Below, one piece after another: positions 1 through 64,000 of a DNA stretch of 64,000 nucleotides. Made by a program: the position numbers and the translations under genes. The notes under the pieces were generated by a model. That model ran no database searches. It worked only from the letters and a program-made list of their open reading frames with translations, and was not told the origin of the DNA. Location of the stretch: assembly GCF_000423465.1 (NCBI RefSeq), contig NZ_KE384021.1, positions 279,290 to 343,289 on the forward strand. The letters are read 5' to 3'. This DNA comes from Propionicicella superfundia DSM 22317 (lineage in GTDB: Bacteria; Actinomycetota; Actinomycetes; Propionibacteriales; Propionibacteriaceae). Each line of letters opens with the position of its first letter. Position 1 is the first letter of the stretch.

Positions 1-873
1 TGCCAGAGCTGCGGCGGACGCACGCTGTTCACCGGCTCGTTCACCGCGGTCCGCTGCCCGTACTGCAACACCCCCATCCAGCGTGACGACGTGCAGGCGG
101 CGCGGACCCGGCTCAAGATCGACGGCATCCTGCCGTTCCAGGTGTCGGAGAAACGGGCCCGCGAAGAGATCGAGGCGTGGATCGGCGGTCGCTGGTTCGC
201 GCCGAACGAGTTCAAGAAGTACCGCGAGCTCGGGAGCTTCACGAGCATCTATCTGGCCTATTTCGACTACGACGCCGAGACTCGGACGCGCTACACCGGC
301 ATGCGGGGCGTCAACAGGTACGTCACGGTGCGCGACGGTGACCAGACCCGCACCGAGGTCCGGACCGACTGGTATCCGGCGGCGGGCGTCGTCGAGAACG
401 CCTTCGTCGACGTCACCGGCCTAGCCAACTCCGGTCTGGACGAGGCGAAGGTGCAGGAACTGGAGCCGTGGCCGATGGAACTGAACAGGGCGTACTCGCC
501 CGAGTTCGTCGCCGGGCATCTCAGCCGCACCTACGACGAGGACGCCAGGCAGGTGTTCGACTCGCGGGTGCGCGGCCGCATGGAGGGCGTGATCGAGGGC
601 ACCGTGCGTCAGGACATCGGCGGCGACCTCCAGCAGGTGCATTCGATGGACGTCTCGTGGCTGTCGCTCGCGTTCAGCCAGCTCGCGCTGCCGGTGTGGA
701 TGCTGACCGTCACGTACCGGGAGCGTCCGTTCCAGGTGTTCATCAACGGGGTCACCGGTGAGGTTCAGGGTCAGCGGCCCTGGTCGGCGGTGAAGATCGG
801 GTTCGCGATCGCCGCGGGCGTCCTCGTGATCGTCATCGTGTACGTCCTGTACCGCTACTTCGGCGGTTCCTGA
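1..873 (+). CDS. Zinc-ribbon protein with C-terminal membrane anchor (5' end outside window)
   Basis: The frame is open from the first base, so the true start lies upstream; 290 residues are visible. Two CxxC knuckles (CQSC at the very start, CPYC about 16 residues later) form a TFIIB/PriA-like zinc ribbon. A soluble middle region without motifs I recognise follows, then one hydrophobic segment at about visible residues 266-286 and a very short tail. Related actinobacterial proteins are commonly called TFIIB-type zinc-ribbon proteins and are sometimes mislabelled as primosomal helicase; no Walker or helicase motifs are present here. It is probably a membrane-tethered protein with its bulk on one side of the membrane. 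The function is unknown. Confidence 0.7.
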   Translation, partial: CQSCGGRTLFTGSFTAVRCPYCNTPIQRDDVQAARTRLKIDGILPFQVSEKRAREEIEAWIGGRWFAPNEFKKYRELGSFTSIYLAYFDYDAETRTRYTGMRGVNRYVTVRDGDQTRTEVRTDWYPAAGVVENAFVDVTGLANSGLDEAKVQELEPWPMELNRAYSPEFVAGHLSRTYDEDARQVFDSRVRGRMEGVIEGTVRQDIGGDLQQVHSMDVSWLSLAFSQLALPVWMLTVTYRERPFQVFINGVTGEVQGQRPWSAVKIGFAIAAGVLVIVIVYVLYRYFGGS

Positions 874-939
874 CGCGGCCGACCGTGGTGCGCGCTCGTC
901 GGCCCGTCTCACGTCTCGGAAGTGTGGTTCCGGGTCCTC

Positions 940-960
940 GTGCCTTGGCAAGGCGCTTTT
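940..960 (+). terminator. Small stem-loop with T-tract after the zinc-ribbon gene
   Basis: A 7-bp stem including one G-U pair (GTGCCTT at 940-946, AAGGCGC at 950-956) with a 3-nt loop is followed directly by TTTT. It lies 67 nt after the upstream stop and before the next promoter, which fits a simple intrinsic terminator. Confidence 0.45.
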
Positions 961-1001
961 CTGGTGCGCAGATCCGTCGAGCCCGCGTGTCCATCAATTC
1001 G

Positions 1002-1030
1002 TTGACAACGTGCTGTCGTCTTCCTAGGGT
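1002..1030 (+). promoter_or_regulatory. Strong sigma-A-type promoter of the peptide/ABC operon
   Basis: A perfect -35 hexamer TTGACA (1002-1007) is followed after exactly 17 nt by TAGGGT (1025-1030), a good actinobacterial -10. Transcription would start near 1037, giving a leader of about 43 nt before the small ORF. A perfect -35 element is rare elsewhere in this window. Confidence 0.7.
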
Positions 1031-1040
1031 TGGGCCCCAT

Positions 1041-1060
1041 GTCGCCTAGAAATAGGCGAT
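1041..1060 (+). promoter_or_regulatory. GAAA-tetraloop hairpin in the 5' leader
   Basis: TCGCCTA (1042-1048) and TAGGCGA (1053-1059) pair perfectly around a GAAA tetraloop; a G-U pair extends the stem to 8 bp. The hairpin lies just downstream of the predicted transcription start and ends 9 nt before the AGGAGG ribosome-binding site at 1070-1075. It could stabilise the mRNA 5' end or bind a regulator. There is no T-tract, so it is unlikely to be a terminator. Confidence 0.6.
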
Positions 1061-1079
1061 CTGACCCTCAGGAGGCACT

Positions 1080-1199
1080 GTGCGCAAGCTGCTGTCGTCG
1101 ACACCGACGGGTGTCGAGCGACTGATGACCGCTGACAAGGGCCGTGACGCGGGCCAGGCCGTCGAGGAGCGCATCCTTCACGATCGTGAGGATTGGTGA
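1080..1199 (+). CDS. 39-residue small protein or leader peptide ahead of the ABC genes
   Basis: A GTG start is preceded 4 nt upstream by a perfect AGGAGG and runs 39 codons to a TGA at 1197-1199, one base before the ATG of the ABC ATPase, so the two are probably translationally coupled. The peptide is hydrophilic, begins MRKLLSSTPTG and ends in HDREDW. It has no transmembrane segment, no cysteine and no obvious signal peptide. The strong promoter, hairpin leader and ideal ribosome-binding site argue for real translation. It could be a precursor of an exported peptide, a substrate or partner of the transporter, or a leader peptide controlling downstream translation. I do not recognise a family. 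Confidence 0.55.
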   Translation: MRKLLSSTPTGVERLMTADKGRDAGQAVEERILHDREDW

Positions 1200-1200
1200 G

Positions 1201-1809
1201 ATGCGTCTCGACGTGAGTTCTCTGACGTACATCTACAAGTCCTCCCGGCGGGGCTGCCGCGATGTGGGGTTCGCGGCCGAGGACGGCGAGATCGTCGCCC
1301 TCATCGGACCTTCGGGGTGCGGGAAGTCGACGGTGCTCGCGTGTGTCGCGGGCGTTCTCACCCCCGACGCGGGGACGGTCGAGGTGGTCGGAGGCGGCGA
1401 TGGCGCGTCGACCTTCCTGATGCTGCAGGCGGCCCCGCTGTTCGAGGGTCTGCGACTGTGGGAGAACGTCGCCCTCGGCTACGGCTATCCGGCCAGGCGC
1501 CACCGCGTGTCGGCCGTCGCGAGGCTGGCCGAGGTCGGGCTGGAGGAGTGCGCCGACGACAGGCCGTCGCACCTCTCGGTGGGCCAGCGTCAGCGCGGCG
1601 CGGTCGCGGTGGCGCTCGCGCAGCCCGGTCGGGTGCTGCTGTTCGACGAGCCGACCGGCAACCTGGACGACGACAACGCCCGGCGGGTGATGGACGGCCT
1701 GCGGTCCGCGGCCGGGACCGGTCGTGTGGTCGTGATGGCGACCCACGACCGCCGGGTGCTCGCCGAGGCCGACCGGGTCGTCGATCTTGCCGTGGCGGGT
1801 GCGGCATGA
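1201..1809 (+). CDS. ABC transporter ATP-binding protein, LolD/MacB type
   Basis: A 202-residue stand-alone nucleotide-binding domain. It shows Walker A (GPSGCGKST, residues about 35-43), a signature region reading LSVGQRQRGAVA (LSGGQ variant), Walker B with LLFDEPTGNLD and the switch histidine in ATHDR. The EPTGNLD form is typical of the FtsE/LolD/MacB group, which powers mechanotransmission rather than simple transport. The ATG at 1201 directly follows the small-ORF stop, and the gene end overlaps the permease start as ATGA, so the three are one operon. The likely role is peptide or lipid export, or self-protection at the membrane. The substrate is unknown. Confidence 0.85.
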   Translation: MRLDVSSLTYIYKSSRRGCRDVGFAAEDGEIVALIGPSGCGKSTVLACVAGVLTPDAGTVEVVGGGDGASTFLMLQAAPLFEGLRLWENVALGYGYPARRHRVSAVARLAEVGLEECADDRPSHLSVGQRQRGAVAVALAQPGRVLLFDEPTGNLDDDNARRVMDGLRSAAGTGRVVVMATHDRRVLAEADRVVDLAVAGAA

Positions 1810-3059
1810 GCAGCGAACGTCCGGACGCCCGTCGTGTTGCCGCCGGGCGATTCCCCGGGGTGACCGGGTGGCTGCGGCTCAGTCTGCGCCGCGGCTTCGC
1901 GTCCAGCCGTGCGGTGCTCGCGACCACGCTCGTCGGATCGCTCATCCTGACGGCGCTGGTGCTGCCGGCCGCGACCGCGGTGGCCGCTGTGAGAGCGCAG
2001 ACCGAAGGGTCGGCCGCGTCGCTCAACACCATCTCCATCTACGGTGACGGCGCGGCCGAGCAGCCGAGGCTCACCACGGCCCGGCGCACGGAGATCTCCG
2101 CCGTCGACGGGGTCGACGCCGTCACGTCCTTGGCCACCGCGTCGATCAGCGCGACCGAAGGCGAGCCGTGGCTCGGCCAGGTCCACGTCCTGCGCCCGAG
2201 CCTGTTGCCTCCGGGGATCGATGACGAAACGGCCGCCCGGGTGACCGCCAGGGCCGTGATCGCTCCGCGCGTCATCGAGGGGGTCGACCTGTCGAGGTAT
2301 GTCGGCACGTCGATGCCGGTCGAGTACACCCTGGGCACCGCCGAGAACACGGGCACCGGGGCCGAGACACAGGTGACGCTGCTGGCCGTCTACGACCCCG
2401 GCTGGACCGGCTACGGCCCGAACGCCATCCTCGGGTCCGAGGAGTTCGTCGTGTGGCTCCAGGCCCAGCGGTACCGGAAGTCCGTCGCCGAGATGCAGGA
2501 CGTCGAGGGTGCGCCCGGCGTCGTCGTGCATGTGTCCAGCGCGAAGCAGGTCGACACCGTGATGGCGCAGTTGCGGTCGATGGGGTTCGCCCCGTTCAAG
2601 GACAGCGACCAGATCGGGGACCTGCCCGGACTCCTGGCGATCTTCCCGTCTCTCATCGTCGTCGTCTCCGTGGGTCTGGGGCTCATGCTCTGCTTCCACG
2701 CCGTCTCGGCCGTGCGCAACGCCACGGCGCGGCGGACGCGCGAGTTCGCGCTGCTGCGGATGCGCGGCTACCGGGTGCGGGACGTCCGGGCCCTGATGGT
2801 CGCCGACATCGGGTTCGGAGCGGCGGTCGGCGCGCTCGTGGGCGCCGTGGCGGGGCTGCCGCTCGGGTGGTTGCTGGCGTTGCGTCTCACCCCCGAGGAA
2901 CTGCACCTCTCCTGGACGAGCGGCACCCTGGTCCTGGCGGCCGCCATCGGGGCCGGCACCGTCGTCGTCGTCACCGTCGTCGCGGCGGTGACCGCCGCGA
3001 TCACGACAGCGCGCCTGCTCCGCACCGATCCGTTCCTGCTCATCACCCGCGAGAACTGA
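1806..3059 (+). CDS. ABC transporter permease, FtsX/MacB type
   Basis: A 417-residue membrane protein with the FtsX/MacB layout. One N-terminal transmembrane helix (about residues 35-60) is followed by a large extracytoplasmic domain of about 220 residues, then three C-terminal helices (about 280-305, 335-360 and 378-403). The segment with RTREFALLRMRGY between helices 2 and 3 matches the cytoplasmic coupling loop of FtsX-like permeases. The start codon overlaps the stop of the ATPase gene. With one ATPase and one such permease the complex would be a homodimer of each. No peptidase or sensor-kinase genes are nearby, so the cargo is not indicated. Confidence 0.85.
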   Translation: MSSERPDARRVAAGRFPGVTGWLRLSLRRGFASSRAVLATTLVGSLILTALVLPAATAVAAVRAQTEGSAASLNTISIYGDGAAEQPRLTTARRTEISAVDGVDAVTSLATASISATEGEPWLGQVHVLRPSLLPPGIDDETAARVTARAVIAPRVIEGVDLSRYVGTSMPVEYTLGTAENTGTGAETQVTLLAVYDPGWTGYGPNAILGSEEFVVWLQAQRYRKSVAEMQDVEGAPGVVVHVSSAKQVDTVMAQLRSMGFAPFKDSDQIGDLPGLLAIFPSLIVVVSVGLGLMLCFHAVSAVRNATARRTREFALLRMRGYRVRDVRALMVADIGFGAAVGALVGAVAGLPLGWLLALRLTPEELHLSWTSGTLVLAAAIGAGTVVVVTVVAAVTAAITTARLLRTDPFLLITREN

Positions 3060-3064
3060 ACCCG

Positions 3065-3134
3065 GACGCGCCGAACGCTCCAGAACCCCCGGAATTCGGC
3101 TGGAATCCGGGGGTTCTGGAGCGTTCGGCGCGTC
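3065..3134. repeat. Convergent-gene palindrome, copy 1 (bidirectional terminator)
   Basis: Two perfectly complementary 29-nt arms (3065-3093 and 3106-3134) enclose a 12-nt loop. The arms contain CCGAACGCTCC and its complement. It sits between the permease (+) and SDR (-) stops. Related palindromes occur at 32286-32347 and 36765-36822, also between converging genes, with shared sequence CCGARCGCTCC and an inner CCGGA/TCCGG. It probably ends transcription from both sides. Confidence 0.8.
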
Positions 3135-3179
3135 GGGCGACGGCGACGGCGGGACGAACGGGTCGACCCGCCGGACGCG

Positions 3180-3935
3180 TCAGAGGCCCGCGCCGCGGGC
3201 CACGTGGTAGTTGGACGCCTGGGCGACCGGGCGGATGGTGACCAGGTCGAGGTTCACATGCGCGGGAAGGTTCAGGGAGTACGCCACGACGTCGGCGACG
3301 TCGCCGGCCGACAGGGGGTGACTGACTCCCTCATACACGGCGTCGGCGGCAGCCTTGTCGCCGCCGAGCCGTACGAGGGAGAACTCCTCGGTGTGCACCA
3401 TGCCCGGCGCGATCTCGATGACGCGGATCGGCTCGCCCAGCAACTCCAGCCGCAACGCCTGGGCGACCATGTGCTCGCCCGCCTTCGCCGCGTTGTACCC
3501 GGCGCCGCCGGTGTAGGCCGCCTGCGCGGCGGTCGAGGTGAGCAGCACGACGCTGCCCGATCCGTTGGCGCGGACGAGGGGCAGCAGCGCCTGCGTCACC
3601 CGCGTCGTCCCGAGGACGTTGAGGTCGTACATGCGCCGCCAGCCCTCCAGGTCGGCCTTTTCCACCGGATCGACCCCGAAGGCGCCGCCGGCGATGTTCA
3701 CGATCGCGTCGAGCGTCCCGCCGAAGAGGTCGGCGGCCTGCTGCGCGAGGGCCTCCACGTCGCCGGCCGACGTCACGTCGCACACCGCCGTGGCGCACCC
3801 GGTCTCGGCTGCCAGCTCCGCAAGGCGATCGGCGCGTCGCGCCGCGCCGAGGACCTGCCAGCCGGACGCCGCGAGGGCCGCGACGCTGGCCCGCCCGATT
3901 CCCGAAGAAGCGCCTGTGACTACCGCTGTTGTCAC
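3180..3935 (-). CDS. Short-chain dehydrogenase/reductase
   Basis: A 251-residue classical SDR. The cofactor-binding motif TGASSGIG lies at residues 8-15, the NIAGG motif (NNAG variant) follows at about 85, the catalytic Ser is in LLTSTAA and the YNAAK pair is near residues 155-159. It starts at GTG (3935) with GGAG 8 nt upstream inside the preceding gene, and only 3 nt separate it from the stop of the BlaI-like repressor, so the two are probably one transcript. The substrate cannot be read from sequence; related actinobacterial enzymes act on small alcohols or ketones. The ARR stretch after the second strand leaves NADP(H) plausible. Confidence 0.85.
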   Translation of the reverse strand: MTTAVVTGASSGIGRASVAALAASGWQVLGAARRADRLAELAAETGCATAVCDVTSAGDVEALAQQAADLFGGTLDAIVNIAGGAFGVDPVEKADLEGWRRMYDLNVLGTTRVTQALLPLVRANGSGSVVLLTSTAAQAAYTGGAGYNAAKAGEHMVAQALRLELLGEPIRVIEIAPGMVHTEEFSLVRLGGDKAAADAVYEGVSHPLSAGDVADVVAYSLNLPAHVNLDLVTIRPVAQASNYHVARGAGL

Positions 3936-3938
3936 GAT

Positions 3939-4343
3939 TCAGTCTCCATTCCTGTCCCCCGCCGGGGTGACTTCTGGCTGCGTGATGTGAGCCCATAACG
4001 GGGCGCACGGAGGGAGGGATTCGTCGCTCGACAACCGGGAGAAGAGTTCCTCCAGCAACTCGCGGCGCTGCCGCGGCCCGCCGGCGTGGATGGACTCCAA
4101 GATGTCGTCCACGACCATCTGCGCCCGCGTGCGCACCGGTGAGTACAGCCATGATCGGCCGTCCAACTCCCGTGTGACAACGTGTTTCTTCGACAGCCGG
4201 TCGAGGACTGTGAGGACGGTCGTGTAGGCGATGTCGCGCACCGCGGAGATCCGCGTGTGTACCTCGCGCACCGAGAGCGGCGTCGACGGATCCTCCCACA
4301 GGTGGTCCATCACCGCCTGCTCGAGCTCTCCCATCCGTGGCAT
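3939..4343 (-). CDS. BlaI/MecI/CopY-family transcriptional repressor
   Basis: A 134-residue winged-helix protein. The N-terminal half carries the BlaI/MecI signature (MGELEQAVMDHLWE, then SVREVHTRI and YTTVLTVLDRLSKK), and a C-terminal helical dimerisation arm follows. The ATG at 4343 is preferred because CATAGT lies 7 nt upstream on this strand, giving a leaderless start; an in-frame ATG at 4364 has no comparable signal. No BlaR1-type sensor protease is adjacent. The gene is divergent from cydABDC, with a dyad at 4371-4388 between them, so it probably controls itself and cytochrome bd. That regulatory role is inferred from position. Confidence 0.85.
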   Translation of the reverse strand: MPRMGELEQAVMDHLWEDPSTPLSVREVHTRISAVRDIAYTTVLTVLDRLSKKHVVTRELDGRSWLYSPVRTRAQMVVDDILESIHAGGPRQRRELLEELFSRLSSDESLPPCAPLWAHITQPEVTPAGDRNGD

Positions 4344-4370
4344 GTGACCCACTATGCCCTTCATTGCCCC

Positions 4371-4393
4371 ACTACGACACCGCGTAGTACTGT
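4371..4393 (+). promoter_or_regulatory. Putative BlaI-type operator over the cydA promoter
   Basis: ACTACG (4371-4376) and CGTAGT (4383-4388) form a perfect 6-bp dyad with a 6-nt spacer, resembling the TAC/GTA-rich dyads bound by BlaI/MecI proteins. TACTGT (4388-4393) lies 7 nt before the cydA ATG and looks like its -10 element, so a bound repressor would block RNA polymerase. On the other strand the dyad covers the expected -35 area of the repressor gene. Confidence 0.55.
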
Positions 4394-4400
4394 CCGCGGC

Positions 4401-5924
4401 ATGAACGCGGAGACGATTGCCCGTTGGCAATTCGGGATCACGACGGTCTATCACTACTTCTTCGTGCCGATGACGATCGCACTGTCCGCGCTCGTCGCCG
4501 TGCTGCAGACCATGTGGGTGAGGACCGGCGACCACAAGTACCTTCGGCTGACCAAGTTCTACGGGAAGCTGTTCCTCATCAACTTCGTCCTCGGTGTCGT
4601 GACCGGCATCGTGCAGGAGTTCCAGTTCGGCATGAACTGGAGCGAATACTCCCGGTTCGTCGGAGACATCTTCGGCGCACCGCTGGCGTTCGAGGCCCTC
4701 CTCGCCTTCTTCATGGAGTCGACCTTCATCGGCCTGTGGGTGTTCGGCTGGGATCGTCTCCCGAAGAAGATCCACCTGGCCACGATCTGGCTCGTGGCCG
4801 CCGGGACGATGATCAGCGCCGTCTTCATCCTCGCGGCGAACTCCTTCATGCAGAACCCGGTCGGGGCGACCTACAACCCGGTCACACAGCGTGCCGAGAT
4901 GACCGACTTCGGCGCCGTCCTCACCAATCCGGTGTTCCTGGCGACATTCCCGCACACGCTCGCCGCCGCCTACATGGTCGCCGGCGCCTTTGTCGCGGCC
5001 GTCGCGGGCTGGCACCTGGCCAAGCTGAGCAAGCAGGGCGACGCGGCCTCCGCCGAGGAGGTCTCGGCCCACCGGTTCGCGGCGAAGTTCGGCGCCTGGG
5101 TCCTCATCGCGGCCGGGCTGGCCACGATCGTGACCGGTGACATCCAGGGCAAGGTCATGACCGACGTCCAGCCCATGAAGATGGCGGCGGCCGAGGCCCT
5201 GTGGGAGACCGAGGGCGGCGGCAGCGACAACGCGTCCTTCTCGATCTTCACCGTCGGCACCCTCGACGGGTCGGAAGAGGTCTTCTCCATCAAGGTGCCG
5301 TACATCCTCAGCTTCCTCGCCACCGGCGACATCCACGGCAAGGTGGCCGGTGTCAACGACCTCGTGGCGCAGTACCGCGACTCCGGCTACATGAAGTCGG
5401 ACGATCCGAACTCGCTGGAGGCCAAGTACGCCGAGGCGCTCATCGCCTCCGGATACGACTACGCGCACTACCGCGGCACCGTCAACTACGTGCCCGACAT
5501 CGCAGTGACGTACTGGATGTTCCGGCTCATGATGGGCCTCGGCTTCCTGGCCATGGCGATCGGCGCCTGGCTGCTGTGGGTGCTCCGCAAGGGACGGCTC
5601 CCGAAGCCGGGCAAGGTCTGGACGGGGCTCATGATCGCCCTTCCGCTGCTGCCGCTGTTCGCGAACTCGGCCGGCTGGATCTTCACCGAGATGGGGCGTC
5701 AGCCCTGGATCGTGAACGGCGTCCTGACGACGGCGGCGGCCGTCTCGCCAGGAGTGTCGGCGGCAGAGGTGTGGATCTCGATGATCCTGTTCACCCTGGT
5801 CTACGGCGGTCTGGCCGTCGTCGAAGTGGGGTTGATGCTCAAGTACATCAAGCTGGGCCTGCCCGTCGTCGAAGAGCCGAAGGTGCTCACCGACGACGAC
5901 CAGCCCCTGACCTTCGCCTACTGA
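4401..5924 (+). CDS. cydA: Cytochrome bd quinol oxidase subunit I
   Basis: A 507-residue polytopic membrane protein that oxidises quinol and reduces oxygen to water. N-terminal ARWQFG and TTVYHYFFVP contain the conserved heme-ligand His (residue 18), and FTEMGRQPW near residue 433 is the CydA family motif. The loop between helices 6 and 7 is consistent with the short Q-loop class. There is no Shine-Dalgarno sequence; a -10-like TACTGT 7 nt upstream suggests a leaderless mRNA. It heads the cydABDC operon. High oxygen affinity fits low-oxygen respiration. Confidence 0.95.
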   Translation: MNAETIARWQFGITTVYHYFFVPMTIALSALVAVLQTMWVRTGDHKYLRLTKFYGKLFLINFVLGVVTGIVQEFQFGMNWSEYSRFVGDIFGAPLAFEALLAFFMESTFIGLWVFGWDRLPKKIHLATIWLVAAGTMISAVFILAANSFMQNPVGATYNPVTQRAEMTDFGAVLTNPVFLATFPHTLAAAYMVAGAFVAAVAGWHLAKLSKQGDAASAEEVSAHRFAAKFGAWVLIAAGLATIVTGDIQGKVMTDVQPMKMAAAEALWETEGGGSDNASFSIFTVGTLDGSEEVFSIKVPYILSFLATGDIHGKVAGVNDLVAQYRDSGYMKSDDPNSLEAKYAEALIASGYDYAHYRGTVNYVPDIAVTYWMFRLMMGLGFLAMAIGAWLLWVLRKGRLPKPGKVWTGLMIALPLLPLFANSAGWIFTEMGRQPWIVNGVLTTAAAVSPGVSAAEVWISMILFTLVYGGLAVVEVGLMLKYIKLGLPVVEEPKVLTDDDQPLTFAY

Positions 5925-5940
5925 GAGGGATGGTCGAGAA

Positions 5941-7011
5941 ATGATCGCCATGGTTGTGGACCCGTCTTGGCTGCAGGTCCTGTGGTACATCCTGATCGCG
6001 GTCCTGTGGATCGGGTTCCTCGTCCTCGAGGGCTTCGACTTCGGCGCCGCGATGCTGATCCCGATCCTGGGCAAGAACGAGAAGCAGCGGCGCGTGATCG
6101 TCAACACGATCGGCCCGGTGTGGGACGGGAACGAGGTGTGGCTGCTGACCGCCGGCGGCGCGACGTTCGCCGCCTTCCCCTCCTGGTATGCGACGTTGTT
6201 CAGCGGGGCGTACATACCGCTGTTCCTCGTGCTGATCGCGCTGATCCTGCGAGGCGTGTCCTTCGAGTACCGGGCGAAGCGTCCCGACACCCGGTGGCGC
6301 AACACCTTCGACTGGTTCGCCGCCGGCGGGTCGTTCGTGGCTCCGCTCGTGCTCGGCATCGCGTTCGGGAACTTCGTGATGGGAATGCCGGTCAACCTCG
6401 CCGAGAACGGTCTCACCCACGTCTACGTGGGCGGCCTGCTCGCGATGTTCCACCCGTTCGCGCTGCTGTTCGGCGTCGGCCTGGTCATCGTGTTCCTCTT
6501 CCACGGCGCGATCTTCCTGGCGTTGAAGACGCGTGACGAGGTGCACGATGCGGCCGTCGGCTTCGCGAAGAAGATCGGCCTCGTCGCGATCGTGGGCGGC
6601 GCCGTCCTGCTCGTGTGGCAGAACCTCGCCTACAGCACCGGCATCGTCGGCTGGCTGCTGCTCGTGGTCGCCGCGGCGGGCCTCGTGTTCGCCTGGCTGA
6701 TGATCCGCAACGGCAGGGACCTGCTGGCGTTCATCGGGACGGCGGTCGCGATCCTGGCCGTGGCGGTGGGCGTGTTCGTGCGGATGTACCCGGACCTGGG
6801 CTTCGACAACAGCCTGGTCCAGGACAACCCGCTCAACATCGTCACCGCGTCGGCCTCGCCGCTCACGCTGCAGATCATGTCCGTCGCGGCACTGATCTTC
6901 GTGCCGATCGTCCTGCTGTACACGGGGTGGTCCTACTACGTGTTCCGCCGGCGGCTCGGCACCCACCACATCCCCGACGACCACCCGGAGCCCGTCACGA
7001 CGTCGTCTTGA
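5941..7011 (+). CDS. cydB: Cytochrome bd quinol oxidase subunit II
   Basis: A 356-residue integral membrane subunit with about eight or nine helices. The N-terminal LWIGFLVLEGFDFGAAML and GPVWDGNEVWLL are hallmark CydB sequences. It pairs with CydA to form the bd oxidase. The gene lies 16 nt after cydA and its TGA overlaps the ATG of cydD (TGATG), indicating translational coupling through the operon. Confidence 0.95.
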   Translation: MIAMVVDPSWLQVLWYILIAVLWIGFLVLEGFDFGAAMLIPILGKNEKQRRVIVNTIGPVWDGNEVWLLTAGGATFAAFPSWYATLFSGAYIPLFLVLIALILRGVSFEYRAKRPDTRWRNTFDWFAAGGSFVAPLVLGIAFGNFVMGMPVNLAENGLTHVYVGGLLAMFHPFALLFGVGLVIVFLFHGAIFLALKTRDEVHDAAVGFAKKIGLVAIVGGAVLLVWQNLAYSTGIVGWLLLVVAAAGLVFAWLMIRNGRDLLAFIGTAVAILAVAVGVFVRMYPDLGFDNSLVQDNPLNIVTASASPLTLQIMSVAALIFVPIVLLYTGWSYYVFRRRLGTHHIPDDHPEPVTTSS

Positions 7012-8648
7012 TGGCGGGACCGATCGATCCCCGACTGCTCCGGCGCGCGAGGGCCACGAAGTGGTACCTCGCCGCCGGGGCGGGAATCGGGATAGCGACA
7101 GCCGTGCTGACCATTGGTCAGGCATGGCTGTTGGCACGTTCGCTGGGCGGTGTCTTCGCGGTCCACACGCTCGATCCGGTCTGGCCCGTGCTCGCCCCGC
7201 TCGCCGCCGTGTTCGCCGGGAAGGCGCTGCTGAGCTGGGCCAACACCTGGCTGGCGCAGCGGGCCTCGGCGGCCGTCAAGTCGCAACTGCGGCGCGACAT
7301 CCTGCGGGCCCGGCTGGCGACGCCCACGGCGTCCACCACGTCGACCGGCTCGCTCATCACCCTGCTCACCACCGGCCTGGACGCGCTGGACGGGTACTTC
7401 TCGAAGTACCTGCCGCAACTCGTCCTGGCCGCGACCGTCCCCGCGCTGATCGTGCTGGCCGTCGGGAGCGCGGACCTGGCGTCGGCGGTGATCATCGTGG
7501 TCACCCTGCCGCTGATCCCGATCTTCATGGCCCTCATCGGCTGGACGACCGAGGCGCGCACCAAGCGGCGATGGAAGGTGCAGCAGCGCCTCGCCACCCA
7601 CTTCTTCGACCTCATCGCCGGTCTTCCGACGCTGCAGTCGTTCGGTCGCGCGCGGGCGCAGCGGAAGGGGCTGGCCGAGACCGAGGCGGCCCACCGCCGC
7701 GAGACGATGGGGACGTTGCGGGTGTCGTTCCTGTCCGCGTTCGCCCTCGAACTGCTCGCCACCCTGTCGGTGGCGATCGTCGCCGTCGAGGTCGGCTTCC
7801 GCGTCGTCTACTCGGACATCGACCTGACCACGGCCTTCTTCATCCTCATCCTCGCGCCCGAGGCGTACCTCCCGGTTCGCCAGGTGGGGGTCCACTATCA
7901 CGACTCGGCCGACGGCATGGCCGCCGCCGACAGCGCCTTCGCGGAGATCGACCGGCTTACGGCGATGCCGCGCGGAACGCTCGCCGCGCCGGCCGTCGAC
8001 GCGTCGCGGGTGGTGTTCGACGGGTTCGCGTACCGCTACCCCGACGCCGAGACGGACGCCGTGACGGGCATCGACCTCACGATCGAGCCGGGCGAGATCG
8101 TCGCGCTCGCCGGGACGTCCGGCGTGGGCAAGACGACCCTGCTGAACGCCCTCATGGGGTTCGTGCGGCCGACCGCGGGCCGGATTCTCGTGGGTGACGT
8201 CGACCTCGCCGAGATCGATCCGGATGCCTGGCGGGCCCAGCTCGCCCACGTTCCGCAGCAGCCGGGCATGGTCCGCGGATCGGTCGGAGACAACGTGCTG
8301 CTGGGCGACACCGCGGCGACCGAAGCGCGCGCGCGGGCGGCGCTGGATGACGCCGGCGGGGCGGGCATCCCGCTCGACCAGCCGGTCGGGGACGACGGCG
8401 AGGGTCTGTCCGCCGGGGAGCGACGGCGGATCGCGACCGCCCGGGCCATGCTCCGTGTCCGGTCGGGGGCCCGCCTGCTCGTGCTCGACGAGCCGACGGC
8501 CGGGCTGGACGCCGAGGCCGAGCGCGTGCTGCTGGCCTCGCTGCGGGAGCTGGGCGTGGGCGCGGTCATCGTGACCCATCGTCCGCGGGTGCTCGCGGAG
8601 GTCGACAGGGTCGTCCACCTCGAAGACCCCGTGGGAGCCGCCGTATGA
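7011..8648 (+). CDS. cydD: Thiol reductant ABC exporter subunit CydD
   Basis: A 545-residue ABC half-transporter: a six-helix membrane domain (about residues 20-300) followed by an ATPase domain with Walker A GTSGVGKTT, signature LSAGERRRIA and Walker B LLVLDEPTAGLD. With CydC it exports cysteine or glutathione-type thiols to the periplasmic side, which is needed to assemble the bd oxidase. It is in an operon with cydAB and cydC; stop and start overlap as ATGA at 8645-8648. Confidence 0.92.
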   Translation: MAGPIDPRLLRRARATKWYLAAGAGIGIATAVLTIGQAWLLARSLGGVFAVHTLDPVWPVLAPLAAVFAGKALLSWANTWLAQRASAAVKSQLRRDILRARLATPTASTTSTGSLITLLTTGLDALDGYFSKYLPQLVLAATVPALIVLAVGSADLASAVIIVVTLPLIPIFMALIGWTTEARTKRRWKVQQRLATHFFDLIAGLPTLQSFGRARAQRKGLAETEAAHRRETMGTLRVSFLSAFALELLATLSVAIVAVEVGFRVVYSDIDLTTAFFILILAPEAYLPVRQVGVHYHDSADGMAAADSAFAEIDRLTAMPRGTLAAPAVDASRVVFDGFAYRYPDAETDAVTGIDLTIEPGEIVALAGTSGVGKTTLLNALMGFVRPTAGRILVGDVDLAEIDPDAWRAQLAHVPQQPGMVRGSVGDNVLLGDTAATEARARAALDDAGGAGIPLDQPVGDDGEGLSAGERRRIATARAMLRVRSGARLLVLDEPTAGLDAEAERVLLASLRELGVGAVIVTHRPRVLAEVDRVVHLEDPVGAAV

Positions 8649-10249
8649 GCGCACCGGCGGCGGCCCCGCCGCGCCGCGGCTGGCTCGGCCTGCTGCGCGG
8701 GCTGACGGCCGACGTCCCCAGGGCGTGGCCGCACTTCTTCGCCGCACTGCTTCTCGCCGCCGCCGCCAGCGCGGCATCCGTGGCGCTCATGGCGACGTCG
8801 GGCTGGCTCCTCTCTCGGGCCGCCGAGCATCCGCCGGTGCTCTACCTGCAGGTCGCTGCGGTCGGGGTGCGGTTCTTCGGCATCTCGCGAGGGGTCTTCC
8901 GCTACACGGAGCGTCTCGTCGGGCACGACCTCGCGCTGAAGCTCCAGAGCGCGTTGCGGCTGCGGGTGTACGGGACGTTGTCGCGCACGACGCTGCTGGG
9001 GCGGAGACGGGGCGATCTGCTGACGCGGATCGTCGCCGACGTCGAGGCCGTCATGGATCTCGTCGTCCGCGTGCTGGTGCCGTTCTGCTCCGCCTCACTG
9101 GTCATCCTGGCCACCACGACGCTCTTCGCGGTGTTCTCGCCCGCCTCGGCGATCGTGCTGCTCGTCTCGGCCGTGCTCGCGGGCGGCATCGTGCCGTGGG
9201 TCGCGCAGCGTGCATCCCGGGCGGCCGACGCGACCGCCGTCCCCGCCCGGGGCCGGCTCGCCGACAGCGCGCACGAGCTCAGCCGCGCCTCGGTCGACAT
9301 CGTCGCGTACGGGCTCGCCGAGGAGCGGCTCGCCGCGCTGCTGGACGTCGACGAGGAGCTCAAGCGCGCCGAGGAGCGCGCCGCCGTCGTCCGCGGCATC
9401 GCGGTCGCGGGGCAGGTGGTCGCGGCCGGCTTCGCCGTGCTGCTGATCCTCGTGCTCGGCGCCCAGGAGGTCGCTGCGGGGACGCTCTCGCCGGTGATGC
9501 TGGCCGTGCTCGTCCTCACGCCGCTCACGTTGCACGAGGTCTTGTCGACGCTGGCGCAGTCCGCACAGACCTTCACCAGGGCCAAGGTGGCGCTGCGACG
9601 CGTCGAGGCCGAACTGACCGCCGAGCCGGTCGGGGCGGGCGACGTCCCGGACGCACCGCCGGCCGAGGACCCCGGGCTGCGCCTCAGCGGGGCCACGATC
9701 GGCTGGCCGCGCTCGGAGGCCCTGCTCACGGGACTGGACCTGCGCGTCGGCCGGGGCGAGCGCGTGGCGCTCGTCGGCCCCAGCGGCGTCGGGAAGACCA
9801 CGGTCGCCGCGACGGTCATGGGGCTGATCCCGCCGCAGGCGGGCCGGGTCGAGACGCACGGCCGGGTCGGCTACCTCGCTCAGGACGCCCACATCTTCTC
9901 CACCACGGTGAGCGAGAACGTGCGGATCGGCAACAAGGACGCCACCCGCGACGACGTCGTCCACGCCCTCGCGCGAGCCGGTCTCGACCTGGACCCGGAC
10001 CGCGTCGTGGGTGAGCTCGGGTCAGCCGTGTCGGGTGGTGAGGCGCGACGCATCGCGCTGGCCCGGCTGCTCGTGGGCGACTATCAGGTGTGGGTGCTCG
10101 ACGAACCGACCGAGCACCTCGATGTCATCACGGCGGCGGGCGTTCTGGACGATCTGTGGCGGGCGGCGGGGGACGCACCGCTGCTGGCGATCACCCACGA
10201 CCCGGCGGTCATGGAGCGCTGCGACAGGGTGGTCCGCCTGGCGCGCTGA
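8645..10249 (+). CDS. cydC: Thiol reductant ABC exporter subunit CydC
   Basis: A 534-residue ABC half-transporter partner of CydD. The N-terminal membrane domain includes GISRGVFRYTERLVGHD, a CydC-type stretch. The ATPase domain shows GPSGVGKTT, VSGGEARRIALAR and VWVLDEPTEHLD, the last with His in place of the usual Gly before LD, as often seen in CydC. It is the last gene of cydABDC and converges on the DUF1801 gene with a gap of 22 nt. Confidence 0.92.
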   Translation: MSAPAAAPPRRGWLGLLRGLTADVPRAWPHFFAALLLAAAASAASVALMATSGWLLSRAAEHPPVLYLQVAAVGVRFFGISRGVFRYTERLVGHDLALKLQSALRLRVYGTLSRTTLLGRRRGDLLTRIVADVEAVMDLVVRVLVPFCSASLVILATTTLFAVFSPASAIVLLVSAVLAGGIVPWVAQRASRAADATAVPARGRLADSAHELSRASVDIVAYGLAEERLAALLDVDEELKRAEERAAVVRGIAVAGQVVAAGFAVLLILVLGAQEVAAGTLSPVMLAVLVLTPLTLHEVLSTLAQSAQTFTRAKVALRRVEAELTAEPVGAGDVPDAPPAEDPGLRLSGATIGWPRSEALLTGLDLRVGRGERVALVGPSGVGKTTVAATVMGLIPPQAGRVETHGRVGYLAQDAHIFSTTVSENVRIGNKDATRDDVVHALARAGLDLDPDRVVGELGSAVSGGEARRIALARLLVGDYQVWVLDEPTEHLDVITAAGVLDDLWRAAGDAPLLAITHDPAVMERCDRVVRLAR

Positions 10250-10271
10250 GAGCCGGGTCGCGGCACCGGAC

Positions 10272-10628
10272 TCAGATGCGGCGGGCGTCGTCGATCTCGC
10301 GCACGCGCTGGTCCAGGATCTCGGCGAGCACGTCCGGGGGCAGTGGCCGCTCCTCGGTGACGCGGATCGTCCCCTTCGACAGGGAGTACCCCGGGAGCCG
10401 CGCGGCGACCGCCGCCACGACCGCCGCGGAGAACGGATACAGGCCGATGTGGGCCTTCGATGCGCGAATCGCCAGGAGGGGCCTGCCGCGGTACAGCAGC
10501 GCCGGCATCCCGTAGCTCATGCCCTCGACCGCTCCCGGCACACGCACCCGCGCGGCATCGATCATCGCGGTGACGAGCGGGCGGCGGCGGTCGTCCAGGG
10601 TCTCCACCCACTCGCTGACCTCACCCAT
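10272..10628 (-). CDS. DUF1801-domain protein
   Basis: A 118-residue soluble protein whose sequence (VEGMSYGMPALLYRGRPLLAIRASKAHIGLYPF, read in two parts around residue 45) matches the DUF1801/YdhG-like fold, a small frataxin-like domain family of unknown function. The ATG at 10628 was chosen because the family usually begins just before the VSEWVETL-type helix. It stands alone, convergent with cydC and divergent from the acetyltransferase. Confidence 0.75.
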   Translation of the reverse strand: MGEVSEWVETLDDRRRPLVTAMIDAARVRVPGAVEGMSYGMPALLYRGRPLLAIRASKAHIGLYPFSAAVVAAVAARLPGYSLSKGTIRVTEERPLPPDVLAEILDQRVREIDDARRI

Positions 10629-10757
10629 GCGGCCCAGTGAACACGCCGTGTCGCGGCGGCGCCACCGCCGCGCGGAGTCCGGTGTGGAATCGTAGGGTCC
10701 GGTCGTGCCGCAGTCTGCACCCGACCGTCTTCCGCTCCACCAGGCAAGGAGACACCT

Positions 10758-11468
10758 GTGACCAGCATGCGCTTCGTGAGCCCCGTCGTCCTCGGCGGGG
10801 CCCGGGTACGCCTCGATCCGCTCACCCCGGCCGACGCGCCCGGGCTGGCGGCCGTCCTTCGGGACGGTGAGCTGTGGAACCTCTGGTACGCGCTGAACCC
10901 GCACCCCGGCCGGATCGACGCCTTCGTCGCACGACGCCTCGCGGACCAGGACGCCGGCTCGTGGGTGCCCTTCGTCGTCCGCGCGCTGCCGCGGGGAACG
11001 GGCTCGCCGATTCCGGGGCGGGATCTGTCGCATCTCGTCACCGACGATCTGGGCACGATCGTGGGGCTCACCAACTACCTCAATCCGGTCGAGACGGACC
11101 GTCATGTGGAGATCGGCGGGACATGGTACGCGGCGGCCGCACAACGTTCCGCGGTCAACACGGAGTGCAAGCTGCTCCTGCTGGCGCACGCCTTCGAGGA
11201 CCTCGGCTGCGTGCGGGTCGAGTTGCGGACCCACCATGCCAACGAGCGTTCTCAGACGGCGATCGCCCGCATCGGGGCGACCCGCGAAGGGGTGCTGCGG
11301 CGACACAAGCTCATGCCGGACGGGAGCTTCCGGGACACGGTCGTCTTCTCCGTCCTGGACTCCGAATGGCCCGATGTGCGCGACCGGCTGCGCGCACGGC
11401 TCGCCAGAGGGGCGGGAGGCCCCGCGCGAGGCGACCGGGACCGGCCGGATCGGGTGCAGCCGGCGTAG
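10758..11468 (+). CDS. GNAT-family N-acetyltransferase, RimJ/RimL-like
   Basis: A 236-residue acetyltransferase. The N-terminal half (VRLDPLTPADAPGLAAVL) and the WY...NTECKLLLLAHAFEDLGCVRVELRT core match the RimJ/RimL group, which acetylates protein N-termini, ribosomal proteins or small amines using acetyl-CoA. It starts at GTG 10758 with AAGGAG upstream; TAGGGT at 10693-10698 is a reasonable -10 element. The C-terminal 30 residues are Arg- and Gly-rich and probably disordered. The substrate is unknown. Confidence 0.8.
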   Translation: MTSMRFVSPVVLGGARVRLDPLTPADAPGLAAVLRDGELWNLWYALNPHPGRIDAFVARRLADQDAGSWVPFVVRALPRGTGSPIPGRDLSHLVTDDLGTIVGLTNYLNPVETDRHVEIGGTWYAAAAQRSAVNTECKLLLLAHAFEDLGCVRVELRTHHANERSQTAIARIGATREGVLRRHKLMPDGSFRDTVVFSVLDSEWPDVRDRLRARLARGAGGPARGDRDRPDRVQPA

Positions 11469-11859
11469 GCCCTCCCGGTCCGGCGGGGCGCAGGCTGACC
11501 GCCAGGTTGTGAGGCATGCGAGCCCGGGACGCCGGCCCGGCGCAGGCTGACCGCCAGGTTGCACGGGTTATGCGGCCGGGATCTGGCATCGTATGCCTTG
11601 CAAGGTGGCGGTCACCTTTCACGGGCCACGTCACCAGGGCCGGTATGCCGCGCAACCTGGCGGTCAGCGCTGCGTCATCGGCGGCGAGGCCGGCCACAGG
11701 GCGGCCCGTCGCCCGAGGGACGGCCGCATCGCCCCGATCCCCGGCAGGGAAGACCTTCCGGCGCCCGTGCGCGGGGGACGGACTTGCCGACTCGGCTGCG
11801 CGGATGCGCGCCGCGAGATAGCTTGAGTGCACGAAATCTCTCCGACGGGACGGAAGCCA
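11469..11859. other. 391-nt spacer with repeat cluster and PFOR-operon leader
   Basis: The first half holds the repeat cluster described at 11488-11674. The second half (11675-11859) shows no coding signal I trust. TAGCTT at 11819-11824 may be a -10 element, giving a leader of about 30 nt that contains GGAAG before the ATG at 11860. Confidence 0.5.
11488..11674. repeat. BIME-like cluster: two direct plus two inverted copies of a diverged unit
   Basis: Units of about 52 nt begin at 11488 and 11540 and share an identical first 22 nt containing GCTGACCGCCAGGTTG, followed by diverged but alignable tails (GGCATGCG versus GGTTATGCG, then CCGGGA). On the opposite strand the same core occurs at 11653-11668 (exact, 16 nt) and in weaker form at 11601-11616 (13 of 16). 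The two orientations face each other, so the transcript or single strand could fold into one large branched structure. The pattern resembles REP/BIME elements of other bacteria. Confidence 0.7.
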
Positions 11860-13491
11860 ATGACGACCGATCGACGTGATCTGACCGCCCTGCCCGATCT
11901 GGCGACCGGAGCCGGCCGCGTCGGACCCGTGCGCACCCGGATGCCGGTGTACCTGGATCTCCTCCCGCCGTGCAACAACGCGTGCCCCGCAGGGGAGAAC
12001 ATCCAGGAGTGGCTGCGCCTGGTCAAAGCCAACGAGGACGAGGCCGCCTGGCGGGTCCTCGTCGCGCACAACCCCTTCCCCGCCATCCACGGTCGTGTCT
12101 GCTACCACCCGTGCGAGACGGCGTGCAACCGCGTCGAACTGGACGGGGCCGTGTCCATCCACTCCGTCGAGCGCTACCTCGGCGACCTTGCCATCGAGCG
12201 CGGCTGGACCTTCGACAAGCCCTCGAGCCGGACCGGTCAGCGCGTCCTCATCATCGGCGCGGGCCCGTCCGGTCTGTCGGCCGCCTACCAGCTCGCACGG
12301 CTGGGCCACGACGTGGAGATCCGCGATGCCGCCGAGAAGCCCGGCGGCATGATGCGGTGGGGCATCCCCGAGTACCGGCTGCCCCGCGACGTCCTCGACG
12401 CCGAGATCGACCGGATCGTCGACCTGGGCGTGACGATCACCTGCAACGCTCCGGTGAAGGACCTCCTGGAGGAGCAGGCCGCCGGGAACTTCGCCGCCGT
12501 GTTCGTCGCGATCGGCGCCCACCTCTCCAAGCGGGTCGACATCCCGTCGCAGGACGCCAGCCGCATCGTGGACGCCGTGAGCTTCCTGCGGGACGTCGCC
12601 AGCGGCGAGCGTCCCGTCCTCGGCCGCCGGGTCGCGGTCTACGGCGGCGGCAACACCGCCATGGACGCCGCCCGCGTCGCCCGCCGACTGGGCGCCGAGG
12701 AGTCGATCGTCGTGTACCGGCGGACGAAGGAGCAGATGCCGGCGCACGAGACCGAGCGGTACGAGGCCGAACGGGAGGGCGTCCGCATGAACTGGCTGCG
12801 GACCATCACCTCGATGGACTCCGACGACCTCACGGTGGAGGTCATGGAACTCGACGAGTCCGGCAAGGCCGTCGGCACGGGCCGGTACGAGAAGCTCCAG
12901 GCCGACACGGTCATCCTGGCCCTCGGGCAGGAGGCCGACTCCAACTTCCTGCGCAAGATCCCGGGGATGCGGTTCACCGACGACATCGTGCAGGTCGACA
13001 GCCGGTCCCTCATGACCGACGTGCCGGGCATCTTCGCCGGCGGCGATGTCGTGCCGTCGGACCGGACCGTGACCATCGGCGTGGGCCACGGGAAGCGGGC
13101 CGCGTCCCGCATCGACGCGTACCTGCACGCCCGCGAGGCGTTCGACCGGCCCAAGCACGACCTCGCCGAGTTCGGCAAGCTCCACCTGTGGTACTTCGGC
13201 GACTCACGTAGGCACAGCCAGCCCGAGCTCGAGCCCGGCACCCGCGTCCAGGACTTCGACGAGATCGTCGGAGGCCTGACCGAGGACGCGGCCCGCACCG
13301 AGGCCACCCGCTGCCTGTCCTGCGGGAACTGCTTCGAATGCGACGGATGCCTCGGGTCCTGCCCCGAGGACGCGGTCATCAAGCTCGGCACGGGCAATCG
13401 GTACCGCTTCGACTACTCAAAGTGCACCGGCTGCGGCACCTGCTACGAGCAGTGCCCGGTCCACGCCATCGACATGATCGCGGAGGTCTGA
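11860..13491 (+). CDS. GltD/PreT-like NAD(P)H:ferredoxin oxidoreductase with C-terminal 2x[4Fe-4S] domain
   Basis: A 543-residue flavoprotein. The N-terminal cysteine-rich domain (CNNACPAGE near residue 37, CYHPCETACNR near 82) is the Fe-S domain of glutamate synthase small subunits and dihydropyrimidine dehydrogenases. The FAD motif GAGPSGLSAA lies near 132 and the NAD(P) motif GGGNTAMDAARVA near 259. An added ferredoxin-like tail has CLSCGNCFECDGCLGSCP near 485 and CTGCGTCYEQCP near 521. The ATG at 11860 is preceded by GGAAG; a GTG at 11827 lacks such a site. It heads the operon with PFOR, so it most likely exchanges electrons between PFOR-reduced ferredoxin and NADP. Confidence 0.85.
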   Translation: MTTDRRDLTALPDLATGAGRVGPVRTRMPVYLDLLPPCNNACPAGENIQEWLRLVKANEDEAAWRVLVAHNPFPAIHGRVCYHPCETACNRVELDGAVSIHSVERYLGDLAIERGWTFDKPSSRTGQRVLIIGAGPSGLSAAYQLARLGHDVEIRDAAEKPGGMMRWGIPEYRLPRDVLDAEIDRIVDLGVTITCNAPVKDLLEEQAAGNFAAVFVAIGAHLSKRVDIPSQDASRIVDAVSFLRDVASGERPVLGRRVAVYGGGNTAMDAARVARRLGAEESIVVYRRTKEQMPAHETERYEAEREGVRMNWLRTITSMDSDDLTVEVMELDESGKAVGTGRYEKLQADTVILALGQEADSNFLRKIPGMRFTDDIVQVDSRSLMTDVPGIFAGGDVVPSDRTVTIGVGHGKRAASRIDAYLHAREAFDRPKHDLAEFGKLHLWYFGDSRRHSQPELEPGTRVQDFDEIVGGLTEDAARTEATRCLSCGNCFECDGCLGSCPEDAVIKLGTGNRYRFDYSKCTGCGTCYEQCPVHAIDMIAEV

Positions 13492-13493
13492 CC

Positions 13494-16400
13494 ATGCCCA
13501 CTGCCATCCTCGACGGGAACGAGGCCGCCGTCTCGGTGGCCTACCGGCTCAACGAACTGTGCAGCATCTACCCGATCACGCCGTCGTCGACCATGGCCGA
13601 ACTGGCGGACGAGTGGTCCGCGCAGGGCCGGGCGAACATCTACGGGACCATCCCCTCGGTGGTCGAGATGCAGTCCGAGGGCGGCGCGGCGGGCGCGCTC
13701 CACGGAGCGCTCCAGGGGGGCGCGCTGAGCACGACCTTCACGGCGTCGCAGGGACTGCTGCTGATGATCCCCAACATGTACAAGATCGCCGGCGAGCTCA
13801 CGGCGACGGTGATCCACGTCGCCGCCCGGTCGCTGGCGGCCCAGGGCCTTTCGATCTTCGGGGACCACCAGGACGTCATGGCCGTGCGGCAGACCGGCTT
13901 CGCGATGCTGGCGTCGGCGTCGGTGCAGGAGGCCCACGACATGGCGGCCGTCGCGCAACTGGCCACGCTGCGGTCGCGCGTGCCCTTCGTCCACTTCTTC
14001 GACGGGTTCCGCACCAGCCATGAGCTCAACTCGCTGGAGATGCTGACGGACGAGGACCTTGCGGCCCTCGTCCCCGAGTCCCTCATCCGTTCGCATCGGC
14101 GGCGCAGCCTGTCGCCCGCGCACCCGTTCATCCGGGGCACGGCGCAGAACCCCGACACGTACTTCCAGAGCCGCGAGACGGTCAACCCCTACTACGCCGC
14201 GACGCCGGGAATCGTCGCCGAGGCGATGGAGGAGTTCGGCAACTGCACCGGGCGCCACTACCGCCTTGTCGAGTACCACGGCGATCCCCAGGCCGAACGG
14301 GTGCTCGTCGTGATGGGATCCGGCGCCCAGACCGCCCGGCAGACGGCCGCGTACCTCAACCACGACGGCGAGGGCGTCGGGGTCGTCGAGGTGCGGCTCT
14401 TCCGGCCCTTCCCGGTCGCCGCCCTGCTCGCGGCCATTCCCGCGACGGCGCGGAGGATCGCCGTCCTCGATCGGACAAAGGAGCCCGGTTCGGCCGGGGA
14501 GCCGCTCTACCTCGACGTGGTCGCCGCCCTCGGCGAGGCCGTGTCACGGGGGGAGCGCCCCGAGATGCCGATCGTCATCGGCGGCCGGTACGGCCTGTCG
14601 AGCAAGGAGTTCACCCCTGGCATGGTGTCGGGCATCTTCTCCGAGCTCGAACTGGACGCCCCCCGTGCCCGGTTCACGATCGGCATCACCGACGACGTGT
14701 CGGGCACGTCCCTGCCGTATCCCGCCGACCTCGACGTCGAGGACGCCGCGACCATGCGGGCGGTCTTCTACGGCCTCGGGTCCGACGGCACGGTGGGCGC
14801 GAACAAGAACACGATCAAGATCCTCGGCGGTTCCGGCGACTACTTCGCCCAGGGCTACTTCGTGTACGACTCGAAGAAGTCGGGTTCGCGGACCGTGTCC
14901 CACCTGCGGTTCGACCCCAAGCCGATCGAGGCGCCGTACCTGGTCCGCCAGGCAGGGTTCATCGGCTGCCATCACTGGAGCATCCTCGAACGGGTGGATG
15001 TCCTGGAGTACGCGCGGCCGGGCACGATCCTGCTGCTCAACGCGCCGTACGCGCCCGAAGAGGTCTTCGGGATGCTGCCGCGCCCGATGCAGCAGCGGAT
15101 CATCGACCTGAACGTCCAGGTGTGGACGATCGACGCGACCGCCGTCGCACGGAAGTCGGGAATGGGCAACCGCACCAACACGGTCCTGCAGACCTGCTTC
15201 TTCGCGATCTCGAACGTCCTGCCCAGCGACGAGTCGATCGCGAAGGTCAAGCAGGCGATCCGCAAGACCTACGGGCGTCGCGGCGCCGACGTCGTCGCCC
15301 GCAACGAGGCGGCGGTGGACGCCGCGGTCGAGGAGCTGTACCGCGTCGAGGTGCCGGGCGAGGTCACGGCCGGACACGGCTTCATCCCTCCCGTCCCGGC
15401 GGATGCGCCGGAGTTCGTCCGTGACGTCACGGCGCGAATGCTGATCGGCACCGGAGACGATCTTCCGGTGAGCGCCCTGCCGGTCGACGGGACCTACCCC
15501 AGCGGCACCACCAAGTACGAGAAGCGCAACATCTCCGAGATCATCGCCCAGTGGGACCCGCAGGCGTGCATCCAGTGCGGCAACTGCGCCTTCGTCTGCC
15601 CTCACGCGGTGCTGCGCGCCAAGTACTACACGTCGTCCGCGCTGGACGGCGCCCCCGAGGGGTTCCAGGCCGCACCGCTCAACGCGGCAGGGTTCCCCGA
15701 GGCGATGTACACCCTCCAGGTGTACGCAGAGGACTGCACCGGTTGCGGGCTGTGCGTCGAGGCATGCCCGGTGAAACAGCCCGGCAAGCCCGATTGGAAG
15801 GCGATCAACCTCGGCTCGGTCCCCGACCGGACGGCCGCGAAGCAGAATGTGGCGTTCTTCGAGACGCTGCCGGTCAACGAGCGCAGCCGGGTCGACTTCG
15901 CCACCGTTCGCGGGACGCAATTCCTGGAGCCCCTGTTCGAGTTCTCGGGCGCGTGCTCCGGATGCGGCGAGACGCCGTACCTGAAGCTCCTGACACAGTT
16001 GTTCGGGGACCGGGCCACCATCGCCAACGCGACCGGATGCTCGTCCATCTACGGCGGCAACCTCCCGACGACGCCGTGGGCCAGCAACACCCGTGGTCGC
16101 GGGCCGGCGTGGTCCAACTCGCTGTTCGAGGACAACGCGGAGTTCGGCCTCGGCATGCGGCTGGCGGCGGACCTGCACACCGACCTGGCCCGGCGCCGGC
16201 TGGAGCAGTTGCGTCCCGAGCTGGGCGACGACATCGTCGATCCGCTGCTGCGGGCGCAGCAGCGGCACGAGTCGGATCTGGCCGCGCAGCTCGAGCGCGT
16301 TCTCGCGCTGAAGGCCCGGCTGGACGGCATGGAGGGCGAGCTCGCCGCCGACCTGCGGTCGGTCGCCGATCATCTGCTGCGGCGCAGCGTCTGGATCGTC

Positions 16401-17060
16401 GGCGGCGACGGGTGGGCCTACGACATCGGCTCGTCGGGGCTCGATCACGTGCTGGCCTCGGGCCGCGACGTCAATGTGATGGTCATGGACACCGAGGTGT
16501 ACTCGAACACGGGCGGTCAGTCGTCGAAGTCGACGCCGCTGGGGGCCGTCGCGAAGTTCGCCGCGGCCGGCAAGCTCACCCACAAGAAGGACCTCGCGAT
16601 GCAGGCCATCGCCTACGGGACGGTCTATGTCGCACGGGTGGCGATGGGGGCCGACCCCCAGCAGACCCTGCGAGCCTTCCGGGAGGCCGAGTCGTACCCC
16701 GGACCGTCCCTCATCATCGCCTACAGCCATTGCATCGCCCACGGCATCGACATGAAGAAGGGCCTCGACCAGCAGTACCTCGCCGTGCACTCGGGCCACT
16801 GGCCCCTCATCCGCTACAACCCGGTGATCCGGCAGACCGGGGGCAACCCGTTCCTGCTCGATTCTCCGCGACCGCGCATCCCGCTGAAGGATTACCACAA
16901 GAATGAGTTGCGGTACCGGATGCTGATGAACAGCGACCCGGCCGAGGCCGAGCGTCTCACCGAGCTCGGCCAGCAACAGGTACAGCGGCGGTGGGCCGAG
17001 TACGAGCAGCTCGCCACGCAGTCGGCGGAGTCGTTCGCCGCGGATGCACGGAGGAAGTAA
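13494..17060 (+). CDS. nifJ: Pyruvate:ferredoxin (flavodoxin) oxidoreductase
   Basis: A 1188-residue single-chain PFOR of normal length. It converts pyruvate and CoA to acetyl-CoA, CO2 and reduced ferredoxin. The order is: the N-terminal domain with YPITPSSTMAE; two [4Fe-4S] clusters (CIQCGNCAFVCP near residue 691, CTGCGLCVEACP near 747); the third-cluster and thiamine domain starting CSGCGETPY near 820; and the TPP/Mg motif GDGWAYDIG with NTGGQSSKSTP. The ATG follows the upstream stop by 2 nt with GGAGG before it. It is the central gene of a three-gene operon. PFOR indicates anaerobic or microaerobic pyruvate use. Confidence 0.96.
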   Translation: MPTAILDGNEAAVSVAYRLNELCSIYPITPSSTMAELADEWSAQGRANIYGTIPSVVEMQSEGGAAGALHGALQGGALSTTFTASQGLLLMIPNMYKIAGELTATVIHVAARSLAAQGLSIFGDHQDVMAVRQTGFAMLASASVQEAHDMAAVAQLATLRSRVPFVHFFDGFRTSHELNSLEMLTDEDLAALVPESLIRSHRRRSLSPAHPFIRGTAQNPDTYFQSRETVNPYYAATPGIVAEAMEEFGNCTGRHYRLVEYHGDPQAERVLVVMGSGAQTARQTAAYLNHDGEGVGVVEVRLFRPFPVAALLAAIPATARRIAVLDRTKEPGSAGEPLYLDVVAALGEAVSRGERPEMPIVIGGRYGLSSKEFTPGMVSGIFSELELDAPRARFTIGITDDVSGTSLPYPADLDVEDAATMRAVFYGLGSDGTVGANKNTIKILGGSGDYFAQGYFVYDSKKSGSRTVSHLRFDPKPIEAPYLVRQAGFIGCHHWSILERVDVLEYARPGTILLLNAPYAPEEVFGMLPRPMQQRIIDLNVQVWTIDATAVARKSGMGNRTNTVLQTCFFAISNVLPSDESIAKVKQAIRKTYGRRGADVVARNEAAVDAAVEELYRVEVPGEVTAGHGFIPPVPADAPEFVRDVTARMLIGTGDDLPVSALPVDGTYPSGTTKYEKRNISEIIAQWDPQACIQCGNCAFVCPHAVLRAKYYTSSALDGAPEGFQAAPLNAAGFPEAMYTLQVYAEDCTGCGLCVEACPVKQPGKPDWKAINLGSVPDRTAAKQNVAFFETLPVNERSRVDFATVRGTQFLEPLFEFSGACSGCGETPYLKLLTQLFGDRATIANATGCSSIYGGNLPTTPWASNTRGRGPAWSNSLFEDNAEFGLGMRLAADLHTDLARRRLEQLRPELGDDIVDPLLRAQQRHESDLAAQLERVLALKARLDGMEGELAADLRSVADHLLRRSVWIVGGDGWAYDIGSSGLDHVLASGRDVNVMVMDTEVYSNTGGQSSKSTPLGAVAKFAAAGKLTHKKDLAMQAIAYGTVYVARVAMGADPQQTLRAFREAESYPGPSLIIAYSHCIAHGIDMKKGLDQQYLAVHSGHWPLIRYNPVIRQTGGNPFLLDSPRPRIPLKDYHKNELRYRMLMNSDPAEAERLTELGQQQVQRRWAEYEQLATQSAESFAADARRK

Positions 17061-18082
17061 TGGACCTCACGACGACCTACCTCGGTCTCGACCTCGCCAA
17101 CCCGCTCGTCGCGTCGGCGGGCCCGCTGACGCAGACGCTGGACGGCATCAAGGAGCTCGCCGACGGCGGTGTCAGCGCCATCGTCCTGCACTCGATGTTC
17201 GAGGAGGTCCTCCGCAAGGAGGCGGCACGGGACATCGAGCTGGCCGAGCTGTACTCCGAGATGGACGCCGAGTCGGGTTCCTTCTTCCCGATGTCCTCGG
17301 TCGTCGACAAGGAGGCCGGCGTCAGCACCCGCTATCTGAGCCTCATCGAGCGTGGGGCGGCTGCCGTGCCGGTTCCGCTCATCGCGAGTCTCAACGGGTC
17401 GACGACGGGTGGTTGGGTGGACTTCGCCCGTCAGATGGCCGATGCGGGCGCTGCGGCGATCGAGCTGAACGTGTACTTCGTCCCGGGGGACGTCGTCACG
17501 CGCGGGTCGCTGGTGGAGGAGCGCCACCTCGACATCCTGCGGGCGGTGAAGGAATCGGTGCAGATCCCGGTCGCGATCAAGCTGAGCCCGTACTTCAGTT
17601 CCTTCGGGGACATGGCGTTGCGGCTCGACCAGGCCGGAGCCGACGGGCTCGTGCTGTTCAACCGCTTCATGGTGCCCGACATCGACCTGGAGCGGATGCG
17701 TGTGCACCCGCACGTGTATCTGTCGTCGGCGGGGGAGGGGCGGCTGCCGCGCACCTGGATCGCGGCGTTGCGCGGCAGGATCCGGGGCAGCCTCGCCGCC
17801 ACGACCGGCGTCGAGACGCACGAGGACGTCGTGAAGTACCTGCTCGCCGGGGCCGATGTCGTGATGACGACGTCGGCGCTGGTCCGCAACGGCCCGGCGT
17901 ACGCGGAGGTGCTGCTGGAGGGCATGTCCGCGTGGCTCGAGGCGCGCCGGTTCCCCTCCGTGGCCGCGGCTCGCGGGCTGCTGGCGATCCCGGCCGACAC
18001 CGACGCGACCACCATGTTGCGGACCGGCTACGTTGCCGCGATCGAGCGGGCGCGACAGACTTATGGGAGCCTCACTCACTGA
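17060..18082 (+). CDS. Dihydroorotate-dehydrogenase-like flavoprotein of the PFOR operon
   Basis: A 340-residue TIM-barrel protein related to class 1 dihydroorotate dehydrogenase and PreA. The start is LGLDLANPLVASAGP and the FMN-phosphate side reads GADVVMTTSALVRNGPAY. The usual LNxSCPN motif at the active site is replaced by ELNVYFVPGD, and it lacks the C-terminal Fe-S cluster of PreA. A role in pyrimidine synthesis is therefore doubtful. TAATG overlap with nifJ shows coupling. DHOD-like genes next to nifJ occur in other bacteria, but their reaction is, to my knowledge, not established. Confidence 0.8.
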   Translation: MDLTTTYLGLDLANPLVASAGPLTQTLDGIKELADGGVSAIVLHSMFEEVLRKEAARDIELAELYSEMDAESGSFFPMSSVVDKEAGVSTRYLSLIERGAAAVPVPLIASLNGSTTGGWVDFARQMADAGAAAIELNVYFVPGDVVTRGSLVEERHLDILRAVKESVQIPVAIKLSPYFSSFGDMALRLDQAGADGLVLFNRFMVPDIDLERMRVHPHVYLSSAGEGRLPRTWIAALRGRIRGSLAATTGVETHEDVVKYLLAGADVVMTTSALVRNGPAYAEVLLEGMSAWLEARRFPSVAAARGLLAIPADTDATTMLRTGYVAAIERARQTYGSLTH

Positions 18083-18104
18083 TCGATGATCTAGGAGTCC
18101 CTTC

Positions 18105-19454
18105 ATGACTCAGCCGACGGCCGCGCCGGCTTCGCTCCGCGTTGCGCTCGTCACCGACAACTACGGCCCCATGCGCAGCGGGGTGCTGTATGCCGTGCAG
18201 TTCCTCGAAGGCGAACTGCTGGCGCACGGCCACGACGTCACGGTGATCGCGCCCCAGGCACATGGACCGAACCCGTACAAGTCGCATCCGCGGCGGCGCG
18301 AGGTTCGGCTGCCGTCCATGCGGGTGCCCGGGATCGGGGCACGGGTGGCGACCGGGCAGCAGTTCGAGGCGCGTCTCGAACAACTGCTCAAGCAGCGGTT
18401 CGACGTGGTGCACGTCCAGGGGCTCGGTCCCGCGGGCCTGCTCGGGATGTGGCTCGCCCGGCGCAGCGGGGCTCCTCTGCTGGTCACGTGGCACACCGAC
18501 TTCGAGGCGTACGCCGATCACTACTGGCACCTCACCCCGCTGCTCGACGTGTACTACCGGCTGCTGAAGCTGCGCAACAAGGGTTCCCGCGTGGCGGGCC
18601 GGTCGGACTCCCGGCGCAGTGTGTTCCGGACGGTTCCGAAGTCGTCGAAGCAGAACCTGCTGCTGGCCGCCAAGCAGATGCTGGAGGAGGCCGACCTCGT
18701 CACGACGCCGTCCGACAAGACCGCGCAGCGGGTCGCGGACCTCGCGCCGCGCTCGCGCGTCGTCGTGGTGCCGAACGGAGCCGACCGGCTGCCGGGCAGC
18801 CCGCCCGCGCCCGAGGTTCCCCCGGCGAGCGGGCCGCGGGTGCTGTATGTGGGCAGGATCGCGCCCGAGAAGGGCGTCGGTCTGCTGCTGGACGCCTTCG
18901 AGCTCGTGGAGCGCCAGGTTCCCGACGCCGAGCTGATGGTCGTCGGGGACTGGCGTTCGTCGTCGACCCATCTGCGGGAGAGGCTGCGGCTGGCGGCGCG
19001 GCGGTCCAACGTCCGGCTCGTCGGAGAGGTGGACAGGGACAAGCTCGGGCCGTACTACGAGTCGGCCGATCTGTTCTGCTTCCCCTCGTTGACCGACACC
19101 CAGGCGCTTGTCCTTCACGAGGCGGCCCATGCGGGCCTGCCCATCGTGAGCGTCGATCCCGAGTTGTGCCTCGTCTGCGAGTCGCCGGGGAACACGCGGT
19201 TCGCGCGCCCCAATGCCGTCTCGCTGTACAACGCGATCATGGCGATGCTCGCCGACTGCGGCGATCCGGTGCTGCGGGAGGAGATGGGGGCGTGCAGCAA
19301 GGAGCTGGCGTCGCGCTACACCATCGCCCGGCAGTCCGAGAGGTTCCTCGCGATCTACCAGGAACTGGCGGCTCGCGAGCGTCGGCCGGTGGAGCGTCGC
19401 CGGGCGCGTGGCAGCCGCCTGCGCGGGTGGCGTGCTGCGTGGACATGGGTCTGA
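18105..19454 (+). CDS. Glycosyltransferase family 4
   Basis: A 449-residue GT-B enzyme. The N-terminal acceptor domain begins VALVTDNYGPMRSGV and includes HVQGLGPAGLLG; the C-terminal nucleotide-sugar domain shows LYVGRIAPEKGVGLLLDAF and a donor-binding stretch DTQALVLHEAAHAGLP, where Asp replaces the first Glu of the EX7E motif. It resembles actinobacterial mannosyl- or glucosyltransferases acting on lipid acceptors such as diacylglycerol or phosphatidylinositol mannosides. AGGAG lies 7 nt before the ATG. The 22-nt gap after the DHOD-like gene allows co-transcription, though the function seems unrelated. The tail is Arg-rich. Confidence 0.82.
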   Translation: MTQPTAAPASLRVALVTDNYGPMRSGVLYAVQFLEGELLAHGHDVTVIAPQAHGPNPYKSHPRRREVRLPSMRVPGIGARVATGQQFEARLEQLLKQRFDVVHVQGLGPAGLLGMWLARRSGAPLLVTWHTDFEAYADHYWHLTPLLDVYYRLLKLRNKGSRVAGRSDSRRSVFRTVPKSSKQNLLLAAKQMLEEADLVTTPSDKTAQRVADLAPRSRVVVVPNGADRLPGSPPAPEVPPASGPRVLYVGRIAPEKGVGLLLDAFELVERQVPDAELMVVGDWRSSSTHLRERLRLAARRSNVRLVGEVDRDKLGPYYESADLFCFPSLTDTQALVLHEAAHAGLPIVSVDPELCLVCESPGNTRFARPNAVSLYNAIMAMLADCGDPVLREEMGACSKELASRYTIARQSERFLAIYQELAARERRPVERRRARGSRLRGWRAAWTWV

Positions 19455-19508
19455 CGAGGGGTTTCAGCGAGACGCCGAGCCGATTCCTGAGTGCCTCTCA
19501 GGTTTTTC

Positions 19509-19537
19509 TTGGATTTTCGACGTGTGCGCCTTATGCT
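19509..19537 (+). promoter_or_regulatory. Promoter of the RlpA-domain wall-protein gene
   Basis: TTGGAT (19509-19514), a 17-nt spacer and TATGCT (19532-19537) form a good sigma-A promoter, with a start near 19545 and a leader of about 45 nt. Resuscitation-factor genes in Actinobacteria often carry a ydaO riboswitch here; this leader is too short for one. Confidence 0.6.
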
Positions 19538-19589
19538 GAGAACGCCCTGAGGAGCTCGGGGTGAGTCTCACGGAAGATCTGCCACGCGT

Positions 19590-20777
19590 ATGTTGAAGCT
19601 CATAGCTCTCGGTGTGTCGGGTGCCATGCTCGCGGTGGGAGGCGGCTTCGGCCTCGACCGCCTGATGCAGAAGGACGTCATCGTCACGATCGACGGCGTG
19701 AGCCAGCACCTCCAGGTGAGCGACCAGACCGTCGCGGGCGTCCTCGTCGCGCAGGGCGTGAAGCTCACCTCGCACGATCTCGTGTCGCCGAACCCGGCCT
19801 CGCAGGTCCAGCAGGGCCAGGAGATCGAGGTCCGCTACGGGCGTGAGATCACCGCCGTGGTGGACGGGGTTCCCACCACCTTCTGGACGACCGCCCGCAC
19901 CGTCGAGGACGCGCTCGCGCAACTGGACGTCCGGAGCCAGAACTTCACCATCTCCACCAGCCGCAGCACCTCGATCGGCCGGGAGGGAATCGACTTCGCC
20001 GTCGACACGCTGTTCAACGTGACGGTCGTCGCCGGTGGCAAGACCCAGACCGTGGAAGCCGCAGGCACCGTCGCCGACGCGCTGACGAAGGTCGGCATCA
20101 CCACCGACTCCGACGACCGGGTGTCGCACGCGCTCTCCGCCGACCTGTCCGAGGGACTGAAGGTCACCGTCGTCAAGGTCGAGACCAAGACCACCACTCG
20201 CGCGGTCTCGATCCCGTACACGACGAAGTCCTCGAAGAGCAGCAGCGTCGACGAGGGCGTCACACAGGTGAAGGTGCAGGGCAAGGACGGCTCCAAGACC
20301 GAGACGGTCTCCATCCGGATCGAGGACGGCAAGGAGGTCTCCAAGACCGTCACGGCCACCAAGGTGACGAAGCAGCCGGTCCAGCAGGTCGAGGTCGTCG
20401 GCACGAGGTCCACGTCCTCCGGCTCGACCTCGTCCTCGTCGTCCTCCTCGTCGAGCTCCTCCAGTTCCTCCTCCGGCTCGTCCAGCGTCTCCCCGGCCAC
20501 CGGCAACACCTGCAAGGCGTCGTACTACTGGCAGGGCCAGATGACCGCCTCCGGCGAGTCGTTCAATCCCGACGGCTTCACCGCGGCCCACAAGACGCTG
20601 CCGCTGGGCACCATGGTCAAGGTCACCAATCCCGCGAACGGCAAGACCGTCGTCGTCCGGATCAACGACCGCGGACCGTACATCGCGGGCCGCTGCCTCG
20701 ACCTCTCTCGCGGCGCCATGTCGGCGATCGGCGGAACCTCCGCGGGCGTGATCACCGTGAACTGGCAGACCGTCTAG
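19590..20777 (+). CDS. Secreted wall protein: DUF348 repeats, G5-like region and RlpA domain
   Basis: 395 residues. A signal or anchor segment covers residues 1-22. Three ubiquitin-like DUF348 repeats follow at about 28-80, 82-135 and 138-190 and a G5-like module at about 195-270, together the layout of RpfB. A Ser/Gly linker of about 30 residues leads to a C-terminal RlpA double-psi barrel (from about residue 305) with ASYYWQGQMTASGE, LPLGTMVKVTN and the INDRGPY...LDLSRGA core. RlpA domains bind or cleave glycan strands lacking stem peptides. It probably acts on peptidoglycan during growth or separation, in place of an Rpf catalytic domain. Confidence 0.88.
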   Translation: MLKLIALGVSGAMLAVGGGFGLDRLMQKDVIVTIDGVSQHLQVSDQTVAGVLVAQGVKLTSHDLVSPNPASQVQQGQEIEVRYGREITAVVDGVPTTFWTTARTVEDALAQLDVRSQNFTISTSRSTSIGREGIDFAVDTLFNVTVVAGGKTQTVEAAGTVADALTKVGITTDSDDRVSHALSADLSEGLKVTVVKVETKTTTRAVSIPYTTKSSKSSSVDEGVTQVKVQGKDGSKTETVSIRIEDGKEVSKTVTATKVTKQPVQQVEVVGTRSTSSGSTSSSSSSSSSSSSSSSGSSSVSPATGNTCKASYYWQGQMTASGESFNPDGFTAAHKTLPLGTMVKVTNPANGKTVVVRINDRGPYIAGRCLDLSRGAMSAIGGTSAGVITVNWQTV

Positions 20778-20802
20778 AGACTCGTCCCCCCATTCCCCTG
20801 CG

Positions 20803-20834
20803 GAGCCCCGGACGCCTCACGGCGTCCGGGGCTC
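20803..20834 (+). terminator. Strong terminator after the RlpA-domain gene
   Basis: A perfect 14-bp stem (GAGCCCCGGACGCC at 20803-20816 with its complement at 20821-20834) has a 4-nt loop TCAC. There is no long T-tract, which is common in high-GC genomes. Confidence 0.8.
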
Positions 20835-20922
20835 TGTCGCACGGTCACCGACGAGTCGGCACCGTCGGACGCTACTGTCTGTATGGCGACCTGTGAGAGA
20901 CAACACCCCAGAGGAGACTGCG

Positions 20923-21057
20923 ATGTCCGTCCCGTTCTTGATCTTCGTGCTGCTCGCCCTTGCGGTCGTCGTCGTCGCGGTCGTCGTCGTCGCGATCGTC
21001 GTCGTGCTCACGCGGAGGCCGCACGACAGCGCCGCTGCGAAGAAGACGCTCCGGTAG
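20923..21057 (+). CDS. 44-residue single-span membrane protein
   Basis: ATG 20923 is preceded by GAGGAG at 20911-20916 and reads 44 codons to TAG. Residues 5-29 form one very hydrophobic helix, rich in Val and Ala, and are followed by TRRPHDSAAAKKTLR, a basic cytoplasmic tail. TACTGT at 20873-20878 is a fitting -10 element. The preceding terminator and the convergent copA gene make it a stand-alone unit. Function unknown; the good ribosome-binding site and coherent topology support a real gene. Confidence 0.6.
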   Translation: MSVPFLIFVLLALAVVVVAVVVVAIVVVLTRRPHDSAAAKKTLR

Positions 21058-21123
21058 ACGCGACCTACTTTCCCCTGGAGGGCCGATGGTGGTTCGGCGT
21101 GACCCTCTACATGGGGCGTGGCG

Positions 21124-23349
21124 TCACTGCGCGGTGCCGCGGAAGCCGCGCAGCCGCAGGCTGTTGCTCACGACGAAGACGCTGGAGAACGCCATCGCCG
21201 CGCTGGCGATCATCGGGTTGAGGAATCCGAGGGCCGCGACCGGGATCGCCGCCACGTTGTACGCGAAGGCCCAGAACAGGTTCGCCTTGATCGTCCGCAG
21301 TGTCACTCGGGACAGCCGGATCGCGTCGCCGGCCAGCCGCAGATCCCCGCGCATCAGCGTGAGGTCGCTCGCTTCGATGGCGGCGTGCGTCCCGGTTCCG
21401 AGCGCGATGCCCAGATCTGCCTGAGCCAGGGCCGCCGCGTCGTTCACGCCGTCCCCGACCATCGCGACACGTCGTCCGGACGCCTGCAGGTCGCGCACCA
21501 GCGCCGCCTTGTCGGCCGGCAGCACCTCGGCGACGACCTCGTCGATCCCGACCTCGCGCGCCACGGCGCGGGCCGCGACGGCGTTGTCCCCGGTCAGCAG
21601 GATCGGGGTGAGGCCGAGGGCGCGGAACTGCTCGACGGCTTCCGGCGAGGTGTCCTTGACGCTGTCGGCCACGCTCACGACGCCACGGGCGTGCCCGTCC
21701 CACGCGACGAGGACGGAGGTCCGTCCTGCGGCCGCCTCGGACGTGACGCGGCCGGCGATCGCGGCGGGGACGTCCCAGCCCCGGTCGTCCAGCAGCGCGG
21801 CGGTGCCCACGAGCACGTGCCTGCCCGACACGGTCGCGGTGACGCCGCGGCCCGGTGTGTTGCGGAAGTCGGCGACCTCCTCGCGCACGGGGCTCGCCGC
21901 GGCGATCGCGCGTGCGATCGGATGCTCCGACGCCGCCTCGGCGGACGCGGCGACGCGCAGCACCTCGTCGGTGGTCTCACCGGGCGTCGCGAACACCGCC
22001 GCCACCTGCATCGCCCCGGTGGTGACGGTGCCCGTCTTGTCCAGCACGATCGTGTCGACGGTGCGGGTGTTCTCGAGGATCTCGGGGCCCTTGATGACGA
22101 TCCCGAGCTGGGCGCCGCGGCCGGTGCCCACGAGCAGGGCTGTCGGGGTGGCCAGGCCGAGGGCGCACGGACAGGCGATGATGAGCACGGCGATCGCGGC
22201 GGTGAGGGCGAAGGGCACGGTCGCCCCGGTGACGACCCAGCCGGCGAAGGTCACGACGGCGATGCCGAGGACGATCGGCACGAAGATGCCCGACACGGTG
22301 TCGGCAAGGCGTTGCACGGCGGCCTTGCCGGTCTGCGCCTCCTCGACGAGGCGGGCGATCTGAGCCAGTTGCGTGTCGGCTCCGACGGCGCTGGCGCGGA
22401 CGACGAGCCGGCCGTCGGTGTTGACGGTCGCGCCGGTGACGCTGGAGCCGACGCCGACCTCGACGGGGACGGACTCGCCGGTCAGCATGGACTCGTCCAC
22501 GGTGGCCGCGCCCTCGACGACCTCGCCGTCGGTGGCGATCTGCTCACCGGGACGCACCAGGAACACATCGCCGACGACCAGTTGCGCGATCGGGACCCGC
22601 GTCTCGACGCCGTCGGCGAGCAGCGACACCTCGGTCGCCCCCAGCTCCAGCAGCGCGCGCACGGCCTCTCCGGCGCGACGTCGCGATCGCGCCTCGAAGT
22701 ACCGTCCGGCGAGGATGAAGGTGATGATGGCCCCGGCGGCCTCGAAGTAGATGTTGGCGGTGCCGTCGGTGCGCCGCAGCACGAACTCGAACGGGTGGTG
22801 CATGCCGATCTCGCCCGCGGACCCGAAGACCAGGGCGTACACCGACCACAGGTAGGCCGCCAGCGTGCCCATCGAGATCAGCGTGTCCATGGTGGTGGCC
22901 CCGTGGCGGAGGTTCACGAGCGCGGACCGGTGGAATCCCCAGCCGGCCCAGAACACGACCGGTGTGGCAAGCGCCAGCGAAACCCATTGCCAGCCGGGGA
23001 ACTGCAGCGGCGTGACCATCGCGAGGACGAGCAGCGGCACCGTCAATGCCGCCGCGACGACCAGCCGGCGCCAGTACAGGACGGCTGCGTCGGGCGGTTC
23101 GGGCGCGTCCGGCTCGGGGATGCTCGCGCCGTAGCCGGTCTTCTCGACCACGGCGATGAGGTCGTCCACGCTGATCCCCGGAGGGTGGAGGATCTTCGCC
23201 TTCTCGGTCGCGTAGTTGACGGAGGCCTGGACGCCGCCCACCTTGTTGAGCTTCTTCTCGACGCGGGCGGCGCAGGACGCGCACGTCATCCCCGAGATGT
23301 TCAACTCCAGCGAGTCGCGGCGCTCGGATTCCACAGTGTTCGAGGTCAT
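21124..23349 (-). CDS. copA: Copper-translocating P1B-type ATPase
   Basis: A 741-residue Cu(I) exporter. One N-terminal heavy-metal domain has GMTCASC (Cys 23 and 26). The membrane metal site is CPC in [11 protein letters not shown], phosphorylation is at DKTGT, the nucleotide domain has the SEHP motif and the hinge is [10 protein letters not shown]. The C-terminal helices carry [10 protein letters not shown] and [16 protein letters not shown], typical of CopA. It lies downstream of copZ on the same strand with a gap of 48 nt. No CsoR- or CueR-type regulator gene is adjacent. Confidence 0.95.
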
Positions 23350-23397
23350 GGTCTCTCCACGGGCCCGCTTCGCGGCGAGGAAGCGGGACGTCCGGCG

Positions 23398-23607
23398 TCA
23401 GGCCGGGACGACGGTGTAGTCGCCGGCCTCGGCGACCGCGCCGACGATGGACGGCAAGGCGATCGGCTGCTCGCTGGTCACGACCATCGTGCCGCCTTCG
23501 AGGGTGACCTGGACGTCGCTGACACCCGGGACGGCGCTGACCTCCTCGGTGACGGCGTGCGCGCAGTGTCCGCAGGTCATGCCGTCGACCTTGTAGGTGG
23601 CGATCAT
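23398..23607 (-). CDS. copZ: Copper chaperone, heavy-metal-associated domain
   Basis: 69 residues, a single ferredoxin-like heavy-metal domain with GMTCGHC (Cys 12 and 15). It carries Cu(I) to CopA. The start is set at 23607 because AAGGAG lies 6 nt upstream; an in-frame ATG five codons earlier would overlap that site. It is the first gene of the copZ-copA unit. Confidence 0.92.
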   Translation of the reverse strand: MIATYKVDGMTCGHCAHAVTEEVSAVPGVSDVQVTLEGGTMVVTSEQPIALPSIVGAVAEAGDYTVVPA

Positions 23608-24098
23608 GTCATTCTCCTTCACGGTTGCGGTGGCTCCATGCTCTCACTCCGCCTAACACCGGCGGCGGCGCGACCATTCCGGGAAGGGGCGCTCATGTCC
23701 GGCCGGGGTGTGGATCGCCTGTGGGCAAACCCGTCGTGTGAGCTACCGCGCGGTACCGTAGCGGTTACCCGCGCGTCGCCACGTCTCACCCTGGAAGAAA
23801 CTTCCCCGACACGCCAAGTTCTCTTTCCGTCCACAACTGTTCGAGGCGTTTGCCCTTGTCACAGGCATGATTGTGAGCGACGCCCCGAGTAATCCACCGT
23901 CGTCCACAGCGACTGGCCACAGGCGGCTCCGCGTGTCGGGGACGGCGTCCACACGTTATCCCCAGGGCCTGTGGATAACGTGCTGGCGGAATGTGTGAGC
24001 GGGGCCTAGTGTGAACCTCTCGGTGCCCCCGCCACGCGCCCCGCCGCGTTTTGTCAGGGGCTCCCAATAGCGTGTGAGCAACGACGAAGGGAGGGGTT
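23608..24098. other. 491-nt divergent spacer between copZ and dnaB
   Basis: No convincing coding sequence. The copZ-proximal half contains the adjoining palindromes TACCGCGCGGTA (23744-23755) and CGGTACCG (23751-23758), a candidate metal-responsive operator about 140 nt upstream of copZ. The whole spacer is rich in DnaA-box-like nonamers, described separately. TAGTGT at 24007-24012 is a possible dnaB -10, leaving a leader of about 80 nt. Confidence 0.5.
23709..23978. promoter_or_regulatory. Cluster of DnaA-box-like nonamers upstream of dnaB
   Basis: Seven nonamers resemble TTRTCCACA: 23709-23717 and 23720-23728 (complement strand), 23827-23835, 23900-23908, 23945-23953, 23956-23964 (TTATCCCCA), and 23970-23978, which on the complement is a perfect TTATCCACA. 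The last two sit in a perfect 10-bp inverted repeat, CACGTTATCC (23952-23961) and its complement (23973-23982). No dnaA or dnaN gene is near, so a complete oriC is not shown. The cluster may control dnaB or titrate DnaA. Confidence 0.5.
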
Positions 24099-25463
24099 GT
24101 GACGGTAGCTGAGGCCCAGCGCGGTGACGCCCCGTACGGATCCGACGCGCCGGAGCGTACTCCTCCGCAAGACGTCGTCGCCGAGCAGAGCGTGCTCGGC
24201 GCCATGCTGCTCAACAAGGACGCGATCGCCGACGTCCTCGAACTCCTCAAGCCGCACGACTTCTACCGGCCGGCGCACGAGCAGATCTTCACAGCGGTCC
24301 TCGACCTGTACGCGCGGGGCGAGCCCGTCGACGCCATCACGGTCGCCGCCGAGCTGACGCGTCGCGGTGAGATCGGCCGCGTGGGCGGGCACGTGTACCT
24401 CCACGAGCTCGTCGCCAGCGTCTCGGTGGCCGCCAACGCCGCGTACTACGCCGAGATCGTCCGCGAGAAGGCGATTCTGCGCCGGCTGGCCGAAGCGGCG
24501 ATGAAGGTGGCCCAGCTCGCCTACCGCGGGGCCGGCAACGTCAGCGACATCGTCGACCAGGCTCAGCAGGCGGTGTACGACGTCGCCGAGGGGCGGGCGT
24601 CCGAGGACTACCAGCCGCTCGCCGAGCTCATGGAGCCAACGCTCGACGAGATCGAGGCGATCGGATCCCGCGGCTCGGCGATGGCCGGCGTCCCGACCGG
24701 GTTCGCCGAGCTGGACGATCTCACCAACGGGCTCCACGCGGGGCAGATGATCATCGTCGCCGCCCGGCCCGGCATGGGCAAGTCCACCCTGGGGCTCGAC
24801 CTGGCGCGAGCGGCATCCGTCAAGAACGGGCTGTGCTCGGCGTTCTTCTCCCTGGAGATGACGAAGTCCGAGATCGTGATGCGGCTGCTGTCGGCCGAGG
24901 CGAACGTCCCGCTCAGCCACATCCGCAAGGGCGACATGAGCGACGAGGACTGGGAGCGGCTCGCCGCCCGCGTCTCGCAGGTGTCCGATGCGCCCCTGTT
25001 CATCGACGACTCGCCCAACCTCACCATGATGGAGATCCGTGCCAAGGCGCGCCGCCTGAAGCAGAAGCACCGGCTGCAGCTCGTCGTCATCGACTACATC
25101 CAGCTCATGACGTCCGGGCACAAGACCGAGTCCCGGCAACTGGAGGTGTCGGAGTTCTCGCGCCAGATCAAGCTGCTGGCCAAGGAGCTCGAGGTGCCGG
25201 TCGTGGCGCTGTCGCAGCTCAATCGCGGTCCCGAGCAGCGCACCGACAAGCGACCGCAGATCTCCGACCTGCGAGAATCGGGCAGCCTCGAGCAGGACGC
25301 CGACATCGTGATCCTGCTCCATCGCGAAGAGGCCTACAACCGCGACACAGCGCGGATCGGCGAGGCCGACTTCATCGTCGCCAAACACCGCAACGGGCAG
25401 ACCGCCGACATCAGCGTCAGCTTCCAGGGGCGGTACTCGCGGTTCGCGAACATGCCGAAGTGA
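24099..25463 (+). CDS. dnaB: Replicative DNA helicase
   Basis: A 454-residue RecA-fold hexameric helicase that unwinds DNA at the fork. The N-terminal helical domain begins PPQDVVAEQSVLGAMLL. The ATPase domain has Walker A ARPGMGKST near residue 225, the SLEM motif, Walker B VVIDYIQLM, and SQLNRGPEQR with DLRESGSLEQDAD. No intein is present. GTG 24099 follows AGGGAGGGG closely. The gene is not in the frequent rpsF-ssb-rpsR-rplI neighbourhood. Confidence 0.96.
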   Translation: MTVAEAQRGDAPYGSDAPERTPPQDVVAEQSVLGAMLLNKDAIADVLELLKPHDFYRPAHEQIFTAVLDLYARGEPVDAITVAAELTRRGEIGRVGGHVYLHELVASVSVAANAAYYAEIVREKAILRRLAEAAMKVAQLAYRGAGNVSDIVDQAQQAVYDVAEGRASEDYQPLAELMEPTLDEIEAIGSRGSAMAGVPTGFAELDDLTNGLHAGQMIIVAARPGMGKSTLGLDLARAASVKNGLCSAFFSLEMTKSEIVMRLLSAEANVPLSHIRKGDMSDEDWERLAARVSQVSDAPLFIDDSPNLTMMEIRAKARRLKQKHRLQLVVIDYIQLMTSGHKTESRQLEVSEFSRQIKLLAKELEVPVVALSQLNRGPEQRTDKRPQISDLRESGSLEQDADIVILLHREEAYNRDTARIGEADFIVAKHRNGQTADISVSFQGRYSRFANMPK

Positions 25464-25581
25464 CGCGGGTTCGCGCGGGTGGGGCCGCGCGTCCGCGCGA
25501 GAGCGCCTCGCGGAGGCAGGCCACCCGTCGCGCAGGCGAGGCCCGGTCCCGCCGGTCGCAGACGCGCCGTAGGCTCGGGGC

Positions 25582-26199
25582 ATGACCGAGCGAGACGACC
25601 TGCGGGTTGGTCACGCCGAGCGGGACGCGGCCGTCGCCGACCTCCGCGAGGCTCATGCCGCGGGCCGGATCACCGTCGCCGAACTGGACGAGCGGACCGC
25701 CGCCGCCCGGCAGGCCAGGACCGTCGGCGACCTGGCGGCGGTGCTCGCCGATCTGCGCCTCCCCGACACGCCGGCGCCGCTGCAGGTGCGGGGACCGGAG
25801 ATCGTGGATCCCGGCTTCCACCCGAGCGACCCGCTCGTGCTGCGGGCCGGCTTCACCTCGGTGAAGCGGCGTGACCGGTGGGTCGTCCCGCCGTACATCC
25901 GGGCGCACGCGGTCGTCGACGACATCCTCCTGGACTGCCTGTTCGCCACCGCGGAATCGCCGGTCGTGGACCTGGAGATCCTGCCCGGCGCGGGCACCGT
26001 GACGCTGATCCTGCCCGACGGGTGGGCCGTCAACGCCGACCGGCTGTCGGGAGGCATGGGCTCGGTGAGGCTCAAGGTGGCCTCGGAACCGTCCTGGGGG
26101 AGTCCGCTGTTCCTCGTGCGGGGCACGCTGGGGCTCGGCGACTTCAAAGCCCGAGGCGCCAATCGGTGGGACAAGCGCCGCTACAGACTCGACCGCTGA
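25582..26199 (+). CDS. DUF1707 protein with LiaF-like C-terminal domain
   Basis: 205 residues. Residues 5-57 (DLRVGHAERDAAVADLREAHAAGRI and the ELDERTAAARQARTVGDLAAVLADL helix) match DUF1707, common at the N-terminus of actinobacterial membrane-stress proteins. The remainder, with beta-strand repeats and GGMGSVRLKV, resembles the LiaF/DUF2154 beta-helix-like domain. No transmembrane helix is evident, so it is probably cytosolic. TAGGCT ends 6 nt before the ATG and no ribosome-binding site is present, suggesting a leaderless mRNA. Confidence 0.75.
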   Translation: MTERDDLRVGHAERDAAVADLREAHAAGRITVAELDERTAAARQARTVGDLAAVLADLRLPDTPAPLQVRGPEIVDPGFHPSDPLVLRAGFTSVKRRDRWVVPPYIRAHAVVDDILLDCLFATAESPVVDLEILPGAGTVTLILPDGWAVNADRLSGGMGSVRLKVASEPSWGSPLFLVRGTLGLGDFKARGANRWDKRRYRLDR

Positions 26200-26278
26200 A
26201 CCGCCGTCGCTCGTCGATCCGGCCGCGACGGGCGCGGGCTCCCTGGCCACCGGCCGCTTCCTGCGCCACAGTAGGGAC

Positions 26279-27859
26279 ATGACGACATCGGGACGGACGA
26301 CGGCGACCTTCCTCGGCGGCACCGGTTCGGTCACGGGATCGAAGTTCCTGCTCACCGTGGGCGAGCGGCGCATCCTCGTGGACTGTGGCCTGTTCCAGGG
26401 TGAGAAGAGGTGGCGCGAACAGAACTGGGCCGAGTTCCCGGTGCCGCCCTCGTCCATCTCCGACGTCATCCTCACCCATGCCCACATGGATCACACCGGG
26501 TACCTGCCCGCTCTGGTGAGGAACGGGTTCGCCGGCCGGGTCCTGTGCACCGGGGGGACGCAGCGCCTCGCCGAGATCGTGCTCCGCGACGCGGCATTCC
26601 TCCAGGAACGCGAGGCCGCGGACGCCGCCGCGGGCGGCTACTCCAAACACCGCCCGCCGCTCCCGCTGTACACCGGGGACGACGTCATCGCCGCGATGCG
26701 CCTGTTCGCGCCCGTCGAGTTCGACACCGACGTCGATCTCGGGGACGGCATCGGCGTGCGGTTCACCCGCGCCGGCCACATCCTCGGCTCGGCCTCGGTC
26801 ACGGTGACGACGCCCGACGCCTCTGCCCTCTTCTCGGGCGACCTGGGCCGCCACGACCACCCCGTCCTGCGCGCCCGCGACATCCCGCCCGGCGCACCGT
26901 ACGTGTTCATCGAGTCCACCTACGGCGACCGCGAGCACCCCGAGCCGGCGAATCTGCCGCACGAGGGTCTCGCCGACGTCGTCCGGCGGACGATCGCTCG
27001 CGGCGGATCCGTCCTCGTCGCCGCCTTCGCCGTCGACCGGACGAGCATCGTGCTGAAGACCCTGACCGACATGATCCGGCACGGACGCATCCCCGACGTC
27101 CCCATCTACCTCAACTCGCCCATGGCCCTGTCGGCACTGGACGTGTACGCCTCACCGGCGCTGCGCGACGAGCTGCGGCCGGAACTGCGGGCGGAGGACT
27201 TCGCCGACCCGCCGAACCTGGTCGAGGTGCGCACGGCGGACGAGTCGAGACGGCTGACGAACCCCGGCAAGCCGTCCATCGTGGTGAGCTCGTCGGGAAT
27301 GCTCACGGGCGGACGCGTGCTGCACCACCTCGAGGCGATGCTGCCGCAGCGGCGCAACGCCGTCGTCCTCACCGGCTATCAGGGCGTCGGGACGCGTGGA
27401 CGGGCCCTGGTGGAGGGAGCGACCCAGCTCAAGCTGTACGGGACGTATGTGCCGGTCGAGGCCGAGGTGTACCTGGACAGCGAGTTCTCCGTCCACGCCG
27501 ATGCGTCGGATCTCATCGACTGGCTGCGCGGGCTGCAGCCCCGGCCGCGAACGGTCTTCTGCGTGCACGGCGACCCGGCGTCCGCCGCCGCTCTCGCCGC
27601 CCGGATCACCGACGAGGTCGGCTGCCCCGCCGTCGTCCCGGGGTTCGGGGAGGTCGTCGCCCTCTCGGGGCAGGGCGCGGTCCCGTCGTCCGCGGAGGAC
27701 CGCGCTGCGGCCAGGCACCGGCCGGCGGCGGGCACGAGGGCACAGCCGGTCGAGTCCGGCCTGCGGATCGACGGCGGCGATGTCGTCTGGCGGGCCGTCT
27801 CCGCCGACGGTGAGGAGATCGTCCTGGAGGGGACGATCACCATCCGCCTGCGGAGGTGA
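26279..27859 (+). CDS. Metallo-beta-lactamase/beta-CASP RNA-processing-type hydrolase
   Basis: 526 residues. The zinc motif HAHMDHTG lies near residue 64; further ligands are in GHILGSASV and SGDLGRHDHP. The beta-CASP region includes AFAVDRTSIVLKTL, YLNSPMA, VSSSGMLTGGRVLHHL and EVYLDSEFSVHADASDLIDWL, as in CPSF-type exonucleases (KH-less, YsfL-like group). It probably processes or degrades RNA. The last 80 residues, after the QGAV segment, are a variable extension. CACAGT lies 6 nt before the ATG, another leaderless-type start. It follows the DUF1707 gene by 79 nt. Confidence 0.85.
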   Translation: MTTSGRTTATFLGGTGSVTGSKFLLTVGERRILVDCGLFQGEKRWREQNWAEFPVPPSSISDVILTHAHMDHTGYLPALVRNGFAGRVLCTGGTQRLAEIVLRDAAFLQEREAADAAAGGYSKHRPPLPLYTGDDVIAAMRLFAPVEFDTDVDLGDGIGVRFTRAGHILGSASVTVTTPDASALFSGDLGRHDHPVLRARDIPPGAPYVFIESTYGDREHPEPANLPHEGLADVVRRTIARGGSVLVAAFAVDRTSIVLKTLTDMIRHGRIPDVPIYLNSPMALSALDVYASPALRDELRPELRAEDFADPPNLVEVRTADESRRLTNPGKPSIVVSSSGMLTGGRVLHHLEAMLPQRRNAVVLTGYQGVGTRGRALVEGATQLKLYGTYVPVEAEVYLDSEFSVHADASDLIDWLRGLQPRPRTVFCVHGDPASAAALAARITDEVGCPAVVPGFGEVVALSGQGAVPSSAEDRAAARHRPAAGTRAQPVESGLRIDGGDVVWRAVSADGEEIVLEGTITIRLRR

Positions 27860-28194
27860 CGATCGTCCCGACGGTGCCGCCGAGCGGGGGCGCGCGAGCC
27901 GGATGACGCTGCGTGGGCGGTGTCCCGGCCAGGACGGGTCTCGGCGGGTACCCCGGAGCACGCAAAAGTCCGTGCAGTAGGCGGTTGTGAGGTCGGCGCT
28001 GCCGCAAAACCTCTCGTCTGCGAGCCTCGTGACGGTGAGCGCCCGTACACTTTACGCGCTCCCGGACTCCGCCAAGAGGGCTCTCACGAAGATTGTGAGG
28101 TCTTCACGGAGCGGACATCGAACCGGCATCCCCGCGCGCCAGTCTTAACGGCCGGGTCACCCCTCTGCAATAGGTCAACGCGACTATTTTGTCT
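27860..28194. other. 335-nt spacer before the permease gene
   Basis: No gene is apparent. The second half is less GC-rich than its surroundings. CTCAC (28083-28087) and GTGAG (28095-28099) make a short dyad with a 7-nt spacer that could be a regulator site. No confident promoter hexamers or ribosome-binding site precede the ATG at 28195. Confidence 0.35.
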
Positions 28195-29646
28195 ATGACT
28201 ACATCGGTTGACATTCCTGTCGCCCCGGCCGGTACCCGCAAACTGAGCGGCAACCTCGGCGTCGGCGAGATCGTCTTCATGGTAGTTGCCGCTGCTGCAC
28301 CGCTGACCGTCATCGGCGGAGCAACTCCTATCGGCATCCTCATCGGCAACGGGGCCGGCTACCCTCTCAACTTCGTCATCTGCGCAGCGATCCTGCTGTT
28401 CTTCTCCTCCGGGTTGTCCGCCATGTCGCGGACCGTCCCCAAGCCCGGAGCGTTCTTCACGTACATCGGTTACGGACTCGGGCGTCCCATGGGCGTCGGT
28501 GCGGCCTGGCTGGCCCTCCTGTGCTACACGACCGTCCAGGTGGCGGTCTACGGGTACCTCGGGTTCGCGATCAACCTGGACCTGTCGTCCCTCGGGGTGC
28601 CGGAGGTGCCGTGGTGGATCTACAGCCTGCTCATGATCGCCGTCGTGGGCTTCCTCGGCTACCGGGACATCCAGCTCAGCGCCAAGGTGCTGGCCGTCTT
28701 CCTCATCCTCGAGGTCGGCGTCACGCTCGCCCTCTCGATCGCGGTCATGGTCCGCGGCGGCGCCGAGGGGCTGTCCCTGACGCCGTTCACCCCGTCGGCC
28801 TGGATGTCCGGCTCGCCGGGCGTGGGCATGATGCTCGCGATGGCGGGCTTCATCGGCTTCGAGTCCACCGCGATCTTCCGCGACGAGGCCAAGGACCCCG
28901 ACAAGACCATCCCGCGTGCGACCTTCGCGGCCGTCCTCGTGATCGGCATCCTGTACAGCTTCGCGTCGTGGGCGCTCATCATGGCGTGGGGGCCCAACGG
29001 GGTCGTGGACGCCGCCGCGGAGGACGCCGGCGGCATGCTCCTCAACACCGCGATGATGTACATCGGCCCGGTCGGCGGGGTCATCACCCAGTCGCTGCTG
29101 CTGACCAGCCTCTTCGCCTGCGTGCTGTCGTTCCACAACATCCTGACCCGCTACCAGCACGCCATGGGCAACGTCCGCCTGCTTCCGCACCGGATGGGCG
29201 CCGTCCACCCGAAGTACGGGTCGCCGTCCAACTCGTCGCTGGTCCAGACGGCGACCGCGGCCGTCACCTTGATGTTCTTCATGATCATCGGGTGGGACCC
29301 GGTCATGCAGATCTTCACCTGGCTGGCGGGAATCTCGACGATCGCGATCGTGCTGCTCATGGCGCTCACGTCGGTCGCGGTCATCGTCCACTTCGCCCGC
29401 TCGGGTTCCGGGTCGGCGTCCGTGTGGACGACCAAGATCGCCCCCATCGTGTCCACGGTCGGGTTGACGGCCGTCGCGATCCTCATCGTCGTGTACTTCC
29501 CGGCGCTGGTCGGCGGCGGCTGGGACCTGGCCATCGCCCTGCTCGTCACCGTCCCGATCGCGCTGATCATCGGCTACGTCCAGGCCACCAGGATCCGCCG
29601 CACCGATCCGGCGGTCTACGAGAACATCATCGATTCGATCTCCTGA
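28195..29646 (+). CDS. APC-superfamily amino acid/amine permease
   Basis: 483 residues with 12 predicted membrane helices. The N-terminal LGVGEIVFMVVAAAAPLTVIGG and GFIGFESTAIFRDEAKDPDKTIPRAT (helix 6 and following loop, read in parts) are typical of the APC family. The ATG at 28195 is used; an in-frame TTG lies two codons upstream. It is followed by an ornithine-cyclodeaminase-like gene and an FAD amine oxidase, so it likely imports their substrate, a biogenic amine or unusual amino acid. Confidence 0.85.
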   Translation: MTTSVDIPVAPAGTRKLSGNLGVGEIVFMVVAAAAPLTVIGGATPIGILIGNGAGYPLNFVICAAILLFFSSGLSAMSRTVPKPGAFFTYIGYGLGRPMGVGAAWLALLCYTTVQVAVYGYLGFAINLDLSSLGVPEVPWWIYSLLMIAVVGFLGYRDIQLSAKVLAVFLILEVGVTLALSIAVMVRGGAEGLSLTPFTPSAWMSGSPGVGMMLAMAGFIGFESTAIFRDEAKDPDKTIPRATFAAVLVIGILYSFASWALIMAWGPNGVVDAAAEDAGGMLLNTAMMYIGPVGGVITQSLLLTSLFACVLSFHNILTRYQHAMGNVRLLPHRMGAVHPKYGSPSNSSLVQTATAAVTLMFFMIIGWDPVMQIFTWLAGISTIAIVLLMALTSVAVIVHFARSGSGSASVWTTKIAPIVSTVGLTAVAILIVVYFPALVGGGWDLAIALLVTVPIALIIGYVQATRIRRTDPAVYENIIDSIS

Positions 29647-29651
29647 GGCAT

Positions 29652-29697
29652 CGGTCGGCGGGGACGGCAGAGCGGCACCGTCCCCGCCGGCCGACCG
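29652..29697 (+). terminator. Long GC-rich hairpin between permease and next gene
   Basis: CGGTCGG plus CGGGGACGG (29652-29667) pairs with 29678-29697, interrupted by a 4-nt bulge in the right arm, around a 10-nt loop. It may partly terminate the permease transcript or protect its 3' end, lowering expression of the downstream genes. Confidence 0.55.
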
Positions 29698-29748
29698 TCC
29701 CCGGCGATCCGCCACCTGCCGCAGCGAGAGCGAAACCAAGGAGCCAAT

Positions 29749-30882
29749 GTGTCTGATACCGCACTTTCCCTTCTCTACCTCAGCGAGCCGGACGCCGTCG
29801 CGGCGGGCGTGACGGACATGGCCCCCTGCGTGGAGGCGATGGACGAGACCCTGCAGTTGCTGCAACTGGGCGACTACCGCATGGGCGGCAAGCTCGGCAA
29901 CTCCCACGGGGCGATGGTCATGTTCGCGGAGACGTCGGAGTTCCCGAACATGCCGACCGACGGCCCGGACCGCAGGTTCATGGCCATGCCGGCCTACCTC
30001 GGCGGCTCCTTCGACAACGCCGGCGTCAAGTGGTACGGCTCCAACATGGAGAACCGCGACAAGGGCCTGCCCCGCTCGATCCACGTGTTCGTCCTCAACG
30101 ACAAGGACACCGGCGCCCCCAAGATGATCATGTCGGCCAACCTGCTCAGTGCGTACCGCACCGGAGCCGTTCCCGGCGTCGGCGCGAAGTACCTCGCGCG
30201 TCCCGGCTCGGAGGTCGTGTCCATCATCGGCCCGGGCGTCATGGGCAAGACCGGGCTGGAGGCCTACGCCGCGGTGTGTCCGATCACCAGGGCCCAGGTG
30301 TACGGGCGCCGCAAGGTGACCGCCGAGGCGTACAAGGAGTGGGCCGCCGAGCGGCTGCCCGACATCGAGATCGTCGTGTGCGACACCCTGGAGGAGTCGG
30401 TGCGCGGCGCCGACATCATCCACTCGGGCGTGTCCGGGCTCGTCGATCCGGCCGTGTACCCGCACGTGCTGACGGAGTGGCTGAAGCCTGGAGCCTTCAT
30501 CTGTTCGGTGGCGAACCTGAAGCTGGACGACGAGCTTCTCCTCGACCCGAAGACGGGGCTGTTCATCGACAACATCGGCATGTACTTCGACTGGCAGGAG
30601 GAGTTCGGGTACCCCGCGTACGAGACCACCACGGGCATCATCGGAACGCGGTTCGTCGATCTCATCCACGACGGCCTCCTCGACCAGGACAGGGTGGTCA
30701 ACATCGGCGACGTCCCGCTGGGGCGCAAGCCCGGGCGGACGAGCGACGACCAGATCATCGTCTTCAGCGTCGGCGGAATGCCGATCGAGGACGTCGCATG
30801 GTCGACCGTCGTGTACCGGAAGGCCAAAGAACTCGGGATCGGCGTCGAACTGCCGTTCTGGGACGTCCCGGCGCTCGCCTGA
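29749..30882 (+). CDS. Ornithine cyclodeaminase/mu-crystallin family protein (tyramine oxidase subunit B-like)
   Basis: A 377-residue NAD(P)-binding protein. The OCD fold is shown by VKWYGSNMENRDKGLPRS in the substrate region, MIMSANLLSAYRTGAVPGVGAKYL, and the Rossmann motif VSIIGPGVMGKTGLEAYAA. GTG 29749 follows AAGGAG by 5 nt. It is longer than typical OCDs (about 330-350 residues), with extra C-terminal sequence. It lies between an amine permease and an FAD oxidase. Annotators have named close relatives tyramine oxidase subunit B, but I cannot confirm the substrate; an imine reductase role is equally possible. Confidence 0.75.
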   Translation: MSDTALSLLYLSEPDAVAAGVTDMAPCVEAMDETLQLLQLGDYRMGGKLGNSHGAMVMFAETSEFPNMPTDGPDRRFMAMPAYLGGSFDNAGVKWYGSNMENRDKGLPRSIHVFVLNDKDTGAPKMIMSANLLSAYRTGAVPGVGAKYLARPGSEVVSIIGPGVMGKTGLEAYAAVCPITRAQVYGRRKVTAEAYKEWAAERLPDIEIVVCDTLEESVRGADIIHSGVSGLVDPAVYPHVLTEWLKPGAFICSVANLKLDDELLLDPKTGLFIDNIGMYFDWQEEFGYPAYETTTGIIGTRFVDLIHDGLLDQDRVVNIGDVPLGRKPGRTSDDQIIVFSVGGMPIEDVAWSTVVYRKAKELGIGVELPFWDVPALA

Positions 30883-30971
30883 TCGTGACCGTGCCCGGCC
30901 TTGGCTGCATGCCATGAGCCGGGCCGCGCCGTGATCGGACCACAGACCCTTACAGGAGGAGAAGCAAACTT

Positions 30972-32150
30972 ATGAGTGACGTCGTCATCGTCGGCGCCGG
31001 CGTGATCGGTACCGCCACGGCCTGGGCCCTGACCCAGCGGGGGATCACCGACATCACGATCCTCGACCGCGACAGCGTCGGCTCCGGCGGAACGGGCAAG
31101 TCCGCCGGGATCATCCGCTGCCACTACGGGGTGTCGTCGGTGGCCGCACTGGCCCTGACGAGCCTGGAGTTCTTCGAGAGCGCTCCCGACCTGCTCGGGG
31201 CGGACATCGGTTTCGAGCAGGTCGGCTACCTGGTGGGGATCGGGCCCGAGAACGTGGATCCCTTCCGCGCGAGCCTGGCCAACCAGCGCTCGCTCGGCGT
31301 GGAGACGAACGAGATCTCGGCGTCCGAGGTCGCCGAGCTGTGGCCGACCGCCCGCCTGGACGACTTCGCGACGTTCTGCCTCGAACCACGCGGCGGCTAC
31401 GGCGACGGGTACGCGACCGCGCAGGCGCTCGCCGCCGCGCTGCGCGGGCGGGGAGTCGTGATCCGGCAGGGCGCCAAGGTCAGTGAGATCGTGGCCGACG
31501 GGGACACCGTGACAGGGGTCAAGCTCGCCGACGGCGAGGTCGTGCCGGCAGGCACGGTCGTGGTCGCGGCCGGCGCATGGTCGGTGCCGTTGCTGAGTGC
31601 GCTCGGCATCACGCTTCCCGTGCAGCCCATCTTCGTGCAGGAGGTGCTCATCGACCCACAGATGGATCTCGGTGCGCCTCCGGTCTTCTCCGACCTCGTG
31701 GCCAAGCAGTACGTCCATCTGCGTGGGGGCGAGATGCTGTTCGGCAACAGTGCCGGGGACGCGATGATCCCCATCCCGGACCCGGACGTGTACCCGAATC
31801 ACGCGTCCAACGATGCGATCGAGGCGGTCGCCGAGAAGGCCATCCACCGGTTCCCCGGCATCGAGGATCCGCGGATCTCGACGACGGCGACGGGGGTGAT
31901 CGACGCGACTCCCGACAACAACCCGATCGTCTCGGCCACGGGCTACGCGAGGCTGTTCGTCGCCGCCGGCATGTCGGGGCACGGGTTCAAGATCGCTCCC
32001 GGGCTCGGGCGGCTGATGGCGGAGATCGTCCTGGACGGCGCGTCGTCGATCCCCAACGTCCCGGCGGCCGACTTCCGGCTGAGCCGGTTCGACGAGGGGG
32101 ATCTCCTGGTGAGCCCCTACGTCTACGTCGGGACGACCGGAATCCGCTGA
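30972..32150 (+). CDS. FAD-dependent amine/amino-acid oxidase (DAO family)
   Basis: A 392-residue flavoprotein. The dinucleotide motif VIVGAGVIGTATAWAL is at residues 4-19, followed by GSGGTGKSAGIIRCHYG. The C-terminal FAD-binding segment is AAGMSGHGFKIAPGLGRLMAE. The family includes sarcosine oxidase, D-amino-acid dehydrogenase and opine oxidase B subunits. AGGAGGAG lies about 12 nt before the ATG. With the upstream OCD-like protein and permease it forms a catabolic unit for an amine or secondary amino acid. A palindromic terminator follows the gene. Confidence 0.8.
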   Translation: MSDVVIVGAGVIGTATAWALTQRGITDITILDRDSVGSGGTGKSAGIIRCHYGVSSVAALALTSLEFFESAPDLLGADIGFEQVGYLVGIGPENVDPFRASLANQRSLGVETNEISASEVAELWPTARLDDFATFCLEPRGGYGDGYATAQALAAALRGRGVVIRQGAKVSEIVADGDTVTGVKLADGEVVPAGTVVVAAGAWSVPLLSALGITLPVQPIFVQEVLIDPQMDLGAPPVFSDLVAKQYVHLRGGEMLFGNSAGDAMIPIPDPDVYPNHASNDAIEAVAEKAIHRFPGIEDPRISTTATGVIDATPDNNPIVSATGYARLFVAAGMSGHGFKIAPGLGRLMAEIVLDGASSIPNVPAADFRLSRFDEGDLLVSPYVYVGTTGIR

Positions 32151-32395
32151 TTTCGGATTCCGGCCGCGGGTCGTCGGAGGTCGCCGGAAAACACATGTGA
32201 ATGACAGTCGCGGAGTTTGCTCCGCGTGCGGTCGGCCGAAGGGGAAATGTTCCCCATGCGCGGTCGGCCGCATTGTCATGCCCTCCGCCGAGCGCTCCGA
32301 AACTGCCGGAAAACCGCCGGAATCCGGCAGTTTCGGAGCGCTCGGCGAATCCCGGAGGACGGGGGACGGAGGACGGGGGGCGGGGGGACGGGGGG
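32151..32395. other. 245-nt spacer between convergent genes
   Basis: It contains palindrome copy 2 (32286-32347). The rest is a G-rich purine tract (32353-32396, runs of GGGGG separated by AC or GA) directly before the EtfD stop. No gene is seen. Confidence 0.5.
32286..32347. repeat. Convergent-gene palindrome, copy 2
   Basis: Perfect 25-nt arms (32286-32310 and 32323-32347) surround a 12-nt loop. The outer arm reads GCCGAGCGCTCCGAAAC. It lies between the FAD oxidase (+) and EtfD-like (-) stops. Loop length equals that of copy 1, and the inner stem ends CCGGA/TCCGG in both, while some arm bases differ in compensating pairs. Confidence 0.8.
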
Positions 32396-34606
32396 TCAGG
32401 ACGTCTGCGCCATACCGCGCCGGACGCCGTCCAGCACGAGCAGCGCCACGTCGCGCACGGCGGGCGCCTGCTCCTGGCCGGCCGCGGCATCGTTCAGCAT
32501 GATCGTGCAGTAGGGGCACGCCGTCGCGACGGTCTCCGCGCCGGTCTCGGCGGCTTCGCCCAGGCGGGCCTCGCTGATCCGCGTCCCGCTGGTCTCCTCG
32601 GTCCACATCCGCGCCCCGCCACCGCCGCAGCACATGCTCACCGAGCGTGAGTGCGACATCTCCACCAGCGTGGTCTCGGGCAGGGACGCGAGCAGTTCGC
32701 GCGGGGCCTCGTACTCCTGGTTGTGGCGGCCGAGGTAGCACGGGTCGTGATAGGTGACCGACCGGCGCTCGGACTCCTCGGGCGGCGCCATCGTCAGCCG
32801 TCCCTCGCGGATGAGGGAGTTCAGGACCTGCGTGTGGTGGCTCACCCGGTACGTGCCGCCGAGCTGCTGGTACTCCCGCGAGAGGGTGTTGTAGCAGTGG
32901 GCGCAGGTGACGATGATCCGATCCACGCCCAGCGCGTCGAAGGTCTCGATGTTCTGCGTCGCCAGCATCTGGTAGGTCGCCTCGTTGCCCGCGCGGCGGG
33001 CCGGATCGCCCGAGCACGTCTCGGCGTCGCCGAGGACGGCGAACGTCACCCCCGCGAGGTGCAGCAGCTCGGCGACGGCGCGGGTCGTCTGCTTCCCCTT
33101 GTCGTCGTACGCTCCCGCGCAGCCGACCCACAGCAGGTAGTCGACCTCGGCGAGGCTGTCGACATCGGTGCCGACGACCGGCACGGGGAACTCCAGCCCC
33201 CGCGTCCATTCGAGACGGCCGCGCGGCGGGAGCCCCCACGGATTGCCCTTGGCGTCGAGGTTGCCGAACAGCGGCCCGAACTCCTCGGGGAACTCCGACT
33301 TCACCATCACCTCGTGGCGGCGCAGGTCGAGGATGTGGTCGACGTGCTCGATGTCGACGGGGCACTGCTCGACGCAGGCGCCGCAGGTCGTGCACGCCCA
33401 CAGGACGTCGGCGTCGATCACGCCCGGGACGAGGTCGCCCGGCTCGGTGAGGACGCCCGTCGACGCCGCGGCCTTCGCGGCCACGAGAGCGCCGAGGACG
33501 TCGGCGGTGTGCGCGGCTGTGGGGACCTTCGCGTCCCCGGACCGCAGGGCCGGCGCGACGGCGGCGGTGTGATCGCGCAACGCGAGCGTGAAGAGCTTCG
33601 GCGACAACGGCTTGCCGGTGTTCCAGGCCGGGCAGACGTCCTGGCAGCGGCCGCACTCGCTGCACGACGAGAAGTCCAGCAGCGACTTCCAGTCCAGGTC
33701 GCGCGCGGTGCCGACGCCGAACGACGCGTCCTCGGGCAGATCGTCGAGCTCGCGGATGTCGAACGGCTTCCCGTCGACCAGCATCGGAGCGGCGGCGCCG
33801 AGTGCAGGGCCGCCATCGGCCTCACGTCGCGCGTACACGTTGAGGACGGCGAGGAACCGGTGCCACGCGACGCTCATCGAGGCCGAGGCGCCGACGACGC
33901 CCATCCAGGTCATCGAGACCAGGATCTTCGCGGTGGCGAACAGCGCGATCCCGGTGCCCAGCGCCGAGGCGGGCGCGCCCAGGAAGGCGGTCCCGAGCCA
34001 GGCCGTCGTGGGGTAGTGCTGCCAGCCGCCCTCGGCGGCCGTCGCGGGATCGGAGCGCAGCAGGGCGCTCTGCAGCGTGTGCATGCCGAGGACGCACACG
34101 ACGACGAGGGCGATGACGGCCTCGACGAAGTACGCCTGCCAGCGGGTCGAGCCGAAGAAGCGGGACCGCCAGTCGCGGGCCGTGTCCGCGTCCTCGGGGG
34201 CGTGGTGGTACCGGACGCGCAGCACGACGAGCGCCACGATGCCGAGGAGCCCGGCCCAGGCGAAGAGTTCGACGATCCACTGCCAGGGCGCCCAGCCGCC
34301 GATCACGGGGAGCTCTGCGAGCGGATCGAGCGTCTGCGCATACGCCGACCCGAGTGTGGGGACCAGCAGGACGAAGGACATCATCACGAACCAGTGCGCG
34401 ACCTTGGCGACCGGGCGGGTCCGGAAGCGCGAGTGGGAGACGATCTCGGCGAGCGCCGTGCGCAGCCGCGTGCCCACCGGCACCAGCCGTCCGGGGCTGG
34501 GCCGCCCGACCGCGATGCGCCGGACGATGACGACGATCCCGCGCACGAACAGGCCGAGGCCGACGACCGTCGCTACCAGCGCGACCACGAGCAACACGAT
34601 TCCCAT
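32396..34606 (-). CDS. etfD: EtfD-like membrane Fe-S oxidoreductase
   Basis: 736 residues. The N-terminal third has about five membrane helices like the cytochrome-b-type gamma subunit of nitrate reductase. Two [4Fe-4S] motifs follow (CSECGRCQDVCP near residue 317, CTTCGACVEQCPVD near 405), then CCG-type cysteine-rich domains ending in MCCGGGGARMW. This HdrD/DsrM-like layout matches mycobacterial EtfD, which takes electrons from EtfAB into the quinone pool. Here it is divergent from etfBA, supporting that role. The ATG at 34606 is preceded by a GAAGGGTGGG stretch. Confidence 0.82.
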   Translation of the reverse strand: MGIVLLVVALVATVVGLGLFVRGIVVIVRRIAVGRPSPGRLVPVGTRLRTALAEIVSHSRFRTRPVAKVAHWFVMMSFVLLVPTLGSAYAQTLDPLAELPVIGGWAPWQWIVELFAWAGLLGIVALVVLRVRYHHAPEDADTARDWRSRFFGSTRWQAYFVEAVIALVVVCVLGMHTLQSALLRSDPATAAEGGWQHYPTTAWLGTAFLGAPASALGTGIALFATAKILVSMTWMGVVGASASMSVAWHRFLAVLNVYARREADGGPALGAAAPMLVDGKPFDIRELDDLPEDASFGVGTARDLDWKSLLDFSSCSECGRCQDVCPAWNTGKPLSPKLFTLALRDHTAAVAPALRSGDAKVPTAAHTADVLGALVAAKAAASTGVLTEPGDLVPGVIDADVLWACTTCGACVEQCPVDIEHVDHILDLRRHEVMVKSEFPEEFGPLFGNLDAKGNPWGLPPRGRLEWTRGLEFPVPVVGTDVDSLAEVDYLLWVGCAGAYDDKGKQTTRAVAELLHLAGVTFAVLGDAETCSGDPARRAGNEATYQMLATQNIETFDALGVDRIIVTCAHCYNTLSREYQQLGGTYRVSHHTQVLNSLIREGRLTMAPPEESERRSVTYHDPCYLGRHNQEYEAPRELLASLPETTLVEMSHSRSVSMCCGGGGARMWTEETSGTRISEARLGEAAETGAETVATACPYCTIMLNDAAAGQEQAPAVRDVALLVLDGVRRGMAQTS

Positions 34607-34887
34607 CCGCCCACCCTTCGATTCCGACCGGGCCTCCCGGGGAACTCGCGGGTCGGGTGCGGCCCGGCGGCCAGTCGATCCAACGCTACGGGAGGGCATT
34701 CCGTCGAGGGCGGCGTGTCCGCCCCGGTAACGCAACCGAAACGCGTTCGTCATCTTCGCACGGGATATTCCTGGAACGCCGGATAATCCCATGGAGAATC
34801 GCCTACGGTGACGGCTAACACCAGTGCGCCGCGGTGCCCGATTCATGAGGTGAATGGGAGCGGCAGCCGACCGAGGACTGAGGTGCG
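34607..34887. other. Divergent promoter region of etfD and etfBA
   Basis: A 281-nt spacer without a gene. TACGGT at 34804-34809 could be the etfB -10 element, giving a leader of about 70 nt ending with GAGG before the ATG. I saw no clear regulator dyad. Confidence 0.35.
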
Positions 34888-35664
34888 ATGCGAATCCTGA
34901 CCTGCGTGAAGTACGTTCCCGATCCCGTGGACGAGGTGAGCTTCTCGTCCGCCCACACCCTTGACCGGGCCGCGAGCTCGTGTCTGCTGTCCGAACTGGA
35001 CGAGTACGCCGTCGAGCAGGCTCTACAGGCGCGCGCCGCGCTGCCCGAGGCGTCCGTCGCCGCGCTCACCGTCGGGCCCGCCGACGCCGAGGCGGGTCTG
35101 CGCAAGGCGCTGCAGATGGGCGCCGACGAGGCGTACCTCGTGAGTGACGACGCCATCGCCGGGTCGGACGTGTTCGGGACGGTCGCGGTTCTCGCGGCCG
35201 CCGTCCGGGCGGTGCCCGACGCCGGTCTCGTCATCTGCGGCATGAGCTCGACCGACGGCGAGATGGGGGTCCTGCCGGCCCTGTTGGCCCACGCGCTGGA
35301 CTGGCCGCTGCTGAGCATGGCGGCGTCCCTGGAGGTCGCCGGATCCGGCCTGCGCGGCACGCGGGTCGACGAGGTCGGCGCCCGGACCGTGGAGACGCCG
35401 CTTCCCGCAGTGGTGAGCGTGACCGATCAGACGGGCGAGCCGCGGTACCCGACGTTCAAGGACGTCATGGCCGCCAAGAAGAAGCCGGTGACCGAGTGGT
35501 CGCTGGCCGACCTCGGCGTCGATCCGGCGACGGTCGGCGCAGGCGCCGCGCGGGTCGAGGTGGCCACGATCACGAGGAACCCCGATCGCCAGGCGGGCAC
35601 GGTCCTCGTCGACGACGGCGGAAGCTCCGTGACCGAGCTCGTGGCTTTCCTGACAGAGGCGTAG
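34888..35664 (+). CDS. etfB: Electron transfer flavoprotein beta subunit
   Basis: 258 residues, the AMP-binding ETF subunit. It shows MRILTCVKYVPDP at the start, LSELDEYAVEQAL, the GPADAEAGLRKALQMGADEA strand-helix and VICGMSSTDGEMGVLPALLA, all characteristic of EtfB/FixA. It forms a heterodimer with EtfA, accepting electrons from flavin dehydrogenases. The etfA ATG is 12 nt downstream. Confidence 0.95.
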   Translation: MRILTCVKYVPDPVDEVSFSSAHTLDRAASSCLLSELDEYAVEQALQARAALPEASVAALTVGPADAEAGLRKALQMGADEAYLVSDDAIAGSDVFGTVAVLAAAVRAVPDAGLVICGMSSTDGEMGVLPALLAHALDWPLLSMAASLEVAGSGLRGTRVDEVGARTVETPLPAVVSVTDQTGEPRYPTFKDVMAAKKKPVTEWSLADLGVDPATVGAGAARVEVATITRNPDRQAGTVLVDDGGSSVTELVAFLTEA

Positions 35665-35676
35665 GAGGAGAACGAC

Positions 35677-36630
35677 ATGACGAACGTCCTGATTCTCGCG
35701 ACCGCGACCGACGGTGCCGTCGACGCCGCCACGCTGGGGCTCGCCACGCTCGGCCGTGGCCTCGGCCCGCTGTCGGCGGTGATCGCCGGCGATGCCGGGG
35801 ACGCCGCCGCGGAGCTCGGGCAGTACGGCGTCGCCGACCTTCACGCCGTGGAGTGCGCCGGGCTCGCCGCGTCGCTCGTGACCGCCCGTGCGGCGCTCGT
35901 GGCCGACGTGGCGCGGACAGCGGGCTCCAGCCTGATCCTCGTGCCCGCCGGCACCGAGGGCAACGAGGTCGCCGCGCTCGTGGCCGCCGAGCTCGGCGCG
36001 GGCCTCGTGACGGATGCCGTCGGGGTCGGCCTCGACGGCGGCATCGTCCATGCGAGCAAGGTCGTCTGGGCCGGCTCCTACACCGTCGACGCGGTCGTCC
36101 GTACGCCGCTGGCCGTCGTCACCGTCAAGGCCGTCGCCGCGGTCCCGGCCGAGGCGGCGACGGTGCCGAGCGTCCATTCGAGCACGTTCGCCTACGCGCC
36201 GGCCGGTCCCGTAGCGGCCGTCACGGCGACGGAGCCGCCGGTGTCCACGGGACGTCCCCGCCTGGCCGAGGCGAAGGTCGTGGTCGCCGGGGGCCGGGGC
36301 GTGGCGGGAGACTTCACGCTCGTCGAGTCCTTGGCGGACGCTCTCGGGGGCGCGGTCGGAGCGTCGCGGGCGGCCGTCGACTCGGGTTGGGTCGCGAGCA
36401 GCCTGCAGGTGGGGCAGACCGGCAAGACCGTCGCCCCCGATCTGTACGTCGCGGTCGGTATCTCGGGCGCGATCCAGCACGTCGCGGGGATGCGTTCGTC
36501 CAAGCGCATCGTTGCCATCAACAACGATCCCGACGCGCCCATCCACCGCATCGCCGACCTGGGCGTCGTGGGTGACCTCGCTGTGATCGTCCCGGAGCTG
36601 GTGACCCGGCTGGGTTCCGCTGGGTCGTGA
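35677..36630 (+). CDS. etfA: Electron transfer flavoprotein alpha subunit
   Basis: 317 residues. The C-terminal FAD-binding domain is clear: [13 protein letters not shown], then [36 protein letters not shown] and [27 protein letters not shown] lies 8 nt before the ATG. It is the second gene of etfBA. The likely membrane acceptor is the divergent EtfD-like protein; electron donors are not in this window. Confidence 0.95.
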
Positions 36631-36685
36631 CGGCACGGCGACCGGGCGGATGTCCCGCCCGGCGCGGTCGTCGACCCCCCTGTTC

Positions 36686-36724
36686 CCGCGCTCGCGCGGC
36701 GTGGTGGTCGCCGCGCGAGCGCGG
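36686..36724 (+). terminator. 16-bp hairpin after etfA
   Basis: CCGCGCTCGCGCGGCG (36686-36701) pairs perfectly with 36709-36724 around a 7-nt loop, 55 nt after the etfA stop. It is followed 40 nt later by palindrome copy 3, so etfBA has two strong hairpins in series. Confidence 0.75.
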
Positions 36725-36764
36725 CCGGCCCGATTCGCCGGTCCGCAGCGACGCACACAGTCCA

Positions 36765-36822
36765 CCGAGCGCTCCGAAACCGCCGGAAATCCGCTGATTT
36801 CCGGCGGTTTGGGAGCGCTCGG
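36765..36822. repeat. Convergent-gene palindrome, copy 3
   Basis: Arms of 27 nt (36765-36791 and 36796-36822) pair at 26 of 27 positions around a 4-nt loop. The outer arm reads CCGAGCGCTCCGAAACC. It lies between etfA (+) and the FCD-regulator gene (-), ending 18 nt before the latter's stop. Confidence 0.8.
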
Positions 36823-36839
36823 CGCGGTGCCGGGGAGGT

Positions 36840-37550
36840 TCAGCCGGCCTGCGCGCGGCGCGCAGCGAGTGCCGAGGAGGGGACGAACGCCTCCGCCCCG
36901 GGGGTGCCGCCGAGGTCGCCGGCCAGCAGTTCGCGGGCCCGCGAGAGGTGTTCCTGGAGCAGAGTGGCCACGCGGACGCTCTCACCCGCCTCGATGAGGT
37001 CGAGGAGCAGCGCATGCTCGGCGACGATGATCTCGGGGCTGAGCCGCTGGCTGCCCTGCAACTGGGACATGCAGAGCTTCACCTCGAACGCCAGCGAGCG
37101 GTACATGGCGCTGGTGCGCGGGCTGCCGAGGGCGTCGATCAGGGCGGTGTGGAAGCGCATGTCGGGCTCGACGACATCGAAGGAGCCCGTCTCCCACAGC
37201 GCCGCGATCTCGGCGTTGGCCACACGGGACGCGTCGGGCACCCGCTTGATCAGCGCGAGCCGGCGCAGCACCTCCGACTCCAGATAGGCGCGCGTCCGGT
37301 AGATGTCGCGCACATCCTCGGGCCCGAGTCTCACGACGCGCGCGGTCTTGTGGTTGCGCCGGACGAGGACCTTCTCGGACACGAGCCGTTCGATCGCCGC
37401 CTTCGCCGTGGCGCGGGCGATGTCGTAGCGCTCGGCGACCTTCGCCTCCGTCAGGGGCGTGTCGGGCTTGAGCTCTCGCCGGAGCACCTGTTCCTTCAGG
37501 TCTTCGGCGGCGGCATCGATCACTGACGTGATCACGATGTTCCGAGCCAC
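36840..37550 (-). CDS. GntR-family (FCD) transcriptional regulator, likely of lactate use
   Basis: 236 residues. The N-terminal winged helix (LKEQVLRRELKPDTPLTEAKVAERY in parts, then RATAKAAIERLVSE) is GntR-type. The C-terminal all-helical FCD ligand domain runs from about residue 85 with YRTRAYLESEVLRR, MRFHTALIDALGS and the metal-ligand-like H in EHALLLDLIEAG. GTG 37550 is chosen because a GGGGGG run ends 6 nt upstream; an in-frame GTG seven codons earlier has none. It is divergent from lldP and the D-lactate dehydrogenase, so an LldR-like role is likely. Confidence 0.82.
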   Translation of the reverse strand: MARNIVITSVIDAAAEDLKEQVLRRELKPDTPLTEAKVAERYDIARATAKAAIERLVSEKVLVRRNHKTARVVRLGPEDVRDIYRTRAYLESEVLRRLALIKRVPDASRVANAEIAALWETGSFDVVEPDMRFHTALIDALGSPRTSAMYRSLAFEVKLCMSQLQGSQRLSPEIIVAEHALLLDLIEAGESVRVATLLQEHLSRARELLAGDLGGTPGAEAFVPSSALAARRAQAG

Positions 37551-37799
37551 CTCAAACCCCCCCAGCTTCACGGCCGTGAATTGATTCTAACCCCTTGTCA
37601 CCTAGCAAGTCGGGCCGAGTCTCGACACGCGAGGCGACGCTCGGCACCCCGGCGTCGGGCAATCGTCCGGACGCCCGCCGCGGGTTCGGTCGTCGACCTC
37701 GGCCGACCATGGCACTCAAAGTTACCCGGTCAGTTCACTTGCATGTCGAGTCAACTTGCTGAACAATCGAGCATCGGCTGTCTCAACGAGGAGATTCCC
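37551..37799. promoter_or_regulatory. Divergent control region of regulator and lactate operon
   Basis: A 249-nt spacer, partly AT-richer than average. CTTG (37594-37597) and CAAG (37606-37609) form a short dyad, and TTGATTCTAA precedes it; either might belong to a GntR operator, but the match to known sites is weak. GAGGAG ends 8 nt before the lldP TTG start. Confidence 0.35.
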
Positions 37800-39503
37800 T
37801 TGTTCACTCAACCTCTGGCGCCCATTGCGGGAAGCCTCGCTCTCTCAGCACTCCTGGCGGCACTCCCGCTGATCCTGCTCTTCGTCCTGCTGGGCGTCTT
37901 CAAGATGAAGGCCTGGCTCGCCGCCCTCATCGGCCTGGCCGTGTCGATCGTCGTCGCCATCGTCGGCTGGGGCATGCCCGCGACGATGGCCCTCAGCGCC
38001 ACGGCCGAAGGCGCCTTCTACGGCGCCTTCCCGATCATGTGGATCCTCCTGAACGCCATCTGGCTGTACCAGCTCTCGGTGATCACCGGCTGGTTCGAGG
38101 AACTCGGCAAGCTCATCCGCTCGATCTCCGACGACCAGCGCATCCTGGCCATCCTCATCGCCTTCTGCTTCGGCGCCCTGATGGAGGCGCTCGCCGGCTT
38201 CGGCGCACCCGTCGCGATCTCGGCCGCCATGCTCATGGCGGCGGGGATGAGGCCGCTCAAGTCGGCCATCGTCTCACTGCTGGCCAACACCGCTCCCGTC
38301 GCCTTCGGCGCCATGGGCGCTCCCATCATCGCGCTGTCCGGCGCCGTGTCGTCCACCCATCCCGAGATCACGACGCACGTCCTGTCCCAGATGGCGGGGC
38401 GTCAGACCCCGTTCGTCGCCGCGATCGTCCCGCTCGTGCTGGTGTTCCTCGTCGACGGCCGGCGCGGCGTCAAGGAGACCTGGCCCGTCGCGATCGTGGC
38501 GGGCGTCGTGTTCGGCGTCTTCCAGTTCCTGACGTCGAACTTCATCACCGTCGAGATCACCGACGTGGTCGCGTCCCTCGCCACGATCGCGGTCGTCCTC
38601 GGCATGCTGCGGTTCTGGAAGCCGCGGAACTCGGTGCCGCTCGATCACACCGAGCTGCCCGCCGACGAGGCCGAGGCGATCAGCTCCGGCAAACTCGCCC
38701 ACTACCCCGAGATCACCGCGACCGGAGGGGCGCGGATCTGGGGCGCCATCGCCCCCTACGCGATCATCGTCATCGTCTTCTCGATCAGTCAGATCCCGGT
38801 CGTCAAGACCTGGCTGCTGAGCATCGGCCAGGTGAAGTTCCCGTGGCCCGGCCTCAACACGATCGCCGCCGACGGGACGGCGACCTCCACGATCCTGAAC
38901 AGCGCGGGCAAGCCGGTGTCCACGATCTTCACCTTCGACCATCTCCGCGCGACAGGCACCCTGCTGCTGCTCTCGGGCATCGTCACCTGCATGGTGTTCA
39001 AGGTGAAGGTCGCCGACGCCGTGCAGGCCTACGCGACGACCCTGAAGCAGCTTCGGTTCACCATCGTCACGGTGCTGTCGGTGCTGGCCCTGGCGTACGT
39101 CATGAACCTGTCCGGCCAGACCGCCAGCCTCGGCAACGCGCTCGCCACCGGGCTCGCCACCGCCTTCGTCGTGGTCTCGCCGCTGGTCGGGTGGATCGGG
39201 GTCGCGATCACCGGGTCCGACACGTCGTCCAACGCGCTGTTCGGGCTGCTGCAGGTGACCGCGGCGGAGCACTCCGGGCTGAACCCCGTCCTCATGGCCT
39301 CGGCGAACTCGTCCGGGGGCGTGATGGGCAAGATGATCTCGCCGCAGAACCTCGCCGTCGCGGCCGCGGCGGTGGGCATGACCAACCGCGAGGGAGACAT
39401 CTTCCGCAAGGTCGTGCTGTGGAGCCTCGCCCTGCTGGCCTACTTCACGATCGTCGTCGTCCTCCAGGCCGGGCCGCTCTCGTGGATGGTCCCGACCCCA
39501 TGA
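37800..39503 (+). CDS. lldP: L-lactate/glycolate permease
   Basis: A 567-residue transporter with about 13-14 helices. FTQPLAPIAGSLALSALLAALPLI at the N-terminus (in parts) and FGAPVAISAAMLM, GAMGAPIIALSG, GSDTSSNALFG and ASANSSGGVMGKMISPQNLAVA are hallmark LldP sequences. TTG 37800 is preferred: GAGGAG lies upstream and the family begins at this FTQP region; an in-frame ATG at 37743 lacks a ribosome-binding site. It imports lactate with protons. Its stop overlaps the start of the D-lactate dehydrogenase gene (ATGA). Confidence 0.92.
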   Translation: MFTQPLAPIAGSLALSALLAALPLILLFVLLGVFKMKAWLAALIGLAVSIVVAIVGWGMPATMALSATAEGAFYGAFPIMWILLNAIWLYQLSVITGWFEELGKLIRSISDDQRILAILIAFCFGALMEALAGFGAPVAISAAMLMAAGMRPLKSAIVSLLANTAPVAFGAMGAPIIALSGAVSSTHPEITTHVLSQMAGRQTPFVAAIVPLVLVFLVDGRRGVKETWPVAIVAGVVFGVFQFLTSNFITVEITDVVASLATIAVVLGMLRFWKPRNSVPLDHTELPADEAEAISSGKLAHYPEITATGGARIWGAIAPYAIIVIVFSISQIPVVKTWLLSIGQVKFPWPGLNTIAADGTATSTILNSAGKPVSTIFTFDHLRATGTLLLLSGIVTCMVFKVKVADAVQAYATTLKQLRFTIVTVLSVLALAYVMNLSGQTASLGNALATGLATAFVVVSPLVGWIGVAITGSDTSSNALFGLLQVTAAEHSGLNPVLMASANSSGGVMGKMISPQNLAVAAAAVGMTNREGDIFRKVVLWSLALLAYFTIVVVLQAGPLSWMVPTP

Positions 39504-42331
39504 CCGCCGTGACCCCCGAACGCCTGCAGGCACTGCTGCAGGGCTGTGTGGCGGATCCGGCCCAGCTCCGGACCGCGGAGCTGGACAGGCGTGCCCTGGC
39601 CCACGACGCATCCCACATTCTGCTCGTCCCGAGCGCCGTCGTCGCACCCCGGGACGCCGACGAGGTGGCTCGGCTGCTGCGGGCCACGTCGGCGGCGGGG
39701 ATCGGGCTGACGTTCCGCTCCGGCGGCACCAGCCTGTCCGGGCAGGCCGGCACCGAGGGCGTCCTCGCCGATGTCCGCCGGCACTTCACCGGCGTCGAGG
39801 TGCTGGACGACGGCGCTCGCGTGCGGGTCCAGCCCGGCGTGACGGTCAAGCAGCTCAATGCCCGGCTCGCCGCGTACGGCCGCAAGTTCGGTCCCGACCC
39901 GGCCAGCGAGGCGGCCTGCACCATCGGGGGCGTGGTCGCCAACAACTCGTCGGGCATGGCATGCGGAACGGTGGAGAACAGCTACCGCACGCTGGAGTCG
40001 GTCGTGGTCGTCCTGCCGTCCGGCACGGTCATCGACACCGGTGCACCCGACGCCGACGAACAGCTCCGCACGGTGGAGCCCGACCTGTACGCGGGTCTGC
40101 TGCGGCTGCGCGACCGGGTGCGCGGGAACCCCGCGTCGGTGGCGAGGATCACCCAGCAGTTCTCCATGAAGAACACGATGGGGTACGGGATCAACACGTT
40201 CCTCGACCACGACACGCCGGCCGGCATCCTGACGCACCTGATCGTCGGCAGCGAGGGCACCCTGGGCTTCGTCGCGTCGGCCACGTTCCGCACCGTCCCG
40301 CTGCGGAGGTTCGTCTCCACCGCGCTCGTGGTCTTCGACGACCTGTACGCGGCGAACCAGGCCCTGCCGGGGCTGGTCGCGACGGGCGCGGCCACCCTGG
40401 AGCTCATGGACTCGACGTCGTTGCGGGTGGGACAGGGCTTCCCCGACACCCCCGACATGATCAAGGCGCTGACGGTCGACACGCAGGCGGCGCTGCTCGT
40501 GGAGTACCAGGCCACCGGCGCGGCCGAGCTTGCCGAACTCGCCGCCGCCGCCCGGCCGACGCTCGACCGGCTGCCGGTCGGCGGACCGGTGGAACTCACC
40601 GACGACGCCGCGGTGCGGGCCGGGCTGTGGACGCTCCGCAAGGGCCTGTACACCTCCGTCGCGGGGGCGCGCCGCAGCGGGAGCACCGCCCTGCTGGAGG
40701 ATGTCGTCGTGCCGGTCGCGAGGCTGGCGGAGACCTGTGTCGACCTGGCCGTGCTCTTCGAGCGCTACGCCTACGAGGACTCGGTGATCTTCGGCCACGC
40801 CAAGGACGGCAACATCCACTTCATGATCACCGACCGGTTCGAGGACGCCGACCAGTTGCGGCGGTACAGCGAGTTCACCGAGGATCTGGTCGACCTGATC
40901 ATCGCCAACGACGGCTCGCTGAAGGCCGAGCACGGCACGGGCCGGGTGATGGCGCCGTTCGTCCGCAGGCAGTACGGCGACGAGCTGTACGACGTCATGT
41001 GCGAGGTCAAGCGCCTGTTCGACCCGCGGGGCCTGCTCAACGCCGGCACGGTCATCTCCGACGATCCCGACCTGCACCTGCAGCACATCAAACTCAATCC
41101 GAGCGTGGACGAGGAAGTCGACCGCTGCACCTCCTGCGGGTACTGCGAGCCGGTGTGCCCGTCGCGGGACCTCACGCTGACCCCGCGGCAGCGGATCGCG
41201 GTCCGGCGCGAGATCCGGCGCCTGGAGCTCGCCGGGGACGCCGCCGCCGTGGAGCGCCTCGAGAAGGACTTCGACTACCAGGTGCTCCACACCTGCGCGG
41301 TGGACGGGATGTGCGGCACGGCCTGCCCCGTGAAGATCAACACCGGCCTGCTGGTGAAGAAGCTGCGCCGCACGACCGTTCCCGGCGCGACGGCGGCGGC
41401 GTGGTCGGCACTGGCGAAGCACTGGAAGGGGACCACCGCCGCCTTCTCGACGGTGCTGGGCGTCGCCGACGCCCTGCCCCGCCCGCTGGAGGCAGGCCTC
41501 ACCGGCGTGAACAAGGCGGCTCGTGCGGTGCTCGGCACCGACTCGATCCCGCTCTGGTCGCCGGAGCTGCCCGGCGGCGGGGCGCCGCGCCGGCGTCCGG
41601 CGCCGGTCGGGGAGCCCGTGGCGGTCTACGTCCCGGCCTGCGTCAACGTCATGTTCGGGCCATCGCAGGGACCGGGCGTCCAGGTGAGCTTCGAACGCCT
41701 GTGTGCGAAGGCGGGGATCACGCTGCTCGTTCCCCCGGAGGTCGAGAAGCTGTGCTGCGGCACGCCGTGGTCGAGCAAGGGCATTCCCCAGGGGTACGCC
41801 GCCATGCGCGAGCGCGTCCTGCCGGTGCTCGCGGCCGCCACGGACGGGGGCCGGCTGCCGGTGATCTGCGACGCGTCGAGCTGCACAGAGGGTTTCCGGC
41901 ACATGATCGAGACCGATCCCGCTCTGCACATCGAGGTGATCGACTGCGTGTCCTTCGTGGCGCGGGAGGTGATCCCGGTGCTCGGCGAGTACCACAAGCT
42001 CGACTCGGTGACCGTGCACCCGACCTGCTCGTCCACGCAGATGGGGCTCAACCCCGACCTGCTCGCGGTGGCACACGCGGTCGCCGACACCGTCGACGTC
42101 CCGCTGGACTGGGGGTGCTGCGCCTTCGCCGGCGATCGCGGCATGCTTCACCCCGAGCTGACGGCGGCGGCGACCCGGCGGGAGGCCGCCGAGGCGGCGC
42201 GGCTCGACGGCGACGCCCATGCGAGCTGCAACCGGACCTGCGAGCTGGGGCTCACGCGCGCGACCGGCACGCCGTACCGCCACGTGGTGGAACTGCTCGC
42301 CGAGCAGGCGCTCGGGCAGGACGCCACCTAG
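39500..42331 (+). CDS. FAD/Fe-S D-lactate dehydrogenase (Dld-II type)
   Basis: 943 residues in three parts. An FAD-binding PCMH domain (about 35-270) has TFRSGGTSLSGQ and the FAD-linked oxidase C domain follows with IFGHAKDGNIHFM and NDGSLKAEHGTGR. Two [4Fe-4S] motifs are CTSCGYCEPVCPS near 542 and CAVDGMCGTACPV near 598. CCG domains at about 705-760 and 830-860 contain KLCCGTPW and WGCCAFAGDRG. This single-chain form oxidises D-lactate to pyruvate and probably donates to quinone or an Fe-S acceptor. Coupling to lldP supports lactate over glycolate. Confidence 0.88.
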   Translation: MTAVTPERLQALLQGCVADPAQLRTAELDRRALAHDASHILLVPSAVVAPRDADEVARLLRATSAAGIGLTFRSGGTSLSGQAGTEGVLADVRRHFTGVEVLDDGARVRVQPGVTVKQLNARLAAYGRKFGPDPASEAACTIGGVVANNSSGMACGTVENSYRTLESVVVVLPSGTVIDTGAPDADEQLRTVEPDLYAGLLRLRDRVRGNPASVARITQQFSMKNTMGYGINTFLDHDTPAGILTHLIVGSEGTLGFVASATFRTVPLRRFVSTALVVFDDLYAANQALPGLVATGAATLELMDSTSLRVGQGFPDTPDMIKALTVDTQAALLVEYQATGAAELAELAAAARPTLDRLPVGGPVELTDDAAVRAGLWTLRKGLYTSVAGARRSGSTALLEDVVVPVARLAETCVDLAVLFERYAYEDSVIFGHAKDGNIHFMITDRFEDADQLRRYSEFTEDLVDLIIANDGSLKAEHGTGRVMAPFVRRQYGDELYDVMCEVKRLFDPRGLLNAGTVISDDPDLHLQHIKLNPSVDEEVDRCTSCGYCEPVCPSRDLTLTPRQRIAVRREIRRLELAGDAAAVERLEKDFDYQVLHTCAVDGMCGTACPVKINTGLLVKKLRRTTVPGATAAAWSALAKHWKGTTAAFSTVLGVADALPRPLEAGLTGVNKAARAVLGTDSIPLWSPELPGGGAPRRRPAPVGEPVAVYVPACVNVMFGPSQGPGVQVSFERLCAKAGITLLVPPEVEKLCCGTPWSSKGIPQGYAAMRERVLPVLAAATDGGRLPVICDASSCTEGFRHMIETDPALHIEVIDCVSFVAREVIPVLGEYHKLDSVTVHPTCSSTQMGLNPDLLAVAHAVADTVDVPLDWGCCAFAGDRGMLHPELTAAATRREAAEAARLDGDAHASCNRTCELGLTRATGTPYRHVVELLAEQALGQDAT

Positions 42332-42369
42332 CGCATCCCCCGGCGCCGGATCCGGGCCGGTCCTGCCGG

Positions 42370-42396
42370 CCTGCCCGAGCCGTCCGCTCGGGCAGG
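42370..42396 (+). terminator. Terminator after the lactate operon
   Basis: CCTGCCCGAGC (42370-42380) pairs perfectly with GCTCGGGCAGG (42386-42396) around a 5-nt loop, 38 nt after the dehydrogenase stop. Confidence 0.75.
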
Positions 42397-42427
42397 ACCG
42401 TCGGGACCGCGTGGCAGAGTTCTCACC

Positions 42428-45400
42428 ATGGGCGAGGACGTGCTCGATCGCTTCTCCGCGGCCACCGGTGCGTGGTTCCGGAGCAGCTTCGCCGCACCCA
42501 CCGCGGCCCAGCGCGGGGCGTGGCGGGCGATCTCGACCGGGCAGCACACGCTGGTGGTCGCCCCGACCGGCTCCGGGAAGACCCTGGCCGCGTTCCTGTG
42601 GGGGCTCGACAGGCTCGCCTCGCGGCCTGTCCCCGACGACCCGGCCCGGCGCTGTCGCCTGCTGTACATCTCACCGCTGAAGGCGCTCGGCGTCGACGTC
42701 GAGCGCAACCTCCGCGCCCCGCTCGTCGGCATCCGGCACGCGGCCGACCGGCTCGGGCTGGACCGGCCCGACATCCGCGTCGGCGTCCGTTCCGGCGATA
42801 CTCCGCCCGACGAGCGGCGGACGTTCGCGCGCCGTCCGCCCGACATCCTCATCACCACCCCCGAGTCCCTCTTCCTGCTGCTCACGTCCGCCGGGCGCGA
42901 GGCGCTGCGCGGCGTCGAGACGGTGATCCTCGACGAGATCCACGCCGTGGCGGACACCAAACGCGGCGCACACCTGGCCGTGAGCCTGGAGCGGCTCGAT
43001 GCGCTCCTGGAGTCCCCGGCGCAGCGCATCGGCCTGTCGGCGACCGTCCGGCCGATCGACGAGGTGTCGCGCTTCCTCGCCGGGGGCCGGCCCGTGACGG
43101 TCGTGGCCCCGCCGGCGGACAAGCGGTGGCAGTTGGACGTCGTCGTGCCGGTTCCCGACCTGGCCGCGATCGGCGACGAGACCGGCGACCTCAGCGGAGC
43201 CGCCGCCGGCGATCCCCGCCGGACGTCGGTGTGGCCCCACGTCGAGGAGCGCATCGTCGATCTCGTGGCGTCCCACCGGTCGACGCTCGTGTTCGCCAAC
43301 TCGCGCCGGCTCGCGGAGCGGCTCACCGCGCGGCTGAACGAGATCTGGTGGGAGCGCGCGCAGACGGAGGCCACGCCGGCGCCCGTGCGGTCCGACGACG
43401 CCCCGTCTCCGTCCTTGCCGACGTCCTCCGACTCCTTCACCCACGCGGTTCCCGGCACGCTCGCCCGCGCCCACCACGGCTCGGTGAGCCGCGAGCAGCG
43501 CTCCCAGATCGAGGAGGACCTCAAGTCGGGGCGGCTGCCGGCGGTCGTGGCGACGTCCAGCCTCGAACTCGGCATCGACATGGGAGCGGTCGACCTCGTC
43601 GTGCAGGTCGAGGCGCCCCCGTCCGTCGCGTCGGGACTCCAGCGGGTGGGCCGCGCAGGGCACCGGATCGGCGCCGTGTCCCACGGCGTGCTGTTCCCGA
43701 AGTTCCGCGGCGACCTCGTTCAGACCGCCGTCGCCGTCGAGCGGATGCGAGCGGGGGAGATCGAGCATCTGCGGCCGGCCGCCAATCCGCTCGACGTCCT
43801 CGCGCAGCAGCTCGTCGCGATGGTCGCGATGGACTCCTGGACCGTCGCCGATGCCGAGGCGCTGGTGCGCCGCGCCGCGCCGTTCGGGGGGCTGAGCCGC
43901 CCCGTGCTGGAGGCGGTGCTGGACATGCTGAGCGGACGGTACCCGTCCGACGAGTTCGGGGAGCTGCGTCCTCGCCTGGTGTGGGACCGGGCGACCGGCG
44001 TCCTCACGGGTCGCCGCAACGCGCAGCGGCTCGCGGTGACCAGCGGCGGGACGATCCCCGACCGGGGCCTGTTCGGGGTGTTCCTCGCCGGAGCCGGCGG
44101 TCCCGGGCGACGGGTCGGGGAGCTCGACGAGGAGATGGTGTACGAGTCCCGCGTCGGGGATGTGTTCGCGCTCGGCACGTCGAGCTGGCGGATCGAGGAG
44201 ATCACCCATGACCGAGTGCTCGTCACGCCGGCGCCGGGGGTGCCGGCCCGGGTGCCGTTCTGGCACGGGGACGCGCTGGGTCGTCCCGCCGAGCTGGGTC
44301 GCGCAATCGGACGATTCGTCGCCGAGGTCGCAGGGTCGCCGCCCGACCGGGCGCGGGAGCGGGTCGCGGCCGCGGGCCTCGACGAGTGGGCGACCGACAA
44401 CCTGCTCGCCTACCTGGCCGATCAGCGGGATGCGACCGGTCGCGTCCCGACGGACACCCATCTGCTGATCGAGCGCTTCCGCGACGAGCTCGGCGACTGG
44501 CAGATCGTCGTCCACTCGCCGTACGGCTCGCGTGTGCACGCGCCATGGGCGCTGCTGGTGGCTGCGCGGCTGCGGGAGCGGTTCGGGGTGGACGTGCGCG
44601 CCATGCATGCCGACGACGGGATGGTGTTCCGGCTGCCCGACTCCGACTGGGACGACGAGCCTGCGGACACGATCCCGCGGAGCGGGGGGCGCTCGTTCGA
44701 CGACGAACTGGTCGAAGTGCTGTTCCCCGAGCCCGACGACGTGCCCGGCCGGGTGACCGAGGAGCTCGGCGGCTCAGCGCTGTTCGCGGCCCGGTTCCGC
44801 GAATGCGCGGGGCGGGCGCTGCTGCTTCCGCGGCGGCGTCCCGACCGGCGGCAGGCGTTGTGGCAGCAGCGGCAGCGAGCCGCGCAACTGCTGGAGGTGG
44901 CGGCCCGCTACCCGGACTTCCCGATCGTGCTGGAGACCGTTCGCGAGTGCATGAACGACGTCTTCGACGTGCCCGCGCTCGTCGGGCTGCTGCAGCGAGT
45001 GCAGGCCCGCGAGATCGCGGTCACCACCGTCCACACTCCCCGGGCCTCGCCGTTCGCGTCGTCGCTGCTGTTCGGGTACGTCGCGCAGTTCCTGTACGAC
45101 GCCGACTCGCCGCTGGCCGAGCGGCGTGCGGCCGCACTCGCGCTCGACCCGTCGCTGCTGGCCGACCTGCTCGGCACCAGCGAGGGTCTGGCGCTGTCCG
45201 ACCTGCTCGACCCCGAGGCCCTCACCCGTACCGAGGCCGAGTCGCAGTGCCTCGCCGAGGGACGCCGGGCACGCGACCTCGACGAGCTCACCGACATTCT
45301 GCGCACCGTCGGCCCGCTGACGACGGCTGCCGTGGCGCGGCGGTGCGCCGACCCGGCGGCCGCGGCGGGCCGGCTCGCCGCGCTGGCCGACGCCCACCGG

Positions 45401-47077
45401 GTGATCGGGTTCGGTGCCGATCCGGTGCGCTGGGCCGCGATCGAGGATGCCGGGCGCATCCGGGACGCCCTCGGCGTGCCGCTCCCGGTCGGCGTGCCGC
45501 AGGTGTTCGCCGAACCGGTCGCCGACCCGCTGGGCGACCTGCTCACGCGGTACGCCCGCGGTCACGCCCCGTTCACCGCGGCCGAGGCGGCGGCCTGGCT
45601 GGGCGTGGGCCCGGCGGTCGTGCGGGACGTCCTGCGCCGGGTGGCGTCCGACGGCCGTGTGGTCTCGGGCGAGCTCCGGCCGCCCGGCTGGGAGCCGGTC
45701 GAGTCGGACGGCTCCGTGTCGCAGGCCGGGGCGGGCGTCACACAGTTCTGCGACGCACGCATGCTGCGGCTGCTGCGCCGGCGGTCGCTGGCGGCGCTGC
45801 GGGACGCGGTCGAGCCGGTGGCCGCGACGGACTTCGCCCGCTTCCTGCCCTCCTGGCAGGGGATCGGCGCCCTGCGGGGCGCCGACGGGCTGTTGCGCGC
45901 GGTCGAGCAGCTCGCCGGCGTGCCGCTGCCCGCCAGCGCGCTCGACACCCTCGTCCTGCCCGCGCGCGTCCGGGACTACTCGCCGGCGATGCTCGACGAG
46001 CTGACGGCCGGCGGCGAGGTTGTCTGGCAGGGTCGCGGAGCGCTCGCCGGAGGCGACGGCTGGGTGTCGCTGCACCCGGTGGAGCTGGCCGACGCGACGC
46101 TCGCCGTCCCCGGCGACGTGCCGGGCGAGGCCGCCCGAGACCTGCGGGAGGCGCTCGCGGGGGGTGGAGGGCACTTCTTCCGCTCGCTGTCCGACCTGCT
46201 CGGGGCGACCGACGACCGTGCGCTCGCCGATCTGCTGTGGGAGCTCGTCTGGGCCGGAGCGGTGACGAACGACACCCTCGCGCCGTTGCGGGTGCGGCTG
46301 GGCGGCGCGTCGACGGCGCACCGCCGCCCGCCGCAGGCACCCCGCGGACGCTACGGCAGGCTCGGACGGGCATCGCTGCCGCGTCGAGCCGGGCCGCCGG
46401 ACGCGGCGGGCCGGTGGGCCGCGGTGCCGTCGCCCGAGGAGGATCCGACGGTCCGCGCCGCGACGGCCACCGAGGTCCTGCTCGACCGCTACGGCGTCGT
46501 GACGCGGGGAAGCGTCGTCGCCGAGGACGTCCCGGGAGGCTTCGCGGGCGTGTACAGGGTCCTCGCCGCAGCCGAAGACGCCGGGCGCGTTCGCCGAGGC
46601 TACTTCGTGGAGGGGCTGGGCGCCGCCCAGTTCGGTGCTGTGGGAGCGGTGGACCGGCTGCGGGCGGCGTCCCGGCCGCTGGAGGCCGACGCCGCGGGCC
46701 CCGCTCTCGTGCTGGCCGCGTGCGATCCGGCGAACCCGTACGGTGCCGCGCTCCCCTGGCCGGAGCGTGAGACGAGTGAGCGCCGTGGTCACCAGCCGGG
46801 TCGCAAGGCGGGGGCGCTCGTGGTCCTGGTCGACGGGCGTCTCGTCCTCTACGTGGAGCGCGGCGGGCGCACCCTGCTGTCCTGGGACGAGCACGGCCCG
46901 GCCCTGTCGGCCGCGGCGGGTGCGCTCGCGGCGGCCGTCCGCTCGGGTGCGCTCGGGCGGCTGACGGTCGCCCGGGTCGACGGCGAGGACGTCCTCGGCT
47001 CGCACCACCCGCTGACGGCCGCGCTGGCCGAGGCCGGGTTCCGGCTGACACCGCGCGGCCTGGTGCTGAGGGGGTGA
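42428..47077 (+). CDS. lhr: Lhr-type ATP-dependent DNA helicase
   Basis: A 1549-residue superfamily 2 helicase, full-length Lhr. Motif I is APTGSGKTLAAFLW near residue 40, motif II DEIH in VILDEIHAVADTK, motif III LSAT and motif VI QRVGRAGHRIG. The Lhr core (about 1-850) is followed by the long Lhr-CTD with repeated winged-helix units. A low-complexity insert of about 40 residues after the ARLNEIWWERAQ segment interrupts the second RecA domain. It acts in mutagen-induced DNA repair in mycobacteria. CAGAGT lies 7 nt before the ATG, a leaderless-type start. It is followed 3 nt later by a Nei-type glycosylase. Confidence 0.95.
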   Translation: MGEDVLDRFSAATGAWFRSSFAAPTAAQRGAWRAISTGQHTLVVAPTGSGKTLAAFLWGLDRLASRPVPDDPARRCRLLYISPLKALGVDVERNLRAPLVGIRHAADRLGLDRPDIRVGVRSGDTPPDERRTFARRPPDILITTPESLFLLLTSAGREALRGVETVILDEIHAVADTKRGAHLAVSLERLDALLESPAQRIGLSATVRPIDEVSRFLAGGRPVTVVAPPADKRWQLDVVVPVPDLAAIGDETGDLSGAAAGDPRRTSVWPHVEERIVDLVASHRSTLVFANSRRLAERLTARLNEIWWERAQTEATPAPVRSDDAPSPSLPTSSDSFTHAVPGTLARAHHGSVSREQRSQIEEDLKSGRLPAVVATSSLELGIDMGAVDLVVQVEAPPSVASGLQRVGRAGHRIGAVSHGVLFPKFRGDLVQTAVAVERMRAGEIEHLRPAANPLDVLAQQLVAMVAMDSWTVADAEALVRRAAPFGGLSRPVLEAVLDMLSGRYPSDEFGELRPRLVWDRATGVLTGRRNAQRLAVTSGGTIPDRGLFGVFLAGAGGPGRRVGELDEEMVYESRVGDVFALGTSSWRIEEITHDRVLVTPAPGVPARVPFWHGDALGRPAELGRAIGRFVAEVAGSPPDRARERVAAAGLDEWATDNLLAYLADQRDATGRVPTDTHLLIERFRDELGDWQIVVHSPYGSRVHAPWALLVAARLRERFGVDVRAMHADDGMVFRLPDSDWDDEPADTIPRSGGRSFDDELVEVLFPEPDDVPGRVTEELGGSALFAARFRECAGRALLLPRRRPDRRQALWQQRQRAAQLLEVAARYPDFPIVLETVRECMNDVFDVPALVGLLQRVQAREIAVTTVHTPRASPFASSLLFGYVAQFLYDADSPLAERRAAALALDPSLLADLLGTSEGLALSDLLDPEALTRTEAESQCLAEGRRARDLDELTDILRTVGPLTTAAVARRCADPAAAAGRLAALADAHRVIGFGADPVRWAAIEDAGRIRDALGVPLPVGVPQVFAEPVADPLGDLLTRYARGHAPFTAAEAAAWLGVGPAVVRDVLRRVASDGRVVSGELRPPGWEPVESDGSVSQAGAGVTQFCDARMLRLLRRRSLAALRDAVEPVAATDFARFLPSWQGIGALRGADGLLRAVEQLAGVPLPASALDTLVLPARVRDYSPAMLDELTAGGEVVWQGRGALAGGDGWVSLHPVELADATLAVPGDVPGEAARDLREALAGGGGHFFRSLSDLLGATDDRALADLLWELVWAGAVTNDTLAPLRVRLGGASTAHRRPPQAPRGRYGRLGRASLPRRAGPPDAAGRWAAVPSPEEDPTVRAATATEVLLDRYGVVTRGSVVAEDVPGGFAGVYRVLAAAEDAGRVRRGYFVEGLGAAQFGAVGAVDRLRAASRPLEADAAGPALVLAACDPANPYGAALPWPERETSERRGHQPGRKAGALVVLVDGRLVLYVERGGRTLLSWDEHGPALSAAAGALAAAVRSGALGRLTVARVDGEDVLGSHHPLTAALAEAGFRLTPRGLVLRG

Positions 47078-47080
47078 GCG

Positions 47081-47983
47081 GTGCCCGAGGGTGATGTCGT
47101 CCGCCGCACCGCGATCCGGCTCGACACGGCGCTCGCCGGGCGGCCGCTCCTGGACGCCGACCTGCGCTGGCCCGGTCTGGGCACGGCCGACCTCGCGGGT
47201 GCCCCGGTGCTGGAGGTCGCCTCGCGCGGCAAGCACATCCTGACCCGGCTGGGCACCGGGTGGACGCTTCGGTCCCACCTGCGGATGGAGGGGGCGTGGT
47301 TCGTCCAGCCGACCCCGGCGGGCGCGGCGGCCGCTGTCCACCCCGCCCGGCGCGTCCCCGGACAGGTGCGTCGCCGGCCGGTTCGCGCGGTCCTGATGGG
47401 GCCGGAGTGGACGTGTCTCGGCCTTCGGTTGGGGATGCTCGATCTCGTGCGCACCGCCGACGAGGGCACCCTGATCGGCCATCTCGGGCCCGACGTCCTC
47501 GACCCCGGGTTCGACGCGGAGCGGGCCGTCGCCAACCTCGCCGCCGGCGGGCAGACGATCGGGGAGGCGCTCATGGACCAGCGCCGCCTCGCCGGGATCG
47601 GCACCCTGTGGGCGTGCGAGACCTTGTTCGCCGAACGGGTTCACCCGTGGACGCGCTCCGCCGAGCTTCCGGCGGCGGTCCTCGCGCGGCTCGTCGCGCG
47701 GGCGCGGCGGTTCATCACCGCCGGCGTCGAGCAGGCCGTGCAGTCGTCCACCGGAGACCGCCGACCCGGACGCGAGACGTACGTCCACGCCCGGTCGGGC
47801 AGGCCGTGCCGCCGGTGCGGCCGGACGGTGCGGGTGGCGATGATCGGGCCGCCCTCCCGGGAGCGGACGATGTTCTACTGTCCCGGCTGCCAGGGCGGTC
47901 TCGCCCCGACCGACGACGGGGCGCCGCTGGCTCCGCTCGGTGCCCGGGTGCGTGGCGCCACAGGCAGGGAGCGGAGCCGATGA
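47081..47983 (+). CDS. Fpg/Nei-family DNA glycosylase (Nei2-like)
   Basis: A 300-residue base-excision-repair glycosylase/AP lyase. The N-terminal PEGDVV supplies the catalytic Pro and Glu after Met removal; SRGKHILTRL and LRSHLRMEG follow. The helix-two-turn-helix segment reads MDQRRLAGIGTLWACETLFAERVHP. The zinc finger at the end has CRRCG and CPGCQ. GTG 47081 starts 3 nt after the Lhr stop, and Lhr-Nei pairing is frequent in Actinobacteria, implying joint action on oxidised bases. Confidence 0.9.
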   Translation: MPEGDVVRRTAIRLDTALAGRPLLDADLRWPGLGTADLAGAPVLEVASRGKHILTRLGTGWTLRSHLRMEGAWFVQPTPAGAAAAVHPARRVPGQVRRRPVRAVLMGPEWTCLGLRLGMLDLVRTADEGTLIGHLGPDVLDPGFDAERAVANLAAGGQTIGEALMDQRRLAGIGTLWACETLFAERVHPWTRSAELPAAVLARLVARARRFITAGVEQAVQSSTGDRRPGRETYVHARSGRPCRRCGRTVRVAMIGPPSRERTMFYCPGCQGGLAPTDDGAPLAPLGARVRGATGRERSR

Positions 47984-48011
47984 GGCTCCGCCGAACGGGC
48001 AGGATAGGGGC

Positions 48012-48710
48012 ATGACGACGCCGGGCCTGTTCACGCGGCTGTGGGATGGTGCGCGCAGGACTCCGAGCGCGCTGCTCCTGGTCGCCCAGCTCCTCGGCAT
48101 CCTGCTCTACGCGTTCGTCGACGGCACCGGCGCGTACTCCCTGGGGCAAGCCGTCCTCACGCTCTTCGGGATGCTCGTCGTGGTGCTGGCGCTGGGTGTC
48201 GTCCGGGCGACCCCGACCTACACCTGGCTCGGCTTCCTCATCGGCATCCCGGCCGTCGGCCTCACGGTCGTCGACTGGGCGCTGCAGTCACCGTCGTGGC
48301 ATCTGGCCTCCGACATCCTCCACGTCGCCTTCTACACGTACACCCTCATCGGCCTGCTGCGGTACATGTTCGCCGACGACACGGTGACCTTCGACGAGGT
48401 GTGGGCGATCGGCGCCACCTTCACCGTCGCCGTGTGGCTGTGGGCCTATGCGTACTCGGCCGTCCAGACCGTCGTGCCGGGCTCGTTCGTGGCGGCGGTC
48501 GACCCGCAGGCGCAGCGCACCTGGATGGAGCTGCTGTTCCTGTCGACCACGACCATGACGAGCACGGGGCTGTCGGACGTCGTCCCGGTCACGCCCTATG
48601 CGCGGGCGATCGTGATGATCCAGCAGATCGCCGGGATGCTCTATCTCGCTGTCGCGGTGTCCCGGATCGTCGGGCTCACTCTCGGCCGCGGCCGGCGGCG
48701 CGACGCCTGA
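48012..48710 (+). CDS. Ion-channel-like membrane protein with atypical selectivity filter
   Basis: 232 residues and about six hydrophobic segments. The last two flank a pore loop reading FLSTTTMTSTGLSDVVPVTPYAR, the place where potassium channels have TVGYGD; here it is STGLSD. The preceding helices are unlike a voltage sensor, lacking regular Arg. The ATG at 48012 is chosen: CAGGAT lies 6 nt upstream, as in other leaderless starts here. It is probably a cation channel of altered or lost potassium selectivity. It follows the Nei gene but seems separately transcribed. Confidence 0.72.
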   Translation: MTTPGLFTRLWDGARRTPSALLLVAQLLGILLYAFVDGTGAYSLGQAVLTLFGMLVVVLALGVVRATPTYTWLGFLIGIPAVGLTVVDWALQSPSWHLASDILHVAFYTYTLIGLLRYMFADDTVTFDEVWAIGATFTVAVWLWAYAYSAVQTVVPGSFVAAVDPQAQRTWMELLFLSTTTMTSTGLSDVVPVTPYARAIVMIQQIAGMLYLAVAVSRIVGLTLGRGRRRDA

Positions 48711-48730
48711 CCCGTCGTCCGCCGGACGGG
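48711..48730 (+). terminator. Hairpin between channel and amino-acid permease genes
   Basis: CCCGTC and GACGGG form a 6-bp stem with an 8-nt loop beginning directly after the channel stop. The converging permease stop is 17 nt away, so it may serve both genes. Confidence 0.45.
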
Positions 48731-48746
48731 CGCACGGAGCAGACGG

Positions 48747-50261
48747 TCATTCCGGGTCGCGGGGGACGACGCCTTCGGTCATCGCCTTCGCCATGCTGCG
48801 CCGGATCGGCTGATGGGTGTGCAGCCGGGCGTGCGTGCGCGAATACAGGAAGTAGATGGCGAAGCCGATCACCAGCCACACGACGAATCGCAGCCAGGTC
48901 TCCACCGACAGGTTGAGCATGAGGTAGGCGCAGATGACGGCCGACACGATCGGCAGCACCGGCGAGAACGGGACGCGGAAGGAGCGTTTGAGGTCGGGAC
49001 GCTTGCGGCGCAGGACGACGACGCCGATCGACACCATGACGAAGGCCGAGAGCGTCCCGATGTTGACCATCTCCTCCAGCACGCCCACCGGGGTGAGCCC
49101 GGCGACCAGAGCGACCGCGACGGTCACGATGATGGTGATGATCCACGGTGTGCGGAACCGCGGGTGCACGCGGGCGAGCCCCATCGGCAGCAGTGAGTCG
49201 CGGCACATCGCGAAGATGAGGCGCGTCGCGCCGATCATGAGGGTGAGGACGACGGTCGTGAGGCCCGCGACGGCACCCGCGGCGATGAGGGTCGCCATCC
49301 AGGCCTGGCCGTGATGGGCGAACGCATTGGCCAGGGCGGCCGTGGGGTCCAACTGGTCGTAGGGGACCATGCCGGTGACGACGAACGCGACCGCGCAGTA
49401 CAGGATCGTGCAGATCACGAGGGAGGCGATGATCCCGATCGGCAGGTCGCGCTGCGGGTTGCGCGTCTCCTCGGCCGTGGTGGCGACGACGTCGAACCCG
49501 ATATATGCGAAGAACACGAGCGCCGCGCCGGCGAAGATGCCCCCCACGCCGAACGCCGACGGCGCCGCTCCCGAGAACAGTTGGATGAGGGGCTGGGTCA
49601 GGCCGGAGGTGGTCTCGGTGGCGGCGGCGGGCGGGACGAACGGCGAGTAGTTGGCGGGGTCGATGAACATGATGCCGGCGACGATCACGAACAGGACGAT
49701 GAACAGCTTCACGGCGACCAGCGCGAGGTTGACGCGCATCGACTCCTTGATGCCGACCGTCACGAGCACGCCCAGGACGACGACGAGGGCGATGGCGACG
49801 AGGTCGACGGTGCCGCCGTAGCCGATGGCGGCCGGGATCGTGATGCCGATCTTCTCCAGGAACACGCCGAGATAGGCGCTCCACCCCTGCGCGACGACGC
49901 TGGCGCCGAGGAACATCTCCAGGATGAGGTCCCAGCCGATGATCCATGCGAACAGCTCGCCGAGGGACGCGTACGCGAACGTGTAGGCCGAGCCCGACAC
50001 GGGGACGGTCGAGGCGAACTCCGCGTAGCACATGGCGGCCAGCGCACACGCGAGGGCGGCCACGATGAAGCTGACGATGATCGCCGGTCCTGCCACGCTG
50101 TGCGCGGCACGCCCCGTGAGGGTGAAGATGCCGGCACCGATGACGACGCCCACGCCGAAGACCGTGAGGTCCAGTGCGCTGAGGGATTTCTTGAGCTGGT
50201 ACTCCGGCTCGTCGGTGTCGGCGATCGACTGCTCGATCGACTTCGTGCGCAACAGGTCCAT
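48747..50261 (-). CDS. Cationic-amino-acid-type APC permease
   Basis: 504 residues with 12 or more helices. LLRTKSIEQSIADTDEPEYQLKKSLSALDL in parts is the N-terminal signature of the CAT/YfnA group, followed by GVGVVIGAGIFTLTGRAA and GFDVVATTAEETRNPQRDLP. ATG 50261 is preferred since this family starts at MDLLRTKS and GGAG lies 7 nt upstream; an in-frame GTG at 50294 is the alternative. It imports amino acids by proton symport. The specific substrate is unknown. Confidence 0.88.
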   Translation of the reverse strand: MDLLRTKSIEQSIADTDEPEYQLKKSLSALDLTVFGVGVVIGAGIFTLTGRAAHSVAGPAIIVSFIVAALACALAAMCYAEFASTVPVSGSAYTFAYASLGELFAWIIGWDLILEMFLGASVVAQGWSAYLGVFLEKIGITIPAAIGYGGTVDLVAIALVVVLGVLVTVGIKESMRVNLALVAVKLFIVLFVIVAGIMFIDPANYSPFVPPAAATETTSGLTQPLIQLFSGAAPSAFGVGGIFAGAALVFFAYIGFDVVATTAEETRNPQRDLPIGIIASLVICTILYCAVAFVVTGMVPYDQLDPTAALANAFAHHGQAWMATLIAAGAVAGLTTVVLTLMIGATRLIFAMCRDSLLPMGLARVHPRFRTPWIITIIVTVAVALVAGLTPVGVLEEMVNIGTLSAFVMVSIGVVVLRRKRPDLKRSFRVPFSPVLPIVSAVICAYLMLNLSVETWLRFVVWLVIGFAIYFLYSRTHARLHTHQPIRRSMAKAMTEGVVPRDPE

Positions 50262-50485
50262 CTGGGGCTCCACATTCTCAGGGGGCACCTCCACCGGTGG
50301 AGGCCATGCGGCAGATTAGTCCTCCGGCGCGGCGCCGGAGCAGGAATTGCGTCGTTTCGGACCATCAGGCGAGAGAATGTTGCGCCACCGGCGGGGAAGG
50401 CCGCTGTCGCGCCGGCAGGCGAGGCACCCGCACAGGCGCCGACGGGCGCGCCCCGTCGGGGGCGCGCCCGTCGGGCGGGTCGTGC

Positions 50486-52480
50486 TCAGTGCGCCGGCGC
50501 CGCCTCCTCCTCCAGGTCGACGGCCGTGCCCTGGAACTGCGACTGGTAGAGGCGCCAGTAGGCGCCCTCGCGGGCCAGCAGGTCGGCGTGCGACCCCTGC
50601 TCCACGATCGCTCCGTGCTCCATCACGAGGATGGTGTCGGCGTCGCGAATGGTCGACAGCCGGTGGGCGATGACGAAGGACGTCCGGTCGGTCCGCAGCG
50701 CCTTCAGCGCGCGCTGCACCAACAGCTCGGTGCGCGTGTCGACGGAGCTCGTCGCCTCGTCGAGGATGAGCACGGACGGGTCGACGAGGAACGCTCGCGC
50801 GATGGTGATGAGCTGCCTCTCGCCCGCGGACACGTTCGACCCCTCCTCGTCGATGACCGTGTCGTAGCCCTCGGGCAGCGACCGCACGAACCGGTCGACG
50901 AACGCGGCCTTGGCTGCGGCGAGAATCTCCTCGGGGCTCGCGTCGGGTCGTCCGTAGGCGATGTTGTCGCGGATCGTCCCGTGGAACAGCCACGAGTCCT
51001 GGAGCACCATGCCGACCGAACCGCGGACGTCGGCCCTCGGCACGGTCGTGATGTCGATGCCGTCGGCGAGGATCGTGCCGCTGTTCAGCTCGTAGAACCG
51101 CATGATGAGATTGACCAGGGTCGTCTTTCCGGCCCCGGTCGGGCCGACGATGGCGACCGTGTCGCCGGGGAGGACCTCCAGGTTCATGTCCTCGATGAGC
51201 GGCGCGTCGGGGGAGTAGCTGAAGTCGACGTGGGAGAACTCCACCTTGCCCGTCACGACGCCCAGCTCGCCGGTCGCGTCGGGCGACTGCTCGTCGGCGT
51301 CCAGCACCTCGAACACCCGCTCGGCCGACGCCACGCCGGACTGCAGCAGGTTGGCCACCGAGGCGAGCTGCGTGAGCGGCTGGGTGAACATCCGCGAGTA
51401 CTGGATGAACGCCTGCACGTCGCCGAGTCCCATCTGGCCGCTCGCGACCCGCATGCCGCCGAGGACGGCGATGACGACGTAGTTCAGGTTCCCGATGAGG
51501 AACATGACCGGCATGATGATGCCGGAGATGAACTGCGCGCCGAACGCCGCGGAGTACAACTCGTCGTTCTTCGCGGCGAACTCGCGTTCGACCTCGCGGC
51601 TGCGGCCGAACACCTTGACGATCGCGTGGCCGGTGAACGCCTCCTCGACCTGCCCGTTGAGCTCGCCGGTGCTGCCCCACTGCCGCTTGAACAGCTTCTG
51701 GGACTGCTTGCCGATGACCGCGGTGACGACGGCCGCGAGGGGGATGGTGACGACCGCCACGAGGGTCAGCAGCGGGGACACCAGCAGCATCATGATGACG
51801 ACGCCGACGACGGTGAAGAACGCCTGGACGATCTGCGCCAGCGTCTGCTGCAGGGTCTGCGCGACGTTGTCGATGTCGTTGGTGACGCGGGAAAGGATCT
51901 CGCCGCGCGGCTGGGCGTCGAAGTACGACAACGGCAGCCTGTTCAGCTTGTCGGCGACCTGCTCGCGCATCCGGTACACCGTGCGCTGCACGATGTCGTT
52001 GGTGAGATATGCCGCCAGCCAGGCGAAGACGCCGGCCAGCGCGTACACCCCGAGTGCGAGCAGGAGGATCTCCCCGACCTGCGTGAAGTCGATGCCCTGC
52101 CCGGGCACGAGGTCGAGGCCGCTGACCATGTCGGCCTGGTCGCCCTTGCCCTGTGAACGGAGCAGTTCGATGACCTGCTCCTTGGTGAGGTTCGCCGGCA
52201 ACTGCTTGCCGATGATGCCGGCGAAGATCGCATCGGTGGCCCGCGCGAGCACCTTGGGCCCGAGGACGTTGAGCGCGACGCCGATGGCCGAGAGCACCAG
52301 GACGAGGGCGATCCGCACCCGCTCGGGCCGCAACTGGCGCAGCAGGCGCCTGGCGGACGTCGCGAAGTTCGCGGCCTTCTCGCCTCCCTGGAACTGGGAG
52401 CCGGGGCCGTGACCGCGGCTCTGCGGCATGTCCTTCGGGCGCGCGTTCGCGGCGACCTTCGGCTCGCTGGTCCCGCTCAT
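50486..52480 (-). CDS. Heterodimeric ABC exporter, second half (LmrD-like)
   Basis: A 664-residue half-transporter. After an extended Gly/Gln-rich N-terminus come six membrane helices with TNDIDNVAQTL in the coupling region, then an ATPase with Walker A GPTGAGKTT, signature VSAGERQLITIARAF and Walker B VLILDEATSSVD with catalytic Glu retained. In such heterodimers this half carries the hydrolytic site. Its ATG overlaps the stop of the partner gene. The operon is tetR-abc-abc, a multidrug-efflux arrangement. Confidence 0.88.
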   Translation of the reverse strand: MSGTSEPKVAANARPKDMPQSRGHGPGSQFQGGEKAANFATSARRLLRQLRPERVRIALVLVLSAIGVALNVLGPKVLARATDAIFAGIIGKQLPANLTKEQVIELLRSQGKGDQADMVSGLDLVPGQGIDFTQVGEILLLALGVYALAGVFAWLAAYLTNDIVQRTVYRMREQVADKLNRLPLSYFDAQPRGEILSRVTNDIDNVAQTLQQTLAQIVQAFFTVVGVVIMMLLVSPLLTLVAVVTIPLAAVVTAVIGKQSQKLFKRQWGSTGELNGQVEEAFTGHAIVKVFGRSREVEREFAAKNDELYSAAFGAQFISGIIMPVMFLIGNLNYVVIAVLGGMRVASGQMGLGDVQAFIQYSRMFTQPLTQLASVANLLQSGVASAERVFEVLDADEQSPDATGELGVVTGKVEFSHVDFSYSPDAPLIEDMNLEVLPGDTVAIVGPTGAGKTTLVNLIMRFYELNSGTILADGIDITTVPRADVRGSVGMVLQDSWLFHGTIRDNIAYGRPDASPEEILAAAKAAFVDRFVRSLPEGYDTVIDEEGSNVSAGERQLITIARAFLVDPSVLILDEATSSVDTRTELLVQRALKALRTDRTSFVIAHRLSTIRDADTILVMEHGAIVEQGSHADLLAREGAYWRLYQSQFQGTAVDLEEEAAPAH

Positions 52481-54210
52481 GCGGCAACCTCCGTGTTCTG
52501 GAACTGGGATTCGACGATCTCGGCGTACGTCGGGCAGGACGCGACGAGTTCGTCGTGGGTGCCGAGCCCGACGATGCGGCCGCCCTCGAGGACGACGATC
52601 TGGTCGGCATGCCTGATGGACGAGACGCGCTGGGCGACGACGACGACCGCCGCGTTGCGCGTCTCGGGGACGAGCGCGCTCCGGAGCCGGGCGTCGGTCG
52701 CGACGTCGAGTGCCGAGAACGAGTCGTCGAACACGTAGACGTCGGCCTTCTTGACCAGTGCGCGGGCGATGGACAGCCGCTGTCGCTGGCCGCCGGACAC
52801 GTTCGTCCCGCCCTGGGCGATCGGGGAGTCCAGGCCGGCGGGCAGGTCCCGCACGAAGTCTGCCGCCTGGGCGACCTCCAGGGCGTGCCACAGGTCCTCG
52901 TCGGTCGCGTCGGGGTTGCCGTACCGCAGGTTGGTGGCGACGGTCCCGCCGAACAGGTAGGGACGCTGAGGGACGAGGCCCACCTTCGACCACAGGACGT
53001 CGGGGTCGAGCTCGCGGACGTCCACGCGGTCGACGAGGACGTGACCGCCCGTGGCGTCGAAGAGCCGCACGATGAGGTTGACCAGCGTCGTCTTGCCCGA
53101 GCCGGTCGAGCCGATGATGGCCGTGGTCCGCCCCGGCTCGACGGTGAAGGAGATGTCGTGCAGGACGGCCTCGGCCGCGCCGGGGTAGGCGAAGTCGACA
53201 TGATCGAGCTCCACCTCGCCGTGCAGGCCGACCTCGGTGACGCCGTGCTCGGGCGGGACGACCGACGGCTCGGTCTGCAGCACCTCCTGGATGCGTGCGG
53301 CGCAGACGGCCGCGCGCGGCGCGATCATGAACATGAAGGTCGCCATCATGACGCTCATGAGGATCTGCATCAGGTAGTTGAGGAAGGCCGTCAACTGTCC
53401 GATCTGCATGTGTCCCTCGTCGACGCGGATGCCGCCGAACCACATCACCGCGACGCTGGACATGTTCATGATGAACATCACGGCCGGGAACAGGGTCATC
53501 ATGCGGCGCCCGAGGTGGGTGGCCGTGGCGGTCAGGTCCTCGTTCGCGACGGCGAACCGCTTCCGCTCGTGGTCCTCCCGGACGAAGGCGCGGATGACCC
53601 GGATGCCGGTGAGCTGCTCCCGCAGGACCCGGTTGATGGTGTCGATGCGCGTCTGCTGGACGCCGAACAGCGGGGTCATCTGCACGATGAGGATCGCGAT
53701 GACGATGGCCAGCAGCGCCACCGAGGCGACGATCAGCCAGCTCAGGCCCACGTCCTCGCGGATGGCGCTGAAGATCCCGCCGACCATCATGATCGGCGCC
53801 GACAGCACCATGGCGCCCGTCATGAAGACGAGCATCAGCACCTGCTGGACGTCGTTGGTGTTGCGGGTGATGAGGCTGGGTGCGCCGAACTGGTTGACCT
53901 CCTTGGTCGAGAACGACAGCACCCGGTCGAACAGCGCGGCGCGGACGTCCCGGCCGAAGCCCATCGCCGTGCGGGAGGCGAACAGGACGGCGAGGATCTG
54001 CGAGACGCCCTGGAGGACGGACATCGCGAGCATGACGCCGCCGTTCGCCCAGATCGCGTCCGTGTCGCCGGTCGCGACGCCTTCGTCGATGATCTTCGCG
54101 TTCAGCGACGGAAGGCTCAGCGAGGCGTATGCGGCCACGACTTGGAAGGCGCAGACGAGCAGGATCTGCAGCCAGTAGGGGCGAAGGTACTTCGCCAGGA
54201 GTCTGAGCAT
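52477..54210 (-). CDS. Heterodimeric ABC exporter, first half (LmrC-like)
   Basis: A 577-residue half-transporter: six membrane helices (about 20-310), then an ATPase with Walker A GSTGSGKTT, signature VSGGQRQRLSIARALV and Walker B YVFDDSFSALD. The residue after Walker B is Asp followed by Ser instead of the usual catalytic Glu, as in the degenerate site of LmrC/TM287-type subunits. It therefore probably pairs with the next gene product. TGATG overlap with the TetR gene couples their translation. Confidence 0.88.
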   Translation of the reverse strand: MLRLLAKYLRPYWLQILLVCAFQVVAAYASLSLPSLNAKIIDEGVATGDTDAIWANGGVMLAMSVLQGVSQILAVLFASRTAMGFGRDVRAALFDRVLSFSTKEVNQFGAPSLITRNTNDVQQVLMLVFMTGAMVLSAPIMMVGGIFSAIREDVGLSWLIVASVALLAIVIAILIVQMTPLFGVQQTRIDTINRVLREQLTGIRVIRAFVREDHERKRFAVANEDLTATATHLGRRMMTLFPAVMFIMNMSSVAVMWFGGIRVDEGHMQIGQLTAFLNYLMQILMSVMMATFMFMIAPRAAVCAARIQEVLQTEPSVVPPEHGVTEVGLHGEVELDHVDFAYPGAAEAVLHDISFTVEPGRTTAIIGSTGSGKTTLVNLIVRLFDATGGHVLVDRVDVRELDPDVLWSKVGLVPQRPYLFGGTVATNLRYGNPDATDEDLWHALEVAQAADFVRDLPAGLDSPIAQGGTNVSGGQRQRLSIARALVKKADVYVFDDSFSALDVATDARLRSALVPETRNAAVVVVAQRVSSIRHADQIVVLEGGRIVGLGTHDELVASCPTYAEIVESQFQNTEVAA

Positions 54211-54809
54211 CAGGAGAGCTCCTTAGCAGCTATTCCATGGAGGAGAAGGGACGCCATCTCGTCGGGCGGCGGCGGCATGGCGTCCACGGCGGTGAGAGTG
54301 ATGGTGGAGAAGACGTTCGCCATGAGGGCGGCGGCCGCACGGCGTGGCGGGACGCGCAATCGGTCGGCGTAGGGCGTGAGGGACTCGGCCACCGCGGCGT
54401 CGACGAGGTACCGCCCGTCGCGCAGGGCGTGGCCGGCGCACCGGGCGCCGCCTTTCTGCATCGCGGGGGAGTGGAGCATCCCGATGAAGCGGTTGTTGAC
54501 CGTCATCCGGTCGACCAGGATCTCCAGGAGACGCTCGACATGCGTCTCGAAGGGGAGGCCGGGAGGAATCGCGGCGATGAGACCGATCGCCGCATCGGGG
54601 GCCACCGCATCGAGGATCACCTCGTTGAGGAGATCCTGTTTGGTCGGGAAGACCCGGAAGATCGTCCCCTCCGCGACGCCGGCCGCCCGTGCGATCTGCC
54701 GGGTGCTGACCTGCAGGCCGTGCTCCATGAGCAGCGGCAGCGTGGCTTCCTTCAGCACACGGCGTCGTTCCTCGGGCGCGAGGGCTGGTGCACGTTTCAC
54801 GGCGCCCAT
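54210..54809 (-). CDS. TetR-family regulator of the ABC exporter
   Basis: 199 residues. The N-terminal helix-turn-helix reads STRQIARAAGVAEGTIFRVFPTKQDLLNEVI, a standard TetR signature (in parts, residues 35-65). The C-terminal ligand domain is variable. It is the first gene of the tetR-abc-abc operon. A perfect dyad at 54816-54831, just upstream of its start codon, suggests autoregulation of the whole unit and induction by an exported compound. Confidence 0.9.
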   Translation of the reverse strand: MGAVKRAPALAPEERRRVLKEATLPLLMEHGLQVSTRQIARAAGVAEGTIFRVFPTKQDLLNEVILDAVAPDAAIGLIAAIPPGLPFETHVERLLEILVDRMTVNNRFIGMLHSPAMQKGGARCAGHALRDGRYLVDAAVAESLTPYADRLRVPPRRAAAALMANVFSTITLTAVDAMPPPPDEMASLLLHGIAAKELS

Positions 54810-54815
54810 CGTAGT

Positions 54816-54831
54816 GAGTGAGTGCTCACTC
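54816..54831 (-). promoter_or_regulatory. Probable TetR operator
   Basis: GAGTGAG and CTCACTC are perfect 7-nt inverted arms separated by TG, ending 7 nt before the regulator start codon. Size and position match TetR-type operators. Confidence 0.7.
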
Positions 54832-54911
54832 TCAAGGGCTCGGGTGTGGACGTTTGACGCATGCCGGGCGGTCCCGGGCGCGCAGAGGTGCAGCGTCCGT
54901 GCCGCGGCCGA

Positions 54912-55520
54912 TCACGGTTCGGGATCGGTGGATGCCGCGCCGGCGGCCCCGGCCGCGGCGGCCGGAGGGGACAGCCTCACGGCCGTCCCGTACGCCACGA
55001 TCTCGGCGGATGCGGCGGCATCCAGCAGGGACGTCTCGAACCGGAGCCCGACGACGGCGTCGGCCTGTGCCGACAGCGCCATCGCGACGGCCGCGTCCAC
55101 GGCGTCCTGGCGCTGCTCGGTGAGCTGAACCGCGAGGTCGGCACCGGCCGGACGGGGCCGGACCACGACGCCGACCACCTCGCCGAGGGCGAGGTCGATC
55201 TCGCGTCCGGGCAGATGCTCGGTCGTCACGCACGGGATGTCGCGCCGGCGCAGGGTCGCGCGCCGGGGGGCGGGAGCGGGCACGGGCGTCTGGAAGGCCG
55301 GCGACGGCTGGGACGCGACCGGCTGCGGGGGGAACTGGCCGTAGGCGGGTTGCCCCTGGGCGGCGGGCTGAGGGTGCGCGTACCCCTGACCCGGGTGCGG
55401 CTGAGAGGGCTGCTGATAAGGAGCCTGGTACTGGCCGCCGCCGGGCGGCGCGTACGGGTTCTGTCCGTACGGGTTCTGCTCCTGGGGCGGGTTCCCGTAA
55501 GGCTGCTGTCCGTAGCTCAT
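54912..55520 (-). CDS. YbjQ/DUF74 heavy-metal-binding-domain protein with Pro/Gln/Tyr-rich N-terminus
   Basis: 202 residues. Residues 1-90 are a disordered tail of repeated QNPYG, QPY and PPQ units. From about residue 95 a YbjQ-like domain follows (CVTTEHLPGREIDLALGEVVGVVVR, then DAVDAAVAMALSAQADAVVGLRFET, each read in parts). The domain forms pentamers of uncertain function in relatives. ATG 55520 is used; GTG 55526 two codons upstream is an alternative with GGGG upstream. It stands between the TetR gene and lysS, alone on its strand. Confidence 0.72.
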   Translation of the reverse strand: MSYGQQPYGNPPQEQNPYGQNPYAPPGGGQYQAPYQQPSQPHPGQGYAHPQPAAQGQPAYGQFPPQPVASQPSPAFQTPVPAPAPRRATLRRRDIPCVTTEHLPGREIDLALGEVVGVVVRPRPAGADLAVQLTEQRQDAVDAAVAMALSAQADAVVGLRFETSLLDAAASAEIVAYGTAVRLSPPAAAAGAAGAASTDPEP

Positions 55521-55681
55521 GGACACATCTAACCCCAGTCGGCCATGCGCCGGGCGTGACGGGCCGACCGCCCCCGCAACACCCGGCCGTGGCGGGCCCG
55601 TCGTCGTCCCACGCCGGTCCGGCTCGGCTCACCGTCACGCTGCCGCGGGGCGTCCCGGCACTTGTTGGCTACGCTGTCCCG

Positions 55682-57184
55682 GTGAGTTCGCAGGCACCCG
55701 AATCCGACCTTCCCGAGCAGCTTCGCATCCGTCACGAGAAGCGGGCGCGGCTGCTCGCCGCCGGCATCGAGCCGTACCCGATCTCCGTCCCGCGGACGCA
55801 CTCGCTCGCCGAGGTGCGCGAGACCTGGGGGCATCTGCAGGCCGGGGACGAGACGTCCGACGTCGTGTCGGTCTCCGGGCGGATCATCTTCGCCCGGTTC
55901 ACCGGCAAGCTCTGCTTCGCGACGCTGCAGGACGGCTTCACCCTCGACGCCGACTCGGAGCGCCTGCAGGTGATGCTGTCGCTGGCCGAGGTGGGGCAGG
56001 AGTCGCTGGACGCCTGGAAGGCGGATGTCGATCTGGGCGACTTCGTGTCGGTCACCGGACGCGTGATCTGCTCCAAGCGGGGCGAGCTGTCGGTGCTGGC
56101 GACGAGCTGGCAGCTCGCGTCCAAGGCGCTGCGCCCGCTGCCGACGCTGCACAAGGACCTCTCGGAGGAGAATCGCGTCCGCGAACGCTACGCCGATCTC
56201 GTCGCGCGGCCCGCGGCCCGGGACATGGTGCGGACGCGGGCCGCGATCACCCGCAGCGTCCGTGAGACCCTCCATCGCGACGGCTACATCGAGGTCGAGA
56301 CACCGGTCCTCCAGCTCATCCACGGCGGCGCCGCGGCGCGTCCCTTCGCGACGCATCTGAACGCCTTCGACATCCCGATGACACTGCGGATCGCGCTGGA
56401 GCTGTACCTCAAGCGGGCCATGGTGGGCGGGGCCGATCGCGTGTACGAGATCGGGCGGATCTTCCGCAACGAGGGGATCGACTCCACGCACTCCGCGGAG
56501 TTCACGATGCTGGAGGCCTACCAGTCATGGGGTGACCAGTTCACGATCGCGGCGCTCACGCAGAGCCTCATCGTGGATGCCGCGGCGGCGCTCGACCGGC
56601 TTGTCGTCGATTCGCCGCAGGGCGAGATCGATCTGGGCGGCGAGTGGGCCTGGCTCGGGGTGTACCCGGGGCTGTCCGCGGCGGTGGGGGAGGAGATCAC
56701 CCCCGAGACGCCGCTGGCGCGGCTGCAGGCGGTCGCCGAGGCGCGCGGGGTGGAGCACGATCCGGCGCTGGAGGCCGGGAAGCTCGTCATGGAGCTGTTC
56801 GAGGCGCTGGTCGAGCCCACCCTCGTCCAGCCGACGTTCGTGTGCGACTACCCCCCCGTGGCCCAGCCGCTCGCCCGGCCGCACCGCAGTGAGCCCGGCA
56901 AGATCGAGGCGTGGGACCTGATCATCGGCGGCCTGGAGCGCGCGACCGGGTTCAGCGAGCTCATCGACCCCGTGGTGCAGCGTGAGCGGCTCGTCGCGCA
57001 GTCGCTGAAGGCCGCCGGGGGCGATCCCGAGGCGATGCAGCTCGACGAGGACTTCCTGCGCGCCCTCGAGTTCGCCGCCCCGCCGATGGGCGGCATGGGG
57101 ATGGGCGTGGACCGGCTCGTCATGCTGCTCACCGACGCAGGCATCCGCGAGACGATCCTGTTCCCTCTGCTGAAGCCCCTCTGA
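55682..57184 (+). CDS. lysS: Lysyl-tRNA synthetase, class II
   Basis: 500 residues. The anticodon-binding OB-fold (about residues 55-150) carries VVSVSGRIIFARFTGKLCFATLQD in parts. Class II motif 2 is EIGRIFRNEGID with HSAEFTMLEAYQ, and motif 3 is GGMGMGVDRLVMLLT. It charges tRNA-Lys. GTG 55682 has no ribosome-binding site; TACGCT ends 6 nt upstream, so the mRNA is probably leaderless. No membrane extension of the LysX type is present. Confidence 0.93.
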   Translation: MSSQAPESDLPEQLRIRHEKRARLLAAGIEPYPISVPRTHSLAEVRETWGHLQAGDETSDVVSVSGRIIFARFTGKLCFATLQDGFTLDADSERLQVMLSLAEVGQESLDAWKADVDLGDFVSVTGRVICSKRGELSVLATSWQLASKALRPLPTLHKDLSEENRVRERYADLVARPAARDMVRTRAAITRSVRETLHRDGYIEVETPVLQLIHGGAAARPFATHLNAFDIPMTLRIALELYLKRAMVGGADRVYEIGRIFRNEGIDSTHSAEFTMLEAYQSWGDQFTIAALTQSLIVDAAAALDRLVVDSPQGEIDLGGEWAWLGVYPGLSAAVGEEITPETPLARLQAVAEARGVEHDPALEAGKLVMELFEALVEPTLVQPTFVCDYPPVAQPLARPHRSEPGKIEAWDLIIGGLERATGFSELIDPVVQRERLVAQSLKAAGGDPEAMQLDEDFLRALEFAAPPMGGMGMGVDRLVMLLTDAGIRETILFPLLKPL

Positions 57185-57212
57185 ATCTGCGGCGGCCCGA
57201 TCTGCGGCGGCC

Positions 57213-57276
57213 CGCGACGCTACGCCGAGGCCGCGACGCTACGCCGAGGCCGCGACGCTACCGGTCCCCCGGTAGC
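57213..57276 (+). repeat. 19-nt tandem repeat ending in a terminator-like hairpin
   Basis: The unit CGCGACGCTACGCCGAGGC occurs at 57213-57231 and 57232-57250 with a partial third copy at 57251-57260. That third copy runs into a perfect 8-bp hairpin, GCTACCGG (57257-57264) and CCGGTAGC (57269-57276). The region lies between the converging lysS and crgA genes and probably ends lysS transcription. Confidence 0.65.
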
Positions 57277-57356
57277 TTCCCGGCCGGAGCGTAGCTACGC
57301 CGGAGCGTCGTCGTCGTCCACGACCCCCGGACTCCAGGACGCGGCCGGCGCCCAGG

Positions 57357-57647
57357 CTACTTCCAGAGCGTCGCGACGGCGAAGGCGCCGCCCATCAGGC
57401 CGAGGCCGATGAGGATGTTCCAGCCGCCGAGATCGGCGAGGAACGGGATATAGGGGCTGGCGATGTAGTACAGGATCAGCCACAGGACGCCGAGCAGGCC
57501 GAGAGTGATGAAGGTCGGCGGAACCCAGCGACGGCTGCCGGGCACGCGTGCCCGCCTGCGGCGGTCCGCCTCTTTGCGGGCCCGCTCTTGCTTGTCGGCC
57601 GTCTTCTTCTTCTGATCAGCGGCCTTGCGGGTCTTCGATTCGGGCAC
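57357..57647 (-). CDS. crgA: Cell division protein CrgA
   Basis: 96 residues. The basic N-terminus (ESKTRKAADQKKK, with many Lys/Arg) is cytoplasmic, followed by VPPTFITLGLLGVLWLILYYI and GGWNILIGLGLMGGAFAVATLWK in parts: two transmembrane helices as in CrgA, which recruits septal peptidoglycan enzymes to FtsZ in Actinobacteria. GTG 57647 follows GAGGAG. The neighbourhood (DUF881, pabA) is the usual one for crgA. Confidence 0.92.
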   Translation of the reverse strand: MPESKTRKAADQKKKTADKQERARKEADRRRRARVPGSRRWVPPTFITLGLLGVLWLILYYIASPYIPFLADLGGWNILIGLGLMGGAFAVATLWK

Positions 57648-57714
57648 GTCACACTCCTCGGAACTCGGCGCCAAGCCTAACAGGGTTGTTCTCGAGTACA
57701 CCTAGAGTGGTCCT

Positions 57715-58482
57715 GTGAGGACACGGGCAGCGCGCTTCCGCCGGCCCTTCGCGCGCGCCCATCGGGGTTTGCGCCGCTCGGGACGGTCACCGCGCCAGAT
57801 CGCGATGACGACGCTCGTGTGCGCCGTCGCCGGCTTCATGATCGTCTCCAGTGCCGTCGCGGCCCGCGGCACGGATCTGCGCGCCAGCCGGAACACCGAC
57901 CTCATCGACCTCGTCACCGGCCAGGCGCAGCGCAACCAGGAACAGGCCAAGGAACTCGCCGAGGTGCGCTCGGAGGTCGACCGGCTGAGCCGCTCCAAGG
58001 GGGGCGACTCGACGCTGGAGAGCCAGGTGCAGGCGGCGTCCCGCCAGGCAGGGCTGACGGCGGTGAAGGGGCCCGCCGTCGCGGTCACCCTCACCGACGC
58101 CCCCGCCGACGTCAATCCCGAGGGTGTCGACCAGGATCTCCTCGTCGTCCATCAGCAGGACATCCAGGCCGTCGTGAACGCGTTCTGGCGGGGTGGAGCC
58201 GAGGCGATGACGATCCAGGGGGTCCGTGTCATCTCCACCACGGGCGTCAAGTGCGTGGGCAACACGGTCGTGCTCCACGGCGTCCCGTACGCGCCTCCGT
58301 ACCGCATCGTGGCCATCGGCGACCGGACGAAGCTCGCCGCGGCGTTGGAGAACTCCGACGAGATCCGGATCTACAAGGAGTACGTGCGGGCGTACCGGCT
58401 GGGCTACCAGCAGGAGACCGTCACCGAGGCGACGATGCCCGCGTTCGAGGGTGCGATCGAGAACCAGTACGCACGGCCCTGA
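57715..58482 (+). CDS. DUF881 membrane-anchored protein
   Basis: 255 residues. A basic N-terminus precedes one transmembrane helix at about 32-50, a coiled coil at about 65-100 (NQEQAKELAEVRSEVDRLSR), and the DUF881 domain with VALTLTD-like strands (VAVTLTDAPADVN), DLLVVHQQDIQAVVNAFW and GAEAMTIQGVRVIS. It is usually linked to division and envelope genes in Actinobacteria and Firmicutes. GTG 57715 is 6 nt after TAGAGT, again leaderless-like. It is divergent from crgA. Confidence 0.85.
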   Translation: MRTRAARFRRPFARAHRGLRRSGRSPRQIAMTTLVCAVAGFMIVSSAVAARGTDLRASRNTDLIDLVTGQAQRNQEQAKELAEVRSEVDRLSRSKGGDSTLESQVQAASRQAGLTAVKGPAVAVTLTDAPADVNPEGVDQDLLVVHQQDIQAVVNAFWRGGAEAMTIQGVRVISTTGVKCVGNTVVLHGVPYAPPYRIVAIGDRTKLAAALENSDEIRIYKEYVRAYRLGYQQETVTEATMPAFEGAIENQYARP

Positions 58483-58509
58483 CCGGTCGAGCACTGCGAC
58501 AATGGGCCC

Positions 58510-59166
58510 ATGGCCCGGATCCTCGTCGTCGACAACTACGACTCGTTCGTCTACAACCTCGTGCAGTACCTCGCGCAACTGGGGGCCGAGACGGAGGTCT
58601 GGCGCAACGACGACCCGCGCTTCGCCGAGCCCGGCTTCGCCAAGGCGTTCGACGGCATCCTGTTGTCTCCCGGCCCCGGAACCCCCGAGGGCGCGGGCGT
58701 CTGCATCGACGTGGTCCGCGACCTGGGCCCGTCCATCCCCATCTTCGGGGTGTGCCTGGGCCTCCAGGCGATCGGCGTCGCCTACGGCGGCGTCGTCGAC
58801 CGGGCCCCCGAACTGCTGCACGGCAAGACGTCCCCGGTCACCCACGACGGACGCGGCGTGTTCGCGGGGCTTCCGTCGCCGTTGACGACGACGCGCTATC
58901 ACTCGCTCGCGATCGACCCGGCGAGCCTGCCGGACGACCTGGAGGCCTCGGCCGCGACGGCGTCCGGCGTGATCATGGCCGTGCGGCACCGCGAGTACCC
59001 CGTGGAGGCGGTCCAGTTCCACCCGGAGTCGGTTCTCACCGAGGGCGGCCACCGGATGCTCGCCAACTGGCTCGCGGCGTGCGGGGACGAGCAGGCCGTG
59101 GCGCGGTCGGAGGGGCTCGGTCCGCTCATGGCGGCCGGACGCGCACCAGGGCACGTCACCAACTGA
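58510..59166 (+). CDS. pabA: Glutamine amidotransferase of aminodeoxychorismate/anthranilate synthase
   Basis: A 218-residue class I amidotransferase. The N-terminal VDNYDSFVYNLVQYL, nucleophile Cys in FGVCLGLQAI near residue 82, and the His-Glu pair in VQFHPESVLTEGG near 172 complete the triad. It supplies ammonia for p-aminobenzoate (folate) or anthranilate (tryptophan). The synthase partner is not in the window; location beside crgA/DUF881 favours PabA as in related genomes. GACAAT lies 6 nt before the ATG. Its end overlaps the convergent gene by 11 nt. Confidence 0.88.
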   Translation: MARILVVDNYDSFVYNLVQYLAQLGAETEVWRNDDPRFAEPGFAKAFDGILLSPGPGTPEGAGVCIDVVRDLGPSIPIFGVCLGLQAIGVAYGGVVDRAPELLHGKTSPVTHDGRGVFAGLPSPLTTTRYHSLAIDPASLPDDLEASAATASGVIMAVRHREYPVEAVQFHPESVLTEGGHRMLANWLAACGDEQAVARSEGLGPLMAAGRAPGHVTN

Positions 59167-59794
59167 GCAGCCCGATCAGATCCGGACGCGGGCGGTGCGC
59201 GGTGTCGGCCGCCTCCGCCCAGCCGGGGTAGGAGTCCAGCCAGCCGAGGAGGTTCTGCGTCCGGACGGCCGGGTCACCGCTGAGCTGTTCGAGGCACAGT
59301 GTCAGGGCCGCGTCCGCGTTGAGCACCTGACTGTGGCGGATGTAGCCGGTCTGCTGATCGGGCAGCGGCCGCACGGGAAAGCCGAGTTCCTCGTTGAACA
59401 GGCGGCCGATCGCGTAGGTCGAGCTCATGCCGGCCCGGGCGAGGTCGAAGTCCCAGGCGTCCAGTTCGCCGCGGGTCAGGCTCGTCGTGTACGTGCCCCA
59501 GGAGAGCTCGGTCAGCCAGTGCTCCACGAGGATCCACGCCGCGGTGATCCGGTCGGGGGTGACGAATCGCCCCGCGAGCAGGTGCTCGGCGTCGCCGGGC
59601 AGGGGGACGTCTCCCGGCGGCAGCAGGGACGTCCGGACCAGGGGGCCGAGCAGGTCGCGCCGGCGTCGTCTGTGTGCCGGCGGCGGGAAGAGGGGCGCGG
59701 CTGCGACGCGGAGCCGCTCGGCCAGCTCCGGCGGCGCCGCGAACATGTCCCGGGCCTCATCGATGCCGATGGCGAACAACCGCAACTCGCCCAT
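59156..59794 (-). CDS. Conserved hypothetical protein
   Basis: 212 residues, soluble, rich in Leu and Trp, with no motif I recognise. Segments such as RLFAIGIDEARDMFAAPP at the N-terminus and RLFNEELGFPVRPLP mid-protein are good protein-like sequence with normal composition for this genome. TACGGT lies 6 nt upstream of the ATG at 59794 on this strand, consistent with a leaderless mRNA. It converges on and overlaps pabA by 11 nt. Confidence 0.7.
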   Translation of the reverse strand: MGELRLFAIGIDEARDMFAAPPELAERLRVAAAPLFPPPAHRRRRRDLLGPLVRTSLLPPGDVPLPGDAEHLLAGRFVTPDRITAAWILVEHWLTELSWGTYTTSLTRGELDAWDFDLARAGMSSTYAIGRLFNEELGFPVRPLPDQQTGYIRHSQVLNADAALTLCLEQLSGDPAVRTQNLLGWLDSYPGWAEAADTAHRPRPDLIGLLSW

Positions 59795-59843
59795 GTGGCA
59801 ACCGTAACCGACAGCGTCGCGCCGGAGCCATAGGTTGAAGGTT

Positions 59844-59936
59844 GTGCACCCGAGACGCCGTCGCCGCATCATCCCGCTCATCCTGGTCGGGCTGCTGCTG
59901 ATCGTCCTCATCGGAGCGCTCGCCAACCTGGCGTGA
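59844..59936 (+). CDS. 30-residue basic single-span membrane peptide
   Basis: GTG 59844 lies 7 nt after TAGGTT (59831-59836). The 30 codons encode HPRRRRR followed by a hydrophobic helix (about residues 9-27) and end ALANLA. It has the positive-inside form of a minimal membrane protein. Only 50 nt separate it from the divergent hypothetical gene. No ribosome-binding site is seen, as expected for a leaderless mRNA. Function unknown. Confidence 0.5.
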   Translation: MHPRRRRRIIPLILVGLLLIVLIGALANLA

Positions 59937-59981
59937 CCGGGTTGGGTAGCCTCGTAGTCGCGCGACGTGAGGAGACACCCC

Positions 59982-60980
59982 ATGGCACACCACCGCAGGT
60001 GGACGATCCGGCTCGCCGCGGCGCTCGCCGTGACGGGGCTGGCGATGGCGGCCGCCCCGCCGCTGCCGGCGCGCGCCGACGGCACCGCGTTCACCTTCAC
60101 CGACTCGCGCATCACGGAGTGCTCGGGCATGGCCACCGACATCGAGCGCGGCTACTACTGGACGATCAACGACACCGAGGCGTCCGGCGGGCGCATCTAC
60201 GGGGTCCGGTCCGACGGGCAGACCCTGACGAGCATCCGGTTCGGCGCCGACCTCGTCGACACCGAGGCCCTCGCCTACCAGAACGGGTCGTTCTACGTCG
60301 CCGACATCGGCGACAACACCGCGAGCCGCACGTCGGTCTCGGTGTACAAGCTGACCGATCCGCAGGTCGGGTCGAGCGACGCCGAGTACACGCGCTACCG
60401 CTTCTCCTACCCCGACGGAGCCCACGACGCCGAGGGCATGTTCCTGTCGTCGACCGGCCGCATCCACATCGTCACCAAGGAAGCCACGGGCGCGATCTAC
60501 GTGGCCCCCGAGAAGCCCAGCGCGTCGACGGTGAACACGCTCACCAAGGTCGCGTCGGCGCCGGCGTATGCGACCGACGCGACGCGGCTGCTGGACGGCA
60601 CCGTCGCGATCCGGACCTACACCTCGGTCGCCGTCTACGACATCGCGACCTTCACCCAGGTCGGCTCGGCCACCACCCCGACGCAGCAGCAGGGGGAGTC
60701 GATCGCGCAGAGCATGGACGGCTCGTCGCTGCTGCTCGGCTCCGAGGGTCGTTACAGCTCGGTCCTCGAGGTGGGCCTCCCGCAGGCGACCGCGACGCCG
60801 ACCGCGACCTCCTCGGGCTCCGCGTCCGCCTCGGCGACGGCCACCGCCTCGGCGACGACCGGCGTCCCCGCGACGGGCGGGCAGCTCCTCGAGAGCCTGC
60901 TCGGCACCCGGTCCATGTTCCTGGTCGCCGGGGCCGTGGCCGTCCTCGCCGGGCTCGTGGTCTTCCTGCGCCGCCGCTAG
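59982..60980 (+). CDS. Secreted beta-propeller-like surface protein with VPATG sorting signal
   Basis: 332 residues. A signal peptide spans about 1-32 (basic HHRR, hydrophobic core, cleavage after PARA). The body (about 35-270) has repeated strands such as ECSGMATDIERGYYWTINDTE, GSFYVADIGDNTAS and RIHIVTKEATGAIYV, typical of beta-propellers. A Thr/Ser/Ala-rich stalk leads to VPATGG, a hydrophobic stretch and RRR, an LPxTG-type sorting signal with Val for Leu. GAGGAG precedes ATG 59982; TAGCCT at 59946-59951 is a likely -10. It is probably sortase-anchored. Confidence 0.75.
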   Translation: MAHHRRWTIRLAAALAVTGLAMAAAPPLPARADGTAFTFTDSRITECSGMATDIERGYYWTINDTEASGGRIYGVRSDGQTLTSIRFGADLVDTEALAYQNGSFYVADIGDNTASRTSVSVYKLTDPQVGSSDAEYTRYRFSYPDGAHDAEGMFLSSTGRIHIVTKEATGAIYVAPEKPSASTVNTLTKVASAPAYATDATRLLDGTVAIRTYTSVAVYDIATFTQVGSATTPTQQQGESIAQSMDGSSLLLGSEGRYSSVLEVGLPQATATPTATSSGSASASATATASATTGVPATGGQLLESLLGTRSMFLVAGAVAVLAGLVVFLRRR

Positions 60981-61132
60981 TCCGCCGCCCGGACGCCTCG
61001 CCGTGCGGGCGGATCGGCCGACCTGGCCCGACACGGGCCCGTGGCGGGCTCGGACGGGGTGCGCCGCGTCCGTCCCGGAGCGGTTCGCCGGGCCGGCCCC
61101 GGCGTCCACCCGGGCAGGGCAGACTGGGGGAT

Positions 61133-61789
61133 ATGGCAGATCTTCGGCGTGAACGCATCGACTACGAGGCCGATCCTCTTCTGGAAGCCGAGGTGCCCTC
61201 GGATCCGTTCGTCCTGTTCGGCGAATGGCTGGACGACGCGCTGGCGGCGAAGGATCAGGGCCTCCTCGAACCGACCGCGATGACGGTCTCGACCGTCGCG
61301 CACGACGGTGACGAGTGGCAGCCGCAGGCGCGTGTGGCCCTGCTGAAGGGTTACGACGAACGCGGTTTCGTGTTCTTCACCAACTACGAGTCGGCGAAGG
61401 GGCGCGAGATCGCGGCCAATCCGCGGGTGTGCGCGTCCTTCTTCTGGATGCAGCTCTCGCGGCAGGTGCGCATCGACGGTGTCGCGGAGAAGATCTCGGC
61501 CGAGGAGTCCGACGACTATTTCGCGATCCGGCCCCGCGGTGCGCAGGTGGGCGCCTGGGCGTCACGGCAGTCCGCCGAGGTCGCCAACCTCGCCGAGCTC
61601 GAGACCGCCTATGAGGAGGCCGACCTGCGCTTCCCCGACGACCCTGTCCCGCGGCCGCCGCACTGGGGCGGGTACGTGATCGTGCCGCACCGGATCGAGT
61701 TCTGGGTCGGGCGGCGCAGCCGGATGCACGACCGCCTCGTGTACACGCACAACGAGACGCGCTGGACCGTCGGCCGCCTCGCGCCGTGA
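61133..61789 (+). CDS. pdxH: Pyridoxamine 5'-phosphate oxidase
   Basis: A 218-residue FMN enzyme making pyridoxal phosphate from pyridoxine or pyridoxamine phosphate. Conserved elements: PSDPFVLFGEWLDDA, PQARVALLKGYDERGFVFFTNYESAKG, RQVRIDGVAEKIS, ASRQS near residue 143 and the C-terminal PHRIEFWVGRRSRMHDRLVY with RLAP end. Length matches the family. CAGACT lies 7 nt before the ATG. Confidence 0.95.
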   Translation: MADLRRERIDYEADPLLEAEVPSDPFVLFGEWLDDALAAKDQGLLEPTAMTVSTVAHDGDEWQPQARVALLKGYDERGFVFFTNYESAKGREIAANPRVCASFFWMQLSRQVRIDGVAEKISAEESDDYFAIRPRGAQVGAWASRQSAEVANLAELETAYEEADLRFPDDPVPRPPHWGGYVIVPHRIEFWVGRRSRMHDRLVYTHNETRWTVGRLAP

Positions 61790-61855
61790 CCTCGACCGGC
61801 GCCGTCGCGTGACCGGCGTCCCCCGGGGGAGGACGGATTCGGTAGCCTTGCGCGC

Positions 61856-64000
61856 GTGTTGACGATGCAGGACGCTCTGCGCGAGCTCTCCGAGTACTGG
61901 ACCTCTCTCGGCTGCCTCACCTGGCAGCCCTTCAATACCGAGGTCGGGGCGGGCACGATGAACCCGGCGACGGTGCTGCGGGTGCTCGGTCCCGAGCCCT
62001 GGGACGTCGCCTACGTCGAGCCGTCCGTGCGCCCCGACGACTCGCGCTACGGCGAGAACCCGAACCGGCTGCAGACCCACACCCAGTTCCAGGTGATCCT
62101 GAAGCCCGAGCCCGGCGACCCCCAGGAGTTGTACCTGGGCAGCCTGGAGGCGCTCGGCATCGATCTCGCGGCGCACGACGTCCGCTTCGTCGAGGACAAC
62201 TGGCAGCAGCCCGCCATCGGCGCGTGGGGCCTCGGCTGGGAGGTCTGGCTCGACGGCATGGAGATCACGCAGTTCACGTACTTCCAGCAGGTCGGCGGGC
62301 AGAACCTGGACCCGATCCCCGTCGAGCTGACCTACGGCATGGAGCGCATCATGATGGCGCTGCAGGGCGTCACGCACTTCAAGGAGATCGTGTACGCGGT
62401 CACTCCCGACGGGGAGTCCGTCACCTACGGCGAGGCGTTCGGCCAGCAGGAATACGAGATGAGCCGCTACTACCTCGACGAGGCCGACGTCGAGGCCAAC
62501 CGGCGGCTCTACGAGACCTACCTCGCCGAGGCCACCCGCATGGTGGAGGCCCGGCTGCCCGTCCCCGCGCACAACTACGTGCTGAAGTCCTCCCACGCCT
62601 TCAACGTGCTGGACGCGCGGGGCGCCATCTCCACCACGGAGCGCGCCAAGGCGTTCGGGGCGATGCGCCGTCTCGCCCGGGACGTCTCGGTGCTGTGGGT
62701 CGAGCGACGCTCCGAGCTCGGCTTCCCGCTGCTGCGACAGGACGACGCGTCGCCCGTCGAGGTGCCCGCGGTCGACCCGGCGACCCTGCCCGCGACACCG
62801 CAGACGCTGGCGTTCGAGATCGGCGTCGAGGAGCTCCCGCCGCACGTCGTCGCCCAGACCGTCGACGCCGTCCGCGACGCTCTGGCCACGAAGCTCGCCG
62901 CCACGCGGCTCGCGCACGGCGAGATCACCGTGGACGGCACGCCGCGCCGGATCGTGGCGACCGTCGCCGACGTGGCGCCCGAGGAGCCCGACGCGCTGCA
63001 GCACCGCAAAGGCCCCAAGTGGGCGGCCGCCTTCGACGAGGCCGGGGAGCCGACGCGCGCCCTGCAGGGCTTCCTGCGCGGCCAGCAGGCGAGCGTCGAT
63101 CAGGTCGTGAAGGCCGAGATCGGCGGCGCCGAGGTCGCCGCCGTCGCATACACCGAGAAGGGACGCCCCGCGGTCGAGGTGCTGGCCGGCGTCCTTGCCG
63201 ACGTCGTCGCGGGGCTGCGTGCCGAGAAGAACATGCGGTGGTGCGATCCCGACCTGTCCTTCAGCCGGGCCATCCGCTGGATCGTGGCGCTGTGGGGCCC
63301 GGTCGTCGTCCCGTTCGCGGTGTCCCGGCTCGTCGCGGGGCGGACGACGTACCTGCAGCGTCCCACCGCGTCCGACGAGGGCGGGCGCCGCGGGGAGATC
63401 CTCATCGGCCATGTCTCGATCGACTCGGCCGACGACCTGCTGCCCACCCTGGCGGCGGGAGCCATCGACGTGTCCACCGCGCAGCGGCGTGCCTCGGTCG
63501 TCTCCCAGGCCGAGTCCCTGGCCGCGGGCGTCGGCGGCGTCGTGGACGTCGTGGGCGACGCGGCGGTCGTGGACGAGGTCACGAACCTCGTCGAGGATCC
63601 GCACGGCGTGATCGGCGGCTTCGCGGCCCGCTACCTGGACCTTCCCGACCGCATCCTCACCACCGTCATGCGCAAGCACCAGCGCTACCTGCCCGTCCGC
63701 GATGCGCAGGGGACGCTGCTGCCGCATTTCGTCACGATGGCGAACGGCGACTGCGACGATGCGATCGTGCGCGCCGGGAACGAGTCGGTGCTGCGGGCCC
63801 GGTACGAGGACGCGCTGTTCTTCTGGAACGCCGATCTGCAACACACCGGCGCCGAGGACTTCGTCCCGGGGCTGGAGAAGCTGACGTTCGAGGACCGGCT
63901 CGGCTCGGTCGGGCAGCGGGCTCGGCGGATCGCCGACGTGTCCCTGCGGCTCGCCGACCGGGTCGGTGTCACCACGGCCGAGCGCGCCACCTTGACGCGT
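61856..64000 (+). CDS. glyQS: Fused alpha-beta glycyl-tRNA synthetase (3' end outside window)
   Basis: The frame is open from GTG 61856 to the window end: 715 codons with no stop. Residues 1 to about 290 are a GlyQ alpha subunit (ALRELSEYWTSLGCLTWQPF, EVGAGTMNPAT, YGENPNRLQTHTQFQVILKP and PVELTYGMERIMMALQG). After a short linker near 300-318 the GlyS beta subunit begins LAFEIGVEELPPHVV and continues with RKGPKWAAAFDE, MRWCDPDLSFSRAIRWIVALWG and MRKHQRYLPV. Fusions are known in some bacteria, but many Actinobacteria use the unrelated dimeric GlyRS. TAGCCT lies 7 nt before the start, a leaderless pattern. Confidence 0.92.
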   Translation, partial: MLTMQDALRELSEYWTSLGCLTWQPFNTEVGAGTMNPATVLRVLGPEPWDVAYVEPSVRPDDSRYGENPNRLQTHTQFQVILKPEPGDPQELYLGSLEALGIDLAAHDVRFVEDNWQQPAIGAWGLGWEVWLDGMEITQFTYFQQVGGQNLDPIPVELTYGMERIMMALQGVTHFKEIVYAVTPDGESVTYGEAFGQQEYEMSRYYLDEADVEANRRLYETYLAEATRMVEARLPVPAHNYVLKSSHAFNVLDARGAISTTERAKAFGAMRRLARDVSVLWVERRSELGFPLLRQDDASPVEVPAVDPATLPATPQTLAFEIGVEELPPHVVAQTVDAVRDALATKLAATRLAHGEITVDGTPRRIVATVADVAPEEPDALQHRKGPKWAAAFDEAGEPTRALQGFLRGQQASVDQVVKAEIGGAEVAAVAYTEKGRPAVEVLAGVLADVVAGLRAEKNMRWCDPDLSFSRAIRWIVALWGPVVVPFAVSRLVAGRTTYLQRPTASDEGGRRGEILIGHVSIDSADDLLPTLAAGAIDVSTAQRRASVVSQAESLAAGVGGVVDVVGDAAVVDEVTNLVEDPHGVIGGFAARYLDLPDRILTTVMRKHQRYLPVRDAQGTLLPHFVTMANGDCDDAIVRAGNESVLRARYEDALFFWNADLQHTGAEDFVPGLEKLTFEDRLGSVGQRARRIADVSLRLADRVGVTTAERATLTR

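Follow-up and report, generated by a model that had tools for sequence, protein, structure and literature searches.

A 39-codon leader frame is probably coupled in translation to an orphan ABC transporter gene of Propionicicella superfundia

In the genome of Propionicicella superfundia DSM 22317, a frame of only 39 codons stands directly in front of the ATPase gene of an ABC transporter. What does such a short frame do at this position? The original prediction, which was made from the letters of this DNA alone, left three options for its product: an exported peptide, an accessory subunit or a regulatory leader. We examined the locus within a stretch of 64,000 nucleotides, hereafter called the window. 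A promoter-like site, the 39-codon ORF, the ATPase gene, the permease gene and a long palindrome follow each other in this order. Four smaller elements lie among them, of which hairpins H2 and H3 were absent from the original prediction and were found here by folding. The features are as follows, each with its basis in brackets:

1002-1030, plus strand: promoter-like site TTGACA-17-TAGGGT, with a -10 of the TANNNT type (sequence)
1041-1060, plus strand: hairpin H1, 7 bp plus a G.U pair with a GAAA loop, at the presumed 5' end of the mRNA (folding)
1070-1075, plus strand: AGGAGG Shine-Dalgarno (SD) of the short ORF, spaced 4 nt from GTG 1080 (sequence)
1080-1199, plus strand: 39-codon leader ORF MRKLLSSTPTGVERLMTADKGRDAGQAVEERILHDREDW, starting with GTG (codon score; SD plus ORF rare in shuffles)
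1094-1122, plus strand: hairpin H2, within the leader ORF, its 12 bp interrupted by one bulge (-19.2 kcal/mol, z -3.4)
1160-1213, plus strand: hairpin H3, 54 nt, in which the 3' part of the ORF is paired with the ATPase start (about -27 kcal/mol, z -3.5 to -3.7; at z -3.7, -27.6 kcal/mol)
1201-1809, plus strand: ABC ATPase, 202 aa (PF00005, 83.5 bits)
1806-3059, plus strand: FtsX/LolC-type permease, 417 aa, whose start overlaps the ATPase stop in ATGA (PF02687)
3062-3137, no strand assigned: long palindrome with 32-nt arms, 97% complementary, between convergent genes (sequence)

The promoter that had been claimed for the operon is indeed present, with TTGACA at 1002-1007 and, after 17 nt, TAGGGT at 1025-1030. 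This is the single occurrence of TTGACA-N16-18-TANNNT in the 64 kb, where 0.02 would be expected by chance. TAGGGT is identical to TATAAT at only three of six positions, and a stricter promoter scan of the window did not list the site. Judging from its position, transcription of the operon would be expected to start at about 1036-1038. A terminator-like site (940-956) lies between the upstream gene and the promoter-like site. At the other end of the operon, the palindrome faces a convergent short-chain-dehydrogenase-like gene and is a probable two-way terminator. The operon contains no regulator gene, and an Rfam scan of the window gave no match.

The core of this palindrome (3069-3130), which the original prediction did not mention as such, belongs to a dispersed family of 62-bp palindromic elements of fixed geometry; further copies in the window are at 32286-32347 and 36761-36824. 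The end motif of the repeat, CGCCGARCGCTCC, has 43 + 46 occurrences in the 3.6-Mb genome versus 1 + 0 in the control. The end motifs often form inverted pairs 49 nt apart, with interiors that are variable but self-complementary. Most copies lie behind a gene or where two genes converge (the latter holds for six of the ten checked), and any other same-family genome searched holds at most 11 copies of the motif. Arrays of a 31-33-nt unit are also present. The element looks like a genus-specific family of repeated terminators or REP-like sequences. Farther downstream there is another palindrome, ACTACG-ACACCG-CGTAGT (4371-4388), between a regulator frame on the minus strand (about 4344-3945), which we take to be BlaI/CopY-like, and a gene starting at about 4402, presumably cytochrome bd oxidase-like (cydAB-like). 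To our eye this palindrome resembles a BlaI-type operator, suggesting that the presumed BlaI-like regulator controls cytochrome bd.

The transporter itself is an orphan FtsX-domain ABC system of the LolC/MacB superfamily, judged from its domains. The ATPase carries the nucleotide-binding motifs GPSGCGKST, LSVGQ, LLFDEPTG and ATHD. The permease had been called FtsX/MacB-type, which is borne out by its C-terminal FtsX domain (PF02687, 37.4 bits where the cut-off is 25.5, enough for superfamily membership) and by profile matches to LolC, YtrF and MacB. Among solved structures, the nearest relatives of the permease profile are LolC (E 6e-4) and YtrF (E 9e-4), followed more weakly by PsdB, LolF and MacB; a structure prediction for the permease had a mean pLDDT of 56.7, too low for fold searches. 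With an ATPase and a permease that ends in an FtsX domain, the system resembles LolCDE, MacB, Ytr and the lactococcin 972-type exporters. Unlike related operons, it has no partner membrane or lipoprotein gene, and its scores for the named families are far below the curated cut-offs: the ATPase reached 108.9 bits for the lactococcin 972-type exporter (TIGR03608) versus 254.85, and the values for LolCDE and MacB proper were 93.5 versus 307.75 (LolD), 87.7 versus 966 (MacB) and 13.7 versus 362.45 (LolC/E).

Relatives of the operon were searched for in genomes of the same family (Propionibacteriaceae), none of them from another species of the genus, and in a sample of the class. They are rare: beyond its own genome, the permease has clear relatives in three same-family genomes and in one genome of the class sample (L063/L065). 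In the first of the three (L033/L107), the permease is about 30% and the ATPase 43% identical, and a gene with 361 codons or more ends 3 nt before the ATPase. The other two (L034/L108 and L035/L109, the latter directly after a PASTA-repeat-like gene) are decayed copies of the operon with the ATPase cut short and the permease in pieces, which suggests frequent loss. A search of plasmids with the permease gave no match, nor did a scan of contigs with the single permease protein; a contig scan with the permease alignment gave the same three operons and four distant matches. In the same genome, about 68 kb upstream, there is a four-gene set (L064, 5795-9662, minus strand) that encodes a secreted-looking protein of 155 aa, a lipoprotein-like one of 509 aa and, after them, an ABC ATPase with an FtsX-domain permease. 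Its layout is like that of bacteriocin-export operons, and its first two proteins have no family match.

In the related operons, the ATPase is preceded by a larger protein that looks secreted or anchored, and these proteins have no recognizable likeness to each other; here the short leader takes their place. The expectation of a conserved short ORF upstream of orthologous ATPase genes was not borne out, since none of the three same-family operon copies, the nearest relatives, has a comparable one. The leader ORF therefore appears, as far as can be seen in these genomes, to be lineage-specific.

Is the short frame translated at all? Both the perfect AGGAGG and the 39-codon ORF were found where they had been described, and the ORF indeed ends one base before the ATPase, with TGA at 1197-1199, one base, and ATG at 1201. 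When 874-1200 was dinucleotide-shuffled 2000 times, 10% of the shuffles had an ORF of at least 30 codons whose end lay within 12 nt of the ATPase start, and only 0.35% had such an ORF together with a GGAGG SD, by a criterion that was chosen post hoc with the case already seen. At 0.30 bits/codon, the codon use of the leader ORF exceeds 94% of antisense windows free of stops and falls at the 14th percentile of same-length windows from real genes. Stops interrupt the two remaining plus-strand frames of the leader stretch, whose scores are -0.57 and -0.90. An upstream start of the ATPase at GTG 1144 was considered and rejected, as the score of that frame (plus frame 1) is non-coding. Opening the start region of the leader ORF costs 5.9 kcal/mol in a 90-nt context. 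In longer foldings the pairing of its SD varies and the SD can be paired, as it mostly is in a 264-nt fold. A CCTCC at 1242-1246, in the coding start of the ATPase, can be read as a possible long-range partner of the leader AGGAGG; such a pairing is possibly chance, possibly feedback. Overall, codon use, SD and frame support translation of the leader ORF, short of proof.

If it is translated, the peptide could matter in its own right. A functional small protein, either an exported substrate of the transporter or an accessory subunit, would agree with the coding-like codon use. It would also agree with the larger gene found directly before the ATPase in L107, L070 and probably L065, and with the secreted-looking and lipoprotein-like genes that precede the ATPase in L064: a larger gene in related operons marks this as the position where partners are encoded. 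The peptide itself argues otherwise. It is hydrophilic (7 K/R and 8 D/E in 39 residues); its sequence shows neither a signal peptide nor a membrane segment, and neither Cys nor double-Gly; and it bears no likeness to the proteins encoded upstream in the related operons, which also led us to reject the ORF as a remnant of such a gene. It has no match in Pfam, NCBIfam, PHROGs or plasmids, so that the earlier statement that its family is not recognized holds in these databases, and no convincing relative in 198 same-family genomes, where the best match (E 0.006) was a longer frame with an internal stop and was judged to be chance. We also found no modification enzyme among the neighboring genes read, and rejected a precursor of an exported or ribosomally made modified peptide, for which there is no precursor family, export leader or likeness to related exported proteins. 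Of the three options of the original prediction, then, the exported peptide and the accessory subunit are not supported by the sequence, with no signal or membrane segment, family or convincing relative, and we consider a functional small protein unlikely. The regulatory leader is the best-fitting option, because the 3' end of the ORF pairs with the ATPase AUG, which translation of the ORF is predicted to release.

A different view of the leader is that its structures act as DNA. Two perfect palindromes (1042-1059 and 1098-1117) lie immediately downstream of the promoter, and 874-1200 holds 2 perfect stems of at least 7 bp versus 0.17 in shuffles. They might be operators of a transcription factor, with the ORF a chance frame in GC-rich DNA; one shuffle in ten, after all, also has an extended frame that stops at the ATPase. 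On the other hand, a genome search gave no close copies elsewhere, and we rejected the palindromes as shared operators: at 2 mismatches, 1042-1059 had 21 matches in the genome and 33 in the control; at 3 mismatches, 1098-1117 had 21 and 12, none closer than 2 mismatches. The missing regulator gene speaks against operators, the codon score and SD disfavor a chance frame, and H3 would be left unexplained, which makes this explanation very improbable. The first of the two palindromes is hairpin H1, which had been described as a GAAA-capped leader hairpin of 7-8 bp and was recovered as TCGCCTA-GAAA-TAGGCGA (1042-1059) plus the pair G1041.U1060. Folded alone, H1 has -11.9 kcal/mol and z -6.4, with z only -1.1 in a 55-nt folding window, and it leaves the SD at 1070 free locally. 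Its role is probably, and we say so tentatively, to stabilize the 5' end of the mRNA.

An indication of what the frame does came from H3. In three sequence contexts, the ATPase AUG (1201-1203) pairs with 1172-1174, inside the leader ORF, with a probability of 0.89-1.0. Freeing the ATPase start region when no ribosome is present costs a computed 16.1 kcal/mol, versus the 5.9 of the leader ORF's own start. Of the 41 starts called in the window just 3 are costlier, and there may be miscalls among them; among 22 closely spaced gene pairs in the available genome stretches (median 10.0) only one exceeds the ATPase start. H3 proved stronger both than recodings with synonymous codons under genome codon usage, which leave the encoded protein or proteins unchanged (p 0.01-0.034), and than permutations of the ORF's own codons (p 0.023); these tests were picked once the fold had been seen, and the synonymous p values are modest. 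H2 is borderline against the synonymous-codon null (p about 0.05-0.06), and for the entire leader (1080-1215) the stability is no more than genome codon usage would lead one to expect (p 0.32).

We then asked the same folding model what a ribosome would do to this lock. A 29-nt ribosome footprint was moved along the ORF, in a simple model that includes neither kinetics nor pseudoknots. With the footprint at codons 1-12, the ATPase start stayed closed (15.7-16.7 kcal/mol), and at codons 13-32 the opening cost never fell below 10.9 kcal/mol. It was about 4-7 kcal/mol at codons 33-37 and 0 at codons 38-39. As computed, therefore, the leader shows the occluded downstream start freed by upstream translation that characterizes coupling by RNA unfolding. 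It also has the form of coupled leaders, a short ORF with its own ribosome-binding site and a stop within a few bases of the next start.

We consider it likely, from the sequence and from this modeling, that the 39-codon frame is translated as a leader ORF and that translation of the ABC ATPase is coupled to it. Since the ATPase start codon is buried in the hairpin, a ribosome finishing the short ORF most likely unlocks the transporter. Ribosomes would load at AGGAGG and read the leader ORF, and the one reaching its end would melt H3; either re-initiation at AUG 1201 or entry of a new ribosome there would follow, and the ATGA overlap would pass translation on to the permease. The leader peptide itself would then probably be a by-product. 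The 4-nt spacing of the leader SD is short and counts against this coupling. Moreover, the SD of the ATPase (GUGAGG, 1186-1191) lies mostly in the five-base apical loop of H3, and because it is unpaired in this tip, the ATPase could conceivably be initiated independently. The architecture is read from the DNA and the energetics are computed; from these we infer the coupling itself, along with its efficiency and any regulation.

Could the leader also sense something? With two hairpins within or overlapping the ORF and a transporter downstream, it might be an inducible translational attenuator, in which an exported drug or peptide, or a nutrient shortage, slows the leader ribosomes and alters the opening of H3, much as in the erm/cat leaders or mgtQ. 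GTCGAG is common to the 3' arm of H2 and the 5' arm of H3, so that a short alternative pairing between them is possible, which would fit such a device. The footprint scan speaks against it, since pauses at codons 1-32 keep the cost of the ATPase start at or above 10.9 kcal/mol; an early-pause attenuator of the erm/cat type, where a pause before the leader end frees the start, was rejected on this ground. Neither an arrest motif in the leader ORF nor conservation was recognized, and attenuation seems to us unlikely. A regulated switch at the very end of the ORF is a slimmer chance still: a substrate or stress might alter termination or re-initiation there, the SD in the H3 tip might dock a waiting ribosome, and a single event at codons 33-39 might turn the transporter on. 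Coupling of the leader ORF to the ATPase would make this locus a clear and testable case: where RNA structure locks the start codon of a gene, a GC-rich actinobacterium could still translate it by way of an unannotated short frame that would deliver ribosomes or clear their way. It is also a caution for annotation, as such short frames are not to be read as peptides. The lesson concerns annotation and gene control instead of a new system, and its interest is modest unless the leader is regulated.

The layout is a known kind of gene control, and this leader is a further example of it. Leader genes that raise the translation of the next gene via ribosome re-initiation have been proposed as boosters, Actinobacteria included (Korolev et al. 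2016, PMC4833913), and translational coupling by RNA unfolding or re-initiation has been reviewed (PMC12548453). Like the leaders in these two papers, ours is a short unannotated ORF with its stop a few bases from the structural gene, whose occluded start can be opened by upstream translation. Unlike in PMC4833913, the gap here is 1 base, versus a peak of 10-11 bp for Actinobacteria. A further difference from the leaders in these two papers is that here the AUG is the paired element and the SD of the downstream gene occupies the tip of the hairpin, a configuration that is computed in our study. An experimental case is mgtQ-mgtB of Salmonella, in which translation of a small ORF frees a transporter start held in a stem-loop (PMC8092293). 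mgtQ has 8 codons and lies between genes within an operon, whereas our frame has 39 codons and lies at the 5' end of one. For mgtQ, alternative stem-loops and ribosome-destabilizing acidic codons were tested experimentally, whereas early pausing in our leader predicts no opening. What the two share is the arrangement itself, a small ORF ahead of a transporter gene whose start region sits in a stem-loop.
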